A stretch of DNA of 64,000 bases from Candidatus Saccharimonadota bacterium (GTDB lineage: Bacteria > Patescibacteriota > Saccharimonadia > Saccharimonadales > Saccharimonadaceae). The notes under the pieces were generated by a model. That model did not search any database and had not been told where the DNA came from. It saw only the letters and a program-made list of their open reading frames with translations. The position numbers were made by a program, and so were the translations under genes. Shown here one piece after another: positions 1 through 64,000 of the stretch; within the stretch, counting starts at the first letter, position 1, and each line of letters opens with the position of its first letter. The DNA is taken from the NCBI GenBank assembly GCA_017404795.1, contig JAFRBR010000025.1, positions 1 through 64,000 of the forward strand, written 5' to 3'.

Positions 1-1155
1 CTCTACCATCCAACAGTTGCCATCGGATAGTCTTGCTACGGCGTAAGTGTTATTATCTCTAGTGTCTGTCAGAGCTGTCATGCTAGCTAGGGTAGGCGTA
101 TTGCCGCTAGAGGGCTTTGGAGCAGTGGTGAGACTAGAGCAACCAGACCAGCCTTGTAGGTCGCCAGCGGAAGCAATCCAGACGGGGTAAAGGATCAGGC
201 CGTACTGTGATACATCGGCATCTCCAGCGCCAGAAGCGCTAGTGGTAATGGTTTGGTTGGGGCCAAAGATTACGCTAGAAGAAGTAGCTTCAAAGTCGGT
301 AGACCAACCGGCAAAGCCATAGCCGTCACGGGAGAAGTTAGGTGCTCTGAGGACTGCAGTGCCATTGGTAGCTACACTGGTTTGTTTACCAGCCGTAGAA
401 GAGCCAGTCACTGTACCCATGGAGCTCATTGAACCATCTATATCACCGGCATTTGGCGCATAACAAATCTGGCTAGCTGAGCAAGCGGATTCAGGCAAGG
501 GGGTTACTGGAGCCGCTGCGTTGTTGGGGTGGACTAGGGTGTATTTGACCTTGCCAGTATAAGTATCAGCAATCTGGGCGGCGGTGACGCTGACTTCGTA
601 AGTGATGTTTACACTAGAACCGGTAGCACTACTACCAGTATCAGTAGCTGAGTTGAATTTTGCTACTTGGGCGTAGGTAGCAGGGATAGCGTGATAGCTA
701 TCAAAGGAATTCATAATGGTAGGAGCATAGGTCCCGATAACCGCTGTGGCTTTCATAGCCCAATAGGAATCTGGACCAGAATTACCAGTATTGATACTGG
801 CAAGGCTACCGACGAGCTTGGTGTTGTTCCCAGAGTAACTTTCGCCAGTAAAACCGATAGCATAGAGAGAATAGCCTGCAGAATCATTACAAGTGGCCTT
901 GATGGTGGTAGTGCCTAGCTCGGTGGAGCTATCTGGCATCATGGTGGTAGCATAGGTATGATCGCCACCAGCTACAGTGCAGGAAACAGGGACCTTGGCG
1001 GTGATAACGTCGATGACTGAATCGTCAGCACTGGCTGGAATGCTAAAGGCGGCTACTCCAGCGAAAGATGCAAAGCTAACTACTAGCCCGAAAGCCTTAA
1101 AAAACCTGCCCAGTAGACTAGGCTGGCTATTTGACAATGATTCTCCTATGATCAT
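1..1155 (-). CDS. FISUMP-domain surface protein, C-terminus cut by window edge
   Basis: The reading frame is open from an ATG at 1155 to the left window edge (385 codons seen, no stop). The N-terminus has a basic stretch, a hydrophobic segment (about residues 16-42) and an AxA-like signal-peptidase site before an ADD sequence. The body is rich in Ser/Thr/Gly/Ala and includes an InlB B-repeat-like unit (GFAGWSTDF, then LYPVW). The last visible residues, LSDGNCWMVE, match the start of a FISUMP (TIGR02145) domain. I infer a secreted or anchored surface protein. A TTG at 1134 has a better-placed AGGAG site than the ATG, so the start is uncertain. A TGCTATAAT promoter lies about 40 bases upstream. 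The same families recur in the frameshifted gene at 51-52 kb and, for the N-terminus only, in the pseudogene at 34.7 kb. Confidence 0.75.
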   Translation of the reverse strand, partial: MIIGESLSNSQPSLLGRFFKAFGLVVSFASFAGVAAFSIPASADDSVIDVITAKVPVSCTVAGGDHTYATTMMPDSSTELGTTTIKATCNDSAGYSLYAIGFTGESYSGNNTKLVGSLASINTGNSGPDSYWAMKATAVIGTYAPTIMNSFDSYHAIPATYAQVAKFNSATDTGSSATGSSVNITYEVSVTAAQIADTYTGKVKYTLVHPNNAAAPVTPLPESACSASQICYAPNAGDIDGSMSSMGTVTGSSTAGKQTSVATNGTAVLRAPNFSRDGYGFAGWSTDFEATSSSVIFGPNQTITTSASGAGDADVSQYGLILYPVWIASAGDLQGWSGCSSLTTAPKPSSGNTPTLASMTALTDTRDNNTYAVARLSDGNCWMVE

Positions 1156-1242
1156 AAACCTCACTTAAAATAATTAACTATAGCACTTTGATTATAGCAC
1201 ACAAAAAAATAAAATGGAAGGGAATTTTGTGATTTTGCGATT

Positions 1243-1530
1243 TTAGGCTGTGAGGTTGTAGCTAAGGCGGACGAGGTCTATAAGCTCGGCCTGACTAAGC
1301 TGGCCGGCGAGGACGATTTCGATACCACCACGACCGAAATAGCGGGACTCCATGATGGATTCGTATTTTTCTGTCAAAGTTTCAGCGAGACGGGGATCGG
1401 TGCGAACTTCGATGGTATTACGATGTAATACAAGGAAGGTGCGACCATCCTTCAAGTAGAGCTCGCGAGTGGGTTCGGATTGGACGGTGTAGGGACCGAG
1501 GCCGGTTATTTTAGAAAGGTCAAATACCAT
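1243..1530 (-). CDS. MmcQ/YjbR family protein
   Basis: A 95-residue protein with the pattern of the MmcQ/YjbR fold: a beta-rich first half (LKDGRTFLVLHRNTIEVRTD), the helix DPRLAETLTEKYESI, a GGIEIVLAG strand, and a C-terminal helix ending in LIDLVRLSYNL, which corresponds to the family's usual I..SY.L ending. The family is often called a DNA-binding or CyaY-like protein; its biochemical role is unclear. The ATG lies inside the end of orn (25-base overlap), so the two are probably translated from one message starting at argS. The following 70 bases up to the surface-protein promoter hold no other gene. Confidence 0.7.
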   Translation of the reverse strand: MVFDLSKITGLGPYTVQSEPTRELYLKDGRTFLVLHRNTIEVRTDPRLAETLTEKYESIMESRYFGRGGIEIVLAGQLSQAELIDLVRLSYNLTA

Positions 1531-2141
1531 TTGAACTCCTCTATTGAGCCGTTAATATCGTCTAGAGCGCGGTGGGCTTCGGGCTTGGTGAATTTTTGCT
1601 GCTTGGCGGTTTCAAAATAGATTTTCCAGGCGGAGACATCGAGCATGCGGTAGTGAAGCTTTTTGTTTAACTCGGGCATTTCACGGGCGATGAATTTGCG
1701 GTCTTGGTGGATGGAATTGCCGGCAAGATAGACAGTCTTGTTAAAGTGCTGATTAATGAAGGCGATTAGTTCCCTTTCGACAGTCTTGACGGGTTGGCCA
1801 GTGCTGTTCTGGGCGATAAGAGAATCGCGGGATTTGGCGTTCTTGTCCCAGAAGGGGCCGACCATGCGGGACTGGATAAGTTTGTCGCTGACTTTGACGA
1901 CGGCTTGGTATCTAGCGATTTCGTTTAGTTCCATGTCAGTAGCGATGGCGGCGACTTCGAGAATCCGGTCCTTGACCGGGTCAAGGCCGGTCATCTCAAG
2001 GTCTACCCATAAGAGGGTAGCTTTGCGTCGGACGGGTCCTGCCGGCTCTTTTCCTCCCCAAAAATTTTTGGCTAACGCCAAAACATTTTTGGGGTCCCCC
2101 CCAGAGCCGTCACCCGTCCGTGTTACACTATCTCCATCCAT
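1506..2141 (-). CDS. orn: oligoribonuclease (DEDDh 3'-5' exoribonuclease)
   Basis: Degrades 2-5 nt RNA oligomers to mononucleotides at the end of RNA turnover. The DEDDh motifs are visible: WVDLEMTGLDP (Exo I) near residue 45, a GNSIHQD segment (Exo II) in the middle, and HRALDDI (Exo III) near residue 195. The catalytic domain starts at about residue 42 (TLLWVDLE), which is where normal Orn proteins begin. The first 40 or so residues are therefore extra, and most of them (about residues 8-38) are encoded by a 92-bp palindrome at 2029-2120 that keeps the frame open. No alternative start lies between the palindrome and the catalytic core, so the extension is probably translated. Its ATG overlaps the argS stop by one base. 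Confidence 0.9.
   Translation of the reverse strand: MDGDSVTRTGDGSGGDPKNVLALAKNFWGGKEPAGPVRRKATLLWVDLEMTGLDPVKDRILEVAAIATDMELNEIARYQAVVKVSDKLIQSRMVGPFWDKNAKSRDSLIAQNSTGQPVKTVERELIAFINQHFNKTVYLAGNSIHQDRKFIAREMPELNKKLHYRMLDVSAWKIYFETAKQQKFTKPEAHRALDDINGSIEEFKWYLTFLK
2029..2120. repeat. in-frame palindromic element in orn
   Basis: Outer arms CGGACGGGT (2029) and ACCCGTCCG (to 2120) enclose further paired blocks (GGCTCT/AGAGCC, CCCCAAAAAT/ATTTTTGGGG) and a GGC-TAAC-GCC tip. The whole 92 bp can fold into one long imperfect hairpin and encodes the N-terminal extension of Orn. Its middle (CAAAAA...GGC TAA GCC...TTTTTG) resembles the central hairpin of the element at 48461-48597, suggesting a shared family. 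Confidence 0.85.
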
Positions 2142-3778
2142 TACATTTCCTCCGGGATGTTGATGCCGAGGAGGCCAAGGCCGTGGGTCATAACGTTTAA
2201 GTAGACTTGGACGAGTTTCAAGCGCTCTTTTTCCCTGCTGCTGCCGTGGACGGGGGAGTGCTCGTAGAATCTCGAGAATTCCTGGGCGAGTTCGTATAGG
2301 AAATTGGCGACTTTGTGCGGGGCCATCTCGGCTACTGCCACCTGTAAAATGCTTTTATACTCTATGATTTTTTTAATTAAGGATTTTTCATAATTATCAT
2401 AAATATGGTTGATGAGATTATGATGGTTGTTATTTTTAGATATAATCTTCTTGGCGCGGACAGCGGAATATAATAGATACGGGCCGGAGTTGCCGGTCAT
2501 TTTGACGGATTCCTTGGGGTCGAAGATTAATTGGCCGCCCATTTTGTACCTTAGAAAAGCATATTTGGTGGCGGCGAGGGAGACGGTGGGGTCGGTGGAG
2601 TTATATTCTTCTTTTAGGGCGAATTTGACCATGTCTAGGACATCGACGGCTTTTAAGAAATTACCTTTCCGAGAAGACATTTTGACGCCACCAGGGAGCT
2701 TGACGAGGCCATGAGTCAAGTGAGTGGTGCGCTTGGTAAGCTCGGGCGCGTATTGCTCGACGGACTTAAGGACGACCTTCATGTATTCGAGTTGCTCGGA
2801 GCCGGTGATGACGATGGATTTGTCAAAATGATAATCATCCCATTTGGTGAAGATGAGGCCGACGTCCTTGGTTTCGTAAGTGGGGACGCCTTCTCTATTG
2901 ATAAAGACGCGGGTGTGGAGGCCGTATTTGTCGCCGTTAAAGATGACGGCGCCGTTCGAATATTCGTAAACGCCTTTTTCTAGTTGTTCTTTGACTTTGG
3001 CGAGACCGAGCTGAGCGACAGAAGATTCGGGATAGTACTTGTCAAAATGAACGCCGATTTGGTCGTAAAAATGGCGGAAGTAATCGTAGGATAATTCCCT
3101 ACCTTGCCAGTAGAGGTCGGCGATGGGAGTATCGTGAACCTTGTCGGCATTAATCTTGTATATTTCTTTATTTAATGCAGTGATTTCGGCTCTGGCTTCT
3201 TCGTTGTCTGTGTAAGCGGCGGTGCCTTCGACGTAGCATTTGGCGATGTCATCGATAGTGAGTTCGTTGGGGTCTTTTTGCCTTAAGATATACATGGTTT
3301 TAGCGACGTGGAGACCGACGTCGCCACCAAAATTGGCACGAATGACTTTGGCGCCGGCGTATTCATACAGTCTAGAAATTGCATCGCCCACAATGGAAGT
3401 GTACAAATGCCCTACGTGCAATACTTTGAAGGGGTTCGGGTCGGAAAATTCGCAAATCACTGTCTGGCCCTTGTAGCTATCATCAGAAATGGCTTGATTA
3501 AAATCATCAAATAAATTGTTTATAGAATTATTTAATATCTTATCGGATAAAGTAAAATTCAGAAAGCCCGGGGCGCTTATTGAAATATAGATATGTTCGG
3601 ATACCTCTCTAGCAATATCCATCGGGGATTTGTGGAGGGATTTGGCGAGTTTCAGGGGGGCGTTTGATGAATAGTCGGCATTGATGTTGGCGGGGGAGGG
3701 GGTGAGTTCGGGGACAAAATCGTCTAGACCATAGAGGTCGCGAATGACGGATTGAAGCTTTTCCCTGATTTCTTGCAT
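2141..3778 (-). CDS. argS: arginyl-tRNA synthetase
   Basis: Class I aminoacyl-tRNA synthetase charging tRNA-Arg in the cytoplasm. The 545 residues contain an N-terminal Add-1-like region, the HIGH-type motif HVGH in PNPFKVLHVGHLYTS (about residues 115-127), the KMSKS equivalent GGVKMSSRKGN in the second half, and a C-terminal helical DALR anticodon-binding domain ending in LGLLGINIPEEM. Length is typical. The start is fixed by a TATAAT box at 3785-3790 placed exactly six bases before the ATG, so the message is probably leaderless. It heads a tight argS-orn-yjbR run with overlapping start and stop codons. Confidence 0.95.
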   Translation of the reverse strand: MQEIREKLQSVIRDLYGLDDFVPELTPSPANINADYSSNAPLKLAKSLHKSPMDIAREVSEHIYISISAPGFLNFTLSDKILNNSINNLFDDFNQAISDDSYKGQTVICEFSDPNPFKVLHVGHLYTSIVGDAISRLYEYAGAKVIRANFGGDVGLHVAKTMYILRQKDPNELTIDDIAKCYVEGTAAYTDNEEARAEITALNKEIYKINADKVHDTPIADLYWQGRELSYDYFRHFYDQIGVHFDKYYPESSVAQLGLAKVKEQLEKGVYEYSNGAVIFNGDKYGLHTRVFINREGVPTYETKDVGLIFTKWDDYHFDKSIVITGSEQLEYMKVVLKSVEQYAPELTKRTTHLTHGLVKLPGGVKMSSRKGNFLKAVDVLDMVKFALKEEYNSTDPTVSLAATKYAFLRYKMGGQLIFDPKESVKMTGNSGPYLLYSAVRAKKIISKNNNHHNLINHIYDNYEKSLIKKIIEYKSILQVAVAEMAPHKVANFLYELAQEFSRFYEHSPVHGSSREKERLKLVQVYLNVMTHGLGLLGINIPEEM

Positions 3779-3784
3779 AAGATA

Positions 3785-3790
3785 ATTATA
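3785..3790 (-). promoter_or_regulatory. -10 box of argS (leaderless type)
   Basis: TATAAT in a TATGCTATAAT context, six bases before the argS ATG. Confidence 0.75.
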
Positions 3791-3826
3791 GCATATTTGC
3801 TAGGGATGTGGTATAATGAGGGGTAA

Positions 3827-3901
3827 GCGGGTATCGTATAACGGCTATTATGTATCCTTCCCAAGGATGAGATTGGGGTCCGACTCCCCATACCCGCACC
3901 A
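3827..3901 (+). tRNA. tRNA-Gly (anticodon CCC)
   Basis: A 75-nt cloverleaf: acceptor GCGGGTA/TACCCGC, discriminator A, encoded CCA. The anticodon loop is TTCCCAA, giving CCC for GGG codons. A TATAAT box lies at about 3812-3817. A palindromic element follows directly at 3902. Confidence 0.93.
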
Positions 3902-4007
3902 AATTCATATTAAATTCGCCCATCTGGGCGATTTTTCGGTTTCGCTCGTCCAATAGACGCGCTTCAACCGAAGAAATCACCCATCTGAACGAATTTAATT
4001 ATGAATT
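3902..4007. repeat. palindromic element between tRNA-Gly and a convergent gene
   Basis: The left arm (3902-3941) and the right arm (3966-4007) are near-complementary over about 40 bases, sharing blocks such as TTAAATTCG, CCATCTG, GATTT and CGGTT, with a GC-rich loop between them. The right arm includes the stop codon of the SurA-like gene. It could end transcription from both sides, but it is far longer than a normal terminator and is built like the other palindromes in this window. Confidence 0.85.
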
Positions 4008-5028
4008 AACTTTCCGTATTCTCTTCAGGGGTGGAGATAGTGATGTATTCGGTGATTTTGTCTTCGGATTGGAGTTGGTCGAATTGTTGGTTGAACTTAG
4101 TGAAGGGGACGCGGATGGAGACAAAGTTGACTTCGGAGTCGGTCTTGCTGATGAGCTTGACAAAGTAGTAGCCGTCGCCACTTATAGAGATGAATTTGCC
4201 GCTGGATTGGCCGGGTTCTAGCCTCATAGCCTCGGAAGCACGACCGCCGTCGATATTCTTGCTGTCGACTAGACCGCCGGTTTCCTGGTAGATAATTTTG
4301 TCGCCGAGGGCTTCGGCCACGGCTTTGTAATCGTTGCCGCTCTCGGCGAGGAGCTTCTCGACTTCGGTGGCGATCTTGTTGGCGGTATCGTCGATGTGGG
4401 TCTCGACCTTGGATTTTAGAAGTGAGAGGTAGAGCATGCGCTCGTATTCGCTTTTGTCGAGGCCAAAGTTATCATTAACAATTTTAGTGAAACTTTCTTC
4501 GCTACGTTCGATGCCGCCGATATTTAAGTGGCGCTCGAATTCGGTCTGGACTTCTTCCTCTGAGACAGTGATGTCTGATTCCCTGGCGAGCTTGGAGGCG
4601 TAGGTGTACTTTTCGGCTTCGGTGAGGGCAGACCTTTGGTATTCGGCGCGGAGCTGCTCTAGAGAGCCCTCGTCAAACTGGCTGCCGGACTGGCGCTCGA
4701 TAGAAGTCATACTACTGCGGTAAAGCATGAGATAGTCTGAGAAGGGGACGTTTTCGAAGTCGACCGAAGCGACAGGAACAGGGATAACTTTGGTGACGCG
4801 AAAGAGGAACTCGTCGGTCATGTTGAATTTGTAGAGAGCGAGCCAGCCACCAATTACTACCATGGCAAGAACAACAAGAGTGATGAGAATGGTATTGATG
4901 ACGACACGGTGACGAGTCCACTGAAGAGGATATTTGAATTTGCGGCCCTTGGCGAGGACTTCTTCGCGGCGCTCTTCGACCTTTTCCTGTTCGGTCTTCT
5001 TGGTGTCTTTTTTCTTTATTAAACCCAT
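4006..5028 (-). CDS. membrane-anchored SurA/PrsA-like peptidyl-prolyl isomerase
   Basis: About 340 residues with a charged cytoplasmic N-terminus (KKKDTKKTEQEK), one membrane segment (about residues 43-65), and an extracytoplasmic part with an alpha-helical SurA_N-like region followed by a degenerate parvulin-like domain (GGLVDSKNIDGG, then EAMRLEPGQSSGKFIS and GYYFVKLI). I infer a cell-surface folding factor for exported proteins. The internal start (MGLIKKKD) is preferred over the longer frame because a TATGCTATAAT promoter lies just upstream. The stop codon is inside the right arm of the palindrome at 3902-4007. Catalytic activity is uncertain, since parvulin active-site residues are not clearly conserved. 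Confidence 0.7.
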   Translation of the reverse strand: MGLIKKKDTKKTEQEKVEERREEVLAKGRKFKYPLQWTRHRVVINTILITLVVLAMVVIGGWLALYKFNMTDEFLFRVTKVIPVPVASVDFENVPFSDYLMLYRSSMTSIERQSGSQFDEGSLEQLRAEYQRSALTEAEKYTYASKLARESDITVSEEEVQTEFERHLNIGGIERSEESFTKIVNDNFGLDKSEYERMLYLSLLKSKVETHIDDTANKIATEVEKLLAESGNDYKAVAEALGDKIIYQETGGLVDSKNIDGGRASEAMRLEPGQSSGKFISISGDGYYFVKLISKTDSEVNFVSIRVPFTKFNQQFDQLQSEDKITEYITISTPEENTES

Positions 5029-5068
5029 GTTATAATATATTATAGCATATTTTGTGTGTGACAAATAT

Positions 5069-5144
5069 GGCCCGGTAGCTCAATGGATAGAGCGGCTCCG
5101 TCCTAAGGAGAAGGTTGCGCGTTCAAGTCGCGCCCGGGCTACCA
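5069..5144 (+). tRNA. tRNA-Arg (anticodon CCT)
   Basis: A 76-nt cloverleaf with acceptor GGCCCGG/CCGGGCT, discriminator A and encoded CCA. The loop GTCCTAA gives anticodon CCT, reading AGG. It lies 26 bases ahead of ndk, in the same direction. Confidence 0.92.
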
Positions 5145-5170
5145 ATAGAATCAAAAAAGGAGTTAAATCT

Positions 5171-5686
5171 ATGGCAAAATCACAAGATTTTATTCAAAGA
5201 AGTTTAGTAGTTTTGAAGCCGGATACGGTGCAAAGGGGGATTATCGGTGAAATTATTCAGCGTTTTGAGCGCGTGGGGTTAAAAATCGTAGGGATGAAAA
5301 TGGTGATGCCAGAGGAAAAACTCTACCGGGCCCACTACGAAGATATTGGTCAGATGATTACTCGCCGGGGGGAGCAGGCTTTTCGCTACAATGTAGAATA
5401 TATGATGACTGGGCCGGTGATTGCGATGGTGCTAGAAGGAGTAGAGGCGGTGCCTCTGGTACGGAAGATTGTGGGACCGACTGAGCCTAAGTCGGCAGAA
5501 ATGGGGACTATCCGAGGGGATTATTCTCATATGAGCTTTGGGTATTCTGATGCCAAGGGCGTGGGGGTACCAAATTTGGTACACGCCTCCGGTAATGCTG
5601 AAGAAGCCAAAAAAGAGATTGATTTGTGGTTTAATGCTAATGAACTATATGATTATAGTGATTTGAATGAGAAGTTCACTAGATAG
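5171..5686 (+). CDS. ndk: nucleoside diphosphate kinase
   Basis: Transfers the gamma-phosphate of ATP to NDPs through a phospho-histidine. The 171-residue protein starts MAKSQDFIQRSLVVLKPDTVQRG, with the usual VxKPD signature, contains the RGDYSHM segment, and carries the active-site histidine in NLVHASGNAEEAKKEI (families usually have HGSD). The C-terminus is about 20 residues longer than short bacterial Ndk. The start at 5171 is chosen over the longer frame, which runs through the tRNA, because AAGGAG sits at 5156-5161. It converges on the ABC importer operon, with one base between the two stop codons. Confidence 0.93.
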   Translation: MAKSQDFIQRSLVVLKPDTVQRGIIGEIIQRFERVGLKIVGMKMVMPEEKLYRAHYEDIGQMITRRGEQAFRYNVEYMMTGPVIAMVLEGVEAVPLVRKIVGPTEPKSAEMGTIRGDYSHMSFGYSDAKGVGVPNLVHASGNAEEAKKEIDLWFNANELYDYSDLNEKFTR

Positions 5687-5687
5687 T

Positions 5688-6419
5688 CTAATAGAGGACT
5701 TTTTTCAAAAATTCTTGGACGCGGGGAGTCTGGGGGTGTTCAAAAAACTCGGTGGGGGTGCCTTCTTCGATAATGTGACCTTGGTCGACAAAGATGACTC
5801 TGGAGGCGATTTCCCGAGCAAAGCCCATTTCGTGGGTGACAATCATGACGGTCATGCCGGCATCTACGACTTCGCGGATTAAATCTAGTACGTCACCGAT
5901 GGACTCGGGATCTAGGGCTGAAGTAGGTTCGTCAAATAATAATATCTCTGGATTCATCATCATGGCACGAATGATGGCAATTCTTTGCTGTTGACCACCA
6001 GAAAGTGAGGCTGGATAGGCATCGGCTTTATTTAATAAGCCGATATGCCGGAGGAGATTGCGGGCCTTCTTCTCTGCTGCCTCCAAGTTCATGAGTTTGA
6101 GTTTGGCTGGAGCGAGGGTAAGATTTTGCATGACGGTAAGGTTGTTGATGAGATTAAAGTGTTGAAAAACCATACCGATTTTTTGACGCATTTGCTGGAT
6201 GTTTTTGTCGGTAATTAGAGTACCTTCAAAAGACATTTCACCACTGGTGGGCTCTTCCATACGATTGATACAACGGAGGAAAGTGGATTTGCCGCTGCCC
6301 GAAGGGCCGAGGACAACTACGCGTTCTTTGTCTCTCAGGCTAAAGTCGATACCCTTTAAGACTTTGTTCTGGCCAAATTCTTTTTTGAGGTTTTTGATGC
6401 TTAAGACTTCTTCGCTCAT
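5688..6419 (-). CDS. amino-acid ABC importer, ATP-binding subunit (GlnQ/HisP type)
   Basis: ATPase that powers uptake of a polar amino acid. The 243 residues show Walker A GPSGSGKST (38-46), a Q-loop, the signature LSGGQQQR (about 138-145), Walker B ILLFDEPTSALDPE and the switch histidine in VTHEMGFA. Closest by pattern to GlnQ, ArtP or TcyC; the exact amino acid cannot be read from the sequence. It is the last gene of a three-gene operon after the permease and binding protein. Confidence 0.9.
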   Translation of the reverse strand: MSEEVLSIKNLKKEFGQNKVLKGIDFSLRDKERVVVLGPSGSGKSTFLRCINRMEEPTSGEMSFEGTLITDKNIQQMRQKIGMVFQHFNLINNLTVMQNLTLAPAKLKLMNLEAAEKKARNLLRHIGLLNKADAYPASLSGGQQQRIAIIRAMMMNPEILLFDEPTSALDPESIGDVLDLIREVVDAGMTVMIVTHEMGFAREIASRVIFVDQGHIIEEGTPTEFFEHPQTPRVQEFLKKVLY

Positions 6420-6420
6420 T

Positions 6421-7119
6421 TCAAGCTCTCCTTTCGCTGCGACGTAGATGTTTTTCGATTTGGCGGATGATAAAAGTGATGAGGTAGACTGTAGCTAGAT
6501 AGAAGAGGGCGGCGACGAACATCGGCACGATATAGCTGGCCATGTTTTGGCCGGAACCGATGTCTTTGGCGGCCATGTTGAGGTCGTACATGCCGACCAT
6601 GCTGACGATGGCTGTCTCCTTGATGACGGTGACGATTTCGTTGCCTAGGGCTGGGAGGATGTTTTTGATGGCCTGAGGAGCGACGATACGGCGAAAAATG
6701 GTGAACCTAGAAAGACCTAGCGCCATGCCGGCCTCGGTCTGGCCTTTGTCTACTGATTGAATGCCACTACGGATGACTTCGGCTACGTAGGCTCCGGAGT
6801 TAAACCCAAAGGCGAGGATAGCGATGATGATTTGAGGAAAGCCGCGGATAGCAAAAATAACAAAGAACATAATAAAGAGCTGTAAGGCCATTGGTGTGCC
6901 TCTGATGACGGTGGTGTAGATTTTGCAGATGGCTTTGGGGAGAATGGTCCATTTGGTGCGTTTAGAAGTATCGATGAGAGCTACAATGGTGCCAATTATT
7001 AGACCGAGTAAGATAGCAAAAAACGAAATTTGGAGAGTGAGCAAGAAGCCATGCAATAATGAATCAATGTATTGTGGGGTAGTGAATAACTCTACGACCT
7101 TGTCCCAAAATTCATTCAT
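6421..7119 (-). CDS. amino-acid ABC importer, permease (HisM/GlnP type)
   Basis: A 232-residue inner-membrane permease with five hydrophobic segments and the EAA loop EVIRSGIQSVDKGQTEAGMALGLS (about residues 110-133), which docks on the ATPase. Length and topology match polar amino-acid permeases that work as homodimers. The start overlaps the end of the binding-protein gene by eight bases, and the ATPase follows after one base, so the three genes are translationally coupled. Confidence 0.9.
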   Translation of the reverse strand: MNEFWDKVVELFTTPQYIDSLLHGFLLTLQISFFAILLGLIIGTIVALIDTSKRTKWTILPKAICKIYTTVIRGTPMALQLFIMFFVIFAIRGFPQIIIAILAFGFNSGAYVAEVIRSGIQSVDKGQTEAGMALGLSRFTIFRRIVAPQAIKNILPALGNEIVTVIKETAIVSMVGMYDLNMAAKDIGSGQNMASYIVPMFVAALFYLATVYLITFIIRQIEKHLRRSERRA

Positions 7120-8044
7120 TTATAACCTCCTCTTCTAGTCCCATGTATTTTAAGATTAGTTTATCTATTTCTGTTTGACCGTTGGCGTCTGGGATTAACA
7201 TTTCGGTCAATACTGCGTTAAAGGCGTCTAAAAGCTCTGGGCGCTGTTTGTTGACAGCGATAGCGTAAGATTCTTCGACTGGATAATCTCCGGATGGGTC
7301 AGAATAATAGAGCGGTAGGGCTACTAGCTCAGGGTTTTTGTCGACAATAAATTTGGCGGCGAGTTCGTCGGCGATGGCATAATCAATGATGTGAGAATTG
7401 ATGGCATCTGCCGCCAATTGATGAGAGTCTAGACCCTTGACAGTGGTGTTGGTGCCAGCTAAAACTCCTTCGCTGGCTTCGTCAGAAGCAAACAAATAGC
7501 CAGTACCACCCATCTGGGAGCCTAAAGTTTTGCCGGCTAAGGCGTCCCAAGTGACATATGCTGGGACAGATATCATGGTATCGCCGTCGGCAGATTCTAA
7601 AGTGTCTCCGTTTTTGATAGCAGGAGCATTACTAGGGTTAAAAATCACGTATTGGACTGAGGTATAGTAGGGGATGCTGAAGTCGACTTTAGCGGCCCGT
7701 GCGGGAGTAATGGTGAGACCAGCGGCGCCTGCATCAGCGATGATACCACCGGCCACATTGTCGATAATGATGTCGAATTCGACGTTTTTGATGTCGATGG
7801 TAGCGTCTAATTTGTCTGCTACACGGTTGATGATTTCTACGTCAACGCCGACGATCTCGCGGTTGTCGTAGAATTCAAAAGGGGCAAAAAAGGCATTGGT
7901 CTCGACCGTATAATCATAAACCTTAATGTCTCGAATAAAAAACACCGTGCCGATAATGATTAAAATTAGAATTAAACCTGCGATAATATGCTCGGCTGAG
8001 AATATTTTGCGCCAGTTTATTTTGGGTTTGGACCTCCTAACCAT
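7112..8044 (-). CDS. membrane-anchored amino-acid-binding protein of the ABC importer
   Basis: A 310-residue family-3 solute-binding protein. It has a basic N-terminus and one membrane segment (about residues 19-37) that serves as an uncleaved anchor; no lipobox is present. The mature part carries the typical FAPFEFYDNREIVGVDVEI start and two lobes. It captures a polar amino acid outside the membrane for the permease and ATPase encoded after it. A TATAAT box is exactly six bases before the ATG, so the operon message is probably leaderless. Confidence 0.88.
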   Translation of the reverse strand: MVRRSKPKINWRKIFSAEHIIAGLILILIIIGTVFFIRDIKVYDYTVETNAFFAPFEFYDNREIVGVDVEIINRVADKLDATIDIKNVEFDIIIDNVAGGIIADAGAAGLTITPARAAKVDFSIPYYTSVQYVIFNPSNAPAIKNGDTLESADGDTMISVPAYVTWDALAGKTLGSQMGGTGYLFASDEASEGVLAGTNTTVKGLDSHQLAADAINSHIIDYAIADELAAKFIVDKNPELVALPLYYSDPSGDYPVEESYAIAVNKQRPELLDAFNAVLTEMLIPDANGQTEIDKLILKYMGLEEEVINE

Positions 8045-8050
8045 AAATTT

Positions 8051-8056
8051 ATTATA
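8051..8056 (-). promoter_or_regulatory. -10 box of the amino-acid importer operon
   Basis: TATGCTATAAT, six bases before the ATG at 8044. Confidence 0.75.
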
Positions 8057-8091
8057 GCATACTTTCGACGGGGCCTATCAGTGTGTTATGC

Positions 8092-8097
8092 TATAAT
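8092..8097 (+). promoter_or_regulatory. -10 box of the Xer recombinase gene
   Basis: TATGCTATAAT, six bases before the ATG at 8104. It is divergent to the importer promoter about 40 bases away. Confidence 0.75.
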
Positions 8098-8103
8098 CAT
8101 GAT

Positions 8104-9042
8104 ATGGATATCTACGACCTGATTAATGATTTTTTGGAGCATTTGGAGATTGAAGCGGGACGAAGCAAGCGGACTGTGGATAATTATCGGTTGTATCTAG
8201 AAAGATTCGTGGAGCTGTCTCTAGATATTTTGCGGAAAGACACGATGGGGCCAGAGGATATTACGAAAGAGTTACTGAGAAAATACCGGCTGAAATTAAA
8301 TCGATATGGCTCGGAGAATGGCGAAGAGGATTTGAAGGTGATTACTCAGGCGTATCATTTGATAGCGCTTCGGGGGTTTTTGAAGTATTTGGCGAGGCGA
8401 GATGTTAAATCGCTAGACCCATCGCTGGTGGATTTGCCACATGTGGTGCGCAAGCAAGTGACTTTTTTGCATTATGATGAGGTGGAAGATATGCTGGAGC
8501 AGATTGATTTGTCGACAGAGTCGGGGCTGAGAGATCGAGCGATTATTGAATTGCTATACTCGGGGGGACTACGGGTATCCGAGCTAACTGGACTGAATCG
8601 GGACTCAATTAACTTAGAGCGAAGGGAGTTTATGGTAAGAGGTAAAGGGTCCAAGGACCGGCCGATCTTTATTAGTCAATCGGCTGCGGATAGGGTGCGA
8701 GATTATCTAGATGCGAGGACTGATTCCCTGCCGGCACTGTTTTTGAATAACTCGCGAAATCTGCAGGCGGTGGATACTTCGGGAAATTACCGGCGGATGA
8801 CACCACGGAGCGTGGAGCGAATTGTGGAAAAATACGCGCGGTTAGCGGGAATTACCAAAAAAGTGACGCCGCATACTTTGCGTCATTCGTTTGCGACAGA
8901 TTTGTTGATGAATGGGGCGGATATTCGAGCGGTGCAGTCGATGCTGGGGCACGCGGATATTTCTACGACGCAGATTTATACGCACGTAACGGACGCACAC
9001 TTAAAAGAAATCCACGAAAAGTTCCATTCGGAGACGAAATAG
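8104..9042 (+). CDS. Xer-type tyrosine recombinase
   Basis: Likely the chromosome dimer resolvase acting with FtsK, which is encoded at 26-28 kb. The 312 residues comprise an N-terminal SAM-like core-binding domain and a C-terminal catalytic domain with Arg in YSGGLRVSEL (about residue 156), the box II HTLRHSFATDLL (about 257-268) and the tyrosine in TTQIYTH (about 292). The start at 8104 is preferred to the longer frame because of the TATAAT-N6-ATG promoter. I cannot tell XerC from XerD; many reduced genomes have only one. The stop codon is one base away from that of the convergent pilin-like gene. Confidence 0.88.
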   Translation: MDIYDLINDFLEHLEIEAGRSKRTVDNYRLYLERFVELSLDILRKDTMGPEDITKELLRKYRLKLNRYGSENGEEDLKVITQAYHLIALRGFLKYLARRDVKSLDPSLVDLPHVVRKQVTFLHYDEVEDMLEQIDLSTESGLRDRAIIELLYSGGLRVSELTGLNRDSINLERREFMVRGKGSKDRPIFISQSAADRVRDYLDARTDSLPALFLNNSRNLQAVDTSGNYRRMTPRSVERIVEKYARLAGITKKVTPHTLRHSFATDLLMNGADIRAVQSMLGHADISTTQIYTHVTDAHLKEIHEKFHSETK

Positions 9043-9043
9043 A

Positions 9044-9790
9044 CTAAATAGCGTCTGGGTTATGTAGGCGGATGACGGTAGAGATAGTAGAGGGCCGACT
9101 AGCATCAGCTCCGTACCAACAAGTACGAATATAAAAATCATAAAAAGCTGGCTCGCTGGTAGAATTGCCGGCGAGGGTAGTGGTATCGACGTCTTTGACG
9201 GCAATGGCATAGATGCCTTCGGCGCGGTAGAGGACGTCGCTAGACGAAGAAAGTAGTGATTGAGTATCGTTGTTGATTTGAGTTTGGGTGGTGCCATAGA
9301 TGAGGCGGGGATAAACGCTGGCCGGGGTGAGTCGATCACTACTCTGAGAAATGTAGACTGAATCAACATCGACACCTGATTTATTATTAATAAAATTACC
9401 TATCTGACGAGGATTGATGACAAAAGCGTGATCTTTGATATCGGTGTTGCTAAACACAGTTGAACAGTCGTCGGGGTGATATTCGAGCACTGCCTGTTGC
9501 CGTTCTTCTGACCAGGTGGTCATATCGATAGAATTTTCGACGATTTTTTGACGCCAGAGTTGATAAAATTTGTTGTCCTCGGTGGAGTTTTTGTTGGTGG
9601 AATAAGAGGTCTGGATGAAACGAATGGCTTCGGCTTGGGTGTCAATTTCCTCACGTGTGAGAGTGGTTTCGAGGGCGGTCTGAGCGCCAGCGGTGCCACT
9701 ACTCATTACAGCGGCAATGGCTACGGCAATCATGGAAAAAATCCCGACCGCTAGAGTTACTTCGATTAAAGTGTCACCCTTTTTTACCAT
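9044..9790 (-). CDS. type IV pilin-like protein (large minor pilin or pseudopilin)
   Basis: Begins MVKKGDTLIEVTLAVGIFSM: a prepilin peptidase site after Gly-5, Glu at mature position 5, then a hydrophobic helix, as in class III signal peptides. The +1 residue is Asp, where Phe or Met is usual. The globular part of about 215 residues is rich in Ser/Thr/Asp and not recognisable beyond the N-terminus. The start follows the TATAAT-N6-ATG rule. Adjacent pilD supports processing as a pilin; its size suggests a minor or tip pilin, which is an inference. Confidence 0.78.
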   Translation of the reverse strand: MVKKGDTLIEVTLAVGIFSMIAVAIAAVMSSGTAGAQTALETTLTREEIDTQAEAIRFIQTSYSTNKNSTEDNKFYQLWRQKIVENSIDMTTWSEERQQAVLEYHPDDCSTVFSNTDIKDHAFVINPRQIGNFINNKSGVDVDSVYISQSSDRLTPASVYPRLIYGTTQTQINNDTQSLLSSSSDVLYRAEGIYAIAVKDVDTTTLAGNSTSEPAFYDFYIRTCWYGADASRPSTISTVIRLHNPDAI

Positions 9791-9796
9791 AAGTTT

Positions 9797-9802
9797 ATTA
9801 TA
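9797..9802 (-). promoter_or_regulatory. -10 box of the large pilin-like gene
   Basis: TATGTTATAAT, six bases before the ATG at 9790; it lies inside the end of pilD. Confidence 0.7.
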
Positions 9803-10601
9803 ACATACTTTGGAAAAAATCAGCAAAGACGAGAGTAATAACAAAAGCAATAACTAGAAAGGGGCCAAGATAAATGCGGTGTTGTTTTTTGATGAAAAAG
9901 GCGGGAGCCATGACGAGACAGGCGAGAAGATTAGCGAGAAAAAGAGTGATGAGGGCTAGCCAAGGATCGCCTAGGGCGATGCCAATGGCAGTAGCGAGTA
10001 GCCAATCGCCGTCACCGACCCATTTGCCGTGAGAAACTAGGTAGAGCAAGAGGTAGAGTCCGCCTAAAATTAGGACGGAAAGAATCGGCTGGTAGATTAA
10101 TTCGGGAGTGAAACCAGAAGTGATAAGAATAGCGGCGTGATTAAGGGATAAGACTAGAGCAGCGAGAATAATGGATAAGATTAGAAACTTGGTAGGAAGT
10201 TCGCCGTAGAGGCCATCATAGATGGCTAAGAAGGCTAGGCTGGTAGCTAGAAGAAGAGTGGCAATAAAAATGGTCCAAGTGAGGGGAGTGGCCGTGTAAA
10301 TATCGATAGTGGTACCGAGAGCGAGGAAGCCGAGGGCAAGAGAGAGTTCGGAGATAATTTCGGCGAAACCGATTCGGCTGTGGCACTTGCGACATTTACC
10401 GCGGAGAAAGAGCCAAGAAATGATTGGGAGATTGTCGTACCATTTGAGTTGGTAATGGCAATGAAAGCAGACCGAGCGAGAACTGAGTTTTTTGCTTCCC
10501 TTGTGGGTAGCTTTGAAATGCAGGCGCCGAGCTTGACAACACAAAAAAGAACCGAAACAGGCGCCCAGGACGAACAAAAGAATTAAAAACGCAACTTCCA
10601 T
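9798..10601 (-). CDS. pilD: prepilin peptidase / methyltransferase
   Basis: Membrane aspartyl peptidase that cleaves pilin leaders and methylates the new N-terminus. The 267 residues start with a transmembrane helix and the conserved GACFGSFL, followed by a zinc-type region CFHCHYQLKWYDNLPIISW with two CxxC pairs (CFHC and CRKC), then six or more further membrane helices. A catalytic Asp lies in YDGLYGELP and another in GDGDWLLATAIG. It sits among pilin genes on both strands. A TAAAAT box is six bases before the ATG. Confidence 0.93.
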   Translation of the reverse strand: MEVAFLILLFVLGACFGSFLCCQARRLHFKATHKGSKKLSSRSVCFHCHYQLKWYDNLPIISWLFLRGKCRKCHSRIGFAEIISELSLALGFLALGTTIDIYTATPLTWTIFIATLLLATSLAFLAIYDGLYGELPTKFLILSIILAALVLSLNHAAILITSGFTPELIYQPILSVLILGGLYLLLYLVSHGKWVGDGDWLLATAIGIALGDPWLALITLFLANLLACLVMAPAFFIKKQHRIYLGPFLVIAFVITLVFADFFQSML

Positions 10602-10625
10602 ATTGTTATTTTAGCATAAATAGAT

Positions 10626-10631
10626 TATAAT
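10626..10631 (+). promoter_or_regulatory. -10 box of pilin gene at 10.6 kb
   Basis: TATAAT, six bases before the ATG at 10638; divergent from the pilD promoter. Confidence 0.75.
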
Positions 10632-10637
10632 AAGGAT

Positions 10638-11240
10638 ATGAAAAAGGGTGATTTTAGTTCTAGCAAACGGGGTTTTACAATTATTGAAGTGACGCTGGTG
10701 ATTGCGATTGCGGGTCTCATCTTTCTGATGGTGTTTGTGGCCTTGCCGGGGCTCCGGTCCTCACAAAGAGATGCAGAGAGGCGGGAGGATATAACTATGT
10801 TTTTGGAAAATGTAAAAAGCTATCAGACAAACAACCGCGGGGCTTTGCCGGGGTCAGATGAGAATACTAAATTGGATAATGGAAATGTGGTCACAGTAAC
10901 AATTAGCAACGCTACATCGGCGACGAAGGATACGACTTGGGCAGGATTTTACAAAAAATATTTGGGGGATAAATTTATGGATCCGGATGGAAGTAATTAT
11001 ACTTTGAAAGTTGTGCGTTGTGGAACTGATACACCAGATGCCGAATGCGCTAATGATAGTACCACAGGAGCAAGAGAGCTAGGAAAGATATATAATACGA
11101 CTTTTCCAAATGATTATAAAATGTATGTAGTGACTCAAGCAAGTTGCTCAGGAGATAGGGCAGTACGGACCTCGAATCCGCGCAAGCTAGCGGTGCTATA
11201 TAAGCTAGAGGGGGCGGGAATTTACTGCGCGAATATATAA
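10638..11240 (+). CDS. type IV pilin
   Basis: A 200-residue prepilin. After a short basic leader the site RGFTIIEVTLV gives cleavage after Gly-12 with Phe +1 and Glu +5, followed by the long hydrophobic helix IAIAGLIFLMVFVALPGL. The globular domain holds a few cysteines and ends KLAVLYKLEGAGIYCANI. The first 60 residues and the C-terminal motif (LEGAG.YC) match the convergent pilin at 11298-11954, so the two are paralogues. It is probably a major or alternative pilin subunit. Confidence 0.88.
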   Translation: MKKGDFSSSKRGFTIIEVTLVIAIAGLIFLMVFVALPGLRSSQRDAERREDITMFLENVKSYQTNNRGALPGSDENTKLDNGNVVTVTISNATSATKDTTWAGFYKKYLGDKFMDPDGSNYTLKVVRCGTDTPDAECANDSTTGARELGKIYNTTFPNDYKMYVVTQASCSGDRAVRTSNPRKLAVLYKLEGAGIYCANI

Positions 11241-11251
11241 AAGTAAATACA

Positions 11252-11284
11252 TAAAAATCCCCCCTTTTGAAGGGGGGATTTTTG
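11252..11284. terminator. bidirectional terminator between two pilin genes
   Basis: Hairpin AAAAATCCCCCCTT...AAGGGGGGATTTTT between two convergent pilin genes, with A/T runs on both sides. Confidence 0.85.
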
Positions 11285-11297
11285 GTTTTGGTTAATT

Positions 11298-11954
11298 CTA
11301 CTGATCGTCGATACAGTAGGTACCGGCGCCCTCCAAGCGATAAAGAATCGCGAAGTGGCGCTTCGTCGAAGGAGCCGCAGCGTCACCGATACAACGGGCA
11401 CCTGGGACAATGTAGATTGTATACGAATCGAAGGCGTTCCCGTTATCATAATCCCTAATCGTGTAGGTCTGTGTGCCATCGATAGTTTCGCCGGTAGTGA
11501 GCTGGCTATTTCCGTTATGTGCGTTGTCAGCGTCAGCGCCATTAGACCAGTTCGGCGTAATGACTAGGCTATATGGTACGCCATTCGGATCTTCAAAGTT
11601 GTTAGCCTTACCATCGTTATCCGAAGAACCAGAGTTCATATAATCGCGGATAAATTGACAGGCTACGTTGTTACCACAGCCAGTGCCGAATGTACCATTG
11701 GACGGAGCTTGCCAAACAGACGCCGCGCTGACATCCGGCAAGTTGCTGGACTGGTTGCTGTGGTTAGTCTGATACTGCACTAGTGAGGTATCGACACGGG
11801 ACATGTCGTTACGACGTTGAGTATCACGCTGGGAGCGCTGGAGCGCCGGGAGAGCTACGAAGACCATGAGGAAGATTAAACCCGCAATAGCAAGCACGAG
11901 AACGACCTCGATGATCGTGAAGCCTTGTTTAGAGTTGATATTTTCTTTTGCCAT
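11298..11954 (-). CDS. type IV pilin
   Basis: A 218-residue prepilin with leader MAKENINSKQG and the site QGFTIIEVVLV, then the same helix as the 10.6-kb pilin. The globular domain is Asn/Ser/Thr-rich and ends FAILYRLEGAGTYCIDDQ. The start at 11954 is chosen because AAAGGA lies about seven bases upstream; the longer frame would add an unlikely hydrophobic extension overlapping pilC. It is the last gene of the pilM-to-pilC run, making it the likely major pilin of that operon. Confidence 0.88.
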   Translation of the reverse strand: MAKENINSKQGFTIIEVVLVLAIAGLIFLMVFVALPALQRSQRDTQRRNDMSRVDTSLVQYQTNHSNQSSNLPDVSAASVWQAPSNGTFGTGCGNNVACQFIRDYMNSGSSDNDGKANNFEDPNGVPYSLVITPNWSNGADADNAHNGNSQLTTGETIDGTQTYTIRDYDNGNAFDSYTIYIVPGARCIGDAAAPSTKRHFAILYRLEGAGTYCIDDQ

Positions 11955-12024
11955 AAATAAATCCTTTCTAGATTTTATTCTTATGCTTATAATACCTGAA
12001 AACAAAATAAAAATCAAGAGTTTT

Positions 12025-13230
12025 TTAAGTGGCAACTGAATTAACGAGAGAGTAAATTGGGAGAAGGGTACCACCAATGACGATTCCGATAAGACCGGCC
12101 ATGATAACCATAAGAATAGGCTCGATCATGGTGGAAATAGCGTTAATTTGCTCGTCAAGCTCGTTTTCGTAAACTTGGGCGGCTTTGCCAAGCATTTCGT
12201 CGATTTTGCCGGATTCTTCACCAATGGAAGCCATCTGAGGGACAAGTGGCAACATATATTCCCTGTCCTTCAGAGATTCGGAGAGAGGTTTGCCACCCTT
12301 GATGATTTCGAGGGATTTGGAATATTCTTCTTCGATGACTACATTGCTGGTGGCTTCGATGGCGATTTTGATGGAGTCGAGCATCGGGACGCCGGTAGCC
12401 AGCATCATTTCGGCGGTGCGAGCAAAGCGCGAGACATAGAGTTTGCGGAAAAGACCACCAAAGATGGGGACATGGATTTTGAAGCCATCGGCAATTTTGC
12501 GACCGACAGGGGTTTTCTTGACGGCATACCAAATGGCAGCAGCGATGACAATAATGATAAGAAGAACTAGCCACCAGAAAGCACCAAAGAAATCAGAAAT
12601 ATTGACTAGGAACTGAGTGAGACCTGGGAGTTCTTCGCCCATATCTTCGTAAAGATCTTTAACCTGAGGAACAACCATAATCATCATGAAAGCTAGCACG
12701 GCGATGATTACTACTAAGATAATAGCAGGATAGACAAGCGCGCCTTTGATTTTGCTCATCATGGCGGCGTCTTTTTCTTCTTGATCGGCGAGGCGCTTCA
12801 GGGCGAGATCTAGAGTACCAGAAGTTTCACCGGCCTTAATCAGCGCTAGATAGACACCATTGAAAATGTCGGGGTATTGAGCGAATGAATCGTAGAGAGT
12901 CTTACCGGCTTCAACGTTGGCTAGGATTTCTTCAACAATGGCTTTCATGGCTTTGGCTTGAGTCTGTTCGGCTACAGTGCGAAGCGAAGTAGCAAGAGGT
13001 AGGCCGGCACCGATAAGAGTAGAAAGCTGGCGGGTAAACATAATGCGGTCTTTGCCGGTGACATGACCTTTGCCGCCGAATAATCCTGTGCCCTCCTCGG
13101 TGACGGACTGAGGAATATAGCCTTGTTCGATCAGTAAGTGGCCAGCAATTTGTTCGTTTTCGGCTTGGATGTTGCCTTTGACGATTTTGCCAGTTTCTTT
13201 TTCTTTGGCTTTGTAGTTAAAACGACGCAT
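12025..13230 (-). CDS. pilC: type IV pilus inner-membrane platform protein
   Basis: A 401-residue GspF/PilC protein. It begins with the usual FNYKAKEKETGKIVKGNIQA, followed by two T2SSF repeats (about residues 65-190 and 270-395) and three membrane segments, including LVYPAIILVVIIAVLAFMM. It couples the PilB and PilT motors to the growing pilus. Three bases separate it from pilT upstream; the major pilin gene follows. Confidence 0.94.
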   Translation of the reverse strand: MRRFNYKAKEKETGKIVKGNIQAENEQIAGHLLIEQGYIPQSVTEEGTGLFGGKGHVTGKDRIMFTRQLSTLIGAGLPLATSLRTVAEQTQAKAMKAIVEEILANVEAGKTLYDSFAQYPDIFNGVYLALIKAGETSGTLDLALKRLADQEEKDAAMMSKIKGALVYPAIILVVIIAVLAFMMIMVVPQVKDLYEDMGEELPGLTQFLVNISDFFGAFWWLVLLIIIVIAAAIWYAVKKTPVGRKIADGFKIHVPIFGGLFRKLYVSRFARTAEMMLATGVPMLDSIKIAIEATSNVVIEEEYSKSLEIIKGGKPLSESLKDREYMLPLVPQMASIGEESGKIDEMLGKAAQVYENELDEQINAISTMIEPILMVIMAGLIGIVIGGTLLPIYSLVNSVAT

Positions 13231-13233
13231 GGT

Positions 13234-14319
13234 TTAGCCCCTAACTAGCCTGTTTAGTTCGTTAATATCTACGGCATATTCTTGAGCGGCCTCGTAGGTA
13301 ATGACGCCAGTTTGGATGAGTTTGGCGAGAGTGCGATCCATAGTCTGCATGCCTTGATCAGCGCCGGTCTGGATAGCGGTGTCAATCTGATGGGTCTTGC
13401 CTTCACGAATGAGAGAACGGATGGCAGAATTAGTGATCATGATTTCGGCGGCAACAACACGCCCACCACCGATAGCAGGGACTAGACGCTGAGCACAAAT
13501 GGCCATTAACATATTGGCCAGTTGGGTACGCACTTGAGGTTGCTGATGAGATGGGAAGACGTCTACCATCCGGTCGATAGACTGAGCAGCAGAATTGGTG
13601 TGAAGAGTGGCAAAAACTAAGTGACCAGTTTCGGCGATGGTGATGGCGGCTTGGATGGTTTCGAGGTCGCGCATCTCGCCAATTAGGACTACGTCGGGGT
13701 CTTCACGGAGGACGCTGCGCAAGGCGGCGGCAAAACTAAAAGTATCGTAGTGGACTTCGCGCTGGGCGATGACGGAACGCTGGGATTTATGAGTAAACTC
13801 AATAGGGTCCTCAATGGTGATAATATGGGTAGATTTTTCGCGATTGATCTTGTCAACAAGGGCGGCGAGGGTGGTAGATTTACCAGAGCCAGTAGGACCT
13901 GTGACTAGAACAAGCCCGCGAGGAAAATTGGCAAAAGATTCGACGACGGCAGGCATGCCGAGGTCATTGATACTGCGGATTTGGTTGGGGATAAGCCGAA
14001 AGGCGGCAGCGAGTTTGCCTCGCTCATGAAAAGCATTGACCCGGAAACGAGCGATGTCACCAAAAGCAAAGGAATAGTCGAACTCTTTGTCCTTGATGAG
14101 AATTTTTTGTTGTTCTTCGTCTAATGTAGCAAAAATAAGGTTGCGGATAGTGTCGTCGTTTAGACTAGCGATACCAGCGATAGGGGTAAGAACGCCGTCG
14201 ACGCGTAAAATGGGAGGGAGACCATACTGAAGGTGAAGGTCCGAAGCATTACGACGAATACATTCTTCGAGTAGATTTTCGATTTTTGGTGTAGTTAAAG
14301 TTTGCCCACTATTTTCCAT
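13234..14319 (-). CDS. pilT: pilus retraction ATPase
   Basis: Hexameric ATPase for pilus disassembly and twitching. The roughly 361 residues carry the PilT N-terminus (ECIRRNASDLHLQYG), Walker A GPTGSGKST, the Asp box, Walker B (DPDVVLIGEMRDLET), a His box, and the C-terminal AIRSLIREGKTHQ motif typical of PilT rather than PilB. A TATAAT box is six bases before the ATG at 14319, so pilT and pilC can be transcribed apart from pilB. Presence of a retraction motor suggests real twitching or DNA-uptake pili. Confidence 0.94.
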   Translation of the reverse strand: MENSGQTLTTPKIENLLEECIRRNASDLHLQYGLPPILRVDGVLTPIAGIASLNDDTIRNLIFATLDEEQQKILIKDKEFDYSFAFGDIARFRVNAFHERGKLAAAFRLIPNQIRSINDLGMPAVVESFANFPRGLVLVTGPTGSGKSTTLAALVDKINREKSTHIITIEDPIEFTHKSQRSVIAQREVHYDTFSFAAALRSVLREDPDVVLIGEMRDLETIQAAITIAETGHLVFATLHTNSAAQSIDRMVDVFPSHQQPQVRTQLANMLMAICAQRLVPAIGGGRVVAAEIMITNSAIRSLIREGKTHQIDTAIQTGADQGMQTMDRTLAKLIQTGVITYEAAQEYAVDINELNRLVRG

Positions 14320-14325
14320 AATATT

Positions 14326-14331
14326 ATTATA
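14326..14331 (-). promoter_or_regulatory. -10 box of pilT
   Basis: TATAAT, six bases before the ATG at 14319, in the 20-base gap after pilB. Confidence 0.65.
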
Positions 14332-14339
14332 CCACAAGC

Positions 14340-16097
14340 TTAAGACAAATCACTAGCTACGCGGTTGACCTCCTCTAATGTTGTTATGCCAGATAAAACT
14401 TTCAAAATACCGTCTTGGCGCATGGTGACGGTACCTTTGGACTTAGCTAAGCGCATAATCTCGTTGGCGGTAGCGTGAGAAATAATCATTTTCTGGATGT
14501 CTTCATCGACGTCGATGGCTTCATAGAGACCGGCACGGCCAGAATAACCGCCGGGGGTTTCTTTGGCGTCCATGCCTTTAGCCAACATATAAAATTCGTC
14601 GTTTTTGACTGGTAAGCCTGGATAACCTAAATCTTCGCTAATGCTTGCAACATCTTCTTTGGTGGTTGGTAGAAGGTTGCCGACAATTTCATTGATACTT
14701 TTGGTTTCAATCTCGGAAGATTTATACATTTCTTTTTTCTCGGTAACACGGCGGACCAAGCGCTGGCCAATGACGACATTAAGAACAGAGGCTAGGAGGA
14801 AAGGCTCGACGCCCATATCCAAGAGACGGGGCAAAATACCAGCGGCAGAGTTGGTATGGAGCGTGCTAAAGACTAGGTGGCCGGTAAGTGCAGCCTGAAC
14901 GGCAAGACCGGCGGTTTCGGAATCGCGAATCTCGCCGACCATAACAACATCTGGGTCTTGACGCAAGATGGAACGGAGGCCCGATGCAAAAGTAAGGCCA
15001 GCGTCGACATTAACTTGAATTTGGTTGATGCCATCCATTTTATACTCGACTGGATCTTCTAGAGTGACAATGTTGATGGCCTCGGATTTGATTTGTTGGA
15101 TTAAGGCGTAGAGAGTGGTGGATTTACCAGAACCAGTAGGACCGGAAGTTAAAATCATGCCATTGGGACGTTTAATTCCCTCTAAGACCGAGTGTAGAGC
15201 ATGGCCGGTCATACCCATTTTTTCGATTTCCATGGAGACGCCGGTCTTGTCCAACAGACGAATAACGACCTGTTCGCCCCAAGTGACAGGAGCGATAGCA
15301 ATACGCAGATCGATCTCTTGGCCATCAACCAAGACGGTAAATTGGCCGTCCTGAGGCGTGCGGTGTTCGTCAATTTTGAGGTTGGCGAGAATTTTGACCC
15401 GGGAAACCAGAGCGGGGGCAACGGCTTTGGGGAGCTCCATAATCCTGCGTAAGACGCCGTCAATACGGCAGCGAATGATTAAAGCGTTTTCTAAAGGCTC
15501 GATGTGAATATCGGAGGCTTTGGTCTTGGCGGCGTAGCTCAAGATAGAAGTAAGAGCCTTGGAAATGGGTGAGTCCTCGACGATAGTTTTGACATCAGGG
15601 TTAGTAGAAGTGGCTTCATCGGTCTCCCTAACAGCTTCTTTGACGCCAGAGAAATCGCCGTGGTATTGATCGAGCATTTCGCGGATACCGCGCTCAGATG
15701 ACATCCAAACCCGAATGGGCTGATTGATGAGATTGGATAGATAGTCGGTGGCTTGGACATTAGTAACATCGACCATGGCGACATTGAGCATGCCGTCTTT
15801 TTCGCCGAGAGGGATGGCAAGAACTCGCTCGGAGGCTTCGGCAGGAATCTTGGCGAGAATATCTTGGTCGATGGTAATATTCTTGAGCTCGACATAGGGG
15901 ACACCAATAATGGCGGCGGTGGCCCGAGCTACCATGTCATCACTGATGAGTTTGTGATTTTTGAGTTCAGTAAGGGTGGATTTGCCCTCAAGCTCGGCTT
16001 GTTGACGGATATTGGTGACTAAATTACGATCAGCTAGACCTTCGTTTAACAGGAGGTCGGTAATTCTAGCCTCAGCATCTTTAGTCAGTAAAGCCAT
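14340..16097 (-). CDS. pilB: pilus extension ATPase
   Basis: A 585-residue GspE/PilB ATPase: an N-terminal T2SSE_N (MshEN-like) domain, then the motor domain with Walker A SGPTGSGKST, Asp box EDPVEYKMDGINQIQV, Walker B DPDVVMVGEIRDSET and the His box GHLVFSTLHTN. The C-terminal zinc-binding CxxC pairs usual in PilB are absent, replaced by a charged insert. It drives pilin polymerisation from the membrane platform. The ATG overlaps the stop codon of the upstream small gene. Confidence 0.94.
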   Translation of the reverse strand: MALLTKDAEARITDLLLNEGLADRNLVTNIRQQAELEGKSTLTELKNHKLISDDMVARATAAIIGVPYVELKNITIDQDILAKIPAEASERVLAIPLGEKDGMLNVAMVDVTNVQATDYLSNLINQPIRVWMSSERGIREMLDQYHGDFSGVKEAVRETDEATSTNPDVKTIVEDSPISKALTSILSYAAKTKASDIHIEPLENALIIRCRIDGVLRRIMELPKAVAPALVSRVKILANLKIDEHRTPQDGQFTVLVDGQEIDLRIAIAPVTWGEQVVIRLLDKTGVSMEIEKMGMTGHALHSVLEGIKRPNGMILTSGPTGSGKSTTLYALIQQIKSEAINIVTLEDPVEYKMDGINQIQVNVDAGLTFASGLRSILRQDPDVVMVGEIRDSETAGLAVQAALTGHLVFSTLHTNSAAGILPRLLDMGVEPFLLASVLNVVIGQRLVRRVTEKKEMYKSSEIETKSINEIVGNLLPTTKEDVASISEDLGYPGLPVKNDEFYMLAKGMDAKETPGGYSGRAGLYEAIDVDEDIQKMIISHATANEIMRLAKSKGTVTMRQDGILKVLSGITTLEEVNRVASDLS

Positions 16098-16390
16098 TAT
16101 TCATCCCCCTGAGTTTCGAGGTCGATGATGTCTTCTTCGGTGACCTGTTCAATACACTCACCGCTAGCGTCGTATTCAGCGCAATCACCGACATAAACCT
16201 CTACGGTGGGATTGAGGGCTTTGTAATTAAAAATTTCGGGGTTAGGGTCGGCTAACTCAGTGCTGATGGTAGAATCGACAGTCTTGACAGTAACTTCTTC
16301 GATTTCGCCGATGAAAATATTGGTAATGAAAAAGGCGATTAAAATGCCGACGATAGCGGAGCCGATGGCAGTGGCAAGTTCGGTTTTCAT
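16097..16390 (-). CDS. small single-pass membrane protein in pilus operon
   Basis: A 97-residue protein with one membrane helix (about residues 7-28, AIGSAIVGILIAFFITNIFIG) and an acidic external tail containing two cysteines (GDCAEYDASGECIEQ). I do not recognise the family. Its position between a PilO-like gene and pilB, with one-base overlaps or gaps, suggests a pilus-assembly role, possibly in the PilN/PilO/PilP alignment complex. Confidence 0.75.
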   Translation of the reverse strand: MKTELATAIGSAIVGILIAFFITNIFIGEIEEVTVKTVDSTISTELADPNPEIFNYKALNPTVEVYVGDCAEYDASGECIEQVTEEDIIDLETQGDE

Positions 16391-17260
16391 TTAATCTTTA
16401 CCTCCTGGAGTTATAGTTGTAGTAGATTCGGTGATAGTAGATTCGTTGACATAGTAAGCGGTAGCGTGAAATTGGAGATTGAGAGTATCGCTACCACCCC
16501 ATTCAATGATAGCACTGTTGATGTCGAACTCGCGAATAGAGCGTTCGATGTTGTTTAAAACGTTCAGAGTAGTGCTGGAATTAGCCTCAATCACAGAGCT
16601 AACGGAGATTTCGTTGAGGTTTTCAGCAAGCTTGGAAACTTCAGTTGAGCCGCTAGGGCTGATGGATTCTGGGACCCAATTAGAGTCGTTGTAGAGTTTA
16701 TTGAGGCTAGCCAAGAGAGCCTCTTCGTTCTTGAAGGCGGGAAGAGCGTCTGGGATGACACGCAGGGCTGAACAACTTTTGATTAGATTGCTAGCAGCTT
16801 GAAGCTGTTCGGAACCTCTGGCGTTGGAATAATTTTCCATTAAATCTTTATAAGTGTGGGTCTTGCCGTTGGCATCAGTACAGCCAGAATTACCCTCTTT
16901 GGGGACGGAGTTCAAGGCGTCGTTGGCGGCTAGGTTTTCGAGAATGTTGGCGCGAAGAGTGCCGGGAATTTGAGAAACTTCAATGCTGTCTGGATCACAT
17001 CTGTCTAATTCGCTGTCCGAATAAACTGCTCCATTGGGCTTGGTGCAAACACCAGCGGTTTCGATGATGTTGGAATAAGCAACGATGGATTCGTCTTCGG
17101 CCATGATGACTTTGGCGTTGAAAGAAATTTGCTGAGCAAAGTGAGAGATAAGAGCAATGGCTACACCTAAAACAAGTGAGGCGCCCAAAACTGCTAAAAT
17201 CATGTGCTCTTGAGCTTCGGAAATTTTAATACGTTTGCTGATAGCGACTTCTTTGGCCAT
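16391..17260 (-). CDS. PilO-like membrane protein of the pilus operon
   Basis: A 289-residue protein with a short cytoplasmic start, one membrane helix (about residues 20-45) and an external domain. Topology, size and position directly after the PilN-like gene match PilO, but I see no diagnostic motif, so this is a positional inference. The external part has several cysteines (CTKPNG, RCDPDS, GCTDANG, SCSALRV) unusual for PilO and perhaps disulfide-linked. Confidence 0.65.
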   Translation of the reverse strand: MAKEVAISKRIKISEAQEHMILAVLGASLVLGVAIALISHFAQQISFNAKVIMAEDESIVAYSNIIETAGVCTKPNGAVYSDSELDRCDPDSIEVSQIPGTLRANILENLAANDALNSVPKEGNSGCTDANGKTHTYKDLMENYSNARGSEQLQAASNLIKSCSALRVIPDALPAFKNEEALLASLNKLYNDSNWVPESISPSGSTEVSKLAENLNEISVSSVIEANSSTTLNVLNNIERSIREFDINSAIIEWGGSDTLNLQFHATAYYVNESTITESTTTITPGGKD

Positions 17261-17261
17261 A

Positions 17262-18488
17262 TTAGTTCCCTCCTCCGTTTAGGTTGGTATTTGAATTGCA
17301 GTCGGGATCGCCTTCAGGGCAATCGGTGGCACGAGCGCCAAACATAGCCTGAACCTGAACGTACGAATCGGTAACATTGTGGCGGCCGGTGGGACCAAAG
17401 GCTAGTAAGTGATGATTGGAAAACTTGTAGGCTTCGGGCGAGATAGAGATAACGGCCGAGAATCTAAGGACTAATTGTTCATCGGCGTCACGGCCATTGG
17501 AAGAATCGGTAATATTAATGCCGTCAGAACCGTTGGGAACTAGTAAGCAACTTTCGTTGGACTCGGTCCATTTGGGATTAGCACTGCTTTGGCTATCGTC
17601 ACCAGAATAGGTAATACAAGAGCTTTGGAAATGAGGAACGCCCGAAATGGTGCCGTCTAGGCCCATGTAAGGCTTGCCTTCCACCTCGGTATCCTTGTAC
17701 CATTCGTTAAACTGAGGGGTGCGCCAAATGCGAACAACCTGTTGCCCTTCGTAATCTTCAAAACTATAACCTTTGGTGGTTTCGGAGGGGTTGCAACCTT
17801 CTTGATTGACGGTCCAGAAGGCATAGATGCCTTTGCTGGAATCATTGAAAGTGGCACCATCAGAACCAGATTCAATCATGCAATATGCCGGAATAGTGTT
17901 GCCTTCTTCATCAACATAATTACCATAATCATAACGCAAATATTGCATGCTCTTTTTGAAAGAATCTAGAACGTTATAGTCAATGTAGGGCTCGGTGCCG
18001 GCATTGGCTTGTGCGTCAAAGGTAAAGGTAGGCTCGTTGTCGCTGAGTTTGACATTGATTTCGGAGATGGTGATAGTGTCGGCACCGGTGGGGAGTAAGG
18101 CGGAAAGGATGTTGAAAGTGCGAGAAAGAACTTGTTTGTTTTCGGTAAGGGTAGAAATGTCGTCTAATTGGTCTTTAATGGTGAGAAAGTCATTGAGGTC
18201 GCTATAAGAGTTAAGTTTATTAGAAAGATTATCGATGGTGGCCTGCTTGCTAGTGAGGGCAATTTGTTGGCCGCCCATAATTAGGCCGGTCAAAACAGTG
18301 GCCCCAATACTACCAATAGCCACAACGATGCAAAGGAAGAAGATAAAGTTGCGAAGCTTTAAAGTTTTAATCATCTCGGCCTTGATGTCTGGGACGAGGT
18401 TAATCTCGCGATGAGTCTTGCGTCGAGATTTGCTGGCTTTTTGGCTGATTTTGCCAAAGAGTTCAGAGACTTTAATTTCCTTAGCCAT
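17262..18488 (-). CDS. pilN: PilN-like pilus assembly protein with enlarged external domain
   Basis: A 408-residue protein carrying the PilN signature REINLVPDIKAE (about residues 27-38), one membrane segment (about 48-73), and a coiled-coil-prone stretch. PilN is normally about 180-200 residues; here the external domain is roughly doubled and rich in Trp/Tyr/Asp with cysteines. PilN links cytoplasmic PilM to PilO. Its start overlaps the pilM stop by one base. Confidence 0.8.
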   Translation of the reverse strand: MAKEIKVSELFGKISQKASKSRRKTHREINLVPDIKAEMIKTLKLRNFIFFLCIVVAIGSIGATVLTGLIMGGQQIALTSKQATIDNLSNKLNSYSDLNDFLTIKDQLDDISTLTENKQVLSRTFNILSALLPTGADTITISEINVKLSDNEPTFTFDAQANAGTEPYIDYNVLDSFKKSMQYLRYDYGNYVDEEGNTIPAYCMIESGSDGATFNDSSKGIYAFWTVNQEGCNPSETTKGYSFEDYEGQQVVRIWRTPQFNEWYKDTEVEGKPYMGLDGTISGVPHFQSSCITYSGDDSQSSANPKWTESNESCLLVPNGSDGINITDSSNGRDADEQLVLRFSAVISISPEAYKFSNHHLLAFGPTGRHNVTDSYVQVQAMFGARATDCPEGDPDCNSNTNLNGGGN

Positions 18489-19534
18489 TAATCATTACTC
18501 CTTTCTGATAAGCCGATTGCTACGGCGAATTCGCTGGCAACACTAGACAACGCTTGTTGCTGGGCAGAAGAAGTGCGGACAAATTGCCACGGATTGCCCT
18601 TAACGGTCGGAACATTAGTCTTGGCTTCAATGAACTCGGCAAAAAGCGGGATAACGCTAGCATAGCCGGAAAGCACAATACCGCCAACTTTACCACCTAG
18701 ATATTTGGTCTGGAAGAAACGGACGGATTTGGCTAACTCAGCGGCAAAAGTATCGAGATGGGTGTTTAAAATCTTGAAAACTTGGCCTTCAACTTGATTT
18801 TGATCAAGACCGAACTTAAGAATAAATTGACGAGATTGGTCTTCGCGAACATTAAGGCCACTGGCTACAGCCTTGATAAGTACTTCGATACCACCAGGGA
18901 CAGTGCGAACTAGGCGAGGTTGATCTTTGTAGTTGATGACGAGATCGGTGGAATTTTCACCAAAATCCACTACTAAACAAGCGTCGATGGAACCTGGAAT
19001 ATTGAGGGCGCGGGCCATAGCTAGGGGCTCTGGCTCCATAGCAACGATGTTGAGGCCGGTTTTTTCGATGGTTTCCATACTGGACTCGGCATAATCTTTG
19101 GCGACAGAGCTAACTAAGACCTCGGTCTTGGCAGGATCGTTGGGGCTGGGGCCGAGAATAATATAATCGGCTTTGGCGTCGTTCAAAGACATCGGGACAT
19201 ATTTGTCAATTTCGTATTTGAAGGATTTGCGAAGTTCTTTTTCGGGGAGGGTTTCGGTTTCGATGATGGAAGTAAAAGTTTTGCCGGCAGGAAGACCGAT
19301 AGCGACGTTTTTGGTTTTGATGCCGGCTTGCTCAACGGCACCCATAATGGCCTCGCCGAGACGCTTCTTGCCGAGGTCGGAAGAATCTTGAGTTAGTTTG
19401 GGGTCGATGGGAACATATGCGAACCTCTGAAGATTCCAGCCATGTTGGCTGTTGCCAGATAGTTGAACTATACGCATCGAGTTCGTTCCTATATCTAGTG
19501 AGAAGAAATCGCCCACACCATGTAATAAGTTCAT
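18488..19534 (-). CDS. pilM: type IV pilus actin-like ATPase
   Basis: A 348-residue FtsA/MreB-fold protein: FFSLDIGTNSMRIVQLSG (phosphate 1), an SHS2-type middle domain with ELRKSFKYEIDKYVPM, VVDFGENSTDLVI (phosphate 2) and GGIVLSGYASVIPLF (adenosine motif). It forms the cytoplasmic ring that binds the PilN N-terminus. First gene of the pilM-pilN-pilO-like-pilB run. The roughly 95 bases upstream to the tlyA-like stop are AT-rich and hold the promoter, though I see no clear box there. Confidence 0.9.
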   Translation of the reverse strand: MNLLHGVGDFFSLDIGTNSMRIVQLSGNSQHGWNLQRFAYVPIDPKLTQDSSDLGKKRLGEAIMGAVEQAGIKTKNVAIGLPAGKTFTSIIETETLPEKELRKSFKYEIDKYVPMSLNDAKADYIILGPSPNDPAKTEVLVSSVAKDYAESSMETIEKTGLNIVAMEPEPLAMARALNIPGSIDACLVVDFGENSTDLVINYKDQPRLVRTVPGGIEVLIKAVASGLNVREDQSRQFILKFGLDQNQVEGQVFKILNTHLDTFAAELAKSVRFFQTKYLGGKVGGIVLSGYASVIPLFAEFIEAKTNVPTVKGNPWQFVRTSSAQQQALSSVASEFAVAIGLSERSND

Positions 19535-19630
19535 ATATATGATTATAAATGTTTATGTTTAAAAAAGCAAGCAAAAAATATATTTTCGCGTACGCCTCGC
19601 TCAAGCTCACGAGTCTACCAGATTACTTAT

Positions 19631-20389
19631 TTAGTTGCCTTGTTTTAGCCAGTAGAATTTTTCTTGATTGCCGGTTTTGCCTTTCAGAGAGTTGTCGCGC
19701 TTGTTGATGATGATAAAATTATTTTGTTTTAGCCATTGTTCAAAATTTTTGATAATTTCGCGGCGGATTTTTTCGTTTTTGATGACGCCTCTGTTTAGTT
19801 GATCTGGGGTGGCTTCGAATTGGGGTTTGAGCATGACGAGAAAATCAGTGTGGGTGTCGCTAAGGTTGGTCTTAGCGTATGCTAAAATTATGGTTAGACT
19901 GATAAACGAGACATCGGCTAATATAATGTCTGGGACGCAAGAGAGCACTTTTTCGGGTCGCGTCCGGCCGTACGAAAGCCACGGGCGGCCGGCGCTAACT
20001 CTCGCGCTGCCGCGCTCCGAAATCCCCTCAAAAGGCTCTTCTTGCGTCCCTGGAATAAAATCAAGGATATCGGTTTTTTCGTGGAGTTCGACGCGGGGGT
20101 CGTATCTTAAGGGTTTAGCCATTTGGTTGGTTCCCTTTTCTACGGCGATGACTTTGGTGGCGCCGTGGTCGAGGGCGTACTGGGTGAAGCCGCCGGTAGA
20201 GGAGCCGATATCTAAGACAGTCTTGCCACGGAAATCAAAATTAAAGGCGCTGGCGGCGTCTTTAATTTTGAAATAGCCTCTACTTTTTGCGTTCACGATA
20301 GGCGCCTGTTTCGGTGTCGACGGAGACGATGTCGCCTTCTTTGATGAAGGCGGGGACTTTGATGACGACGCCGGTTTCGAGTTTGGCAT
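19631..20389 (-). CDS. TlyA/FtsJ-like rRNA methyltransferase with in-frame insert
   Basis: SAM-dependent methyltransferase of the TlyA family (16S/23S rRNA 2'-O-methylation in characterised members). Visible motifs are GYFKIKDAASAF, the SAM loop VLDIGSSTGGFTQYALDHGA, DIILADVSFISL and MLKPQFEA. The usual N-terminal S4 RNA-binding domain is missing. The start is uncertain: the ATG at 20389 overlaps efp by 110 bases, while a GTG at 20296 overlaps by 17 and loses only Ser/Lys-rich residues. Between the Asp motif and DVSFISL an extra 40 or so residues (GISERGSARVSAGRP region) come from the palindrome at 19932-20050. Confidence 0.8.
   Translation of the reverse strand: MPNSKPASSSKSPPSSKKATSSPSTPKQAPIVNAKSRGYFKIKDAASAFNFDFRGKTVLDIGSSTGGFTQYALDHGATKVIAVEKGTNQMAKPLRYDPRVELHEKTDILDFIPGTQEEPFEGISERGSARVSAGRPWLSYGRTRPEKVLSCVPDIILADVSFISLTIILAYAKTNLSDTHTDFLVMLKPQFEATPDQLNRGVIKNEKIRREIIKNFEQWLKQNNFIIINKRDNSLKGKTGNQEKFYWLKQGN
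19932..20050. repeat. in-frame palindromic element (family B) in tlyA-like gene
   Basis: Outer arms GGGACGCAAG / CTTGCGTCCC continue with AGAGC..CTTTT pairing. The core half-sites TTTCGGGTCGCG and CTCGCG.TGCCGCGCTCC (then GAAATCCCCTCAA) are shared with the element at 60569-60688, while the arms and the inner CCGGCCG/CGGCCGG tip are not. The reading frame stays open through it. Confidence 0.88.
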
Positions 20390-20840
20390 CTTTCATCACT
20401 GAGCTGGTAGTGTCACCCTTGACAGCGTTTTCGGTGTAGACGACTTTGAGCCAGAGATTCTTGGGCAACTGTAAGTTGATGGGAGTGCCGTTGTAGAATT
20501 GGATTTCCATTTCGTCACCTTCTTTCATGAAATCTTCTGCGTCACTGACCATATCAGCGTTTAGCTCATATTGTTCGAAACTTTCGGGGTCCATGAAATA
20601 GAATTTGGCGTCGTCCTTGTAAAGGTATTGAGCCTTGCGGGTGGTAACCTCGGCTGGTTCGATTTTTTCCTGACCCTTGAAGGTCTTAGGAAGAAGCGCA
20701 CCGGTGATTAAGTTTTTGACCTTAACGTTAACGATGGAGCCACCGCGGCCCATAACTTTTTGAGAATACTCCACCACCTTATACGGTTGGCCGTCTAGGG
20801 TGATAAGGGTATTTTTTTTAAGATCGGTTGGTCCGTACAT
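20280..20840 (-). CDS. efp: translation elongation factor P
   Basis: Relieves ribosome stalling at polyproline. The 186 residues hold the three OB/KOW domains; the tip loop KVMGRGGSIVNVK carries Arg at the position that is post-translationally modified or left as Arg in other bacteria, so the modification type is unknown. The central LWLKVVYTENAVKGDTTSS is the family signature. It precedes the tlyA-like gene, which overlaps its 3' end, and follows rpsR. Confidence 0.95.
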   Translation of the reverse strand: MYGPTDLKKNTLITLDGQPYKVVEYSQKVMGRGGSIVNVKVKNLITGALLPKTFKGQEKIEPAEVTTRKAQYLYKDDAKFYFMDPESFEQYELNADMVSDAEDFMKEGDEMEIQFYNGTPINLQLPKNLWLKVVYTENAVKGDTTSSVMKDAKLETGVVIKVPAFIKEGDIVSVDTETGAYRERKK

Positions 20841-20851
20841 TTATATTCTCC

Positions 20852-21046
20852 TTATTTTGATACAAATGGCAAAAGTGCAAGGTGCCGAGCACGCTTGATG
20901 GCAACTGCCAATTGACGCTGTTGCTTGGCGGAGAGGCCGGTCTTAGAAATCGGCTCAATCCGTCCGTATACATCGATATAACGCTGCAAAGTCTTGACAT
21001 CGCGATAATCGAAGTACAAATTAGGGTCACTTTTAATTTTTTTCAT
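20852..21046 (-). CDS. rpsR: 30S ribosomal protein S18
   Basis: About 64 residues with the S18 pattern: [19 protein letters not shown], then [27 protein letters not shown] choose the third ATG (21046), since AAAAGGAG lies nine bases before it and directly abuts the first two ATGs. The order rpsF-ssb-rpsR is the classical bacterial arrangement and predicts control by the S6:S18 complex at the leader near 21.97 kb. Confidence 0.95.
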
Positions 21047-21076
21047 AGTCATCATCTCCTTTTCCTGTGAGTTATA

Positions 21077-21526
21077 TTAGAATGGAATCTCACTTAAATC
21101 AACCTCTTCGGTTGCTTCGGCAGCCTCTGGGGCGTTAATATCATCAATCACGTTGGTAGCACTAAAGTTGCTAGAACTCGAGTCGTTGTCATTGCGTGGG
21201 CCGCCGGTGAAGTTGAAATCTTCGACGACGATTTCGGTTCGAGAACGACGGACACCGTCTTTGCCCTCAAAACTGCGTTGATCGAGACGACCAGATACGA
21301 GCACACCGGTGCCTTTTTTGGCGTATTGGTTAATCATTTCGCCGAGTTTGTTCCAGGCTGAACAATCAATGAACGATACGTCTTCTTTTTGTTCGCCGTT
21401 AGCATCTTTATAAACTCGGTTGACGGCGACCGAAAAACTACAGACACTAGCGCCATTAGGTGTAGTGCGGAGCTCGGGGTCGCGAGTTAAGTTACCGGTA
21501 ATAATTGCTTTACTAAATCCGCGCAT
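21077..21526 (-). CDS. ssb: single-stranded DNA-binding protein
   Basis: A 149-residue SSB with an N-terminal OB-fold (AIITGNLTRDPELRTTPNGASVCSFSVAVNR), a Ser/Asn-rich linker and the acidic C-terminal tip ending EVDLSEIPF, the protein-interaction tail. Two bases separate it from rpsF. Confidence 0.95.
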   Translation of the reverse strand: MRGFSKAIITGNLTRDPELRTTPNGASVCSFSVAVNRVYKDANGEQKEDVSFIDCSAWNKLGEMINQYAKKGTGVLVSGRLDQRSFEGKDGVRRSRTEIVVEDFNFTGGPRNDNDSSSSNFSATNVIDDINAPEAAEATEEVDLSEIPF

Positions 21527-21528
21527 GA

Positions 21529-21924
21529 TTATTTCTCCTCTTCATTATTATTAGTAGTAGCTTCGGCCTCTGAGACGTCGGTGGCCTCTTTGGTGGCTTT
21601 GGTGGCCTGCTCAGCACGCTTAGCGGCCATTTTGGCCTTGCGCTCGTCTGTAGTGACTAGTAGATAGCGGATAATTTCGTCAGCGATGTTGAAGGCGCTG
21701 GAAATTTTGGCTGGAGCCTCGGGAGGAAGCTCGAGGTCAAAATAATAGTAGAGACCAAAATCTTGATTTTTGATCTTGTAGGCAAGATGTTTCTTGCCAT
21801 CTACTTCTTCGTTAGTGATATTGGCTTTGTTGGCCTTTAAGATCTGCTTGACCTTGCCTAAGGCCGGGTCGATATTCATCTCCAAATCGGGATGAAACAC
21901 GACCATGAGTTCGTAGTTTCTCAT
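21529..21924 (-). CDS. rpsF: 30S ribosomal protein S6
   Basis: A 131-residue S6: RNYELMVVFHPDL start, the HLAYKIKNQDFGLYYYFDLE strand pair and the IADEIIRYLLVTTDE helix, followed by an acidic, Ala/Thr-rich tail longer than in Escherichia coli. First gene of the operon; AGGAG precedes the ATG. Confidence 0.95.
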   Translation of the reverse strand: MRNYELMVVFHPDLEMNIDPALGKVKQILKANKANITNEEVDGKKHLAYKIKNQDFGLYYYFDLELPPEAPAKISSAFNIADEIIRYLLVTTDERKAKMAAKRAEQATKATKEATDVSEAEATTNNNEEEK

Positions 21925-21941
21925 AAAACTCCTTTGGTTAA

Positions 21942-21990
21942 AGCAAACACTGTTCTTCCCGACTCCGTGCCGAGGGTTGGCATGTTTGCT
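21942..21990 (-). promoter_or_regulatory. candidate S6:S18-binding leader RNA
   Basis: Between the promoter and rpsF the RNA can form a stem AGCAAACA/TGTTTGCT enclosing CCAACCCTCGGCACGG and AGTCGGG. Position, stem-internal loop layout and the CCG/GCACGG content resemble the S6:S18 complex binding site known upstream of rpsF in many bacteria. I matched it by eye only. Confidence 0.5.
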
Positions 21991-22007
21991 GAGTTGATAT
22001 TAGGTGT

Positions 22008-22013
22008 ATTATA
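22008..22013 (-). promoter_or_regulatory. -10 box of rpsF-ssb-rpsR operon
   Basis: TGCTATAAT about 85 bases before rpsF; unlike most promoters here it leaves a long leader, as expected for a regulated ribosomal operon. Confidence 0.65.
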
Positions 22014-22040
22014 GCACAAGTTGGGGCGAGTGGCAAGAGG

Positions 22041-22790
22041 CTAAAGATCATTAATATAGCTTTGCTGAATAACACGATATTCAAATAGTTCTGGTGAAAT
22101 ACCGAGAGAGCGTATCGCTTTCTTAACCTCTTGAATGTATGATTGTCGAGTAGTATCATCCAAATCAAGATCTGGGTCAGCATCGATATAAACTATTGAA
22201 TAATCGCTATTTTGAGTTGTGAAAGCCGAAAAACCATCAAAATCAAAATATTCAAGATAGACGGAAACTATATATTGCCGAGTGTCTGATTCAAATAAGT
22301 CTTTGCAATCGAAATTTGGGTAGATTTTTTCGGAATAGCCATCTAGGCATAAAACATATTGAGTGGAATATGAAAGTTCTGCAGGTGCCTCGTTGCTAAG
22401 AGGATAGAGGGCATATACTTGATAAGATTGCTGTAAGTTGGGAATATCTATTATGGCGCTAAAATAAACACTGTCGATATTTTCAAATTTAATTGTACTG
22501 AGCGACCCCTCACGAATATTGACGGTATCGTTGACGTTGAAATTTTCAGTGTTTAATTCTACAGTTTTTGTTAAAACTGTCTCTATCGAGCCTTGGTAAA
22601 CACCATCTGATAGTTGCGAGTTTAAGTCCTTAATCGTAAGAGTGGGTTGTCTGTTGACCTCCATCTCTCCGATTTTGTCGCTTTTCACGTTTAGAGATAA
22701 AATTGAGATAACGATAATAATAAAGATGACTTGAGCAATAAAGAATATTATTGGAAGAATTGATTTAGTATGTTGATCTTGATTGTCCAT
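22041..22790 (-). CDS. membrane-anchored protein of unknown function
   Basis: 249 residues: a short cytoplasmic start, one membrane helix (about residues 11-34) and an acidic external domain rich in Tyr/Asp/Ser. Three cysteines are external. No family recognised. Two bases separate it from the wall-hydrolase gene upstream, making it the last gene of a three-gene unit (25968 to 22041) whose products all seem to act outside the membrane. Confidence 0.75.
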   Translation of the reverse strand: MDNQDQHTKSILPIIFFIAQVIFIIIVISILSLNVKSDKIGEMEVNRQPTLTIKDLNSQLSDGVYQGSIETVLTKTVELNTENFNVNDTVNIREGSLSTIKFENIDSVYFSAIIDIPNLQQSYQVYALYPLSNEAPAELSYSTQYVLCLDGYSEKIYPNFDCKDLFESDTRQYIVSVYLEYFDFDGFSAFTTQNSDYSIVYIDADPDLDLDDTTRQSYIQEVKKAIRSLGISPELFEYRVIQQSYINDL

Positions 22791-22792
22791 AA

Positions 22793-25258
22793 TTACTTAT
22801 TTATAAAATCCATTAATTTTTGATAATCTAATCTATCATCTAGATATGCGTATGTCATGGTTTCTCCGATAACGCAGGTATTGCCTGTGTTGTCCACTCT
22901 TGAACCAGGATTTTTACAGTAACCAGCTTCCGCTGTAATAACAGTGCCACCATCCACCCTAACTACCACACCAGTATGACCCCAGCTCGTGGACCCACAG
23001 GAAAATACCGAAAAAGCTTTTGGTTCGGTCCCAGTTTTGAACCCCATACCGCTCAACTGGTTGACTATATTGCCACCATTTCCCCAACCATTGCCAAAAC
23101 CAACATTAGTAAACATTTCTACAAAGAATGCCGAGAATAGCGTACAGTTGCTAAATCTTGTAGCACATACACAACTCGCGTCACCTATACAATAATTGCC
23201 CGGTTGGGCTACTCTTCCAGACCAATTGTCGACATCATTTTTATAATTGGCAATAAGTTTAGTAATTTGTTCATCGTCTAGGCCGTCGTAGATAGAACCT
23301 ATTTCTTCATTTTCTGAAGTCGGGCAAAAATTACAATTATCGTTATTGGTATTATTTTTGGCGCGAAAAATTCGATATTGACCTCTGCTATCACTAAAGT
23401 ATACTCTGTCTAACTCTGTCGCCTTTCCACTGAAAGTGTTAAGATTAGCCTGAGCAATCATACCATCTCCTAGATATATAAAGATGTGGCCATTCGAAGT
23501 GCCTGCTTGGTGATTGACAAAGACGTCGCCTGGCTCAAGATTATCCTCGTTGCCATTGTTATTGATTTCTTCCCAAAGACTAGAGGATGCCATATGATTC
23601 ATTAAGGTCTCTGTATATTGAAGTGGATAGTCTGGATCTACGCCCGCCGCTCTAATCACTGTCGAAACAAATTTTCCACAATCAAGCGCTTCCATATCTA
23701 TATCGCCGAGTTTTTCTTTGGCTTTGATGTACTCTGGTTTGGCCTCACGCCAATGATCATTGTCCGACCAAGCTAATTCGAGAGTTTTATCAACTATTGT
23801 GTTATTGCCACCGCTAGGATTACAGATATCCGCAAACCGCTCGTAGACTTCGCGAGCTAGTTCTCTCTTTTTGCTCAAGACTTGTTGGACTGTTGAATAT
23901 CCAGAGTGGTTGGCTACCCAATTAATGATGCCTTCGTCCTGCACCGCATCGCCTGATGGATCTGCTGCATTTTGGACTATTACTTCAAATAGTTCAGCGT
24001 ATGATTCTGGGGTTTTATTGGAAACTACATCTAGGTTTTCGACAAATGTTCTCCAATTGATGCCACTATTGTAATCGTTCATCATGAATTTCAGCTCAAG
24101 GTCTATAGCCTTGTCTACTGCTTCTTCTGGTATTCCGTCAACGCCAGTCTTGTATGCAAAATAATCCTGTCCTACTGCTTCCGTGACCTTGTTTTTTATA
24201 TCACCACAATACGAAGGAATGCAACCAAGTAATGTACCTCCCCAACTACTCCATGAGAATGGGGTTAGTCCATCAATGGTATTCCCACCCGCTTCGGTTG
24301 AAAAAGCACCGATGATGCCCGCTATTGCGGCAGGGTTGTCTGAAATCCCGGAAATATTGGCATCAATAAACCAATTCCAAATTTTTTCTGCTACGGTACT
24401 GCCGGATGTTTTGTTCGCAGTGCTAGAAGTGCTTGAAGCACTGGAAGCACTCCCGCTAGTAGCGGTATTAATAGCGCTCTCGTTATGGCTTGCTGTGACT
24501 TCTCCACGGCCTTTTATTCGACATAGTGATGTTAGTTTCCCTAAGATATCTGCCGCTGCAGTGGGGCTGCCCGTGTCCGTGATTGCTCCAAGAAATTCTT
24601 TGCCAGCCGCAACTCCGTCTGGATTCGTAGCTGCTTGACCACAGTAATCTTCGCTTTGATGTTCGCAGGCGTGTGTATCAAAAGTAATGAAATAAATCGG
24701 CTCACTTAGATTCTCAAATGTTGCAACATAGGTTTCTCCAAACCCGGTAGAGTATGCTTCGGAAGGTAGTACAACCCAATAATATTTTTGAGTACTATTT
24801 CCACCATTTGGAGAGAATTTTGCTATCCATCCAGCATCGTAATCAATGTCATAGTTGTCTGCGTAGATATATAGCATGCCGCCAAGTCCTTCGTCGCTTT
24901 CGGTATCATTTCGAAGGAAGGGATTTTCGCTGTCATATGCAGTGTGGGCATATGAGCTACTTTTACACTTAGAGAGGCATCCTTCTGCATACCAAAAATC
25001 TTGCGCATCTATACTGCTATCTATTTTGAAGCAACTACCTGAAGTGGTTCCTTTAGCTACACACTCTAAAGGGTTCCAGCCAGTGAGATTATTTTGAGGG
25101 AAAACACTAGAATATGGCTCTTTGAGTTGGCCGGGGACTAAATCGGTGGCACCGAAAATATCTAGGGTTGTGGCGCTGGCTGTAGTTGACCCGAAAAATA
25201 TTCCCGATACTATTAATCCGAGGATGATGGACAACGTTTTGGGGATTTTTCTAGGCAT
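22793..25258 (-). CDS. secreted multidomain peptidoglycan hydrolase
   Basis: 821 residues with a signal peptide (about residues 1-30, cleavage after ASA). An N-terminal unknown region with many cysteines and aromatic residues is followed by a Ser-rich linker near residue 270; a phage-tail-lysozyme-like domain (VAEKIWNWFIDANISG, AIAGIIGAFSTEAGG); an NlpC/P60-type domain with DCGKFVSTVIRAAG and a histidine in NGHIFIYLGDG; and a C-terminal CHAP-like domain with cysteine in NCTLFSAFFVEMF and histidine in WGHTGVVVRVDGG. Three potential wall-cutting domains in one protein suggest a role in cell separation, host-wall penetration or conjugation-like transfer. This is an inference, attractive for an epibiont. 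Confidence 0.75.
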   Translation of the reverse strand: MPRKIPKTLSIILGLIVSGIFFGSTTASATTLDIFGATDLVPGQLKEPYSSVFPQNNLTGWNPLECVAKGTTSGSCFKIDSSIDAQDFWYAEGCLSKCKSSSYAHTAYDSENPFLRNDTESDEGLGGMLYIYADNYDIDYDAGWIAKFSPNGGNSTQKYYWVVLPSEAYSTGFGETYVATFENLSEPIYFITFDTHACEHQSEDYCGQAATNPDGVAAGKEFLGAITDTGSPTAAADILGKLTSLCRIKGRGEVTASHNESAINTATSGSASSASSTSSTANKTSGSTVAEKIWNWFIDANISGISDNPAAIAGIIGAFSTEAGGNTIDGLTPFSWSSWGGTLLGCIPSYCGDIKNKVTEAVGQDYFAYKTGVDGIPEEAVDKAIDLELKFMMNDYNSGINWRTFVENLDVVSNKTPESYAELFEVIVQNAADPSGDAVQDEGIINWVANHSGYSTVQQVLSKKRELAREVYERFADICNPSGGNNTIVDKTLELAWSDNDHWREAKPEYIKAKEKLGDIDMEALDCGKFVSTVIRAAGVDPDYPLQYTETLMNHMASSSLWEEINNNGNEDNLEPGDVFVNHQAGTSNGHIFIYLGDGMIAQANLNTFSGKATELDRVYFSDSRGQYRIFRAKNNTNNDNCNFCPTSENEEIGSIYDGLDDEQITKLIANYKNDVDNWSGRVAQPGNYCIGDASCVCATRFSNCTLFSAFFVEMFTNVGFGNGWGNGGNIVNQLSGMGFKTGTEPKAFSVFSCGSTSWGHTGVVVRVDGGTVITAEAGYCKNPGSRVDNTGNTCVIGETMTYAYLDDRLDYQKLMDFINK

Positions 25259-25968
25259 TAATTATTATACCTTTCGTAGATAATTTGATAGTTTGTCGGG
25301 TTATATCCTGCGTCTTGTATTGATTCCATCACTGCAGATTCGTAATCTTTGCCGTAATAATTTACGAGCAGGCAAGTAATTTTTTCGCATTCCGTTTCAC
25401 CTGTTCCGTTGCGAATCACAAAACCAGCCGTTGATGAGTTTACACTTGGCTCTGCGTAAACATAGCCCTTGATGGGTAAGACATCTGTAATGGATAGTAT
25501 CTGCTCAAGATTAGAAATAAATTGCTCAGCGGAGGTGTCATGGTCGGTGGTGATGTTGTTGGAGCTGCTGGCAATTTCGGCGAGTTTTTGGAAGGACTCG
25601 TAATTGTCTTTGAGCTCGTAGAATTCAAAATTACCGTTGTTTGAAAGAAAAGTAGTAAGGGTGGCGTCGTAACCGGATTTGAGGTCTAGGGTGAAGGTTT
25701 TGGTAGTGAGGCCGTCGCGAGAGATAGTGATTTCGTGAGTGCCAGGTTGGGCTCGATAGGTGCCGTTAGAATAATCGCCGCGGCCGTCAATTTGGATCTT
25801 GGCGTTTACTGGAGCGATATTAAAGTTAATAGTGGCAGTCTTAGTGGCGTTCCAGATTAAAATACCAATGACCGCGATAATGGCTATAACGTCAATAATT
25901 AAGACTAGCCGTACCCATTTATTGCGCAAGAAAGCTCTAACTGGCGAAATACTCCCATCATTTTGCAT
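25258..25968 (-). CDS. membrane-anchored PEGA-domain protein
   Basis: 236 residues: one membrane helix (about residues 17-39), then a PEGA-like unit (INFNIAPVNAKIQIDGRGDYSNGTYRAQPGTHEITISRDG) and an Asp/Ser-rich domain with a cysteine pair (CEKITC). PEGA domains are surface beta-folds, often near S-layer or wall proteins. First gene of the hydrolase cluster; its stop overlaps the hydrolase start by one base. A GATATAAT box lies eight bases before the ATG. Confidence 0.7.
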   Translation of the reverse strand: MQNDGSISPVRAFLRNKWVRLVLIIDVIAIIAVIGILIWNATKTATINFNIAPVNAKIQIDGRGDYSNGTYRAQPGTHEITISRDGLTTKTFTLDLKSGYDATLTTFLSNNGNFEFYELKDNYESFQKLAEIASSSNNITTDHDTSAEQFISNLEQILSITDVLPIKGYVYAEPSVNSSTAGFVIRNGTGETECEKITCLLVNYYGKDYESAVMESIQDAGYNPTNYQIIYERYNN

Positions 25969-25995
25969 ATGGTTATATTATATCATACGTTTTGG

Positions 25996-28203
25996 CTAGG
26001 CGGAAGCTAGTTGATCAAATTCTTCCATGGAGGTGATGAGAAGGTCGCGGGGTTTGGTGCCTTGGGTGGGGCCAACGACGCCAATATCTTCGAGCCAGTA
26101 GCCAAGGCCAGAAACCCAGCCGTGACCTTTGGAGAGCCGAGTCTGAAGCATGCCGGTGGAGAATTTGCCGCCGGCGATGGAGATTTCGACGGCGCGGCGA
26201 ACTAGAGGGTCGCTAGGGTCGAACGTACGGCCAAGGCCGTCGCTAACGGCGCCACCGCCTTTCAAGGCGACTGCCTGGGCGATAACTTCGTCGTTATACT
26301 GAGGCGGGCGTTGAGCTTTTAAGAATTCGGTGACTTTTTCAATGTCTTCGTCGGGAGTCCAGGCGCCCTGGATGCGCTCGGGGCCGTTCATGGTCTTCTC
26401 GGTGGAGAAGAGCATGTCGCCTTGGCCTAATAATTTCTCGGCGCCGGAGATATCGAGAATAATGCGGGATTCCATAGAGGTGAGGACGCGGAAAGCAATG
26501 CGTGATGGAATGTTGCCTTTGATGAGGCCGGTGATAACTTTGACTACAGGCTTCTGGGTGGCAAGGACGAGGTGCATACCAGCGGCACGACCGAGCTGAG
26601 CGATACGGACAATTAAGGGCTCGAGTTCCTTAGAAGCTTGCATCATCAGGTCGGACATTTCGTCAATAACGATGACGATGTAGGGCATTTTGCCGCCTTT
26701 GTCCTCTTCTGACAGAGTGTCTGCGGGTGCTTTGTCGGACTTCGCGGCAAGTTTTTCCATTTTCTTGTTGTAATCAGAAATCTTTTTGACCTTTTCTTCG
26801 GCCATGAGTTTGTAGCGGCGGTCCATTTCGCCGGCGGCCCATTTCATGGCAGAGAGAGCCTTTTCGGTGTTGGTGATAATGGGAGTGAGTAAGTGAGGGA
26901 TGTCATTATAGGAGACCATTTCCACTTGCTTGGGGTCGACAATGATCATGCGCATGTCGGAAGGAGAGTTGCGATAGAGGAGAGACATGATGAGAGTGTT
27001 AGTCATGACGGACTTACCAGAGCCGGTGGTACCGGCGATGAGGAGGTGGGGCATGCTGGCGAGGTCGGCGATGATGGGCTTACCGGAGATGTCCTTCCCT
27101 ACGCAGAAAGCGAGTGGATCGGAGGTCTTGTGCCATTCGTCGGATTCGATGATACCCCTTAGCGAGACGCTAGCGGAGCGGGTGTTGGGAACTTCTACAC
27201 CAATAAGTTGAGTGCCGGGAATTGGGGCCTCAATACGAACGGTCTGGGCAGAGAGCTTGTAGGCGAGCTCTTTGTCGCGAGCGGCGATTTTGGCGAGGTT
27301 GACACCGCCGGGGGCCCTTAAGGTATATTGAGTGACACGGGGGCCGACGTTGGCGCCCTCCATCTCGACATCGATACCAAACTCGGCAAAAGTGTTTTTA
27401 ATAATAAAGGCATTTTGTTGGATGTTGCCGGCATCGGCGGGAGATTGCTTCTTAGTGAGGAGGTCGGTAGTAGGCATTTTCCAGTCGGGGTCGGAGATGG
27501 CAACGAGGGCTTTGGCTTCTTGAGGTTTGGCGGGTTCTTTGGAAGTAGATTTTTTAGGAGAAGGAGTGGGCTCGAGGGCGCCGACGCCGGAGTTGACTTT
27601 GATTTCGAGCTGGCCGAGTTTTTTGGATTTTTTGGGGTCTTCATCGGTGGCTGAAGAGTTTTCTTTGCGTTTGGTGGCGTTTTTGGTGCCTTTGAAGAGG
27701 GTGACGGGGGAAAGCTGGAGAATAAAGAGGGCGGTAATAAAAATAAGAACAAGATAGATAAAAATGACGACGCCCTGACTCAAGACATTGAGCATGAGGG
27801 AGTTAAGCCAGCCGCCGATGAGGCCACCGTTCTCCCAGATAGCGGCGATGCCGGCAAGCCAGAGGACCATTAAGATGCTGGCAATATAAACGGGGACGGC
27901 AACGCGGTTGTTGTCGGCGCGGAGAATTTTGACGGCGAGATAGACGAGAAGGGCCGGAATAAAATAAGTGGCAAAGCCGAGGCCATTCAAAATGAATTGG
28001 TGGATGGCGTTAAGAACAGTGCCACCCTGACCAAACCAAGTAATAACGAAAAACAGGGCAAGAGCCATCATCAGAACAGCGGAAATCTGATGCCAAAAAC
28101 CACCGGGGAGCTCGTGTTCGACAGGGGCTTCCTTGGTGCGCTTTTTGGATTTAGCGGTAGATTTGCGCTTTTTGGTTGAGGTTTTTCTCTTTGCTGTAGG
28201 CAT
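25996..28203 (-). CDS. ftsK: DNA translocase FtsK/SpoIIIE
   Basis: About 735 residues. A Lys-rich start is followed by four or five membrane helices (to about residue 190), a Pro/Lys-rich linker, an FtsK alpha domain (VGPRVTQYTLRAPGGVNLAKI), the motor with Walker A IAGTTGSGKSV and Walker B IVIVIDEMSDLM, and a C-terminal winged-helix gamma domain (FSTGMLQTRLSKGHGWVSGLGYWLED) that would read polar chromosome sequences. It pumps DNA at the septum and should activate the Xer recombinase at 8.1 kb. The start is set by TATAAT-N6-ATG. Confidence 0.94.
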   Translation of the reverse strand: MPTAKRKTSTKKRKSTAKSKKRTKEAPVEHELPGGFWHQISAVLMMALALFFVITWFGQGGTVLNAIHQFILNGLGFATYFIPALLVYLAVKILRADNNRVAVPVYIASILMVLWLAGIAAIWENGGLIGGWLNSLMLNVLSQGVVIFIYLVLIFITALFILQLSPVTLFKGTKNATKRKENSSATDEDPKKSKKLGQLEIKVNSGVGALEPTPSPKKSTSKEPAKPQEAKALVAISDPDWKMPTTDLLTKKQSPADAGNIQQNAFIIKNTFAEFGIDVEMEGANVGPRVTQYTLRAPGGVNLAKIAARDKELAYKLSAQTVRIEAPIPGTQLIGVEVPNTRSASVSLRGIIESDEWHKTSDPLAFCVGKDISGKPIIADLASMPHLLIAGTTGSGKSVMTNTLIMSLLYRNSPSDMRMIIVDPKQVEMVSYNDIPHLLTPIITNTEKALSAMKWAAGEMDRRYKLMAEEKVKKISDYNKKMEKLAAKSDKAPADTLSEEDKGGKMPYIVIVIDEMSDLMMQASKELEPLIVRIAQLGRAAGMHLVLATQKPVVKVITGLIKGNIPSRIAFRVLTSMESRIILDISGAEKLLGQGDMLFSTEKTMNGPERIQGAWTPDEDIEKVTEFLKAQRPPQYNDEVIAQAVALKGGGAVSDGLGRTFDPSDPLVRRAVEISIAGGKFSTGMLQTRLSKGHGWVSGLGYWLEDIGVVGPTQGTKPRDLLITSMEEFDQLASA

Positions 28204-28209
28204 GGGTCT

Positions 28210-28215
28210 ATTATA
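28210..28215 (-). promoter_or_regulatory. -10 box of ftsK
   Basis: GTGCTATAAT, six bases before the ATG at 28203. Confidence 0.75.
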
Positions 28216-28290
28216 GCACACTTCTCTGAAAAGCGCAAGCGGGATGGGGGGTTGGTAAATAAGTAGGTTTGTGGTAAAATGAGGATAAGA

Positions 28291-28365
28291 TAGGCTGTCG
28301 CCAAGTGGTCAGGCAACGGGTTGTGGTCCCGTCATTCGCAGGTTCGAATCCTGCCAGCCTAGCCA
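28291..28365 (+). tRNA. tRNA with His anticodon GTG on a Gln-like body
   Basis: A 75-nt cloverleaf with stem ACGGG/CCCGT and loop TTGTGGT, so the anticodon is GTG (His). The acceptor is TAGGCTG/CAGCCTA with discriminator G and encoded CCA; the base before the 5' end is A. The G-1:C73 pair that normally marks tRNA-His is thus absent, and U1-A72, G73 and the TCGCCAAGTGGTCAGGC D-arm look like tRNA-Gln. Confidence 0.88.
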
Positions 28366-28420
28366 TTTTTCTTTCAGAAAAAATCAAAAAGCGAGGACAT
28401 CGTTGTCGCTAAAGCTCCAA

Positions 28421-28442
28421 TCGAATCCTGCCAGCCTAGCCA
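28421..28442 (+). repeat. duplicate of tRNA-His 3' end
   Basis: 22 bases (TCGAATCCTGCC through GCCTAGCCA) identical to the tRNA 3' end at 28344-28365 lie 77 bases downstream. The DNA between holds two small hairpins (TTTTTC/GAAAAA and AGCGA/TCGCT). This is the signature expected of a tRNA attachment site or a small insertion that rebuilt the tRNA end. Confidence 0.8.
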
Positions 28443-28457
28443 AAATTTCTTGCTAGA

Positions 28458-28477
28458 AGCCGCTATCTCGGCTTTTT
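28458..28477. terminator. terminator after the tRNA-His region
   Basis: AGCCG-CTATCT-CGGCT followed by six Ts on the plus strand; it touches the end of the convergent metallo-beta-lactamase gene. Confidence 0.75.
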
Positions 28478-29118
28478 TAGTTGATTTCGATGGAGGCGCC
28501 GGGGGTGAGGGGGGTGAACTGGATGCCGAGGGGGTCGCAGAAGAATTTGAGCCAGCTGTTGTTGTAAGTCTGGCCGAGATTACTGAGGACGGCGTCGTGG
28601 ACGGGAATGACGATTTCGGGTTTGACGTCTTTGATGTATTTGGCGGCGTCGGAAATTTTGGCCCAAGGGGCAGAAATAGGAACACAGATGGCTCTCGGGT
28701 GCTCAATCGGCGGGCGATCAAAAGAATCGCCGGGGTTGGCAAAGAGGTCATCTACAACTACACCGAGGTTGTCGCAAGGGATTTGGTCCTCCAAAATAGA
28801 GGCGTGGGATTGACCAAAGAATTGGAGTTTGAAGCCGCCTACTTCCCTAGTCTCGCCACTTTTAACGACGATGGAGCCACTGATTAAAGAGGTGGTATCT
28901 GGGGTAGTAAAAACTGTGGCAGAGGGATTAGCCGCTAAAAGATTGCTGATAACCGCTGGTTGACAATGGTCGTCGTGCTTGTGGGTGATGATGATGGCTA
29001 CAACCTCGCCAAAGAGGTGGGTGGGGAGTTTTTGAGTGAATTCGACAGGGTCGATGAGGATAGTTTGGTGGGCTTTTTCTAGGCAGAGGCCTGAATGTTC
29101 TAATTTAATGATTTTCAT
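28477..29118 (-). CDS. metallo-beta-lactamase-fold hydrolase (UlaG-like)
   Basis: 213 residues of the metal-dependent hydrolase family that includes UlaG and YtpP-like proteins: THKHDDH is the metal motif (HxHxDH, about residues 50-56), with further ligands probably in GQSHAS and IPVHDA. The protein begins KLEHSGLCLE as these enzymes do. Substrate unknown. A TACAAT box is six bases before the ATG at 29118. Confidence 0.82.
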   Translation of the reverse strand: MKIIKLEHSGLCLEKAHQTILIDPVEFTQKLPTHLFGEVVAIIITHKHDDHCQPAVISNLLAANPSATVFTTPDTTSLISGSIVVKSGETREVGGFKLQFFGQSHASILEDQIPCDNLGVVVDDLFANPGDSFDRPPIEHPRAICVPISAPWAKISDAAKYIKDVKPEIVIPVHDAVLSNLGQTYNNSWLKFFCDPLGIQFTPLTPGASIEIN

Positions 29119-29124
29119 AGTTCT

Positions 29125-29130
29125 ATTGTA
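29125..29130 (-). promoter_or_regulatory. -10 box of the metallo-beta-lactamase gene
   Basis: GCTACAAT, six bases before the ATG at 29118. Confidence 0.65.
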
Positions 29131-29304
29131 GCACGAAATTTTTTGAGGGGGTAAATAAAGTGATAAGGATTGAAATAATAGGGGAAATATGGTATACTAA
29201 AGAAAAGGGTGGATTGTAATTTAAAAACAGAGTAGAACTATGATCTCCAAAAATGCAGAAAGAAGGTGAGGGAGTTGGAGAGAACTAAAGAGGTGGTAAA
29301 GACG

Positions 29305-30066
29305 ATGCTGGCGTTTGATATTGATCATACGCTGGGGTTGTCTAAACTGCCAATACCGAAGGAAGTGGCTAACCTGTTGATGGAGCTGCTACAAGAGTTT
29401 GAGATTTGCGTGATTTCGGGAAGGAGTTTTGAACAGTTTTTGGTGCAGGTAATCGGGCGACTGCCGATACCAGATGCAGAGCTGTTGAGGCATTTGCATT
29501 GCCTGCCGGCTCAAGGGACGCAATATTATCGGTTTACCGACGATGGCTGGACGAAAGTCTATGGTTTTTACCTGCGTGATGAGGAAGTATCGAGGATTTT
29601 TGCAGTGGTGGAGCAAGCGGCGAGAGAAATGGGCTACTGGCGCGAGGAAAATTCCGAAAACGGCGACCGGATACTAGAGAATCGACAATCGCAAGTGACT
29701 TTTGCGGCGGTGGATACTGGAGCTGCGCTGGAGGTGAAGCGGGCCTGGGACCCAGATTGCCAAAAACGTGAGCAAATGATTGTCCGGATGAAGGAGTTAG
29801 CTCCGGAGTTTGAGTATAAGCTGGGCGGTAACACCTCGATAGACATTACTTTGCCGGGAATGGATAAGAGCTTTGGGATGAAACGGCTGATGGAAGAGCT
29901 TGATCTGACCAAAGAGGATATTCTGTACTTTGGCGATATGACTCAGCCGGGGGGCAACGATTATCCGATCGTCCAAATGGGGATAGACACCATCACGGTA
30001 GGCGAATATTACGATACGGTGTTTGCACTGAAGGCTATCCTAGGAATATTAGGAATGTTGCCGTAA
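29305..30066 (+). CDS. HAD-superfamily IIB phosphatase/mutase-like protein
   Basis: 253 residues from an ATG at 29305 with AGAGGTGG well placed upstream; an upstream GTG (29266) would add 13 residues. Motif I is DIDHTL (about residues 4-9), motif II Ser in CVISGRS, and the C-terminal motifs are GMDKSFGMKRL (Lys) and FGDMTQPGGNDYP. The GGNTSIDITLPGMDKSF segment resembles eukaryote-type phosphomannomutase and trehalose- or sucrose-phosphatase IIB enzymes. It probably acts on a sugar phosphate; the substrate is not assignable. A TATGGTATACT promoter lies near 29193. Confidence 0.78.
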   Translation: MLAFDIDHTLGLSKLPIPKEVANLLMELLQEFEICVISGRSFEQFLVQVIGRLPIPDAELLRHLHCLPAQGTQYYRFTDDGWTKVYGFYLRDEEVSRIFAVVEQAAREMGYWREENSENGDRILENRQSQVTFAAVDTGAALEVKRAWDPDCQKREQMIVRMKELAPEFEYKLGGNTSIDITLPGMDKSFGMKRLMEELDLTKEDILYFGDMTQPGGNDYPIVQMGIDTITVGEYYDTVFALKAILGILGMLP

Positions 30067-30080
30067 GTTCTACTTTGACT

Positions 30081-30110
30081 AGGGCCGCCACTAGGATGAG
30101 GGCGGCCCTT
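30081..30110 (+). terminator. hairpin terminator after HAD gene
   Basis: AGGGCCGCC and GGCGGCCCT form a 9-bp GC-rich stem, followed by TTAAAATTT; the T run is weak. Confidence 0.6.
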
Positions 30111-30119
30111 AAAATTTGA

Positions 30120-30125
30120 TATAAT
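30120..30125 (+). promoter_or_regulatory. -10 box of tsaD
   Basis: GATATAAT, six bases before the ATG at 30132. Confidence 0.75.
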
Positions 30126-30131
30126 AGAGAT

Positions 30132-31481
30132 ATGAAAATACTGGGAATTGAGACAAGTTGTGATGAGACGGCGGCAGCCGTGGTTTGTGATGGGGTGGAA
30201 ATTTTGTCAAATGTAGTGGTGAGCCAAATTGATATTTTTGCGGAATACGGGGGGGTGATACCAGAGGTGGCGGCGAGGAGTCACCTGGAGGTGATTTTGC
30301 CAGTGATTGATAGGGCTTTGTCGGATGCTGGTTGTACCTGGGAGGATATTGATGCGATTGCGGTGACGCATGCGCCGGGGCTTTTGGGGTCTCTGCTTAT
30401 CGGTACTCTGACAGCGCGGACCCTCGCGATTTTGCATGATAAGCCTCTGTATGCGGTGCATCATTTGAAGTCACATGTGTATGCGAATTGGCTTGGTGTA
30501 GGAGAAGTTGAACCTATTCTTTCTTCAGCTGGACTTGAATTTTCAAGCACGTCATACGCTGGGCCGCGGGCAGAACCGTCCCTTCGGGACGAACCTGTCC
30601 GGGCCGTCAGGAATATACGTGTTGAAAATTCAAATCAGAATTTTATGCTTCAGAAAGAACAGGTTTCAACTTCTCCCACCTTCCCTTTACTGGCGCTGGT
30701 GATTTCTGGGGGGCATACGCAGATTTTGTGGATGCCGGGGCATAATCAGTTCGAGATAGTGGGGACGACGAGAGATGATGCGGTAGGGGAGTGTTTTGAT
30801 AAGGTAGCGAAAATACTGGGGCTTCCTTATCCGGGAGGACCGAGCATTGCGAAGGCGGCGGCAGATGGCGATGCTGATAAATATAAGTTGCCACATCCGA
30901 AGATTGAGGGACTAGATTTTTCGTTTTCGGGGCTGAAGACGGCGGTTTTGCGCGCCGTGCAGAAAGAGGTGGGGGTGCCGATTTCGTATCCGTCGCATAA
31001 GCTCGCCGAATTACTGAGTCCACAGCAGGTGGCGGATTTTGCGGCGTCGTTTCAGAAGACGGCGGTGGAGATTCTATATGAAAAAGTGGTAAAAGCGTTA
31101 GAAAAATACCCTGAGGTCCAGTCGATCGTTATCGCTGGAGGAGTAAGTGCAAATGAGGAGCTCCGGAAGAGATTTGAAATTGCTTTTTCTTCAGCTGGAC
31201 TTGAATTTTCAAGCACATCATACGCTGGGCCGCGGGCAGAACCGTCCCTTCGGGACGAACCTGTCTGGGCCGTCAGGAATATACGTGTTGAAAATTCAAA
31301 TCAGTACACGCTTCAGAAAAAGCAATTTCCAAATCTCTTAGTGTGTTTCCCCCTTTCTTCCCTGTCGGGAGACAACGGGGCGATGGTGGCGGCGGCGTGC
31401 TACTTTGAAATCCAGGCGGGTGTGAAGCCGACGGACCCTTATAAACTCAACATTTATCCGCGGATATCGATTGAAAATTGA
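30132..31481 (+). CDS. tsaD: tRNA N6-adenosine threonylcarbamoyltransferase with two in-frame repeats
   Basis: Transfers threonylcarbamoyl to A37 of ANN-reading tRNAs, with TsaB/TsaE. The 449 residues exceed the usual 330-350. Family motifs are intact: GIETSCDETAAAVV at the start, the metal histidines in HHLKSHVYANW (about residues 110-120), VISGGHTQILW, FDKVAKILGLPYPGGP, and SGDNGAMVAAA near the end. Two extra segments (about residues 126-180 and 346-402), both containing SSTSYAGPRAEPSLRDEPV and AVRNIRVENSNQ, come from palindromic elements. Both fall in variable loops, the second in front of the SGDNGAM active-site strand. The enzyme is essential in most bacteria, so the inserts are probably tolerated or removed. 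Confidence 0.93.
   Translation: MKILGIETSCDETAAAVVCDGVEILSNVVVSQIDIFAEYGGVIPEVAARSHLEVILPVIDRALSDAGCTWEDIDAIAVTHAPGLLGSLLIGTLTARTLAILHDKPLYAVHHLKSHVYANWLGVGEVEPILSSAGLEFSSTSYAGPRAEPSLRDEPVRAVRNIRVENSNQNFMLQKEQVSTSPTFPLLALVISGGHTQILWMPGHNQFEIVGTTRDDAVGECFDKVAKILGLPYPGGPSIAKAAADGDADKYKLPHPKIEGLDFSFSGLKTAVLRAVQKEVGVPISYPSHKLAELLSPQQVADFAASFQKTAVEILYEKVVKALEKYPEVQSIVIAGGVSANEELRKRFEIAFSSAGLEFSSTSYAGPRAEPSLRDEPVWAVRNIRVENSNQYTLQKKQFPNLLVCFPLSSLSGDNGAMVAAACYFEIQAGVKPTDPYKLNIYPRISIEN
30507..30670. repeat. in-frame palindromic element (family A), first copy in tsaD
   Basis: 164 bp. Conserved half-sites TCATACGCTGG and GTCAGGAATATACGT flank an inner stem (GCAG/CTGT) with CGTCCCTTCGGGACG at its tip. 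Outer arms pair over about 50 bases with gaps (GTTGAA at 30507 with TTCAAC to 30670; TTCTTTC with GAAAGAA; TTGAATTTTCAA with TTGAAAATTCAA). Translated in frame. Confidence 0.9.
31169..31337. repeat. in-frame palindromic element (family A), second copy in tsaD
   Basis: 169 bp. The central 118 bases match the first copy except for about two substitutions. The outer arm tips differ from copy one (here GAGATTTGAAATTGC at 31169 pairs with GCAATTTCCAAATCTC to 31337) yet are self-complementary. The offset between the copies is 666 bp, a multiple of three. Confidence 0.9.
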
Positions 31482-31488
31482 CAAAGAA

Positions 31489-31512
31489 AAAGCCCGCGGG
31501 AGAGCGGGCTTT
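31489..31512. terminator. terminator between tsaD and a convergent gene
   Basis: AAAGCCCGC/GCGGGCTTT hairpin; the T run is strong on the minus strand (TTTTTCTTT) and short on the plus strand. Confidence 0.75.
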
Positions 31513-31525
31513 GGGCCAGAGGTGG

Positions 31526-31900
31526 CTAATCGCTAGAGCATCCTTTTACGAATGCCGCTATTTCCATATAGGTGTTGCGGGCTGCGCCCATCTCGATCAT
31601 TTGGCTAAAGAACTCGTCGATGTCACCACGGCGACCGTAGTACTCGAGGATAGTTCCTCTACCAACACGAACATCATCGCTGAGCCAGTTGGCTTGACGC
31701 ATGAGCCGGGGATACATCACGAAACGGATGTAGCTGACTGGGTCGTCGTAAGCGTAGTGATCTTTAGCTGAAGAACTAATCTGGCTGAGGATGTCGGCAT
31801 CGCATTTGTTTTTCTCGATACTGACATAAATGTCTACGAGTTGGAGGGCCTCGGCGAAATCGCCCCAAGTGGGATGTAGAGCTGTTTGCGAACTAGACAT
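31526..31900 (-). CDS. small helical protein of unknown function
   Basis: 124 residues, no membrane segment or signal peptide, predicted mainly helical (WGDFAEALQLVDIYVSIEKNK, FFSQMIEMGAARNTYMEIAAFV). AAAGGTG precedes the ATG. No family recognised. It stands alone between convergent tsaD and the P-type ATPase. Confidence 0.65.
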   Translation of the reverse strand: MSSSQTALHPTWGDFAEALQLVDIYVSIEKNKCDADILSQISSSAKDHYAYDDPVSYIRFVMYPRLMRQANWLSDDVRVGRGTILEYYGRRGDIDEFFSQMIEMGAARNTYMEIAAFVKGCSSD

Positions 31901-32008
31901 ATTACACCTTTTACCTTTCTGGTCTATAAAGAACCATTGTTACCGAGAGATGAATTTCTCACGAATTACAATACCTGCTTGTATTATACCATAGATTTGT
32001 ATTTTCGT

Positions 32009-34552
32009 CTAGATTTGAAGGCGGGGGTGGCGGGCGAGGATTTTAGGGGTGAGCCGGCGCATGATGAAGCGGGCGGCGGCAAAAATCGTGTAGGCGACAA
32101 TGATGAGAATAGCGGCGAGGAGGAGTTTGTCGGGGGTTAAGAGGGTGAAATCGAGGAAGTTGCGGGTGAATGGAATCATAATAGCGAGCGTGATGATACC
32201 GATGATAACGGCGAGGAGAATGGTGCGGAGGAGGTTTAAAGGTCTTGCGATAGAGTAAATTAAAAGGAAGTCAATGGCAAAAGTGACGATGGCGGAGGTG
32301 GTGATAAGCTCGGGGCGGGTGAAGCCGATGTTTTCGGCGATAACAGAGAAAATGAGCATGGTGATGGCTACGGTGATGCCAGTGGGAACAGAGTAGCCGA
32401 GGATGTTTTTGATGAATTTGTTCTTGACGCGCTCGGTGTTGGACTCTAGGGCGAGAATGACGCCGGGGAGGCCGATACAGGCAAAATTAAGAAGCGACAT
32501 TTCTAATGGTGCATAGGGGTATTCAAGGGGGATGAGGATAAAAAGAATAGCGAGGATGGCGGCGTAGGTGTTTTTGGACAGAAAGAGGGTGGCGGAGCGT
32601 TCGAGGTTATTGATGGATTGGCGGCCCTCATCGATAATCCTAGGGACGGCGGAAAAATCGGATTTTAAGAGGACGAGCTTGGCGGATCTTCTGGCGGCGT
32701 CGGAGCCTTCGCCGATGGCGATGGAGCAATCGGCTTCTTTCATGGCTAATATATCGTTGACGCCATCGCCGGTCATAGCGACAGTTCTTCCCTGTTTTTT
32801 GAGGGCGAGGACTAGGGATTTTTTCTGGGCGGGTTTGACGCGGGTGAAAATATTGTGCTTTTTGACTAGTTGCTCGTAGTTGATTTCGCCTCTTAGGGTG
32901 GAGAGGTCGATGCCGCTAGGGTCTCTGACGCCGGTTTTGGTGGCGATGGTTTGGACTGTCCTAAGGTTGTCGCCGGAGATGATTTTGACGTCGACGTCGT
33001 TGGCGTAGAAATAGTTGATGATTTCTTTGGCGTCGCCGCGGAGTTCGTCTTCGAGCAAAACGTAGCCTAATAATTCAAAAGAAGGGGTCCTGACCGACAT
33101 GTCTTTTCGGGGATGGACTTTCTCGCCCTCGACGTCATACACTGGCGAGCCGGGAAAGTCTGCCCTACGGGCAGCTTTCTCGGTCGCGTCAGGAATATAC
33201 GTCTCGGGACTCGAAAATCTGGAAATATCCCCGAGAAAGACATTGTCGGCCACCCCTTCTTTTTGAGATTTTACGACGGCGATGACGCGGTAGTCGCCGG
33301 GGAGGTCGGGAGTTTTGGTGAGGAGGTATTCGGGGGCGCCCATGAGGTAGGTGGCTTTATTTGTTATCACACCGGAGTATTTGCGGTCGGAAGAAAAGGG
33401 GATGACCTCGAGAATTGGCTCTCTCGGCTCAAATTTGGCTCCTTTTAGCAATTTTGCCTTCAAGGCGGTCGAGGTGGCGTTATCCGACTCCTGGGCGCTT
33501 AAAATAGCCTTAAGCGCGTTCTGGAGGGATTTTTGGGCGGGGATTGGGGACTTGAAGTCTGGTGCGAGGATGGTGGGGGTGGTAGCCTTAGTAGCGTTGA
33601 GGGCTGAGTCATCTGGGAGGATGAAGCCTTTAAGGCTCATTTGGCCGGTAGTGAGGGTGCCAGTTTTGTCCAGGCAGATGGTGTCGACACGGGCGAGGGT
33701 TTCGACAGAGTAGAGGTCTTGGACGAGGACTTTTTGACGAGAGAGGCGGATGGTGGCGAGGGCGAGAACAGAGGAAGTGAGGAGGACGAGCCCCTCGGGG
33801 ATCATGCTGATGAGGCCGGCAACAGTGCTGGTGACAGCAACTTCGGCAGTGGTATCTGGGACATTAAATCTGGCCCAGAGGAGGAGAGCGCCGATGGGGA
33901 TAAGGGCGAAACTGATGTATTTAACAATATTGTTGATGAGTTTAAAGAGTTTGGAATCGGCAGTCTTGATGGTGTGGGCACTGGATTCGAGCTTGTTGAT
34001 GAAATTGTCGGCGCCGACAGAGGTGGCTTCGGCTTTGCAGGTGCCGGAAACAATAAAACTGCCAGAGACGAGCTGGTCGCCAGGGTGCTTAGCGATGTTG
34101 TCCTGCTCGCCAGTGATGAAGGATTCGTTGACCTCGACAGTTCCCTCCTTAATCTGGCTGTCTACAACGATTTGGTCGCCGAGGGCGTAGACCAATAGAT
34201 CGCCGTCAACGATTTGGTCTTGGGGGATTTGGCGGGGTTGGCTGTCTCTGATGACGGTGGGTTGCTGCTCGGCGAGGAGGCGCATTTTGTCGATGGTGCG
34301 TTTGGCGCGGATGCCGTTGATGATGCTGATACCGGTGTTAGCGATGGCGACAAGGATGAAGAGGAGATTTTTGTAGGCGCCAACAGAGATAATCATGAGG
34401 GCGAGGATGAGGTTGACGAGGTTGAAAATGGTGAGGGTGTTCCTGAGGATGATTCTGCTGATGGAATTGGAATTCTTGGCAGGAGCACGATTAACCTTGC
34501 CCTGCTTGATTTTGGTTTGGACTTGAGAGGTAGTGAGGCCGGTGAGTGTCAT
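32009..34552 (-). CDS. CtpE-like P-type cation ATPase with in-frame repeat
   Basis: 847 residues with all P-type landmarks: actuator TGEQ (NESFITGEQDN), membrane helix 4 motif MIPEGLVLLT, phosphorylation site DKTGTLT (about residue 295), KGA-like nucleotide-binding region, and hinge MTGDGVNDILAMKEADCSIAIGEG (about 592), then six C-terminal membrane helices. The PEGL motif and overall order resemble mycobacterial CtpE, a calcium importer; the ion here is inferred. About residues 435-485 (TYIPDATEKAARRADFPGSP region), in the nucleotide-binding domain, come from a palindromic element read on the strand opposite to that used in tsaD and valS. TACAAT is six bases before the ATG. Confidence 0.9.
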   Translation of the reverse strand: MTLTGLTTSQVQTKIKQGKVNRAPAKNSNSISRIILRNTLTIFNLVNLILALMIISVGAYKNLLFILVAIANTGISIINGIRAKRTIDKMRLLAEQQPTVIRDSQPRQIPQDQIVDGDLLVYALGDQIVVDSQIKEGTVEVNESFITGEQDNIAKHPGDQLVSGSFIVSGTCKAEATSVGADNFINKLESSAHTIKTADSKLFKLINNIVKYISFALIPIGALLLWARFNVPDTTAEVAVTSTVAGLISMIPEGLVLLTSSVLALATIRLSRQKVLVQDLYSVETLARVDTICLDKTGTLTTGQMSLKGFILPDDSALNATKATTPTILAPDFKSPIPAQKSLQNALKAILSAQESDNATSTALKAKLLKGAKFEPREPILEVIPFSSDRKYSGVITNKATYLMGAPEYLLTKTPDLPGDYRVIAVVKSQKEGVADNVFLGDISRFSSPETYIPDATEKAARRADFPGSPVYDVEGEKVHPRKDMSVRTPSFELLGYVLLEDELRGDAKEIINYFYANDVDVKIISGDNLRTVQTIATKTGVRDPSGIDLSTLRGEINYEQLVKKHNIFTRVKPAQKKSLVLALKKQGRTVAMTGDGVNDILAMKEADCSIAIGEGSDAARRSAKLVLLKSDFSAVPRIIDEGRQSINNLERSATLFLSKNTYAAILAILFILIPLEYPYAPLEMSLLNFACIGLPGVILALESNTERVKNKFIKNILGYSVPTGITVAITMLIFSVIAENIGFTRPELITTSAIVTFAIDFLLIYSIARPLNLLRTILLAVIIGIITLAIMIPFTRNFLDFTLLTPDKLLLAAILIIVAYTIFAAARFIMRRLTPKILARHPRLQI
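33096..33247. repeat. in-frame palindromic element (family A) in the P-type ATPase gene
   Basis: 152 bp with the same half-sites on the plus strand (TCATACACTGG, GTCAGGAATATACGT) but a different inner stem-loop (AAAG/CTTT, CTGCCC-TA-CGGGCAG) and different outer arms (GACATGTCTTTTC with GAGAAAGACATTGTC). The gap between half-sites is 42 bases, against 43 in tsaD and valS; this one-base change opens the frame on the other strand. Confidence 0.88.
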
Positions 34553-34558
34553 AGGATT

Positions 34559-34564
34559 ATTGTA
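34559..34564 (-). promoter_or_regulatory. -10 box of the P-type ATPase gene
   Basis: TATGCTACAAT context, six bases before the ATG at 34552. Confidence 0.7.
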
Positions 34565-34699
34565 GCATAAAAAATGGCTCCGAGGAGCTATCTGAGGATG
34601 AGGGCTTTGGGGTGGGGGGTGGGGTGAGGCTGGCGAGGAGCTTCTTGGCGTGGGGTGAAAAATGAGGGTGGTGTTGTAAAAATTACAACACGGGTGGCT

Positions 34700-34977
34700 A
34701 GGAGCTAGCTAGACACCTAATACTGCCGCCGTCATACTTATCGCTGCTACTCATACCTGGGACCATAGTTGAACTGAGCAGGTACAGGCTATTGGTACAG
34801 TAATGTTCACATCATCTACTGTAGCATCGTCTGCTGATACCGTTACAGCACCAGCTACAATACCAGAAACAATCGTAACACTAGTTAGCCCTACTAAGAG
34901 AGAGAATTTTTAGCGGATGCTAAGGCAACAGAGCCGAGCGCCCGATTAGAGTTCTTAATCTTAGACCTTCTTACCAT
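34700..34977 (-). pseudogene. decayed N-terminus of a surface-protein gene
   Basis: From an ATG at 34977 (TATAAT six bases upstream) the frame reads MVRRSKIKNSNRALGSVALA and stops after about 27 codons. A second frame then continues with LVGLTSVTIVSGIVAGAVTV, SADDATVDDVNITVPIAC and stops. Together they rebuild a signal peptide plus the start of a protein like that at 1-1155 (PASADDSVIDVITAKVPVSC). The rest is missing. The roughly 140 bases between here and the ATPase are G-rich with a small TTGTAA/TTACAA hairpin, and show no gene. Confidence 0.7.
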
Positions 34978-34983
34978 AAGCCC

Positions 34984-34989
34984 ATTATA
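34984..34989 (-). promoter_or_regulatory. -10 box of the decayed surface-protein gene
   Basis: TATGCTATAAT, six bases before the broken gene's ATG; promoter intact although the gene is not. Confidence 0.65.
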
Positions 34990-35104
34990 GCATATTTTGA
35001 ATAACAAACGCAAGCACAAATTACCCCTGTAGTTAGATATTTTCTTAAATTCATACTTGACTTTGCATTATGAATTTGTTATGATTATGAATGAAAGGTG
35101 GGTT

Positions 35105-35473
35105 ATGGAAATTATCAAAAATGGAGAAAAAATGAGTTACGCAGTAGCGATTAATTCGTCGGGGCAGGCGACGATACCGAAGGCAATTCGGGATTTGCTG
35201 GGGATTGTCCCTGGGGAAAACCGGTTGGTTTTTGATGTTGTGAAAGGAAAAGTAGTGATGGAAAAGGAAAAATCGCGACGGGAACTATTTGAGGAATCGG
35301 AAAAGAAAATCCGAAAATTAATGGCTGAGGCTGAGAAGCGTAACCCTGAGATTACGAAATTGAAGAAAAAGTATGCAGGGATGACTTTCAATGAGGTACG
35401 CGAGGCTTATGATGCTACACCAGAAGGAATAAAGGAATTTAGGGAGAAATATGGCCATGAACCTACCGTCTAA
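35105..35473 (+). CDS. AbrB/SpoVT-type antitoxin (VapB-like)
   Basis: The swapped-hairpin DNA-binding motif is YAVAINSSGQATIPKAIRDLLGI, followed by an acidic and basic helical tail that should bind the toxin. Three starts are possible: 35057 and 35105 (AAAGGTGG upstream), or 35132, which gives the cleanest AbrB start MSYAVAINSSGQ with GGAG upstream. A TTGACT / TATGAT promoter lies just ahead. The 3' end overlaps the PIN-domain gene by 23 bases. Likely represses its own operon. Confidence 0.82.
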   Translation: MEIIKNGEKMSYAVAINSSGQATIPKAIRDLLGIVPGENRLVFDVVKGKVVMEKEKSRRELFEESEKKIRKLMAEAEKRNPEITKLKKKYAGMTFNEVREAYDATPEGIKEFREKYGHEPTV

Positions 35474-35861
35474 AATCGAAGCTGTGGATAGTTGTGTGTT
35501 TTTAAGATTCCTTGAGCGAGATATACCCGTACAGGAAAAATCAGCAAGGGATTTGTTTCTTAGTGGATGTGATTTGTATGTAAGCGAATCCGTCATTTCT
35601 GAAGTAATTTACGTAATGAGAAAAGATCACTACAGTCGCAAAAGTATTATTGAGAATTTTTCGCTACTCCTCAATAATCCAATGTTCATCTACGACCGGA
35701 AGTTTTTTGAACCGATTTTTGAGGATTATGTGAAATATCCGTCTTTGTCCTTTGAGGATCTTGTAATAGCAAAAAGGGCGGAAGAGCATGGTTGTAAGAC
35801 GCTGTGGACGTTTGATCGGAAATTTGCAAACCAGTCGGAAGTGGCGAAGTTGCTGGACTGA
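35451..35861 (+). CDS. PIN-domain toxin (VapC-like ribonuclease)
   Basis: 136 residues with the acidic metal-binding residues of PIN nucleases: Asp in EAVDSCVFLRFLERD, Glu in SESVISEVIYVM, Asp in SFEDLVIAKRAEEHG and WTFDRKFAN. The overlap with the AbrB-type gene makes a toxin-antitoxin pair. RNA target unknown. It converges on the FemAB operon. Confidence 0.82.
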   Translation: MAMNLPSKIEAVDSCVFLRFLERDIPVQEKSARDLFLSGCDLYVSESVISEVIYVMRKDHYSRKSIIENFSLLLNNPMFIYDRKFFEPIFEDYVKYPSLSFEDLVIAKRAEEHGCKTLWTFDRKFANQSEVAKLLD

Positions 35862-35872
35862 TAAAGGTGCCT

Positions 35873-36940
35873 TTAGCGGTGCTTGAGCTTGTGCAGAAAA
35901 TGGTGGAGGGCGTAGAAAATTGAATCAACAGGGGCTTCGTGGGCGCCGATGAGCTCGGTGACGTGGCCTTGGTTGTCGGAGGCGAAGCCTTTTTTGAAGG
36001 TGTAGAGACCGTAGTCCTTTTTTGACTCATTAGGCAGGGCTTGGAGGCCGTAAAAATTGTAGCGTTTGAATTTGTGCTCGGCGGCGTGCTTGATCATATG
36101 CCATTGAATTAAATACTGGGCGTTATACTCCTTCATGTACTTTTCGTCGCTGCCTGAGAAGAGGTAGGTGACTTCGTCGCCGTAGAGCATGAACATGGCT
36201 ACGGAGATAGGTGTGCCATCTGGCGCCTTGGCAACTAGGAACTTGACTTGATCCTTGTCGTGGAAAAGGTCGTACATTGCTTCGTAGTAACTTAGAGGTT
36301 TGTCCTGAAAGTCGCGGCGGTGGGAGGTGGATTCGGTGATTTGCTTAAAAACGGGGAGTTCTTCCCTACTTAGTTCGCGGACTTTGACGCCGTTTTTTTC
36401 GGCGCGGTGGATGAGGTTGCGGGTGTTTTGTTTGAATTGCTTAAAGAGCTGGTCGGGGGTGCGATGGTTCAGGTCTAAGACGAAGGCGTATTTGGGTTCG
36501 TCAGAGGTGGCGCAGGGGGTGAGGCCGGCTGATTTGAGGTTCCTTAGAGCCTCGGTATGGTCGAAACCACCTTTTAATGCTTCTCCGCTGCGGTCGCGCT
36601 CTCTGAGTTCGTAATAGGGCTCAATATGGAGGAGCCAGCCGTTGTGACTTCGAGCATATCTTCTGAGGTTCTTGAAGAAAAAGTCGACAAGGGCGGCGTC
36701 TTCGTAGTCTAACAGGGGGCCGCCGGGGCAATAATAGGTGGATTTGCCGAGAAAGGTGGGCCTTGCTACGAGCATAGTGGCGGCGACGAGCTTGGTGTCA
36801 TTTTTGACGCCAAAATAATAGGCGGTCCAGCCGTTTTGTTCTCTTAATTTAGCGATTTCGGGAGTTTGATAAAAGGACTTATACAGGCTTTTATTAGCGA
36901 ATTTGCGAAATTCCTCTGGTTCTAATAAAATGAATTGCAT
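35873..36940 (-). CDS. FemA/FemX-like peptidoglycan amino-acid ligase
   Basis: 355 residues of two GNAT-like folds. Recognisable parts: a start with KSFYQTPEIAKLREQNGWTA, CPGGPLLDYEDA, LFKQFKQNTRNLIHRAEKNGVKVRE (the family's core-binding helix), and a C-terminal YNFYGLQALPNESKKDYGLYTFKKGF. Fem enzymes add amino acids from aminoacyl-tRNA to the lipid-linked peptidoglycan precursor. It is the second gene after a paralogue (one base apart), so the two may act in sequence. Confidence 0.87.
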   Translation of the reverse strand: MQFILLEPEEFRKFANKSLYKSFYQTPEIAKLREQNGWTAYYFGVKNDTKLVAATMLVARPTFLGKSTYYCPGGPLLDYEDAALVDFFFKNLRRYARSHNGWLLHIEPYYELRERDRSGEALKGGFDHTEALRNLKSAGLTPCATSDEPKYAFVLDLNHRTPDQLFKQFKQNTRNLIHRAEKNGVKVRELSREELPVFKQITESTSHRRDFQDKPLSYYEAMYDLFHDKDQVKFLVAKAPDGTPISVAMFMLYGDEVTYLFSGSDEKYMKEYNAQYLIQWHMIKHAAEHKFKRYNFYGLQALPNESKKDYGLYTFKKGFASDNQGHVTELIGAHEAPVDSIFYALHHFLHKLKHR

Positions 36941-36941
36941 A

Positions 36942-37850
36942 TTATCTCCTTATTAATCTGTTGAATTTGCGGAGGCCCTGATAGAGACGATACTTATGCG
37001 CATCATAAACGAGGTCGTAAGTGCCGGAGTAGGTGACTTCGTGGCCGGCGAAGGTTTTCTTGAAGTTGGTAAAGCCGGCCCAGGGGTGGTCTGGCCCGGC
37101 GCCTTCGGGGGCAATGCCCCAGAAATCGAAAGATTTGAGGCCCTTTTTCTTGGCGTCTAGGATGAGCTGGATGGTGAGGATGCCGGTGGCGTGGAGCTTT
37201 CTGCCTGCGGCGGATTGGGCGCCTTGGAGATTGTATCTAGTATTTTTATCGTCAAAAACAAGACCGGCGGCGATTACGCCCTCTTGTTCTACCAGATATA
37301 GCGTGGCGAAGGGTTGAGACAGTTCGGTCTTTAGGTAGTCCTCGGAGAAAGTGCTGATTCCCTTTTCTCTAGCTAAAGCTTTTTGTAAATCTAGGAGATA
37401 GTGGATATCCTCGGGATTGTGGCTTTCTCTGATAGTGATGCCCTTGCTGGGGGCGGATTTGTAATAGCGGAGGAGGCGGGAGGGGAGCTTGGATTTCAGG
37501 TCTTCATCGCTGCCGGTTAAATCTAGAGTCCAAGTCTCGGCAGGGCTAAGGTCAGGAGATTTGCGGGCATTGCTTGGGAGATGGTCGACAAACTCGCGCG
37601 ACTGAGGCTCGACACGGGTAAAAATCGCCTGATGGCGCTCTGCGAGGTTATGTAGAGATTTGAGAGCGTTTTCGAGGCCGGATTTGGTTTCAAAGACGGG
37701 GCCATAAGGCAAATAAAGGTAATTCCCTACTGGGGTGGATTTGAGGATAGCGAGATAGTGATAGCCACTTCCCTGCTCGAGAAAACTGGTTTCACTGAGG
37801 TCCTGCTGGAGTTTGGCCCAAGCCTTGGATTGAGTAATCGGAATTTTCAT
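36942..37850 (-). CDS. FemA/FemX-like peptidoglycan amino-acid ligase
   Basis: 302 residues: ITQSKAWAKLQQDL (typical Fem start), YLPYGPVF, LKSKLPSRLLRYYKSAPSKGITIRE, YNLQGAQSAAGRKLHATGILT and FDFWGIAPEGAGPDHPWAGFTNFKKTFAG at the end. Role as for the next gene: interpeptide bridge formation on lipid II. The start at 37850 is chosen because TATGGTATAAT lies seven bases upstream; the longer frame runs through the promoter. Confidence 0.87.
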   Translation of the reverse strand: MKIPITQSKAWAKLQQDLSETSFLEQGSGYHYLAILKSTPVGNYLYLPYGPVFETKSGLENALKSLHNLAERHQAIFTRVEPQSREFVDHLPSNARKSPDLSPAETWTLDLTGSDEDLKSKLPSRLLRYYKSAPSKGITIRESHNPEDIHYLLDLQKALAREKGISTFSEDYLKTELSQPFATLYLVEQEGVIAAGLVFDDKNTRYNLQGAQSAAGRKLHATGILTIQLILDAKKKGLKSFDFWGIAPEGAGPDHPWAGFTNFKKTFAGHEVTYSGTYDLVYDAHKYRLYQGLRKFNRLIRR

Positions 37851-37859
37851 TATTTTTAT

Positions 37860-38067
37860 TATACCATACAAAAAACCATGTGCGTTTTTTTGACTGCTTA
37901 AGCTTTTCATGACACATAATGTCTCCGGCTCTGGGATGCTTCCCTGGTCGGTTAATAGGTTATTTTTGCGTGAAGTTTTAGCTTTTTAGTCTAGCGTTCA
38001 GGTCATATTCATGCGTGCTAAAACCTGTTTTTGTTCTCCCAACTACAGCTCGAACGCGGTAGTTGTT
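37860..38067 (-). ncRNA. possible structured RNA upstream of the femAB pair
   Basis: Downstream of a consensus promoter the predicted RNA begins with the hairpin CAACTAC...GTAGTTG (38065-38040), followed by GGTTTTAGC...GCTAAAACTT and GGGA-GC-TCCC-like stems. There is no convincing ORF, and the femAB gene has its own promoter at the end. I could not match it to tmRNA, 6S, SRP, RNase P or a riboswitch by eye. The 3' end is a guess. Confidence 0.35.
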
Positions 38068-38073
38068 GTTTTG

Positions 38074-38102
38074 ATTGTAGCGCTTGTGGTTTGATTTGTC
38101 AA
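38074..38102 (-). promoter_or_regulatory. consensus -35/-10 promoter
   Basis: TTGACA (38102-38097), 17-base spacer, TACAAT (38079-38074). The predicted start is near 38067. It is one of the few promoters here with a perfect -35 box. Confidence 0.7.
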
Positions 38103-38184
38103 GTGCGGTTGCCAGCCGCGGTGGTTGCTAGACATAAAGATGTGGGTATGTAAAATGCTTGTGGTTTGTTGTGGAAAAATATGA

Positions 38185-38190
38185 TACAAT
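38185..38190 (+). promoter_or_regulatory. -10 box of the transposase-like remnant
   Basis: TATGATACAAT, six bases before the ATG at 38197. Confidence 0.65.
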
Positions 38191-38196
38191 TAAGAT

Positions 38197-38406
38197 ATGG
38201 CTTATATTCGGAAATTTAAGACGACTTCGGGGGCGACTGGGGTGCAAGTGTGCTACAAACAGGGAAATAAAGTAACAAAAACTATCCATGTGGGATCGGC
38301 TTCGTCAGAGAAGGGGCTGCTGAAACTAATGCGCAAGGCGCAAGGAATCATCGACGGGGAGAAGGGCGCGCCGTTGTTTAATTTGGATAAATACAATAAA
38401 AAATAA
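38197..38406 (+). CDS. short protein resembling the N-terminus of IS1634-type transposases
   Basis: 69 residues: AYIRKFKTTSGATGVQVCYKQ, then KTIHVGSASSEKGLLKLMRKA. This beta-hairpin-plus-helix start is what IS1634/IS4-like transposases of Patescibacteria begin with, but the DDE domain is absent. It keeps a promoter and a terminator, so it may be a remnant or a small protein derived from one. No inverted repeats of an IS are seen around it. Confidence 0.5.
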   Translation: MAYIRKFKTTSGATGVQVCYKQGNKVTKTIHVGSASSEKGLLKLMRKAQGIIDGEKGAPLFNLDKYNKK

Positions 38407-38419
38407 TTCGAACAGGGAA

Positions 38420-38442
38420 AAGCCCGCAATGAATGCGGGCTT
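38420..38442 (+). terminator. hairpin terminator
   Basis: AAGCCCGCA...TGCGGGCTT stem after the 69-residue gene. Confidence 0.7.
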
Positions 38443-38475
38443 AAAGGGTTTATCAGCTGGGCTGCGGTTGATTTG

Positions 38476-39708
38476 CTAATCTGAGACTAGATGTGCGGTC
38501 CCTGAGGGGTAAATCCGAGGGATTTTGTCCTCGCGCCAGCGCTGGATCCAACGCTTGGTAAGATGGAGGTAGGAGCTGGGATCTTGCTCTTGACGGCTAT
38601 ACTCGTCCAGGGGTATGGGGATGCGAGCGTTGGCTCGAGAGAGCGGGCGAAGAGCGTCGATATTCTCACCCTTGATGTAGCGCATGGAAGTCTGAGCATC
38701 CAAAGCTAGGAGTTTTTTGTCTGGCAGGTTACTCTTGGTGGGGTTTTCTAGCCCTAGTTCCTGCCCCTGATAGAGGCAGATACCTTCAGCAGCAGAGTTA
38801 AACATACTCCAGATCATATCCTCAGGGGTAGCTCCTCTAGAGGGAAAACGCGGGGAATCGTGCGATTCGAGCTCGAGCATATATCTAGGGTTTTTGGCTT
38901 GACGCTCAATTAGCCCCAGAAATTCAAGCCCGCCACGGGCAATCTCCTCCTTAGTAAGGACATTCGACACGAAATTTACAGAGGTATTTTCTGTGTAGTA
39001 ATTGACGATGTCGCCCATGGTGGGGTCGAAACACTCCATCATGAGAAACAGGTCTTCCCGACCATCAAAAATGGCGTTGATGACCTCGACGGCTTTGTGA
39101 CCATAGAGAAGATCATCTAGATCTAGGGTCATTTTTTCGAAATCCTTATTGATGCCTTGAGGGAAATCGATCCGGAACCCGTCAACTCCTTGCCTAATCC
39201 AAAAGTCAACGATATCTTGGAACTCGTAGACTAGGTGGAAATTGAGTTTGCCGGCAGGGAACCAATTGAGGTCGGCCTGGGTATGGTGGAAGAGATGGAG
39301 AAAATAAAGATCATCACTTTCCAGATATTGCCAGGCAGAATCGTCATTGAATAGGTTGCGCCAACCGGGGTGGTTGACCTTGGACCAGCAATAATACTCA
39401 GGGTGGGCGTCGAACCAGCGGTGCCGGGTAGAGGTATGATTGATGGGTAAATCCATCACCACCCCCAGACCGATGGAATGCGCCCGATCGACAAACTCCC
39501 GAAAACTGCAACCTTTCTTGAAGCGTTTGTTGATGGATTTGTAGTCAGCCACATCGTAGCCACCGTCCTCTAGGGGAGAGTCGTAGATGGGGCTGAGCCA
39601 GACGTAATCGGCGCCGAGCTCGGCGACGCGGGACAAATGTTTCGTCATCCCTTTCAGACCATCAGGCCAGGCGAGCGGATACAACTGATAAACTAAGGTT
39701 TTTGCCAT
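38476..39708 (-). CDS. GH13 alpha-glucosidase/amylase-family hydrolase
   Basis: 410 residues of a TIM-barrel glycosidase: region I DLPINHTS, region II GVDGFRIDFPQG (nucleophile Asp), region III MMECFD (acid Glu), region IV LELESHDSPR (Asp). The GGYDVADYKSINKRF start is typical of oligo-1,6-glucosidase, trehalose-6-phosphate hydrolase and related enzymes, but at 410 residues it is 120-150 shorter and lacks the usual C-terminal beta domain. Cytoplasmic, since no signal peptide is seen. Could hydrolyse or transfer host-derived alpha-glucosides. Confidence 0.85.
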   Translation of the reverse strand: MAKTLVYQLYPLAWPDGLKGMTKHLSRVAELGADYVWLSPIYDSPLEDGGYDVADYKSINKRFKKGCSFREFVDRAHSIGLGVVMDLPINHTSTRHRWFDAHPEYYCWSKVNHPGWRNLFNDDSAWQYLESDDLYFLHLFHHTQADLNWFPAGKLNFHLVYEFQDIVDFWIRQGVDGFRIDFPQGINKDFEKMTLDLDDLLYGHKAVEVINAIFDGREDLFLMMECFDPTMGDIVNYYTENTSVNFVSNVLTKEEIARGGLEFLGLIERQAKNPRYMLELESHDSPRFPSRGATPEDMIWSMFNSAAEGICLYQGQELGLENPTKSNLPDKKLLALDAQTSMRYIKGENIDALRPLSRANARIPIPLDEYSRQEQDPSSYLHLTKRWIQRWREDKIPRIYPSGTAHLVSD

Positions 39709-39839
39709 TTAAAGTCACCTCTTTCTTTTTGATTGGTGGCAAAACAATTATTACAAAAGTACTAGGTGACTTTATTATATCATAAAAAATATATTTGGTC
39801 AATTTTACCCCTGTGGTGGTTGGTTCTGGTGGTTTGTGA

Positions 39840-39845
39840 TATAAT
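39840..39845 (+). promoter_or_regulatory. -10 box of valS
   Basis: GATATAAT, six bases before the ATG at 39852. Confidence 0.75.
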
Positions 39846-39851
39846 TGAGAT

Positions 39852-42611
39852 ATGAAATTTGCGAGTAGTTATGAACCAGGGGAATATGAATCAGATATTT
39901 ATGCGGCTTGGGAGGCGAGTGGGATTTTTAACCCGTCGGTGCCGACTTATCCGATAGATGATAATGGGGATGGAGTGGATGACAGGGAGGGAGAGGAGTT
40001 TGAGGCTTACTCTATCGTGATGCCACCACCCAATGCAAACGGTAATCTGCATATTGGGCATGGGTTGACGGTGGCGTTGGAGGATTCGTTGATTCGGTAT
40101 TACCGCTTGAAGGGGCTTTCTACTTGGTATGTTCCGGGGGCGGACCATGCTGGGTTTGAGACCTGGGTGGTTTATGAACGGGAATTAGAGAAACAGGGGC
40201 ATGCGAGGTTCGAATTTAATCGTGATGAGCTTTATGCTAGGGTGTGGGATTTTGTGGCAGAGCAGAGGGGGAATATGGAGCTCCAATTACGAGCCCTGGG
40301 GGCGTCTTGTGCTTGGGATGATTTGACTTTTACTCTGGATGAAAACGTGGTTGACCGTGTGTATACTACTTTTGAGAAAATGTGGAATGACGGAATGATT
40401 TACAGGGGTGAGAAACTGGTGAATTTTTGCCCGAAACACCGAACGGCGTTTGCGGATATTGAGGTGGAGCATAAGGATGAAAAGGGGACGCTGTGGGAGA
40501 TTGCTTATGATGATATTGTGGTTTCGACCACGCGGCCAGAAACTTTGTTTGGTGATACGGCGATAGCGGTCAACCCAGAAGATAAGAGGTATAAAGACCG
40601 GATTGGAAAGACGGTGCATTTGCCTCTGACGGATCGGGAAATTCCGATTATTGCCGATGAGCATGCTGATCCGGAGTATGGGACGGGGGCGGTAAAGATT
40701 ACGCCGGCGCATGATTTTGATGATTTTGAGGTGGGGGAGCGGCATAATCTTGAGCGGATTCAGGTGATTGCCGAGGACGGGACGATGATTAACGTGCCTG
40801 AGAGATACGATGGGTTGACGACAGAGGAGTGTCGGAAGTTGGTGTTGGCCGATTTGAAAGAACAGGGGCTACTGAAGGGCGAAAAGAAGATTGAACACTC
40901 GGTGGCGCATTGCTATAAGTGTGGCACGGTGTTAGAGCCGATGCTAAAGGAGCAGTGGTTTGTAGATGTCCAGAAGCTGGCCAGAGTAGCGATTGAACAC
41001 TTGGAGGCGGGCGAAATTAAGTTCTATCCCGACAACAAACGGAGAGTGGTGATAGATTATTTGAAAAATTTGAAAGATTGGAATATTTCGCGGCAAATTC
41101 CGTGGGGGATTGCGATTCCGATGTTTCGGAAAATCACCCCTGAGGCGACAGATGAGCCGGATTGGATTTTTGACCGAAGGACTAACCTAGCCGAGATTGA
41201 GAAAGCGGGGGTGAAATACATTAGGGATGAGGACACTTTTGACACTTGGTTTTCGTCTTCGCACTGGCCGATTGTGTGTACGGGGTGGACAGAGGAGAAT
41301 TATAACCCCTATTATCCTTTGAATGTGATGGAAACAGGGGCGGATATTCTGTTTGCGTGGGTGGCACGAATGATTATGATGGGGCTATATGTGACAGGTG
41401 AGGTGCCGTTTCGCGAAGTGTACCTACATGGGCTGGTGCTGGATGCGCACGGGAAGAAGATGAGTAAGTCGAAGGGGAATGTGATTAACCCGATGGACTT
41501 GGTGGCGAGGTTTGGGTCGGATGCGTTTCGGCTAGGGATTCTAAGAGGTAGGTCAGCGGGGATGAACCAGGCGTTTTCGGAAAATTCGGTGATTGCCGGC
41601 CGTAACCTCTGCAATAAGCTCTGGAATATAGCCAGGCTCGTGCAGAGTATTGTGGATGAAGCATCCGAGCACCTTTTTTCGGAGCCGGCAAGCCCGTCTT
41701 CGACGTCATACACTGGGACGCCGACAGAACCGTCCCTTCGGGACGAACCTGTCGGGTCCGTCAGGAATATACGTCTCAGCCGGTCTAACCGAAAAATGCT
41801 CCGAGAAAAAGGTGCCTCGGATGCTTCAGGCGACTACACTACTAGCAACATGGGCGAGGACTGGATTTGTCGGGAGATTAATGATTGTCTAGAGGCGGTG
41901 GAACGAGATATGGCGGAATATCGGTTTGCGGAAGCGGTGGAGACGCTTTATCAGACAATCTGGGACAAATATGCGGATTGGTTCCTAGAGAGCCAGAAAC
42001 TATTTCAAAATACGGAACTGCTGAAACAGACTTTGGAGACTTTACTAATTGCTTTGCATCCGTTTGCGCCATTCGTAACTGAGGCAATTTGGCAGAATTT
42101 GTCTTGGACAGATGGGTTTATTGCAACGGCTAAATGGCCCGGGAGGCTTCAGTTTGACCCGATAGCGGCCGAACAATTTGAAAACATAAGAACTATCGTA
42201 AATGAGGTTAGAGGCACCTTGCAGGCCCTGCCAGGCACCAATAACAGCAAAAAATACGGCCTATTATACGATAACGACAGCTTGGTGCAGGAAAACGAGC
42301 TTTTGATTAAGAATTTGACTAAGGTGCCAACGATAAATTCTCTGGATGGTGCACCGCGGGGACTGAGATTGGCGCTGGCGAATCACGAGGTATATTTGGA
42401 TGTGCCAGAGAAGGTGGTGGTAGAGTATAAGGGGGCTTTGACCGAGCGGATTTTGGCGGTAGGACGAGAATTAGACGCTTTGAACGCCCGGATGATGAAT
42501 CCTAACTATGTAGAAAAAGCGCCTCGACATTTGGTAAAAGAAACTGAGGAACAAATTGAGGAAAAACAGGCCTTGATTAGCCGGTTGAAAAGGGAGTTGG
42601 AGTTGATTTAA
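39852..42611 (+). CDS. valS: valyl-tRNA synthetase with in-frame repeat
   Basis: 919 residues. HIGH motif in PPPNANGNLHIGHGLT (about residues 56-71), editing domain with STTRPETLFGDTA and DFDDFEVGERH, KMSKS in GKKMSKSKGNVINPMDLV (about 533-550), an anticodon-binding domain and a C-terminal coiled coil (EEQIEEKQALISRLKREL) as in other ValRS. The segment at about residues 603-659, between NKLWNIARLVQSI and EDWICREINDC, is foreign: it contains SSTSYTGTPTEPSLRDEPV and SVRNIR, the same peptide as in TsaD, and is encoded by a palindrome. The start is set by TATAAT-N6-ATG. Confidence 0.94.
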   Translation: MKFASSYEPGEYESDIYAAWEASGIFNPSVPTYPIDDNGDGVDDREGEEFEAYSIVMPPPNANGNLHIGHGLTVALEDSLIRYYRLKGLSTWYVPGADHAGFETWVVYERELEKQGHARFEFNRDELYARVWDFVAEQRGNMELQLRALGASCAWDDLTFTLDENVVDRVYTTFEKMWNDGMIYRGEKLVNFCPKHRTAFADIEVEHKDEKGTLWEIAYDDIVVSTTRPETLFGDTAIAVNPEDKRYKDRIGKTVHLPLTDREIPIIADEHADPEYGTGAVKITPAHDFDDFEVGERHNLERIQVIAEDGTMINVPERYDGLTTEECRKLVLADLKEQGLLKGEKKIEHSVAHCYKCGTVLEPMLKEQWFVDVQKLARVAIEHLEAGEIKFYPDNKRRVVIDYLKNLKDWNISRQIPWGIAIPMFRKITPEATDEPDWIFDRRTNLAEIEKAGVKYIRDEDTFDTWFSSSHWPIVCTGWTEENYNPYYPLNVMETGADILFAWVARMIMMGLYVTGEVPFREVYLHGLVLDAHGKKMSKSKGNVINPMDLVARFGSDAFRLGILRGRSAGMNQAFSENSVIAGRNLCNKLWNIARLVQSIVDEASEHLFSEPASPSSTSYTGTPTEPSLRDEPVGSVRNIRLSRSNRKMLREKGASDASGDYTTSNMGEDWICREINDCLEAVERDMAEYRFAEAVETLYQTIWDKYADWFLESQKLFQNTELLKQTLETLLIALHPFAPFVTEAIWQNLSWTDGFIATAKWPGRLQFDPIAAEQFENIRTIVNEVRGTLQALPGTNNSKKYGLLYDNDSLVQENELLIKNLTKVPTINSLDGAPRGLRLALANHEVYLDVPEKVVVEYKGALTERILAVGRELDALNARMMNPNYVEKAPRHLVKETEEQIEEKQALISRLKRELELI
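41658..41827. repeat. in-frame palindromic element (family A) in valS
   Basis: 170 bp. Same half-sites as in tsaD (TCATACACTGG, GTCAGGAATATACGT). The inner stem has changed compensatorily (CCGACAG/CTGTCGG here, CGGGCAG/CTGTCCG in tsaD). The outer arms are unique: GAAGCATCCGAG-CACCTTTTT at 41658 pairs with AAAAAGGTGCCTCGGATGC to 41825. Confidence 0.9.
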
Positions 42612-42621
42612 GGGGGCTCGA

Positions 42622-42996
42622 TCAGAGTTGGAGTTGTTTTTGGATTTGTTGGAAATCGTCCTCGGTCATTTTGATTTCGCGGCCGTGATGCCAGGTGCCA
42701 TCAAATGGAAGAAGATGGACGTGAGCGTGGGGAACGTCGGTGCCAATGACTTTCCAAAGAGTACGTTGGCCGAGTTGCTTTTCCATGTGTTGACTGAGCT
42801 TCTTGACGGTGGCCATGAGGGCCTGGTAATCGGCGTCGGGGAGGTCGTAGATTTTGTCGACTTCTAGCTTTGGGACTACGAGGGTGTGACCCTTAGTCTC
42901 GGGGTGGATGTCGAGAAAGGCGAAGGTCTTGTCGTCTTCGTAGATTTTGTAACAGGGGATTTCGCCTTGAATGATTTGAGTGAAAATGCTACTCAT
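42622..42996 (-). CDS. HIT-family nucleotide hydrolase/transferase
   Basis: 124 residues from the internal ATG at 42996 (MSSIFTQIIQGEIPCYKIYED), the standard HIT start. The histidine triad is HAHVHLLP near residue 98, preceded by HTLVVPK. Family members hydrolyse dinucleoside or adenosine-5'-phosphoramidate substrates. The longer upstream frame runs through the PAP2 gene and is not used. It converges on valS and overlaps the upstream PAP2 gene by eight bases. Confidence 0.9.
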   Translation of the reverse strand: MSSIFTQIIQGEIPCYKIYEDDKTFAFLDIHPETKGHTLVVPKLEVDKIYDLPDADYQALMATVKKLSQHMEKQLGQRTLWKVIGTDVPHAHVHLLPFDGTWHHGREIKMTEDDFQQIQKQLQL

Positions 42997-43513
42997 TGTG
43001 GGCCTTTTTGGAGGATTTCTTGCGGCGAGAACGTTGAAAGCTGAATTTGTGATGCAGGGCGAAGTAGTAGATTTCGGTGAAAATAAAGGCAAAGACGAGG
43101 CCGCCAAGGACATCGATGAGCCAATGCATGTCAGAGAGGAGACGCCCGGAACAGACAAGACAGATGAGAATAAGGATGAGGATTTCGATGACGATGCGGG
43201 CGGTCTGGGATTTGACATACTTGGGGAGGTTCATCAGGGTGAGGAAGAAAATGGTGGTCACAACCATGACATGAGTAGAGGGGAAAGAAGGGTCGCCGGA
43301 GCCGTCGGGGCGGGTGTTGAGGATGATTAGTTTGTCAAAAATGAAATAAGTGATCGCCATTAGACCTAGAGGAAGTGGCATCCAGAGAAGGCGCTTGTCG
43401 ACCTTTTCGATGGATTTGCGTTGAATCCACTGGTAAATACCGAGGGCTACGAAAACACCCAAAGTGATAAAAGCTGATATTAAAATTACATCTGATATGA
43501 TATCCCATTCCAT
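42989..43513 (-). CDS. PAP2-type membrane phosphatase
   Basis: 174 residues with four or five membrane helices and the three PAP2 motifs: KLIILNTRP, PSFPSTHVM, and SGRLLSDMHWLIDVLGG (histidine and aspartate of the last motif). The C-terminus is basic (RSRRKKSSKK). Members dephosphorylate lipid phosphates such as undecaprenyl-PP or PG-phosphate. A TTATGCTATAAT promoter lies nine bases before the ATG at 43513. Confidence 0.85.
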   Translation of the reverse strand: MEWDIISDVILISAFITLGVFVALGIYQWIQRKSIEKVDKRLLWMPLPLGLMAITYFIFDKLIILNTRPDGSGDPSFPSTHVMVVTTIFFLTLMNLPKYVKSQTARIVIEILILILICLVCSGRLLSDMHWLIDVLGGLVFAFIFTEIYYFALHHKFSFQRSRRKKSSKKAHNE

Positions 43514-43559
43514 AATGATTTGATTATAGCATAAGTGGTTTAAGAAAATCAAGAATTAA

Positions 43560-43584
43560 AAAATAAGACTCTTGGTCTTATTTT
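43560..43584. terminator. terminator of tRNA-Arg
   Basis: AAAATAAGAC/GTCTTATTTT hairpin just 3' of the minus-strand tRNA. Confidence 0.75.
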
Positions 43585-43593
43585 GATTTAATC

Positions 43594-43670
43594 TGGTATG
43601 CCCGGTAGGATTTGAACCTGCGACCTTTTGCTCCGCAAGCAAACGCTCTATCCAGCTGAGCTACGGGCAC
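43594..43670 (-). tRNA. tRNA-Arg (anticodon GCG)
   Basis: 77 nt, acceptor GTGCCCG/CGGGCAT, discriminator A, encoded CCA. Anticodon stem TTTGC/GCAAA with loop TTGCGGA gives GCG, a less common choice than ACG for CGN codons. Confidence 0.9.
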
Positions 43671-43879
43671 ACACATCTAATTGTTGGAATCGCCGGTGAG
43701 CCTTTAGGGCTGTTCGGCGCAAATGTGGATGTTTTGATTATAATCGCGACATCCACCTAGAAATGTAATGAGCATCACCCGATAAGGGATGACTTTTTTA
43801 TTATAACATATTTTGGAGTTTTGTGGGAAAATTGTGGTGAGTTAGTTAGTTGGCGGTGATTTATGATATAATTAGAGAT
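43671..43879. other. structured spacer between divergent tRNAs
   Basis: No ORF. Two nested hairpins: CGCCG..AGCC-TTTAG-GGCT..CGGCG (43691-43719) and GTGGATGT...ACATCCAC (43725-43756). A TATGTTATAAT promoter (minus strand, near 43800) reads across them toward tRNA-Arg, so they may be its 5' leader or a small RNA. GATATAAT at about 43865 serves tRNA-Ser. Confidence 0.5.
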
Positions 43880-43969
43880 GGAAACGTGGCCGAGTGGTTG
43901 AAGGCGCACGACTCGAAATCGTGTGGGCGTGCAAACGTCTCGGGAGTTCGAATCTCCCCGTTTCCGCCA
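43880..43969 (+). tRNA. tRNA-Ser (anticodon CGA)
   Basis: 90 nt with a long variable arm; acceptor GGAAACG/CGTTTCC, discriminator G, encoded CCA; loop CTCGAAA gives CGA for TCG codons. Confidence 0.92.
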
Positions 43970-43979
43970 CTTGAGTTTG

Positions 43980-44984
43980 ATGACTGAAGAGAATATAGAG
44001 AAAAGAATTGAGATTTATAAGGGGGTGAGTGGAGAAGTGGTTTTTGATGTGGATACGGAGGGGGAAACAATCTGGGCGACGCAGGCGCAGATGGCACAAG
44101 TATTTGGGGTGAATCAGCCGGCGATTGCGAGGCATTTGAAAAACATCTTTGAAAGTGGGGAACTTGATAAAAATTCAGTTTATTCCAAAATGGAATATAC
44201 TGCCACAGATGGGAAGAATTACAGGGTAAATGTGTATAATTTGGATGCGATTATTTCGGTGGGGTACCGAGTAAACTCGAAGAAGGCGACGAATTTTAGG
44301 ATTTGGGCAACAAGCGTATTAAAGCGGTTTGTGACAGATGGAGTAGCGGTAAATGAACGGCGGTTAGAAGATTTAAGGGCCAAGGAGGACGCGAAGCGAC
44401 TACGAGAAGTAGAAAAGATGATGGGGCTAGTGCGGCGGCTGACGACCACCAAGCTACTAGATGCTGGGGAAGCAAACGGAGTATTAGAGGTGATTTCGCG
44501 CTATGCGGGAAGTTTTAAGACCCTGCAAGAATACGACGAGGGACATATTGATTTGAAGTTTTTGAATAAAAAACGCTCACAAAAAGAATTGACTACAGAG
44601 ATGTGTGAACGAGCGGTGGAGCAACTAAAGAAAAAGGTGAAGGGCGGAGATTTGTTTGGTAAGATGCGGGGGAGGATATTTGGGGGGAGTCTCGCGACGA
44701 TTTTTCAGAGTTTTGACGGGAAGGAGTTATATCCGAGCGTATCGGAAAAGGCGGTGAATTTGCTGTATTTTGTGATTAAAGACCATCCGTTTTACGATGG
44801 GAACAAGCGGATTGGGGCGTTGCTGTTTATTTTGTTTTTGACGATGAATGACTATCACTTGACGGCAAATGGGGAGACTAAAATCAGCGACCGAGCACTG
44901 ACGGCAATTGCGCTTTTGATTGCCGAGTCGGAGCCGAAGGAGAAGGGGTTGATTGTGAGCCTAGTTTGCAAGTTGCTAGAATAG
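43980..44984 (+). CDS. RhuM-type N-terminal domain fused to a Fic/Doc domain
   Basis: 334 residues. The first half (ETIWATQAQMAQVFGVNQPAIARHLKNIFESGEL) is the RhuM/virulence-protein helix-turn-helix-like domain; the second half carries the Fic-family loop HPFYDGNKRIGALLF, in the Doc-like form with Lys after Asn. Fic/Doc proteins transfer nucleotides or phosphate to target proteins. A start at 43980 avoids the tRNA; it lies 11 bases after tRNA-Ser, so tRNA and gene may share transcription. No antitoxin gene is visible beside it. Foreign origin is plausible given the tRNA-adjacent position. Confidence 0.85.
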   Translation: MTEENIEKRIEIYKGVSGEVVFDVDTEGETIWATQAQMAQVFGVNQPAIARHLKNIFESGELDKNSVYSKMEYTATDGKNYRVNVYNLDAIISVGYRVNSKKATNFRIWATSVLKRFVTDGVAVNERRLEDLRAKEDAKRLREVEKMMGLVRRLTTTKLLDAGEANGVLEVISRYAGSFKTLQEYDEGHIDLKFLNKKRSQKELTTEMCERAVEQLKKKVKGGDLFGKMRGRIFGGSLATIFQSFDGKELYPSVSEKAVNLLYFVIKDHPFYDGNKRIGALLFILFLTMNDYHLTANGETKISDRALTAIALLIAESEPKEKGLIVSLVCKLLE

Positions 44985-44995
44985 AACAGATATGA

Positions 44996-45001
44996 TATAA
45001 T
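44996..45001 (+). promoter_or_regulatory. -10 box of the short Mur-like gene
   Basis: TATGATATAAT, six bases before the ATG at 45008. Confidence 0.7.
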
Positions 45002-45007
45002 GCAGTT

Positions 45008-45763
45008 ATGATGGCGAAACGGGAAGAATCTAACCAAGGCAAAAAGAAAAACGGTGGTTTTAAAAAGGGTTCGCAAAAATTAAAAGCTAAAATGCTGAAA
45101 TCTTATTATGGCAATCCAATGAAGGATATGAAGTTGATTGCGATTACGGGGACGACTGGCAAAGTAGTGGTGGCGCATTATATTCATGAGATTTTGAAGG
45201 CTTCGGGGGAGCAGGTGGCGGTGCTAGCTAGTGATCAGCCATTCAAAATGGGGATGCTGCATAAGTTTCTTTCTGATGCTTGGAAGGCGGGGGCAAATTA
45301 CGTAGTGGTGACGGTGCCGGCGGAGGCTTTGCGGGATAATGTGTTTTACGGAATACCGGTGACGGTGGCGGCAATGACTAATTTTGTGACGGCAGGGCTT
45401 AAAGATATGGAGCCAGAGGAATATTTAGAAAACGAGAAGACCTTGTTTGATATGAAGCCAGCAATTGTGGTACTTAATCACGATGATTTGAATTATGATA
45501 CTTTTGCGGAGTTCAAGGGAGAGCTAGAGACGGTGACCTTTGGGCAGAGTAGTATGGATGTGAAGATTTTGAATTCTAAACTTTATAATAAGGGTGTGGA
45601 GGCGACTTTGTCGATCAGCTCTGAGATTGTGACGGTGGCGACATTTATGACTGGGGAAACAGCGGTGTCTTATATGGCTTGTGCGGCGGCAATTGCTAAG
45701 GGGTTGGAACTCAAAATTGAACAAATTATTGAAGGGATTGCCGAATACGACCCAGAAAGTTAA
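45008..45763 (+). CDS. truncated Mur-ligase-like protein
   Basis: 251 residues with a Lys/Gly-rich start, then IAITGTTGKVVVAHYIHEIL, the Mur P-loop in which the usual GKT(T) is GKVVV, and the MTNFVTAGLKDMEPEEYLENEKTLFD segment like the NLTxEHLDxH region of MurE but without its histidines. It ends before the C-terminal ligase domain. The loss of Thr after the P-loop Lys and of the metal-binding His suggests no ligase activity. It may be a regulator, a scaffold, or a decayed paralogue of the murE-like gene at 47.2 kb, though its frame, promoter and terminator are intact. Confidence 0.7.
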   Translation: MMAKREESNQGKKKNGGFKKGSQKLKAKMLKSYYGNPMKDMKLIAITGTTGKVVVAHYIHEILKASGEQVAVLASDQPFKMGMLHKFLSDAWKAGANYVVVTVPAEALRDNVFYGIPVTVAAMTNFVTAGLKDMEPEEYLENEKTLFDMKPAIVVLNHDDLNYDTFAEFKGELETVTFGQSSMDVKILNSKLYNKGVEATLSISSEIVTVATFMTGETAVSYMACAAAIAKGLELKIEQIIEGIAEYDPES

Positions 45764-45772
45764 TTAGAAACT

Positions 45773-45806
45773 AAAAACCAGAGTCTTTGTGGCGACTCTG
45801 GTTTTT
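45773..45806. terminator. bidirectional terminator
   Basis: AAAAACCAGAGTC/GACTCTGGTTTTT, between convergent genes. Confidence 0.85.
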
Positions 45807-45815
45807 GTCTACTGG

Positions 45816-47168
45816 TTATAATTCGTAGAGACTACTGGAGATCTTTTCGATGCCTTGGTAGACTTCTTCGACTACATCCATCACTGGGCGAGAATCTGCA
45901 GGAGCATTAACGACGATATTATTGGGGTAGCTGAATTTGAGGTCGGTGGCGAGAGAGTAATAATCGTTTTGCTCGGACATCTTGAGCTCGGTGAGATGAT
46001 GGTCAAAGATACCGTCAAATTTGGCGGAAATCTGGGGAAGATACTCTAGGGCGGAGTTGATTTCGTCGATGGTGACGTTATTAGCGGTTGAAACGTCGGT
46101 GTTGAGGCAGGTGGCAAGATCACTGGCTAATTTAGTGCTGGGCATAGCGTTCAGGAAGCCAGCAAGATTATTGGCGTCGAGGCTGATGTTATAGAAAGAG
46201 TCGGTGCCAGAAGTCATAGTGATGAAGGAGTTTTGACTGTAGACATTGTTGAGCTCGTCGGAATAACTAGGTATTTGATTAAGGGTGCTAATGGTGCATT
46301 TGTAGGCTTCGGAAATAGTGTCGCGGGTGCTGTCTGGGACGGTGCTAAGCATGTCGCTGCTCAAGATGTCATCGATAGAGATTTCGATCCATTGGTCGTC
46401 GATAGAGGTGATGATTTCGCCAATTTGGTCGAGAATTTCGTCAACGGCCTTACTGGCGGCTGCTTCGGTAGCAGGGTCGACTTCAACAACAGTGGTGGAT
46501 TCTTCGACACAGTCAGTATATTCCTCTTCGTCATCGGTAGCGACACAATCGGTGACGATAGTAGTCGATGAGCCATAGAGAATTTGGTTCATGAGAGTGG
46601 TTTTGATGTTGTCACGGAAGGCATTGTCATAAAAGTCTTGAAGACCGTTAGCCTCGATATAAAGAACGCCGTCGTTCAACAAAACTTCGCCTAGTTCGAT
46701 GGCAGGGGCGCTGGCGCCGTTGGTGAAGTTAATATTAAGGGTGGCGGTAGTAGTGTTGCTGAGGCCAGAGGCTCGATCGTCAAAATTAAGAGAGAAAGAT
46801 TCGAGACCGAACTCTTCGCTGTCTTGAAGAGCAAAATTGACGGAGCCGTCTATTTCGACTTGGTCAGCGGTGATGAAATTATTAACCGCGCTGGCAATGA
46901 TATTGGCCGGCTGATTGTTGATGATATAGGCCGCTGCAAAAGCACCTCCACCGATAAGGAGGACGGCGAGTACGCAGATTAAAGTAATAATGAGGCTCTT
47001 TTTGTGTTTCTTCTTAGTAGGTTCGATGACGACATCGCCAGTGGCCGGCAAACCAGTTGGTGGGGTAGGGGCCGGTTGGTTTGGGTTTGGGTTTGGGTTT
47101 GGATTTGAGTTTGAATTGGTAGGGGCCTGGGGGCTGGCGCCACCAGGTGGTGTTGGTTGATTGTCCAT
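45816..47168 (-). CDS. membrane-anchored protein with Pro/Asn-rich start
   Basis: 450 residues: a cytoplasmic low-complexity stretch (SNSNPNPNPNPNQPAP, from a TTTGGG microsatellite at about 47079-47107), a basic KKKHKKS block, one membrane helix (about residues 58-82) and a large acidic external domain (VDGSVNFALQDSEEFG, four cysteines). The arrangement is common in Saccharibacteria surface proteins, but I know no function. The hexanucleotide repeat could vary in length. Confidence 0.72.
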   Translation of the reverse strand: MDNQPTPPGGASPQAPTNSNSNPNPNPNPNQPAPTPPTGLPATGDVVIEPTKKKHKKSLIITLICVLAVLLIGGGAFAAAYIINNQPANIIASAVNNFITADQVEIDGSVNFALQDSEEFGLESFSLNFDDRASGLSNTTTATLNINFTNGASAPAIELGEVLLNDGVLYIEANGLQDFYDNAFRDNIKTTLMNQILYGSSTTIVTDCVATDDEEEYTDCVEESTTVVEVDPATEAAASKAVDEILDQIGEIITSIDDQWIEISIDDILSSDMLSTVPDSTRDTISEAYKCTISTLNQIPSYSDELNNVYSQNSFITMTSGTDSFYNISLDANNLAGFLNAMPSTKLASDLATCLNTDVSTANNVTIDEINSALEYLPQISAKFDGIFDHHLTELKMSEQNDYYSLATDLKFSYPNNIVVNAPADSRPVMDVVEEVYQGIEKISSSLYEL

Positions 47169-47210
47169 AAAATACTCCCGCTTATGTTTAATTGTTTTTA
47201 TTATAACATA

Positions 47211-48455
47211 CTATTTGTAATTCTGGAGTAATTTTTGGGCGACTTTGATGTCTTCAAATGGATGGGCGCCGTCGGCGCGGAGGATGGATTTTTCGTGACC
47301 TTTGCCGAGGATGAGGACGAGATCACCTTTTTTTGCTTTACTAAAAGCCAGTTGGATGGCTTTTTTACGATCTAGTTCCTTGAAGAGGTCTTTACCCATG
47401 ATTTTGCCGTGTTTTTCGGCGCCTTTAATGAAGCCGGCGGCGATTTTTTCGGGGTCTTCGTCGCGGGAATCGTCCTCAGTAATAATGACAATATCGGAAT
47501 GTTGAGCGAGAATGGCGCCGCGGATGGGCCTAGTGGAAGGGTCGCGCCGGCCGGCACCGCCGTGGACGGAGATGATTTTGCCCTGATGGGATTTAACGGA
47601 ATCGAAGACTTTTTCGAGAGCATCAGGGGCGTGAGCGTAGTCGACAATAACGGTGAAGGGCTGGCCTGCATCGATAATATTCATGCGGCCCTCGACGCTA
47701 GTGAGGGATTTGATACCTTGTTCAATCTGGGTGTTAGTGAGGCCGAGTTTTTTGCCCACCAGGCAAGCGGCGAGGGAATTCAGGACATTAAATTCGCCGG
47801 GGATTTTGGTCTCTATATTTATATCACCAGATGAATATTTTATGCCATTTACGCTTAATTTGATGTTTTTGGCCCGATATTCGCCTTTTTTTATGCCGTA
47901 TGTGATATATTCCCGGGAGAGTTTTTGGTAATACTTGGTGGCAGGGTCATCGGCGTTTAAGATGCTAAACTTGGCGCGCTGAAATAGTTTGCCCTTGGCG
48001 GCGCGGTATTTGGTAAAGGTCTGGTGGTAGTCCAAGTGCTCGTGAGTGAGGTTGGTGAAGACGGCGATTTCGATAGGGATACCGAGGGTGCGGAATTCGG
48101 CGAGAGCGTGGGAGGTGACTTCGAGGACGAGGAATTCGGCGCCTTGGTCGGCGATTTGCCTAATGCGCTGGTTCAAGGTAAAAGCATCAACAGTGGTCAT
48201 ATGGCCGAGTTCGGGCTTGAGTTTATCTATACCGTAGGCTACGGTGGTCATGAGGCCGGTTTTGTGGCCGGCGTGGTTTAACATTTGCCAGATCATGAAA
48301 CAAGTGGTAGTCTTGCCATTAGTGCCGGTAACGCCGATGACACGGAGTTTCTTGCCAGGGAAGCCATATTTAATGCCGGCTATAACGGCTTGAGCATAAT
48401 GATAAGGTAAAACAGCTTGATTATAAAACGGTAATTTTTCTAGTTGTTGCTTCAT
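47211..48455 (-). CDS. murE: Mur ligase (MurE-like, UDP-MurNAc-tripeptide synthetase family)
   Basis: 414 residues: ATP-binding VIGVTGTNGKTTTCFMIWQML, central FTNLTHEHLDYHQTFTKYRAAKG with the carbamylated-Lys position, and a ligase domain with VIVDYAHAPDALEKV, VHGGAGRRDPSTRPIRG and GKGHEKSI. The N-terminal UDP-MurNAc domain is shorter than usual. In place of the DNPR specificity motif, TEDDSRDEDPEKI is seen, so the third amino acid cannot be predicted. It adds residue three to the peptidoglycan precursor. The start at 48455 follows TATAAT-N6-ATG; the promoter is at the edge of the palindrome at 48461. Confidence 0.85.
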   Translation of the reverse strand: MKQQLEKLPFYNQAVLPYHYAQAVIAGIKYGFPGKKLRVIGVTGTNGKTTTCFMIWQMLNHAGHKTGLMTTVAYGIDKLKPELGHMTTVDAFTLNQRIRQIADQGAEFLVLEVTSHALAEFRTLGIPIEIAVFTNLTHEHLDYHQTFTKYRAAKGKLFQRAKFSILNADDPATKYYQKLSREYITYGIKKGEYRAKNIKLSVNGIKYSSGDINIETKIPGEFNVLNSLAACLVGKKLGLTNTQIEQGIKSLTSVEGRMNIIDAGQPFTVIVDYAHAPDALEKVFDSVKSHQGKIISVHGGAGRRDPSTRPIRGAILAQHSDIVIITEDDSRDEDPEKIAAGFIKGAEKHGKIMGKDLFKELDRKKAIQLAFSKAKKGDLVLILGKGHEKSILRADGAHPFEDIKVAQKLLQNYK

Positions 48456-48460
48456 ATAGT

Positions 48461-48597
48461 CATTATAGCATATGGATAACCATATTATTACTTCTGGGAC
48501 GCCTTCGTCCGCAAAAAGTAAAGGCCTAAAGGCCATTGACTTTTTGCTGGGACTCCGGGAAAATGTCCCAGAAGTAATAATATGTTTATCTATAATG
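48461..48597. repeat. three-hairpin palindromic element between the MacB-like permease and murE
   Basis: The outer stem (about 30 bases, including CATATTATTACTTCTGGGAC at 48481 paired with GTCCCAGAAGTAATAATATG) encloses three hairpins: GGACG-CCTT-CGTCC, GCAAAAAGT...ACTTTTTGC with AGGCC/GGCC near its tip, and CTGGGAC...GTCCCAG. The right arm includes the permease stop codon and the left arm the murE-like promoter (TATAAT 48467-48462). Confidence 0.88.
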
Positions 48598-49818
48598 TTT
48601 CAACGAATCAATTGGGTTCTTGGCGGCGGCTTTAAGGGCGGGGTAGATGCCGAAGAGGACGCCGACTACGAAGGTGGTGAGGAAGGTGATGAGGACGATT
48701 TCCCAGCTGATGAAAGGAGCGAATGGAGTGATGGTGGAGATGATAAAGGCGAAGATGTAGCCGAGGCCGAGGCCGAGGATACCACCGAGGAGGGAAAGAA
48801 TGAGAGCCTCAAAGAGGAACTGCATAAGGATGTTGCGACTGGAGGCGCCGACGGCTTTGCGAACGCCGATTTCGTGGTTACGCTCCGAAACAGAGACTAG
48901 CATAATATTCATAACACCGATACCACCAACAACGAGCGAAATAGCGGCAACTAAGGTCAGCATACCAGAAATAATCATAAAGAGAGAACTAGCTGGGTGG
49001 GTGATGTTGTCACCATAGGAGACGGAGAAGTTTTGGTCGCCAAGTTTTTGATTGGTGAGGGCCTTTTCGATACCTTCGGAGACTTGGGGAAGGGAATCGG
49101 TGTTAGTGGCTTTGACATTGATTTGCTGGATCTGAATGGAGCCGGTGATGCGATCTAGGGCGGAAGCATCCATGATGAGAGCGTTGTCGAAATCAATGTT
49201 GTCGAAATTGATGGAGCGATTGATTTCGTCGAGAACACCGACGACCATGAATTTTTCGCCCATAATAGTGACCATCTGGCCGACGGTACTATTGATGGTA
49301 TTAAAGAGAGCAAGAGAAAGCGTGTGGCCGAGGACGACAGAATGGGCTTCGTTCTGGCCGGTGAGAAAGGCGCCGTGACGAAGGGTAAGAGGCTCGATTT
49401 TGACGAAATCAGTGTTGGTGCCGAGAATAGGGACAGAAGAGAAAGTGTTCTTCTCGGAGGTGACGGTGTTGGTGGAGATAGCGATAGGGGCGACGGCAGA
49501 GACACCCTCGACATCAGAAATAGCCTTGATATCAGTGAGAGCGAGACTGGATTTTTGGAAAGAGTTGGCAGAGGTGAGTTCGTCGACGATATCGGTAAGA
49601 GTGTCTTTGGTAGTGCTGGGGCGAACGACAATGAGGTCGGCGCCGATTTCGGTGACTTCGCTCTTGACGAGGTTGGAGATGCTACCCATCAGAGAGAGAA
49701 TCAGAATAATACTAGCTACACCGATGGCGATACCAAGACAAGTGAGGAAAGACCGGGTGCGGTTTTCTTTGATGGCGGTCTTGGCGAGTTTATAGTGAGT
49801 GCGTAATAGTAGGGCCAT
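48586..49818 (-). CDS. MacB-type ABC transporter permease
   Basis: 410 residues: N-terminal membrane helix, a periplasmic-core-like MacB_PCD domain (about 45-250), then three helices of the FtsX domain with the conserved VSERNHEIGVRKAVGASSRNILMQFLFEA. Exporters of this type move peptides, lipoproteins or drugs, or act as mechanotransmitters; substrate unknown. One-base overlap with its ATPase gene upstream. Confidence 0.9.
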   Translation of the reverse strand: MALLLRTHYKLAKTAIKENRTRSFLTCLGIAIGVASIILILSLMGSISNLVKSEVTEIGADLIVVRPSTTKDTLTDIVDELTSANSFQKSSLALTDIKAISDVEGVSAVAPIAISTNTVTSEKNTFSSVPILGTNTDFVKIEPLTLRHGAFLTGQNEAHSVVLGHTLSLALFNTINSTVGQMVTIMGEKFMVVGVLDEINRSINFDNIDFDNALIMDASALDRITGSIQIQQINVKATNTDSLPQVSEGIEKALTNQKLGDQNFSVSYGDNITHPASSLFMIISGMLTLVAAISLVVGGIGVMNIMLVSVSERNHEIGVRKAVGASSRNILMQFLFEALILSLLGGILGLGLGYIFAFIISTITPFAPFISWEIVLITFLTTFVVGVLFGIYPALKAAAKNPIDSLKHYR

Positions 49819-50666
49819 TATTTTTTCCTCCGAGATTCAGCTTTTTTGGATTTGGTGGGGTTTTTGGTAGAGGGCTCGGGAAGTTCTATAGCGGCTTCGA
49901 GGGCAGCTTTTTCGGCGGCTTTTTTCTTCTTGCGTTTGATTTTGACGCTGATAGGCTGGGGGAGGTTGGCATCGGCAACAGTCTTGACATCGGTGTCAAT
50001 CTGGCCATCTAACATATTGATGACACGAGTAGCATAGACGGTGAGAGCGGGATTATGAGTGACCATAATGATGGTATTGCCCTCTTCATGGATGTTTTTG
50101 AGCTCTTCCATGACGATGTGGGAAGAGTGGGAGTCGAGATTGCCGGTAGGTTCATCGGCGAGGATGATTTCGGGGCTACCGACAATGGCGCGGGCGATAG
50201 CGACACGCTGTTGCTGGCCACCAGAAAGTTGATAGGGGTAATAATATTCGCGCTCTTGGAGATGAAAACGAGCGAGGGCGCGGGAAGCTTGCTTTAAGCG
50301 AGAAGTCTTAGTATAGCCGGTATAGACTAGGGGAAGGGCGACGTTTTCGATAATAGGAAGATCCTCGATAAGGTTGAAATTCTGAAAGACAAAGCCGATC
50401 TTCTTGGCGCGGAGCTTGGCTTGACGGCGAGCAGAGATACCGGCGACATCTTCGCCGTTTAAGATATATTCACCACGAGTGGCGCGGTCGAGGAGGCCAA
50501 TGATGTCGAGAAGGGTGGTCTTACCACAGCCGGAAGGGCCCATAATCATGATAAATTCGCCACGGCGGATTTCGAGGTCAAAATCTTTGAGAGCAAAAGT
50601 CTCGGTGTCGCCGTAGCCGTAACGCTTGGTAAGGCCTTTTAGTTCGATTAGAATGTTTTCGCTCAT
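49818..50666 (-). CDS. MacB/LolD-type ABC transporter ATPase
   Basis: 282 residues: Walker [13 protein letters not shown], signature [14 protein letters not shown], Walker [15 protein letters not shown], switch His in VTHNPALT, and a Lys/Glu-rich C-terminal extension (about 60 residues) not usual in the family. The start at 50666 has GAGGAAAC eight bases upstream; the longer frame runs into the copied tRNA-Ser end. It pairs with the permease encoded next. Confidence 0.9.
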
Positions 50667-50677
50667 AGGTTTCCTCG

Positions 50678-50697
50678 ATTTGGCGGAAAGGACAGGA
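50678..50697. repeat. copy of the tRNA-Ser 3' end
   Basis: ATTTGGCGGAAAGGACAGGA is identical to 50882-50901, the 3' end of tRNA-Ser(GGA) including its CCA, 204 bases away. An inverted partial copy (CCGCCAAAT) is at 50740-50748, making a palindrome of about 70 bp with this one. Confidence 0.85.
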
Positions 50698-50757
50698 AGA
50701 ATTATTTGCTTCACGAATAATAATCCTAGGCCTTTAGAGCCGCCAAATTATTGATAT

Positions 50758-50876
50758 ATTAAAAACTAGAAACTTCGTTTCTAGCATCTTTCGTCTGAAA
50801 TAATGATTAAAAACTAATTTAATCATTATTTCCTCCTCAATATGCTACGAAAAGCTACGCTTTTCTAGTTTTTAAT
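50758..50876. repeat. three-hairpin palindromic element beside tRNA-Ser
   Basis: The outer stem ATTAAAAACTAG / CTAGTTTTTAAT encloses CTAGAAAC-TTC-GTTTCTAG, the perfect 15-bp hairpin GAAATAATGATTAAA / TTTAATCATTATTTC, and GAAAAGC-TAC-GCTTTTC. The cloverleaf layout matches the elements at 48461 and 54452 but the sequence does not. It fills the space between tRNA-Ser and the ABC gene. Confidence 0.85.
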
Positions 50877-50884
50877 TGTTAATT

Positions 50885-50974
50885 TGGCGGAAAGGACAGG
50901 ATTCGAACCTGCGGTGCAATTGCTCACACACACGCTTTCCAAGCGTGCGCCTTAAACCACTCGGCCACCTTTCC
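50885..50974 (-). tRNA. tRNA-Ser (anticodon GGA)
   Basis: 90 nt with a long variable arm; acceptor GGAAAGG/CCTTTCC, discriminator G, encoded CCA; loop CTTGGAAAG gives GGA, reading TCC/TCT. Confidence 0.92.
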
Positions 50975-51023
50975 GCGTTGTAATTATAATAGCATATTTC
51001 ATGAGAGAAGGGAAGATGAAAAA

Positions 51024-52114
51024 TTAGGGGGAGCCAAGGACACAGCGGATGGAGTAGCCATTGTTGCGACTGTTGCCAATACCCGGGCTCACATCTGTAA
51101 GATAGGTATGCAAAAGGTATATATTATTTGTGGTGCTCCGAGTAGATGGCCAGAACCAACCGTATGTGCCGAGGCCACCTTGCGAATTACCACTATAGAC
51201 GCCAGAGAGCGGAATAGAGAGACGGTTGCGCATGACCAGAGCCTGACCACCGGTGGCGCCGTTATAAGCCGAATAAAGGGTGCCGTAGTCTGTAATTCTA
51301 GTGGTACTGCTATTAGTGTTGCCAGAGGGGAGACGCCAGCCAGCCGGACAGATATCGCCTTCTATATCACGGTAGGTGTCCTGTTTATCTACGCCACCAT
51401 TCGAATTATAACAATAGGAACCAGCACTTGTGGCGCAGTAATTATAGTAGACACCGATTTTACCACTACCTAAGCCATCAACATCGGGAGCAATATTATT
51501 CTTATAGGTATTATTTACCTGAGGGGTATAATACTGATTGAAGCCACTAGTAACGTTTGAGCCGGAAAGACCACCAACAGCGTATTGATCATTAGTGGCA
51601 CCACCACCATTCTTGAGGTAGTTTAATTGAGTATCGGTGGCGTTGGTGTTAGTAGAGCTAAGATTATTAATGACGGTAGAGTTAGTGAGGTCTAGGCGAA
51701 GGTTATCTAACATCCAGACTCTACCATCTTGCATTTTGGCGATATAGTAGAGTTTGTTATCACGATTGTCCATTAATTGGTACTGGGTATCAGTGGTCAT
51801 AGAGTTAATCACATTATCATTGATGTCTTGCATACAAATAGCCGTACTAATGGTAGTAGCAGAGCTGCTATTACTAAAGCACTAACTGTTGTTGGGGCTT
51901 TGATAAACCTAGTGAAAGTACCAGTAGTCTGGCGTGCAAAGGACACGCCGCATTCATAACTTGTGCAATTGCCCCTCAAGTCCAGATGGCTATCTCGGAC
52001 CACCCGGATGGGCTGACTACTAGTACCTTCACTAGATCTAACAAACTTAATTAATTTAGTGAATCGTTGAAAGCTACCTGCGAGCTTAGTTTTTGTACTC
52101 ATGACCTGAGACAT
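51024..52114 (-). pseudogene. FISUMP-domain surface protein gene with an apparent frameshift
   Basis: The start at 52114 has a strong AGGAGG and reads MSQVMSTKTKLAGSFQRF..., reaching a hydrophobic segment (TVSALVIAALLL) in one frame. The frame must then change by one near 51870-51860 to continue as SATTISTAICMQDINDN and a complete FISUMP domain (MDNRDNKLYYIAKMQDGRVWMLDNLRLD, ICPAGWRLPSGNTN, YSIRCVLGSP). In the second frame a stop lies just upstream and no start codon precedes the Met at 51833. Joined, the parts make a normal signal peptide plus domain. It may be a pseudogene, a sequencing error or phase-variable expression. Confidence 0.75.
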
Positions 52115-52278
52115 CGTACCTCCTGATTAAAATAAATCGTAAACAATATCTACTTTTAATTCTACCCCCCCCCGCGCGAAAGTTAAGAGTATTACTTGTG
52201 GAAAAATAGTAATAATGCGTCTTTTTAGATTTGAGTGGTGTATTATGATATCCCATTCCGTGGTATAATTTGAATATT
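52115..52278. other. divergent promoter region
   Basis: 164 bases holding the AGGAGG site of the leftward gene, a run of nine Cs (52167-52175) and a GTGGTATAAT box for the rightward gene. No other gene. Confidence 0.55.
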
Positions 52279-54471
52279 ATGACGGCAGAGGATTACCTCA
52301 AGTCTAGTGAGAGGTCGGCACTGGAAAATAATCAGATAGTCGCTAATGTGACTGGCAAAAACTCCCCAACAAAGATAAACGGAGGGGTGAAAGCTTTTGG
52401 GGCGATGGGATTTATCACCCTGATAATTATAGTGGTGGCGATATTGTTTGGTTCGGGCAATTTGATACCTTCAGCGATTTCAGAGAGATTGATTGAAGAG
52501 ACAGATATCCAGTATGCAGATGCGGTAGAGAGTAAGAAATTAGTGTTTCAACAGGCGATGAAAGGGGGTGATTTGCCGGATAACACGCTTGAAATCTTGA
52601 AGCAGAAGGGAGTGGAGGCAGAAAAAACTGAAAATGGCGAAATAGTGCTAAAAATGAACAATAAGATAGTGACGGCGGATAATTTTATTAATGAAGTGTC
52701 GACAGACGTAAACCTGTATAATGCGTTTAATGAGGCTACTTATCAGAGAGCGGCTTATTATTATGACGAGACAGCAAAAAAAGTGTTCAAAAAAATCGGT
52801 ACAACGCGAAATAATTATACAGACGAATCGGAGTTTGACGAGGTGATGGATTCGCTGATTGGAAAGGGGAGTAGAGTAGAAGTAGATAATGTGTCGGCAG
52901 TAACGGAAACTGATGAAAATGGTGAAACTAGTACTTATTATCAAAGTGTTGGTGTAGGGAGTAAATCTAGTGCGGGAGCTAAAGAATTTATTGATGGAGT
53001 GGGGGCTGTGAATGTGGCAGGAACTAGCGCGGAGGCGACTCTGAATTCGGCGGATGCTTTGAAAGTGGCGGATATAATATCTAAAGAACAGAGGTCGGAG
53101 TTGTTTTTCCTGACTTTTATGGAGAATATTAGTAAGATGAAGGCGGGGGAAGGGAATGAATCAAAAATTAATGAAGCGATGAATTATTTGTATGAGACTC
53201 ACGAGACAGAGGTAGTAGATGTAAAATCTGGGGAGGTGGTAAAAGTGAAGGGGACAGCCTTAGAATCACCTAGTTTATACGCAATACTAGCGGGGAGTAA
53301 GGTAGATGTGGGGGCGGTAGAAAATTATTCTTCGGAGCGGATACTGAAAACAGTAGAAAACCAATTAGGGGTAAATAATGGTACTAAAGCGATTACGGGG
53401 ACAGTGGCCTCGACATCTAGTGATATTAAAGGGATGATTGGGAGACTGCTAAATATGGGTGGAGAAGGGGCGTCGATAGAGACTTTAAACAAAGTGTCGA
53501 AGACAGTGGATAGCTCGCTAGTAAATAATTCTTATGAGACTATTCGAGGAATAGATGCGGGAGAGTTCTTAGTGGAAGGGGCGGTAAATGTAGGAAAGGA
53601 ATTGGCTAAGGCGAGCGGAGCTACAGCGGGAGATGCGGAAGCGGTGACAAAATACGCTAGAGTATCATCTACAGTATTAGCGATGGATGCGGAGGCTGAT
53701 AGGATGAATAGGAGCCCATTTGATATCACTTCTAAAAATACCTTCCTGGGGTCTATTATTTATAAATTAGCAGTGGCGAGTGCTGGTGTAGCTAAGAGTC
53801 CAATATTTAGTGGGGTAAAAACTTTATCTACGACAGTAAGTAGTGCGGCCAAAATACTAATATCGCCAAATAGTTACGCGGATGAAGCGAATGGGTATCT
53901 GACGGAATTTGGGGAGTGTGAAACTTATGATACGATTGGAGCAGTAGGGACGGCTGGATGCTCGGAAGTGGCGACTTTTGATACTTCGACCTTAAATGAT
54001 ATATTTAATGATCCGGGGTTTATTGAATTTGTAAATAATAATACTACACTAAGTAGTAGTGGGAAGAGGACTGTTAATCAAGATTCGGTGTTGGCGGATT
54101 TTATCCTTTATAATGATGAGCGATTAACGCCGCTTGGGGTAATGGATGGGGGGATACTAGAGTCCCTAAGTAAAGGTTCTTCGTCTATATCGTTTGTGTC
54201 GGATATTGTGGGAATGATAGAAAATCTCCTGGGGGCTTCAGAGACTAATAAGAGAGTGGCGACGGGGGCGGAATATGTGAATTCTACCAATAATCCAAAC
54301 TGGGATAAATATAAATATGCGCAAAGATACGTGTCATTAGCTAGAGCTACTGAGTCTCTGCGTCAATACGCCGGTGATTCTGCTGCCTATAATAGTATAT
54401 TTGGGTTTGAAGGTAATGAAAATCCAGTAATTGCGTTCATTGATAACTACCAAATAGGTAAGAATTTTTAA
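52279..54471 (+). CDS. large membrane-anchored protein of unknown function
   Basis: 730 residues: a short cytoplasmic start, one membrane helix (about residues 42-59) and a long extracytoplasmic, mostly helical region rich in Ser/Ala/Glu with few cysteines (GECETYDTIGAVGTAGC). I do not recognise it; similar long proteins in Saccharibacteria sit near secretion or surface loci. Its start at 52279 follows a TATAAT box. It ends IGKNF, exactly like convergent RecF, because its 3' end is one arm of a palindrome. Confidence 0.75.
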   Translation: MTAEDYLKSSERSALENNQIVANVTGKNSPTKINGGVKAFGAMGFITLIIIVVAILFGSGNLIPSAISERLIEETDIQYADAVESKKLVFQQAMKGGDLPDNTLEILKQKGVEAEKTENGEIVLKMNNKIVTADNFINEVSTDVNLYNAFNEATYQRAAYYYDETAKKVFKKIGTTRNNYTDESEFDEVMDSLIGKGSRVEVDNVSAVTETDENGETSTYYQSVGVGSKSSAGAKEFIDGVGAVNVAGTSAEATLNSADALKVADIISKEQRSELFFLTFMENISKMKAGEGNESKINEAMNYLYETHETEVVDVKSGEVVKVKGTALESPSLYAILAGSKVDVGAVENYSSERILKTVENQLGVNNGTKAITGTVASTSSDIKGMIGRLLNMGGEGASIETLNKVSKTVDSSLVNNSYETIRGIDAGEFLVEGAVNVGKELAKASGATAGDAEAVTKYARVSSTVLAMDAEADRMNRSPFDITSKNTFLGSIIYKLAVASAGVAKSPIFSGVKTLSTTVSSAAKILISPNSYADEANGYLTEFGECETYDTIGAVGTAGCSEVATFDTSTLNDIFNDPGFIEFVNNNTTLSSSGKRTVNQDSVLADFILYNDERLTPLGVMDGGILESLSKGSSSISFVSDIVGMIENLLGASETNKRVATGAEYVNSTNNPNWDKYKYAQRYVSLARATESLRQYAGDSAAYNSIFGFEGNENPVIAFIDNYQIGKNF

Positions 54472-54554
54472 ACGTGCCCTTCGGGCACGCTCCGGGCCGC
54501 TCTGGCCAAGTCTTTATGTCCCTTAGGACACATTTTAAAAATTCTTACCTATTT
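54452..54554. repeat. three-hairpin palindrome made of two gene ends
   Basis: A perfect 21-bp outer stem (AAATAGGTAAGAATTTTTAA from 54452, and its complement to 54552) encodes IGKNF-stop of both convergent genes. Inside: CGTGCCC-TTC-GGGCACG, GGCC-GCTCT-GGCC and TGTCC-CTTA-GGACA. Same cloverleaf layout as at 48461 and 50758. It probably also ends transcription from both sides. Confidence 0.9.
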
Positions 54555-55542
54555 CTTCTACACTCGTGAGGATGATTTGATTATTCTTGAAATTATCGAT
54601 AAGTGATTCGCGGCGGGAGTTGTCGAGTTCGGAGAAGACGTCGTCCAAGAGAATGATGGGTTTTTGGTGGTTGATATCTTCGATTAAGTTGGCTTCGATG
54701 AATTTAAGAGCAAGGATAATGGAGCGGGTTTCGCCGCGCGAAGCAGAGCCGTCGGCGAGAGTGTGGTTAAATTTGAAAAGATAATCATCATGATGAACAC
54801 CAAAACTTGTATGGCCAATGGCCTGGTCGCGAGAGAAATTTTGTTCTAAAATATTAAGATAAGATTGCTCGGATAGATTAAGGGCTTCACTCTCGTAAAT
54901 TATTTCAATAATATCGGAGTTTTTGGCGATAGATTGATAGGTGGGGGTGAGTGTGGAATTGATTTTTGAAATTAGTTTCTGGCGCGACCGAGAAAGGGCG
55001 CTACTGTATTTAGCGAGAAGAAGATTCCAAGAAAAAAGTGAATCTTTAGTGATAGTATCTTGTTTTAAGATTTCATTGCGCTGACGGAGGGCTTTTTTGT
55101 ATTTGGATAGATTGGTGGCATAAGTTTCATCTAGTTCGGAAAAAATCCGATCGAAATAATCACGACGGCGACTAGGAGCGTGACTGATGAGGTTAAGGTC
55201 TGAGGGGATAAATAAAACTACTGGATATTTGTGTTTGGCGGGGAGGCGTTTGAATTTTTGGTTGATTTTGAGAAAGGTTTTGTGTTTACCATCATAAGTT
55301 GCGGTGATAGATTCGCCGTTAGTGTAGTCTAGTTTGATGCGATAAAAATCTGTGCCACGCTTGATAATATCTGGATCGGTGGCGCGGAAACTTTTGCCGC
55401 GAGTTAAGATATAGATAGCCTCTAGGACCGAAGTCTTACCGCAGCCGTTTTGACCCAAAATAAGAGAAGTTTGCTCCTGACACTCGAGATTATATTGGGA
55501 GTGGTTGCGAAAGTTGGTAAGGGTGATAGATTTGATAATCAT
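54535..55542 (-). CDS. recF: DNA replication and repair protein RecF
   Basis: 335-residue SMC-like ATPase loading RecA at gaps: Walker A LILGQNGCGKTSVLEAIYIL, signature DGSASRGETRSIILALKF, Walker B KPIILLDDVFSELDNSRRESL. The C-terminus stops shortly after QIILTSVEEI, about 10-20 residues earlier than in many RecF proteins, with the final IGKNF shared with the neighbouring convergent gene. Its start is directly next to the dnaN stop. Confidence 0.93.
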   Translation of the reverse strand: MIIKSITLTNFRNHSQYNLECQEQTSLILGQNGCGKTSVLEAIYILTRGKSFRATDPDIIKRGTDFYRIKLDYTNGESITATYDGKHKTFLKINQKFKRLPAKHKYPVVLFIPSDLNLISHAPSRRRDYFDRIFSELDETYATNLSKYKKALRQRNEILKQDTITKDSLFSWNLLLAKYSSALSRSRQKLISKINSTLTPTYQSIAKNSDIIEIIYESEALNLSEQSYLNILEQNFSRDQAIGHTSFGVHHDDYLFKFNHTLADGSASRGETRSIILALKFIEANLIEDINHQKPIILLDDVFSELDNSRRESLIDNFKNNQIILTSVEEIGKNF

Positions 55543-56643
55543 TTAAGAACTCAATGGCATTACGATGTGAGTGTATTGATTGTTTTTCTTGTTGGTAAGG
55601 AGGACTGGAGCGATGCGATCGGAAAACTGGAAGGTGATTACAGGTTCTTCTAGAGAATTGAGGGCGTCAAGAAGGAAACGAGAGTTGAGATTTATTTTGC
55701 CGGCAGTCGTAACTTTGGTTTTGATTTTAGAATCGTTTTCGCCGAATTCGTTGGCGATAGATTTGACGGAAAAAGTATCTGAGGTAACAGTTTCGCAGAT
55801 GATAGAACCACCAACTGAGCGAGCAAACAGAGCAGCGAGTTTGGTGACACGAATGAGTTCCTCGCGATTTAAATCTACTTTGATATTACAGTCTTTGGGG
55901 ATAAGTTTGGGGTAGTCGGGGAAGCTGGCGTCGATAAGTTTGGAGATGATTTCGACTTCGCCAAGGCGGAAGCGAACTAAATCTTCGTTGAAGGAGATTT
56001 CGACCTCCTCGATATCATCGGTGATAGACCGAAGAACTTCTTGAAGTGAACTGGCGGGGACGATGGCTTTGACTTCGCTTTTGACTTTGTCGATTAGCTT
56101 CTTCTCGGCAAGACGATAGCCGTCGGTGGCAGCAATAGCTAGATGGTCGTCATTGGTATTAAAGTAGACACCCGTAAGAGCTGGGCGGGTGAGGTCGTTG
56201 CTAGTAGCGATGATAACTTGGCCGATGCTGGTCTTAAAATCGTCAACGCCCATCTTGTAAGTAACGGCTTTTTTATTGTTAATCTCGGGGAGTTCAGGGA
56301 AATCATCAGCTACGGCACCATTGATAGTGGAAGAATATTGACCGGTAGAAATAGTAACTTTGGTGCCACTAGAAGAAATCGTGATGGTTTCGCCCTTGGG
56401 GAGATTAGAGACGAATTCGGCGAGAAGTTTGGCTGGGACGGTAATTACGCCATCCTCGGAACTAGAAACGGGGAGAAAATCAATGATAGCCATGTCTAGA
56501 TTGGTGGTGATAAGAGAGACTTTTTTATTGTCAACACGGATTAGAACATTATTAAGAATGGGTAAAGTGACTTTGCCGATAGCGATGCGACTAACATTGT
56601 TGAGAGCACGGCTGAGTTTTTCTTGAGTGACTTTGATTTTCAT
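55543..56643 (-). CDS. dnaN: DNA polymerase III beta clamp
   Basis: 366 residues with three clamp domains: MKIKVTQEKLSRALNNVSRIA, NLPKGETITIS, DGYRLAEKKL (family signature) and the C-terminal YTHIVMPLSS, matching the ligand-binding end of bacterial clamps. It is part of the dnaA-dnaN-recF origin cluster. AAAGGAATT precedes the ATG. Confidence 0.95.
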   Translation of the reverse strand: MKIKVTQEKLSRALNNVSRIAIGKVTLPILNNVLIRVDNKKVSLITTNLDMAIIDFLPVSSSEDGVITVPAKLLAEFVSNLPKGETITISSSGTKVTISTGQYSSTINGAVADDFPELPEINNKKAVTYKMGVDDFKTSIGQVIIATSNDLTRPALTGVYFNTNDDHLAIAATDGYRLAEKKLIDKVKSEVKAIVPASSLQEVLRSITDDIEEVEISFNEDLVRFRLGEVEIISKLIDASFPDYPKLIPKDCNIKVDLNREELIRVTKLAALFARSVGGSIICETVTSDTFSVKSIANEFGENDSKIKTKVTTAGKINLNSRFLLDALNSLEEPVITFQFSDRIAPVLLTNKKNNQYTHIVMPLSS

Positions 56644-56897
56644 TTTAATTCCTTTCTAATATATTTATATTGTAGTGATAGTAGTAGGGGCGGTGGAATA
56701 GTGAAAAAAATAGTTGAAAAATAGAGGTAGGTGGGTGGTGGGAAAGTAAGTGGGAAAGTTGGGAAAAGTTGGTGGGAAAGTGTTGATTTGCACAGGTGGT
56801 GGTGAGTGGGTGGAGATTTGCACGGAAATTTACGCAAGAATTTCGCTGGGAAATACACGGAGTTTTGCACATGTTTTCCACTAATAGATGACTGAGG
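56644..56897. other. dnaA-dnaN spacer with iterons and a possible DnaA-trio
   Basis: No ORF. Contains TAGTGATAGTAGTAG (56673-56687), like the DnaA-trio unwinding motif; four iteron-like (G/T)TGGGAAA(A)GT repeats between 56738 and 56781; and a DnaA-box-like TTTTCCACT at 56874-56882. Strong purine bias on the plus strand. It may be the unwinding half of a bipartite origin, as in Bacillus. Confidence 0.55.
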
Positions 56898-58256
56898 TTA
56901 ACCATAGATTTTCTCCTTGATGGTTTCGATTTGGTCGCGGAGAGCGAAGTTGAGCTTGAGATCGTTTTCAATCTTTCTGATGCCGTGCATGACGGTGGTA
57001 TGATCTTTGACGCCGACCTCGGCGGCGATTTTATTGGTACTAAGGCCAAGTTCTTTAGAGATGATAAACATAGCGACTTGGCGGGCGTTTTTAATGTTGG
57101 CGACACGAGAACGACTACAGAGTTCTTTGGGGGTGATTTCGTAATATTTGGCAACTTTGTCGATAACTTGCCGAGGGGAGACCGGGCGGAGTTTGGTGGA
57201 TTTATTGACTGATACAGAGCCGTTTTCGATCAACTCTAGTGGAGTAAGGCCACGAACCTCGGACATTAAGAGGATGGCAGAGAATTCGCCCTCGAGGTCG
57301 CGGATATTAGTGTTGACGTTTTCGGCGATATATTCAATGGCTTTTGGTTCAATTTCGGCGCCCATGAGCTCGGCTTTGGCACGAAGGATGGCGCATTTAT
57401 CTTCGAATTTGGGGAGTTGGAGATCGAAAGCTCCAGCCCAAGTAAGACGGGAGGCTAGACGCTCATCTACGGTCTTGATTTGAGAGGGGAGGCGGTCAGA
57501 AGTGACAATAATTTGCTTATTTAATTGGTAGAGATTGTTGAAAATATTAAAAAATTCTTCTTGGGATTTTTCCTTATTGACGATGAATTGGAAATCATCA
57601 ATAATGAGGCAGTCTAGTTCTTGGAATTTGCGGTTGAATTCTTTACCTTTGCCATTACGGACGGCATCAACAAAATCGGAGAAAAAATCGGAGATAGGGG
57701 TGTAGAGGATTTTAAGATGAGGGTTTTTAAGGGATAATTCATTACCGATGGCTTGGACTAGGTGAGTTTTGCCGAGGCCTGGTCCACCGTAAAGGAAGAA
57801 GGGGTTGTAACGGGTGCCGGGAGCATCAACAATACTTTTAGCGGCGGCAACTGCAACGTCGTTATTAGAACCGACGATAAAATTATCGAGAGTGTATTTT
57901 TGATTGAGGCCATCTTGACGAGGTTTATCAGATTTAAGAGTGGGGCGACGGATAGATTTAATACGCTCTACTAGGGGTGAATTAGTGACCTCACGAGAGC
58001 GGACTTTGGATTTGACGGGTGATTTGACTTCAAAACTGATATCAACTACGTTGACACGATTATTCTGGAGGGCAGTGGAGATGATATTGTAATAACGATT
58101 ACGGAGCTGTTTGACGTAGAAAGTGTTCTTGACACCAATTTTGATATGACCACCCTTAGTAGAGAGAAGAGTGGTGTCCTGAAACCAGGTAGAAAAATTA
58201 GCTGGGGATAGCTGTTGTTCGATTTCGGCGAGAGTATTTTGCCAGACATCATACAT
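56898..58256 (-). CDS. dnaA: chromosomal replication initiator DnaA
   Basis: 452 residues: domain I (MYDVWQNTLAEIEQQLSPANFSTWF), a variable basic linker, the AAA+ domain with Walker A YGGPGLGKTHL, Walker B CLIIDDFQF and an Arg finger region ASRLTWAGAFDLQLP, and the box-binding domain IV with signature VGVKDHTTVMHGIRKIE. AAGGAGG lies about 13 bases before the ATG and a TATGCTATAAT promoter precedes it. Confidence 0.96.
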   Translation of the reverse strand: MYDVWQNTLAEIEQQLSPANFSTWFQDTTLLSTKGGHIKIGVKNTFYVKQLRNRYYNIISTALQNNRVNVVDISFEVKSPVKSKVRSREVTNSPLVERIKSIRRPTLKSDKPRQDGLNQKYTLDNFIVGSNNDVAVAAAKSIVDAPGTRYNPFFLYGGPGLGKTHLVQAIGNELSLKNPHLKILYTPISDFFSDFVDAVRNGKGKEFNRKFQELDCLIIDDFQFIVNKEKSQEEFFNIFNNLYQLNKQIIVTSDRLPSQIKTVDERLASRLTWAGAFDLQLPKFEDKCAILRAKAELMGAEIEPKAIEYIAENVNTNIRDLEGEFSAILLMSEVRGLTPLELIENGSVSVNKSTKLRPVSPRQVIDKVAKYYEITPKELCSRSRVANIKNARQVAMFIISKELGLSTNKIAAEVGVKDHTTVMHGIRKIENDLKLNFALRDQIETIKEKIYG

Positions 58257-58261
58257 AGTGT

Positions 58262-58440
58262 AGTGATAACCTCCTTTTTAAGTATTATAGCATAGAAATG
58301 AGAGTTTTCCACAAGGTTTGCGAAAGAAAATTTTTGTGGTGTGATATGGTGAAATAGATATAGGGGCGGAATTTTCCACATAAAAATATAAACCCCAAAA
58401 AAAGATGTGGAAAACTTCTTGAAAAATGTGGAAAAATAAG
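58262..58440. other. replication origin region with four DnaA boxes
   Basis: Four TTTTCCACA sequences: 58305-58313 and 58372-58380 (plus), 58406-58414 and 58427-58435 (minus). They lie between divergent dnaA and rpmH in AT-rich DNA. They differ from the consensus TTATCCACA by one base, consistently, which suggests the local DnaA box form. Confidence 0.8.
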
Positions 58441-58490
58441 GTATACTATGTAAAGAATTTGAAAATAATAAAAGTTTAAGGAATAATAAT

Positions 58491-58628
58491 ATGCCAAAGC
58501 GAACATATCAGCCACACAAGAGACAACGAAAAGCTGAGCACGGATTTATGAAACGGAATAGTAGTAAGTCTGGACGGAAGGTTCTAAAGCTACGCCGATT
58601 AAAAGGTCGGGCTAGAATTGCAATCTAG
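58491..58628 (+). CDS. rpmH: 50S ribosomal protein L34
   Basis: 45 residues, [19 protein letters not shown] then [19 protein letters not shown]; the classic L34 sequence, with TYQPHKRQR and RRLKGR. It lies in the conserved dnaA-rpmH-rnpA-yidC-jag order. TAAGGAATAA precedes the ATG. Confidence 0.96.
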
Positions 58629-58650
58629 AGCGTAGAACTTCGTTAGTATT

Positions 58651-59010
58651 ATGTTGAGTAAAAAATATCGGTTTCATTCACGTGGGGGAGTGAAGTATGT
58701 GTATCAAAAAGGGAAGACGATTCGTAAACCTAAGATGTCTTTGATTTTTTGTGATAATACGCGAGGATTTACACGGATAGCGGTGGTGGTATCAAAAAAA
58801 GTAGAAAAAACAGCGGTGGGACGAAATCGGATACGACGAAGAATTTATGAAGCAATAAGGGTGAATTTGGATTTAGTACCGAAAGAGCGAGACTATATTT
58901 TTATAGTATATAGTAAAGATGTATTAAAGATGGGATATAAAGATTTGGAGAAATTATTAGGGGAGCTGGTGGCTGAATCAAAAGTGTGTTATAATAAAAA
59001 GAATGGATAA
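58651..59010 (+). CDS. rnpA: ribonuclease P protein component
   Basis: 119 residues; the RNR signature is AVGRNRIRRRIYEAIR (about residues 56-71). Assists the RNase P RNA in cutting tRNA 5' leaders. The 3' end overlaps yidC by eight bases. Confidence 0.94.
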   Translation: MLSKKYRFHSRGGVKYVYQKGKTIRKPKMSLIFCDNTRGFTRIAVVVSKKVEKTAVGRNRIRRRIYEAIRVNLDLVPKERDYIFIVYSKDVLKMGYKDLEKLLGELVAESKVCYNKKNG

Positions 59011-60118
59011 AAAGAGTGTCAGGAAGTATATTTATTGGGGGTTGTTTATTGTTTTTATAATTGGTTCGATTTTAGCTGGAAATCCATTTAATTTTATAGA
59101 TATAATTATTGTTCGGCCGATTGTTAATATTCTATTTATTATATTTAATTTGGTGCATGATTTTGGACTCGCGATTATTATTTTGACGATTTTAGTAAAG
59201 CTATGTATGTGGCCGGTAATGAAGAAGCAACTGAATCAGTCAAAATTAATTCGTAAGTTGCAGCCGGAATTAGTTCAAATCAAGAAGAATTGTAAGGGTA
59301 ACAAACAATTAGAGTCTTTGCAGACGATGGACCTTTATAAACGGTATAATGTGAAGCCATTTGCATCAATGTTGACTTTATTAATACAATTGCCGATATT
59401 TATTGCGATTTTTTCGGCGATTCGGGTGGTGGCGACACCACTACCTACAGATAATTTAATGAATCGGGCGTATGATATTGTGGCGTATGAGGGGTCGGAG
59501 ATTAAAGAAATAGAGCAAAAACAAGAAGTATATCTAGCGAGTTTGGCGGATGAAACAGTGCCAGCTGAGGAGAAGTTGGCGTATGATTTTCACCCACAAT
59601 TGTTTGGAGTGATTAATTTAGATGTAAAGGCGAGTGATGTACTAATGGGGAGCTTCTCATGGTCGGCGCTGTTTATTTTGATTTGTACGGTGGCGGCTTC
59701 GGTGATTCAATACTGGGCGACTAAACAACAAATGCCATCTGGGAAATCAGAGAAGAAAAAGAAGTTCCGTGATTTGATTCAGGAAGCGAAAGATGGGAAG
59801 GAGATTGATGAAAGTGAAATTAGTACGATGGCGACTGGTTCAATGGCGGGGATGATGCCGATTATGATGTTTATTATTATGCTTAATCTTAATGGGGCGT
59901 TGGCGTTTTATTATTTCCTAAGTAATGTGATTACGGTGACTCAACAGAGGATAGTGCTTAGAAAAGTAGATGATGAAATTGATGATGTGACTGATAAAGC
60001 AGTACTAAAGGAACTAAGGGGGATCAAAGAGGCTGAAGTGGTGGAAAATAAAAAAACAGGAACAAAAGTCACTAGAATCTCCGCGAAAGATATTAAAAAG
60101 AAAAGGAGAAACACATGA
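59003..60118 (+). CDS. yidC: membrane protein insertase YidC/Oxa1
   Basis: 371 residues with five membrane helices: a first helix near residues 9-30, the conserved NLVHDFGLAIIILTILVKLCMWP, ASMLTLLIQLPIFIAIFSAIR, and a late LNLNGALAFYYFLSNVITVTQQ. The groove arginine seems to be the Lys/Arg-free IILTILVKL type. A charged cytoplasmic loop KSEKKKKFRDLIQEAKDG and tail are present. Inserts membrane proteins; followed by jag with a 4-base overlap. Confidence 0.93.
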   Translation: MDKKSVRKYIYWGLFIVFIIGSILAGNPFNFIDIIIVRPIVNILFIIFNLVHDFGLAIIILTILVKLCMWPVMKKQLNQSKLIRKLQPELVQIKKNCKGNKQLESLQTMDLYKRYNVKPFASMLTLLIQLPIFIAIFSAIRVVATPLPTDNLMNRAYDIVAYEGSEIKEIEQKQEVYLASLADETVPAEEKLAYDFHPQLFGVINLDVKASDVLMGSFSWSALFILICTVAASVIQYWATKQQMPSGKSEKKKKFRDLIQEAKDGKEIDESEISTMATGSMAGMMPIMMFIIMLNLNGALAFYYFLSNVITVTQQRIVLRKVDDEIDDVTDKAVLKELRGIKEAEVVENKKTGTKVTRISAKDIKKKRRNT

Positions 60119-60582
60119 ATAAAGATGAATCAATTAGGTTTGCCGCGAGATATTTAGAAGATTTACTGAGTTTTTTTGGGATTAATGTGGCGGTTTCATC
60201 AACGATTGATGATGAGGTGATACAACTATCGGTACCATCTACATCACTTAATTCGTTATTAATTGGACGGAATGCGGATAATTTAAGGGCTTTACAACAT
60301 ATAGTTTCAATGGCGTTGGTGTCTAAAGAGGCAGAAGTGACTAGGGTGAATGTAGATGTGGCGAATTATAAAAGGCAGAGGGCGGACAGAATTGCGACGA
60401 AGGCGGAGGGGTGGATCGCAAAAGTCCGGCAGACGGGTGAGCCGTTTGTGATGGATTTGAATGCGGCGGATAGGAGAGTGGTACACAAAGTAGCGGCTGA
60501 TTATTCGGACATTGAGACGCATTCGGAGGGGGAAGGACGAGAACGAAAACTATATATTACTAAAGTAGAAGAAACAGAATAA
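60115..60582 (+). CDS. jag: Jag/KhpB-like RNA-binding protein (KH-R3H)
   Basis: 155 residues: Jag-N-like start, type II KH domain with LLIGRNADNLRALQHIVSM, and R3H domain (DLNAADRRVVHKVAADYSDIETHSEGEG). It ends VEETE-stop, and the codons for these last residues form an arm of the palindrome at 60569-60688; the convergent LCP protein ends KETE. Confidence 0.9.
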   Translation: MNKDESIRFAARYLEDLLSFFGINVAVSSTIDDEVIQLSVPSTSLNSLLIGRNADNLRALQHIVSMALVSKEAEVTRVNVDVANYKRQRADRIATKAEGWIAKVRQTGEPFVMDLNAADRRVVHKVAADYSDIETHSEGEGRERKLYITKVEETE

Positions 60583-60688
60583 TACTATTTCGGGTCGCGT
60601 CGTTTTCCCCTGTCGCCACAGGGGAAAACGCGCTAATTCTCGCGATGCCGCGCTCCGAAATCCCCTCAATAGTATTATTCTGTTTCTT
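60569..60688. repeat. palindromic element (family B) made of two gene ends
   Basis: A perfect 21-bp outer stem (AAGAAACAGAATAATACTAT and its complement) carries the stop codons of jag and the LCP gene. The core half-sites TTTCGGGTCGCG and CTCGCGATGCCGCGCTCC match the tlyA copy. The inner tip is a 12-bp perfect hairpin GTTTTCCCCTGT-CGCC-ACAGGGGAAAAC, unrelated to the tlyA tip. Confidence 0.92.
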
Positions 60689-62387
60689 TATTTATTATTA
60701 TAACGAAATCGTATTCTTGGCTGATGCCGGCGGGGAGTTCGTCGAGGGATTTCATAGTGGTGTGGTATTTTTGCTCTAAGAGTTTTTGAGTGCCAGGAGC
60801 GGTGTTTGTGACAGCATAGAGGGTATATTCTTCGTCATGTTCGCCAGTGGGAGCATCGCCTGTGTAGATATTAGTGTAGCCGTCTTCTTCTAGGGTGGTT
60901 TGTTCGGTAGAAGCGAGACCTGGAGTTTCGGTGGCATTTAAGACTAGAATAGTGTAATCTTCGTAATTTCTGGGGTCATTACTAAACATTTTGGCGACAT
61001 AATTTTGAATATTAGCGTAATAACCGGCACCGCCGACAGGAAGAACATAGGAGATACCGTTAATGGTGCCAGTAGTCATGTAGTTTTCGGGTTCGATGAG
61101 AGAGACTTGGCGGATATTGTTGAAATCGTATTCGGAGAGGAGGTGAGCGAGGGTTTTAAGTTCATCTACTGAAAAATCAGTACGGAGATTATCGCCAAGG
61201 GTGGAGGCGAGGTTAAGTAAATCAGAGATAGAAAGGTCTTTTTCTAAGACTTTGTCTTTGATGCCGATGAGGATTTTTTGCTGAGAGGCACCACGTGAGA
61301 AATCACCACTGGTAGTGCCGTGACGAGCACGAGCTAGACCTAGGGCTTGACCGCCATTGATAGTGTAGGGAGTGTTGGCTTCAAAAATAGCACCGGTGTA
61401 TAATTCATCATTAATATCTTCATCTAAAGTGACAGTGATACCACCTAAAATATCAACAATAGAAACTAGAGAACCCCAGTTGAGATGGGCGTAATATTGG
61501 AAATCAATACCGAGAATGTCACCGACTTCAGCTACGAGAGCTTCGGCGCCGGCTTGCTCGTTGTCACCGTCCATATTATTACACCAATAAACTTCGTTGA
61601 TTTTGCCGGTGGCGGTGCAAGTAGTGGAGACTTTGAGATCGCGGGGGAGAGAAAGCATGGCGAGGTCGCCGGTTTCTTGGTTGAGACTAATTACCATAAT
61701 AGAATCGGTGAGCTGGGCGCCATCATGAACATATTCACCCTCGGTGCCCTCCATATCATAGCCACTTGTACCGAAGGCGAGAATATTGGTGCGGCCGTTT
61801 TCGTCGGTTTTTAATGGTTCGTAAGTTTCGTCTTGAAAGATAAGATCAAAAATATTACCTTGACCACCAGTGATTTTGGCGATGATGTCATTACCCCAAA
61901 TAATAAAGATAATACCACCGACTAGCAAAAGACTAAGAATAGTAATTACGATACCAGTGATGATTTTACGTTTTTTACTCATGGGTTTTTTGTCTTTCTT
62001 TTTGGATTTTTTTGATTTTTTGATGGGGTCTTTAGAGGCAACAAGCTGACCGGATTGTTCGTCAAAATTAAAAGCTTGAACGGGTTTAAGAAAATCTTCG
62101 GTAGTGGCAGTGGGTTGGGGGGTAGTTGGTGGAGTGGTAGATTTAGGGGTGGATTTGGTTGGTTTGGCTGATTTAGTGGTTGATTTGGTGGGTTTTAAAG
62201 TAGTTGATTTCGTGGTTTTAATTGCTTTAGTGGAAGGGGATTTGGCCTTGACGGCGGTTGATTTGGTGGTCCGGGTTTTAGTGGTTTTTGTAGTGGATTT
62301 AGGGGTGGATTTTTTGACGGTAGAAGAAGTAGTCGTCTTTTTGAGACGACGAGGAGCTAGGCCATCAATTGATTTATTTTTGTCCAT
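60675..62387 (-). CDS. LytR-CpsA-Psr (LCP) family glycopolymer transferase
   Basis: 570 residues: a long Lys/Thr/Ser-rich cytoplasmic start of low complexity, one membrane helix (about residues 142-165), the LCP catalytic domain with NILAFGTSGYD, SLPRDLKVST, GGITVTLDEDIN, ALGLARARHGTTSGDFSRGASQQKIL, and a C-terminal LytR_C domain (TILVLNATETPGLASTEQ). LCP enzymes attach teichoic-acid-like polymers or glycans to peptidoglycan. TATAAT is eight bases before the ATG. Confidence 0.9.
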   Translation of the reverse strand: MDKNKSIDGLAPRRLKKTTTSSTVKKSTPKSTTKTTKTRTTKSTAVKAKSPSTKAIKTTKSTTLKPTKSTTKSAKPTKSTPKSTTPPTTPQPTATTEDFLKPVQAFNFDEQSGQLVASKDPIKKSKKSKKKDKKPMSKKRKIITGIVITILSLLLVGGIIFIIWGNDIIAKITGGQGNIFDLIFQDETYEPLKTDENGRTNILAFGTSGYDMEGTEGEYVHDGAQLTDSIMVISLNQETGDLAMLSLPRDLKVSTTCTATGKINEVYWCNNMDGDNEQAGAEALVAEVGDILGIDFQYYAHLNWGSLVSIVDILGGITVTLDEDINDELYTGAIFEANTPYTINGGQALGLARARHGTTSGDFSRGASQQKILIGIKDKVLEKDLSISDLLNLASTLGDNLRTDFSVDELKTLAHLLSEYDFNNIRQVSLIEPENYMTTGTINGISYVLPVGGAGYYANIQNYVAKMFSNDPRNYEDYTILVLNATETPGLASTEQTTLEEDGYTNIYTGDAPTGEHDEEYTLYAVTNTAPGTQKLLEQKYHTTMKSLDELPAGISQEYDFVIIINKETE

Positions 62388-62406
62388 TGTTTATAATTAT
62401 ACCATA

Positions 62407-62736
62407 ATGGCAATTAAATTAACGAAAAAACAATTAGCATTATTGGAATTTTTGGAGGATTTTACGGAAGCGCAAGGCTATTCACCTTCTTATCGAGAAA
62501 TAATGGCAGGAATGGGGCTAACGTCGGTTTCGGCGGTGGCGGAGCATGTGGATAATTTAGTGTCTAAGGGAGTGCTACGAAAAGTACCGGGTGCGGCGCG
62601 GTCTTTAGAGATATTAGATTATAAACATGAGGAGACGGTGAAGTTGTTTAAGGAGCGAATGGCGACTTGTACAGAAGAAGAAAAGAAGGTATTGGAGCAG
62701 GCGGGGGAGATATTGGGGTTGGATTTGATGGAATAA
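62407..62736 (+). CDS. LexA-like DNA-binding protein without peptidase domain
   Basis: 109 residues. The first 65 (LTKKQLALLEFLEDFTEAQGYSPSYREIMAGMGLTSVSAVAEHVDNLVSKGVL) are a LexA_DNA_bind winged helix; the remainder is a short helical tail with no Ala-Gly cleavage site or Ser/Lys dyad. It therefore cannot self-cleave like LexA. The start at 62407 is inferred; the frame continues upstream antisense to the LCP gene, which is not believed. It lies eight bases before the CotH gene, so it may regulate it. Confidence 0.82.
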   Translation: MAIKLTKKQLALLEFLEDFTEAQGYSPSYREIMAGMGLTSVSAVAEHVDNLVSKGVLRKVPGAARSLEILDYKHEETVKLFKERMATCTEEEKKVLEQAGEILGLDLME

Positions 62737-62744
62737 ATAGTGCT

Positions 62745-64000
62745 ATGGCAAAGAAGAAACAGAAAGAGAAGAAGCGAAAGCTGGTTTTTGAAGTTTTGAT
62801 TTTTATAGGGTTGATGCTGGTAGCTACTGTGGTGGGGGTTGTGATGTGGCAGATGAGTGGCGAGAAGGAGTCGGAGCTAGTAAAATGGGGGTTACCGAAT
62901 CGGGGATTGCCGGTGATGGAAATAAATTTGAATGGGGTGAGTTTGGAAGAGATTGAGGCGGGATCAAAGGAAATGAAGTATCCCGGTAATGAGTTGTTTT
63001 TGTATGACGACGGTGCGAGAGTGGAATACCAAAATGTGGAGTTGAAGGGAAGAGGAAATACGACTTGGTTGCAGGAGAAAAAGCCGTTTCAGATTAAGTT
63101 TGACAGAAATGTGGATTTGCTAGGTCTTGGGAAGGCAAAAAAGTGGGTGCTTCTAGCTGGAGTTGTAGACCCAACTTATTTGAGAAACGAAGTGGCGTTT
63201 ACACTGGCTGAGATGATTGGCTCACAATATAACCATAGGGGTGAATTTGTTGAATTATATATCGATAATAGTTATAGGGGGCTGTATTATATGGTGCAAA
63301 AAATTGATATAGCTAAAGGCTCAGTTGATTTAAGAAGAAATGATGGGGTTTTGATGGAAATGGATATGCTACATAGAGGAGCGGATGAGAAATGTTATGA
63401 AACATATTTTGATGAATGTTTGGTATTAAAAGATATAATAATGATAGATGATGGAAGTGAGAATGTAATAGAGGGATTTTTGAGAGATTTTAACAAAATA
63501 GAGAAGGCGGTGGAAGAGGGTGATTATGAGACGATGGCGGAAGAAGCAGATATTGAATCGTTTGCGGTGTATTATTTAATAAATGAGTTTACTGTGAATC
63601 CAGATGCGTATTCGACGAGTTTTTATGTATATCGGAATAATGAAGGAAAAATATCAGCGGGGCCGGTATGGGATTTTGATTATGCGTTGGCAAATCGCGG
63701 GTGGGTGTGGCAAATAGATGAGAGAATGTTTGACCCGAATGAGGAAATGGTAAAGAAGAGAGAAGCTTTTGGAGATGATGATATCGAAGAAGATAAAAAT
63801 ATTTCGAGGTTAGTTTATTATATGATGGAAATGCCGGAGTTTAGAGATGAGGTGGAGCAGGTGTTTCAAGAACGGATGAAAGGGGAGAAAGATGAATTGA
63901 GGCGGATGATCGTATCAAAAGTTAATGAGATATACCGAGCGGCGAAGGCGGATGGTGAAAAGTGGGAACGGTATAATTTTGAGAAAGAAGTCCTAAAGAT
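62745..64000 (+). CDS. CotH-kinase-family membrane protein, cut by window edge
   Basis: 418 residues visible. A basic start, one membrane helix (about residues 15-35), then a CotH domain: LKGRGNTTWLQEKKPFQIKFD, KWVLLAGVVDPTYLRNEVA, YRGLYYMVQKIDIAKG, and the catalytic-loop-like GPVWDFDYALANRGW. CotH proteins are secreted or surface protein kinases (spore coat in Bacillus) and are also common as surface proteins in other bacteria. The ATG at 62745 lies eight bases after the stop of the HTH gene. Confidence 0.85.
   Translation, partial: MAKKKQKEKKRKLVFEVLIFIGLMLVATVVGVVMWQMSGEKESELVKWGLPNRGLPVMEINLNGVSLEEIEAGSKEMKYPGNELFLYDDGARVEYQNVELKGRGNTTWLQEKKPFQIKFDRNVDLLGLGKAKKWVLLAGVVDPTYLRNEVAFTLAEMIGSQYNHRGEFVELYIDNSYRGLYYMVQKIDIAKGSVDLRRNDGVLMEMDMLHRGADEKCYETYFDECLVLKDIIMIDDGSENVIEGFLRDFNKIEKAVEEGDYETMAEEADIESFAVYYLINEFTVNPDAYSTSFYVYRNNEGKISAGPVWDFDYALANRGWVWQIDERMFDPNEEMVKKREAFGDDDIEEDKNISRLVYYMMEMPEFRDEVEQVFQERMKGEKDELRRMIVSKVNEIYRAAKADGEKWERYNFEKEVLK

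Follow-up and report, generated by a model that had tools for sequence, protein, structure and literature searches.

The genes jag and LCP are convergent neighbours in a gut member of the Candidatus Saccharibacteria near Nanosyncoccus, and the proteins they encode, which are unrelated, end in the same residues. How can two proteins that are not related come to share their C-terminus? The locus is part of a stretch of 64,000 nucleotides, which is called the window in the following. Its features are compiled in Table 1.

Table 1. Features of the jag-LCP junction and of other hairpin elements in the window.
Feature	Position	Strand	Remark
jag (Jag/EloR)	60115..60582	+	ends ...KVEETE-TAA; NCBIfam name, below curated cut-off
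LCP-family glycopolymer transferase gene	60675..62387	-	ends ...INKETE-TAA; NCBIfam, above curated cut-off
Left arm	60569..60589	+	jag 3' codons including the stop (EETE-stop); probably the rewritten copy
Right arm	60668..60688	-	LCP 3' codons including the stop (KETE-stop); probably the original
Family-A core	60590..60667	+	branched hairpin (closing stem, long stem P2, short stem P3)
P2 hairpin CGTTTTCCCCTGTCGCCACAGGGGAAAACG	60601..60630	+	13-bp perfect inverted repeat; paired changes across copies
P3 region TCTCGCGATGCCGCGCTCCGA	60638..60658	+	most conserved stretch of the core
Second family-A core	19953..20029	+	in frame inside the minus-strand tlyA-like gene
Arms of the tlyA-like copy	19932-19952 and 20030-20050		
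Hairpin element with a different core (CGTGCCCTTCGGGCACGCTCCGGGCCGCTCTGGCCAAG...)	54452..54554	.	perfect 21-bp arms; absent from sister L105

The palindrome between jag and the LCP gene

The identity of the two gene ends is one of DNA and takes in bases beyond the stop codons. The arms, AAGAAACAGAATAATACTATT, are perfectly complementary over 21 bp, and over 26 nt the complementarity amounts to 92%. Within the window the 20-mer of the arm occurs without mismatch at these two places only, and shuffles gave 0 matches. A preliminary description had traced both endings, EETE-stop and KETE-stop, to one perfect 21-bp inverted repeat, which is borne out by the coordinates of the arms. It had also named a core common to the junction and the tlyA-like gene, and the second copy was indeed matched there.

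The core enclosed by the arms is GC-rich, and together with them the whole feature measures 120 bp. The match to the covariance model reaches 90 bits (E 3.9e-17). Across the aligned copies many pairs of P2 are altered on both sides while the pairing is kept, and compensatory changes are likewise found in the short P3 stem and the junction pair. The core has no match among the Rfam families; the search returned solely a tRNA and one sub-threshold match, which was judged to be chance.

According to the covariance model up to 18 copies are present in the 692-kb genome of the window (G000), for which a DNA search indicated ten further places with at least part of the core. Among 198 genomes sampled from the order 16 have matches at the model's threshold used for this count. 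Thirteen of these belong to the Nanosyncoccus-like genus, the remaining three to two other genera of the same family. The 120-bp feature is likely to be one copy of a mobile element which is short, structured and non-coding and belongs to Nanosyncoccus-like Saccharibacteria, and this degree of confidence covers the joint reading of a mobile hairpin core and one host flank which becomes the inverted copy of the other. As mobile unit the core of about 75-78 nt plus some proximal stem bases is the best explanation. Cores similar to that of the different hairpin element of the window (54452-54554) were found in L122 and L169.

Arms and insertion sites of the family-A copies

The flanks around almost all copies, those of related genomes included, are inverted copies of each other. 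When each flank was compared with the flanks of all other copies, the own flank was the best match in 40 of 47 copies, and those exceptions that were inspected go back to misparsed boundaries or to sister copies sharing one trmD site. In an independent held-out set of 20 model-found copies, four of them from another genus, every copy was matched best by its own arm (own mean 32.4 versus 12.3 for mismatched arms, sd 2.9). Three copies of the window genome (L010, L011 and L014) have identical 75-nt cores with 0 mismatches and unrelated arms, and further identical cores with unrelated arms are found in L235, L236 and L237. It follows that the element does not bring its outer arms along.

These data also bear on a more conventional interpretation. 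Being short, multi-copy, non-coding, palindromic and dispersed, the element resembles a MITE, whose terminal inverted repeats would be served by a transposase in trans and whose arm variation would be nothing but mutation. We consider this very unlikely, as identical 75-nt cores with unrelated arms contradict it, as the arms match their own partner and not those of other copies, and as the type of transposase searched for, Y1 (RAYT/IS200-like, PF01797), is found in none of the 24 genomes of the genus; the control genomes were matched. A nested-layer model, in which every jump puts a further layer on the arms, may account for the proximal arms common to L072 and L085, but most proximal arms are not shared between sites. 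Mirror-copying around the family-A core is supported as a general property of the mobile element family, beyond the jag-LCP junction.

A single extra base forms a bulge in the right arm of 41 of 49 copies and in the left arm of 14. The recurrent bulge of the right arm is apparently indifferent to which arm is ancestral, and it is not predicted by simple fold-back copying. In L051 and L087 (G006) a second, partly degenerate arm copy adjoins the right arm, as if it stemmed from an earlier insertion or a failed event.

The majority of the copies (36 of 51) is located in an open frame with at least 30 codons on both sides. Several frames are used, and 20 of these copies are oriented along the gene and 16 against it. 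All inserts seen within genes are in frame and stop-free; examples are those in trmD, truB, tgt and ligA. The genes hit are often essential ones, which the inserts leave unbroken. For TrmD, TruB and Tgt, homologues of solved structure align on either side of the insert, and the simplest reading of the sequences is that the in-gene inserts would be translated as extra loops. This placement is also relevant for the idea that selection keeps the arms complementary for the sake of a working long RNA stem, one host side dictating the other, with a role as terminator, in mRNA stability or in the removal or bypass of the insert. The extensive compensatory change in the core, a bulge which recurs on one strand and the frequent placement between convergent genes would all fit such a stem. 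Against this, arms are already near-complete at unrelated sites where the cores are identical. The greater part of the family-A copies is located, in either orientation, within coding sequence, in which a terminator would do harm, and keeping the frame matters solely if the insert is translated. Selection for an RNA stem is therefore an unlikely explanation of the arms.

Sites which are empty in some genomes allow a direct comparison. The empty trmD, nifS-like, mnmA and tlyA-like sites lack an inverted repeat; their inverted-repeat scores are 9-15, those of the occupied sites 21-61. It follows that one flank was rewritten as the inverted copy of the other, either when the core landed or afterwards. 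Under the reverse order of events the core would enter the loops of palindromes present beforehand (terminators or repeats), the arms would belong to the old target and nothing would be rewritten. This order draws on the fact that hairpin-targeting elements exist elsewhere. It has a low probability in our opinion, since the empty sites contradict it, for trmD to the point of refutation, and many arms are coding sequence unlike terminators.

The loop of trmD was examined at 23 loci, 12 of which are empty and 11 occupied. The occupied loops contain family A in both orientations as well as several other cores, all in frame and stop-free. The upstream (left) arm codes for the conserved AREFA, with an inverted copy of it as downstream arm, so that on sequence grounds the left arm is taken as the ancestral coding sequence. 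In the tatD-like gene of G018 it is the right, downstream arm (KLVAIGE) which looks ancestral. Judging from the lengths, the inverted copy in trmD seems to replace host sequence of about equal length; for the nifS-like gene there is no sign that host sequence was lost.

Some further sites deserve mention. The trmD loop is an insertion hotspot in an essential enzyme, with about five kinds of hairpin element across species and inserts in L178-L183, L187, L189, L064, L070 and L088 which are always in frame. One MnmA (L042, G006) contains two separate family-A inserts, one of them at the site used in G003. Hairpin elements with matching arms are also present in the rpmH-rnpA gap of L119, L120 and L137, and in L119 a second partial copy of the right arm is located nearby.

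Gene ends at the jag-LCP junction of relatives

Of 17 loci with an insert-sized gap between the two genes, 13 have gene ends which are inverted copies of each other (own score 33.8 versus 13.1 for mismatched pairs, sd 3.6). A shared end was called at a score of 24 or more, which is reached by 1.6% of mismatched pairs, and four of the 17 loci are below it. Among loci without an insert 5 of 24 have inverted-copy ends, and at least one of these five (L135) is a palindromic terminator. The shared C-terminal residues are SAE in L098, IE in L093, TE in L126 (N. alces), ELN in L130, SEE in L132 and ETE in the window. As they mostly differ by species, they are not conserved protein ends. That one gene end had been overwritten by an inverted copy of the other, as the preliminary description held, is supported by this comparison with relatives, which speaks against both C-termini being ancestral and conserved.

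Could the two native C-termini simply be alike by chance? Jag and LCP both often end acidic, and the LCP protein ends TE-stop also in L105 and L094, the latter with a Jag ending in ETD-stop. A coincidence is nevertheless extremely improbable in view of an identity at the DNA level of 21 bp including post-stop bases, of shared residues which are mostly species-specific, and of the mean score of 13 for mismatched pairs against 34; the DNA of the two ends matches species by species.

The inserts at this junction are not restricted to family A. Other elements found here are bounded by nearly perfect arms, about 18-28 bp in length, and the jag stop codon falls within several of these. Directly 3' of jag, insertions of several element families recur across the genus, namely in L091, L093, L098, L113, L117, L119 and L126.

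Complementary ends around a short gap also occur without a long insert, as in L135 and L097, which means that the mobile core is not strictly needed. The insert-free L135 has a palindromic terminator whose hairpin stem reaches both stop codons. Such junctions are what insertion into pre-existing palindromes would expect. The pair L095 and L100 argues for rewriting instead. In L095 the LCP gene ends NKTDS-stop and in its sister L100 NKKSE-stop; the end in L095 is built from the jag end, with AAAA shared at the join, and L100 lacks the arm that L095 has in LCP. Jag retains the common SKI-stop in L150 and L165, and through the inverted copy of this end LCP stops in a different frame. Copying from jag to LCP thus occurs in L095 and in L150/L165, and a comparison of L169 with L164 seems to indicate the opposite direction.

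For the window the sister L105 is informative, with which it groups in the YidC+Jag tree (support 100/100). In L105 the LCP gene is located about 3.7 kb from jag and no palindrome is present. Its LCP protein ends AKTTE-stop with ACAGAATAA intact, its Jag SKIV-stop. Since in L105 LCP ends TTE-stop and Jag KIV-stop, the LCP end appears to be original, and the 3' end of jag in the window was probably rewritten as an inverted copy of it. In the neighbouring clade the Jag proteins of L126 and L135 end TE-stop as well, with palindromes of their own, and the rewriting of the Jag end is therefore probable rather than proven.

A possible mechanism and known systems

We propose that the core lands and that, then or later, one host flank of about 8-28 bp turns into the inverted copy of the other. 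The nascent DNA strand with the new hairpin would fold back, its 3' end would copy the adjoining host sequence, and a microhomology would let the copied strand return to the template, which is the course of quasipalindrome template switching. Copies would in consequence sit within a site-specific palindrome, and in the window the 3' end of jag would have become an inverted copy of the LCP end, with the same last residues and stop. Short runs of bases shared at the joins, by our reading AAAA in L095/L100 and CTC in trmD, are consistent with re-joining of this kind, and a fold-back template switch seeded by the mobile hairpin is the most likely copying step. A variant, to which we give a little less than an even chance, is that these are a bacterial class of mobile hairpin elements whose insertion itself makes an inverted instead of a direct target duplication, the hairpin end priming the copying of the host flank and several unrelated cores using the same route within one genus. 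If true, host sequence completes the palindrome wherever the element inserts anew.

RVT_1 reverse transcriptases are encoded by most members of the genus and four are found in the genome of the window. As mobiliser they were rejected: G003 and G018, with six copies each, are without reverse transcriptases, and the four loci resemble diversity-generating retroelements, having an accessory-like ORF beside the reverse transcriptase and in two of them (L224, L227) a variable-protein-like gene. Four diversity-generating retroelements (L224-L227; G000 C19, C23, C12 and C4) are thus apparently present in a 692-kb genome. No mobilising enzyme was found among the RVT_1 and Y1 transposase candidates of the genus genomes.

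The spread of small palindromic repeats in bacterial genomes is a standing question, and a review from 2007 states that their movement by transposases is without experimental support (PMC2229807). With arms made from host DNA each copy records its own insertion, which provides a readable signature of the mechanism. Apart from the shared C-termini, such insertion would also let essential enzymes acquire, in a single step, additional loops of some 30 residues or longer. In the open-access literature we did not find described an inverted target duplication by small bacterial repeats, nor palindromic repeats of this kind in Saccharibacteria.

Several known systems share some of these properties. 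Small, dispersed and gene-free hairpin repeats are likewise known as REP/RAYT and bacterial MITEs. These are described as moved by transposases and have constant ends, the MITEs with constant terminal inverted repeats, whereas here the arms vary while cores are identical and no Y1 is found in the genus. In inverted-repeat homogenisation one arm is copied onto the other, in coding DNA too and over several residues at once (PMC8604942). The conversion of one flank into the inverted copy of the other is common to both, but quasipalindrome switching starts from an existing imperfect repeat, and here the inserted hairpin would seed it between flanks without a prior repeat.

Newly made inverted target repeats flank the inserted DNA of the fungal mitochondrial invertrons kalilo and pAL2-1, which itself bears terminal repeats (PMC1864894). 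These are linear mitochondrial plasmids with own polymerases and flanking repeats of up to kilobases, but they offer a precedent for inverted flanks which arise anew from the target. The mitochondria of Nematomorpha have perfect inverted repeats in coding genes which are gained and lost between species, and template switching was proposed for them; the consulted part of that report, unlike our data, mentions no mobile core common to the sites (PMC6649704).

By description the element is also close to the Rickettsia palindromic elements (RPE), which are palindromic, about 100-150 bp long, occur as several families in one genus and are found as in-frame inserts in conserved protein genes and also between genes (PMC2229807, PMC10969869). 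The same is seen here with 36 of 51 copies in open frames and with TrmD, TruB and Tgt aligning on both sides of the insert. RPE carry their own terminal inverted repeat of 12 bp (PMC2229807), in contrast to the outer arms described here, which arise at each site from the sequence of the host. Our data support that the element works like the Rickettsia in-frame palindromic elements, and that what is new about it are the inverted arms made from host sequence.
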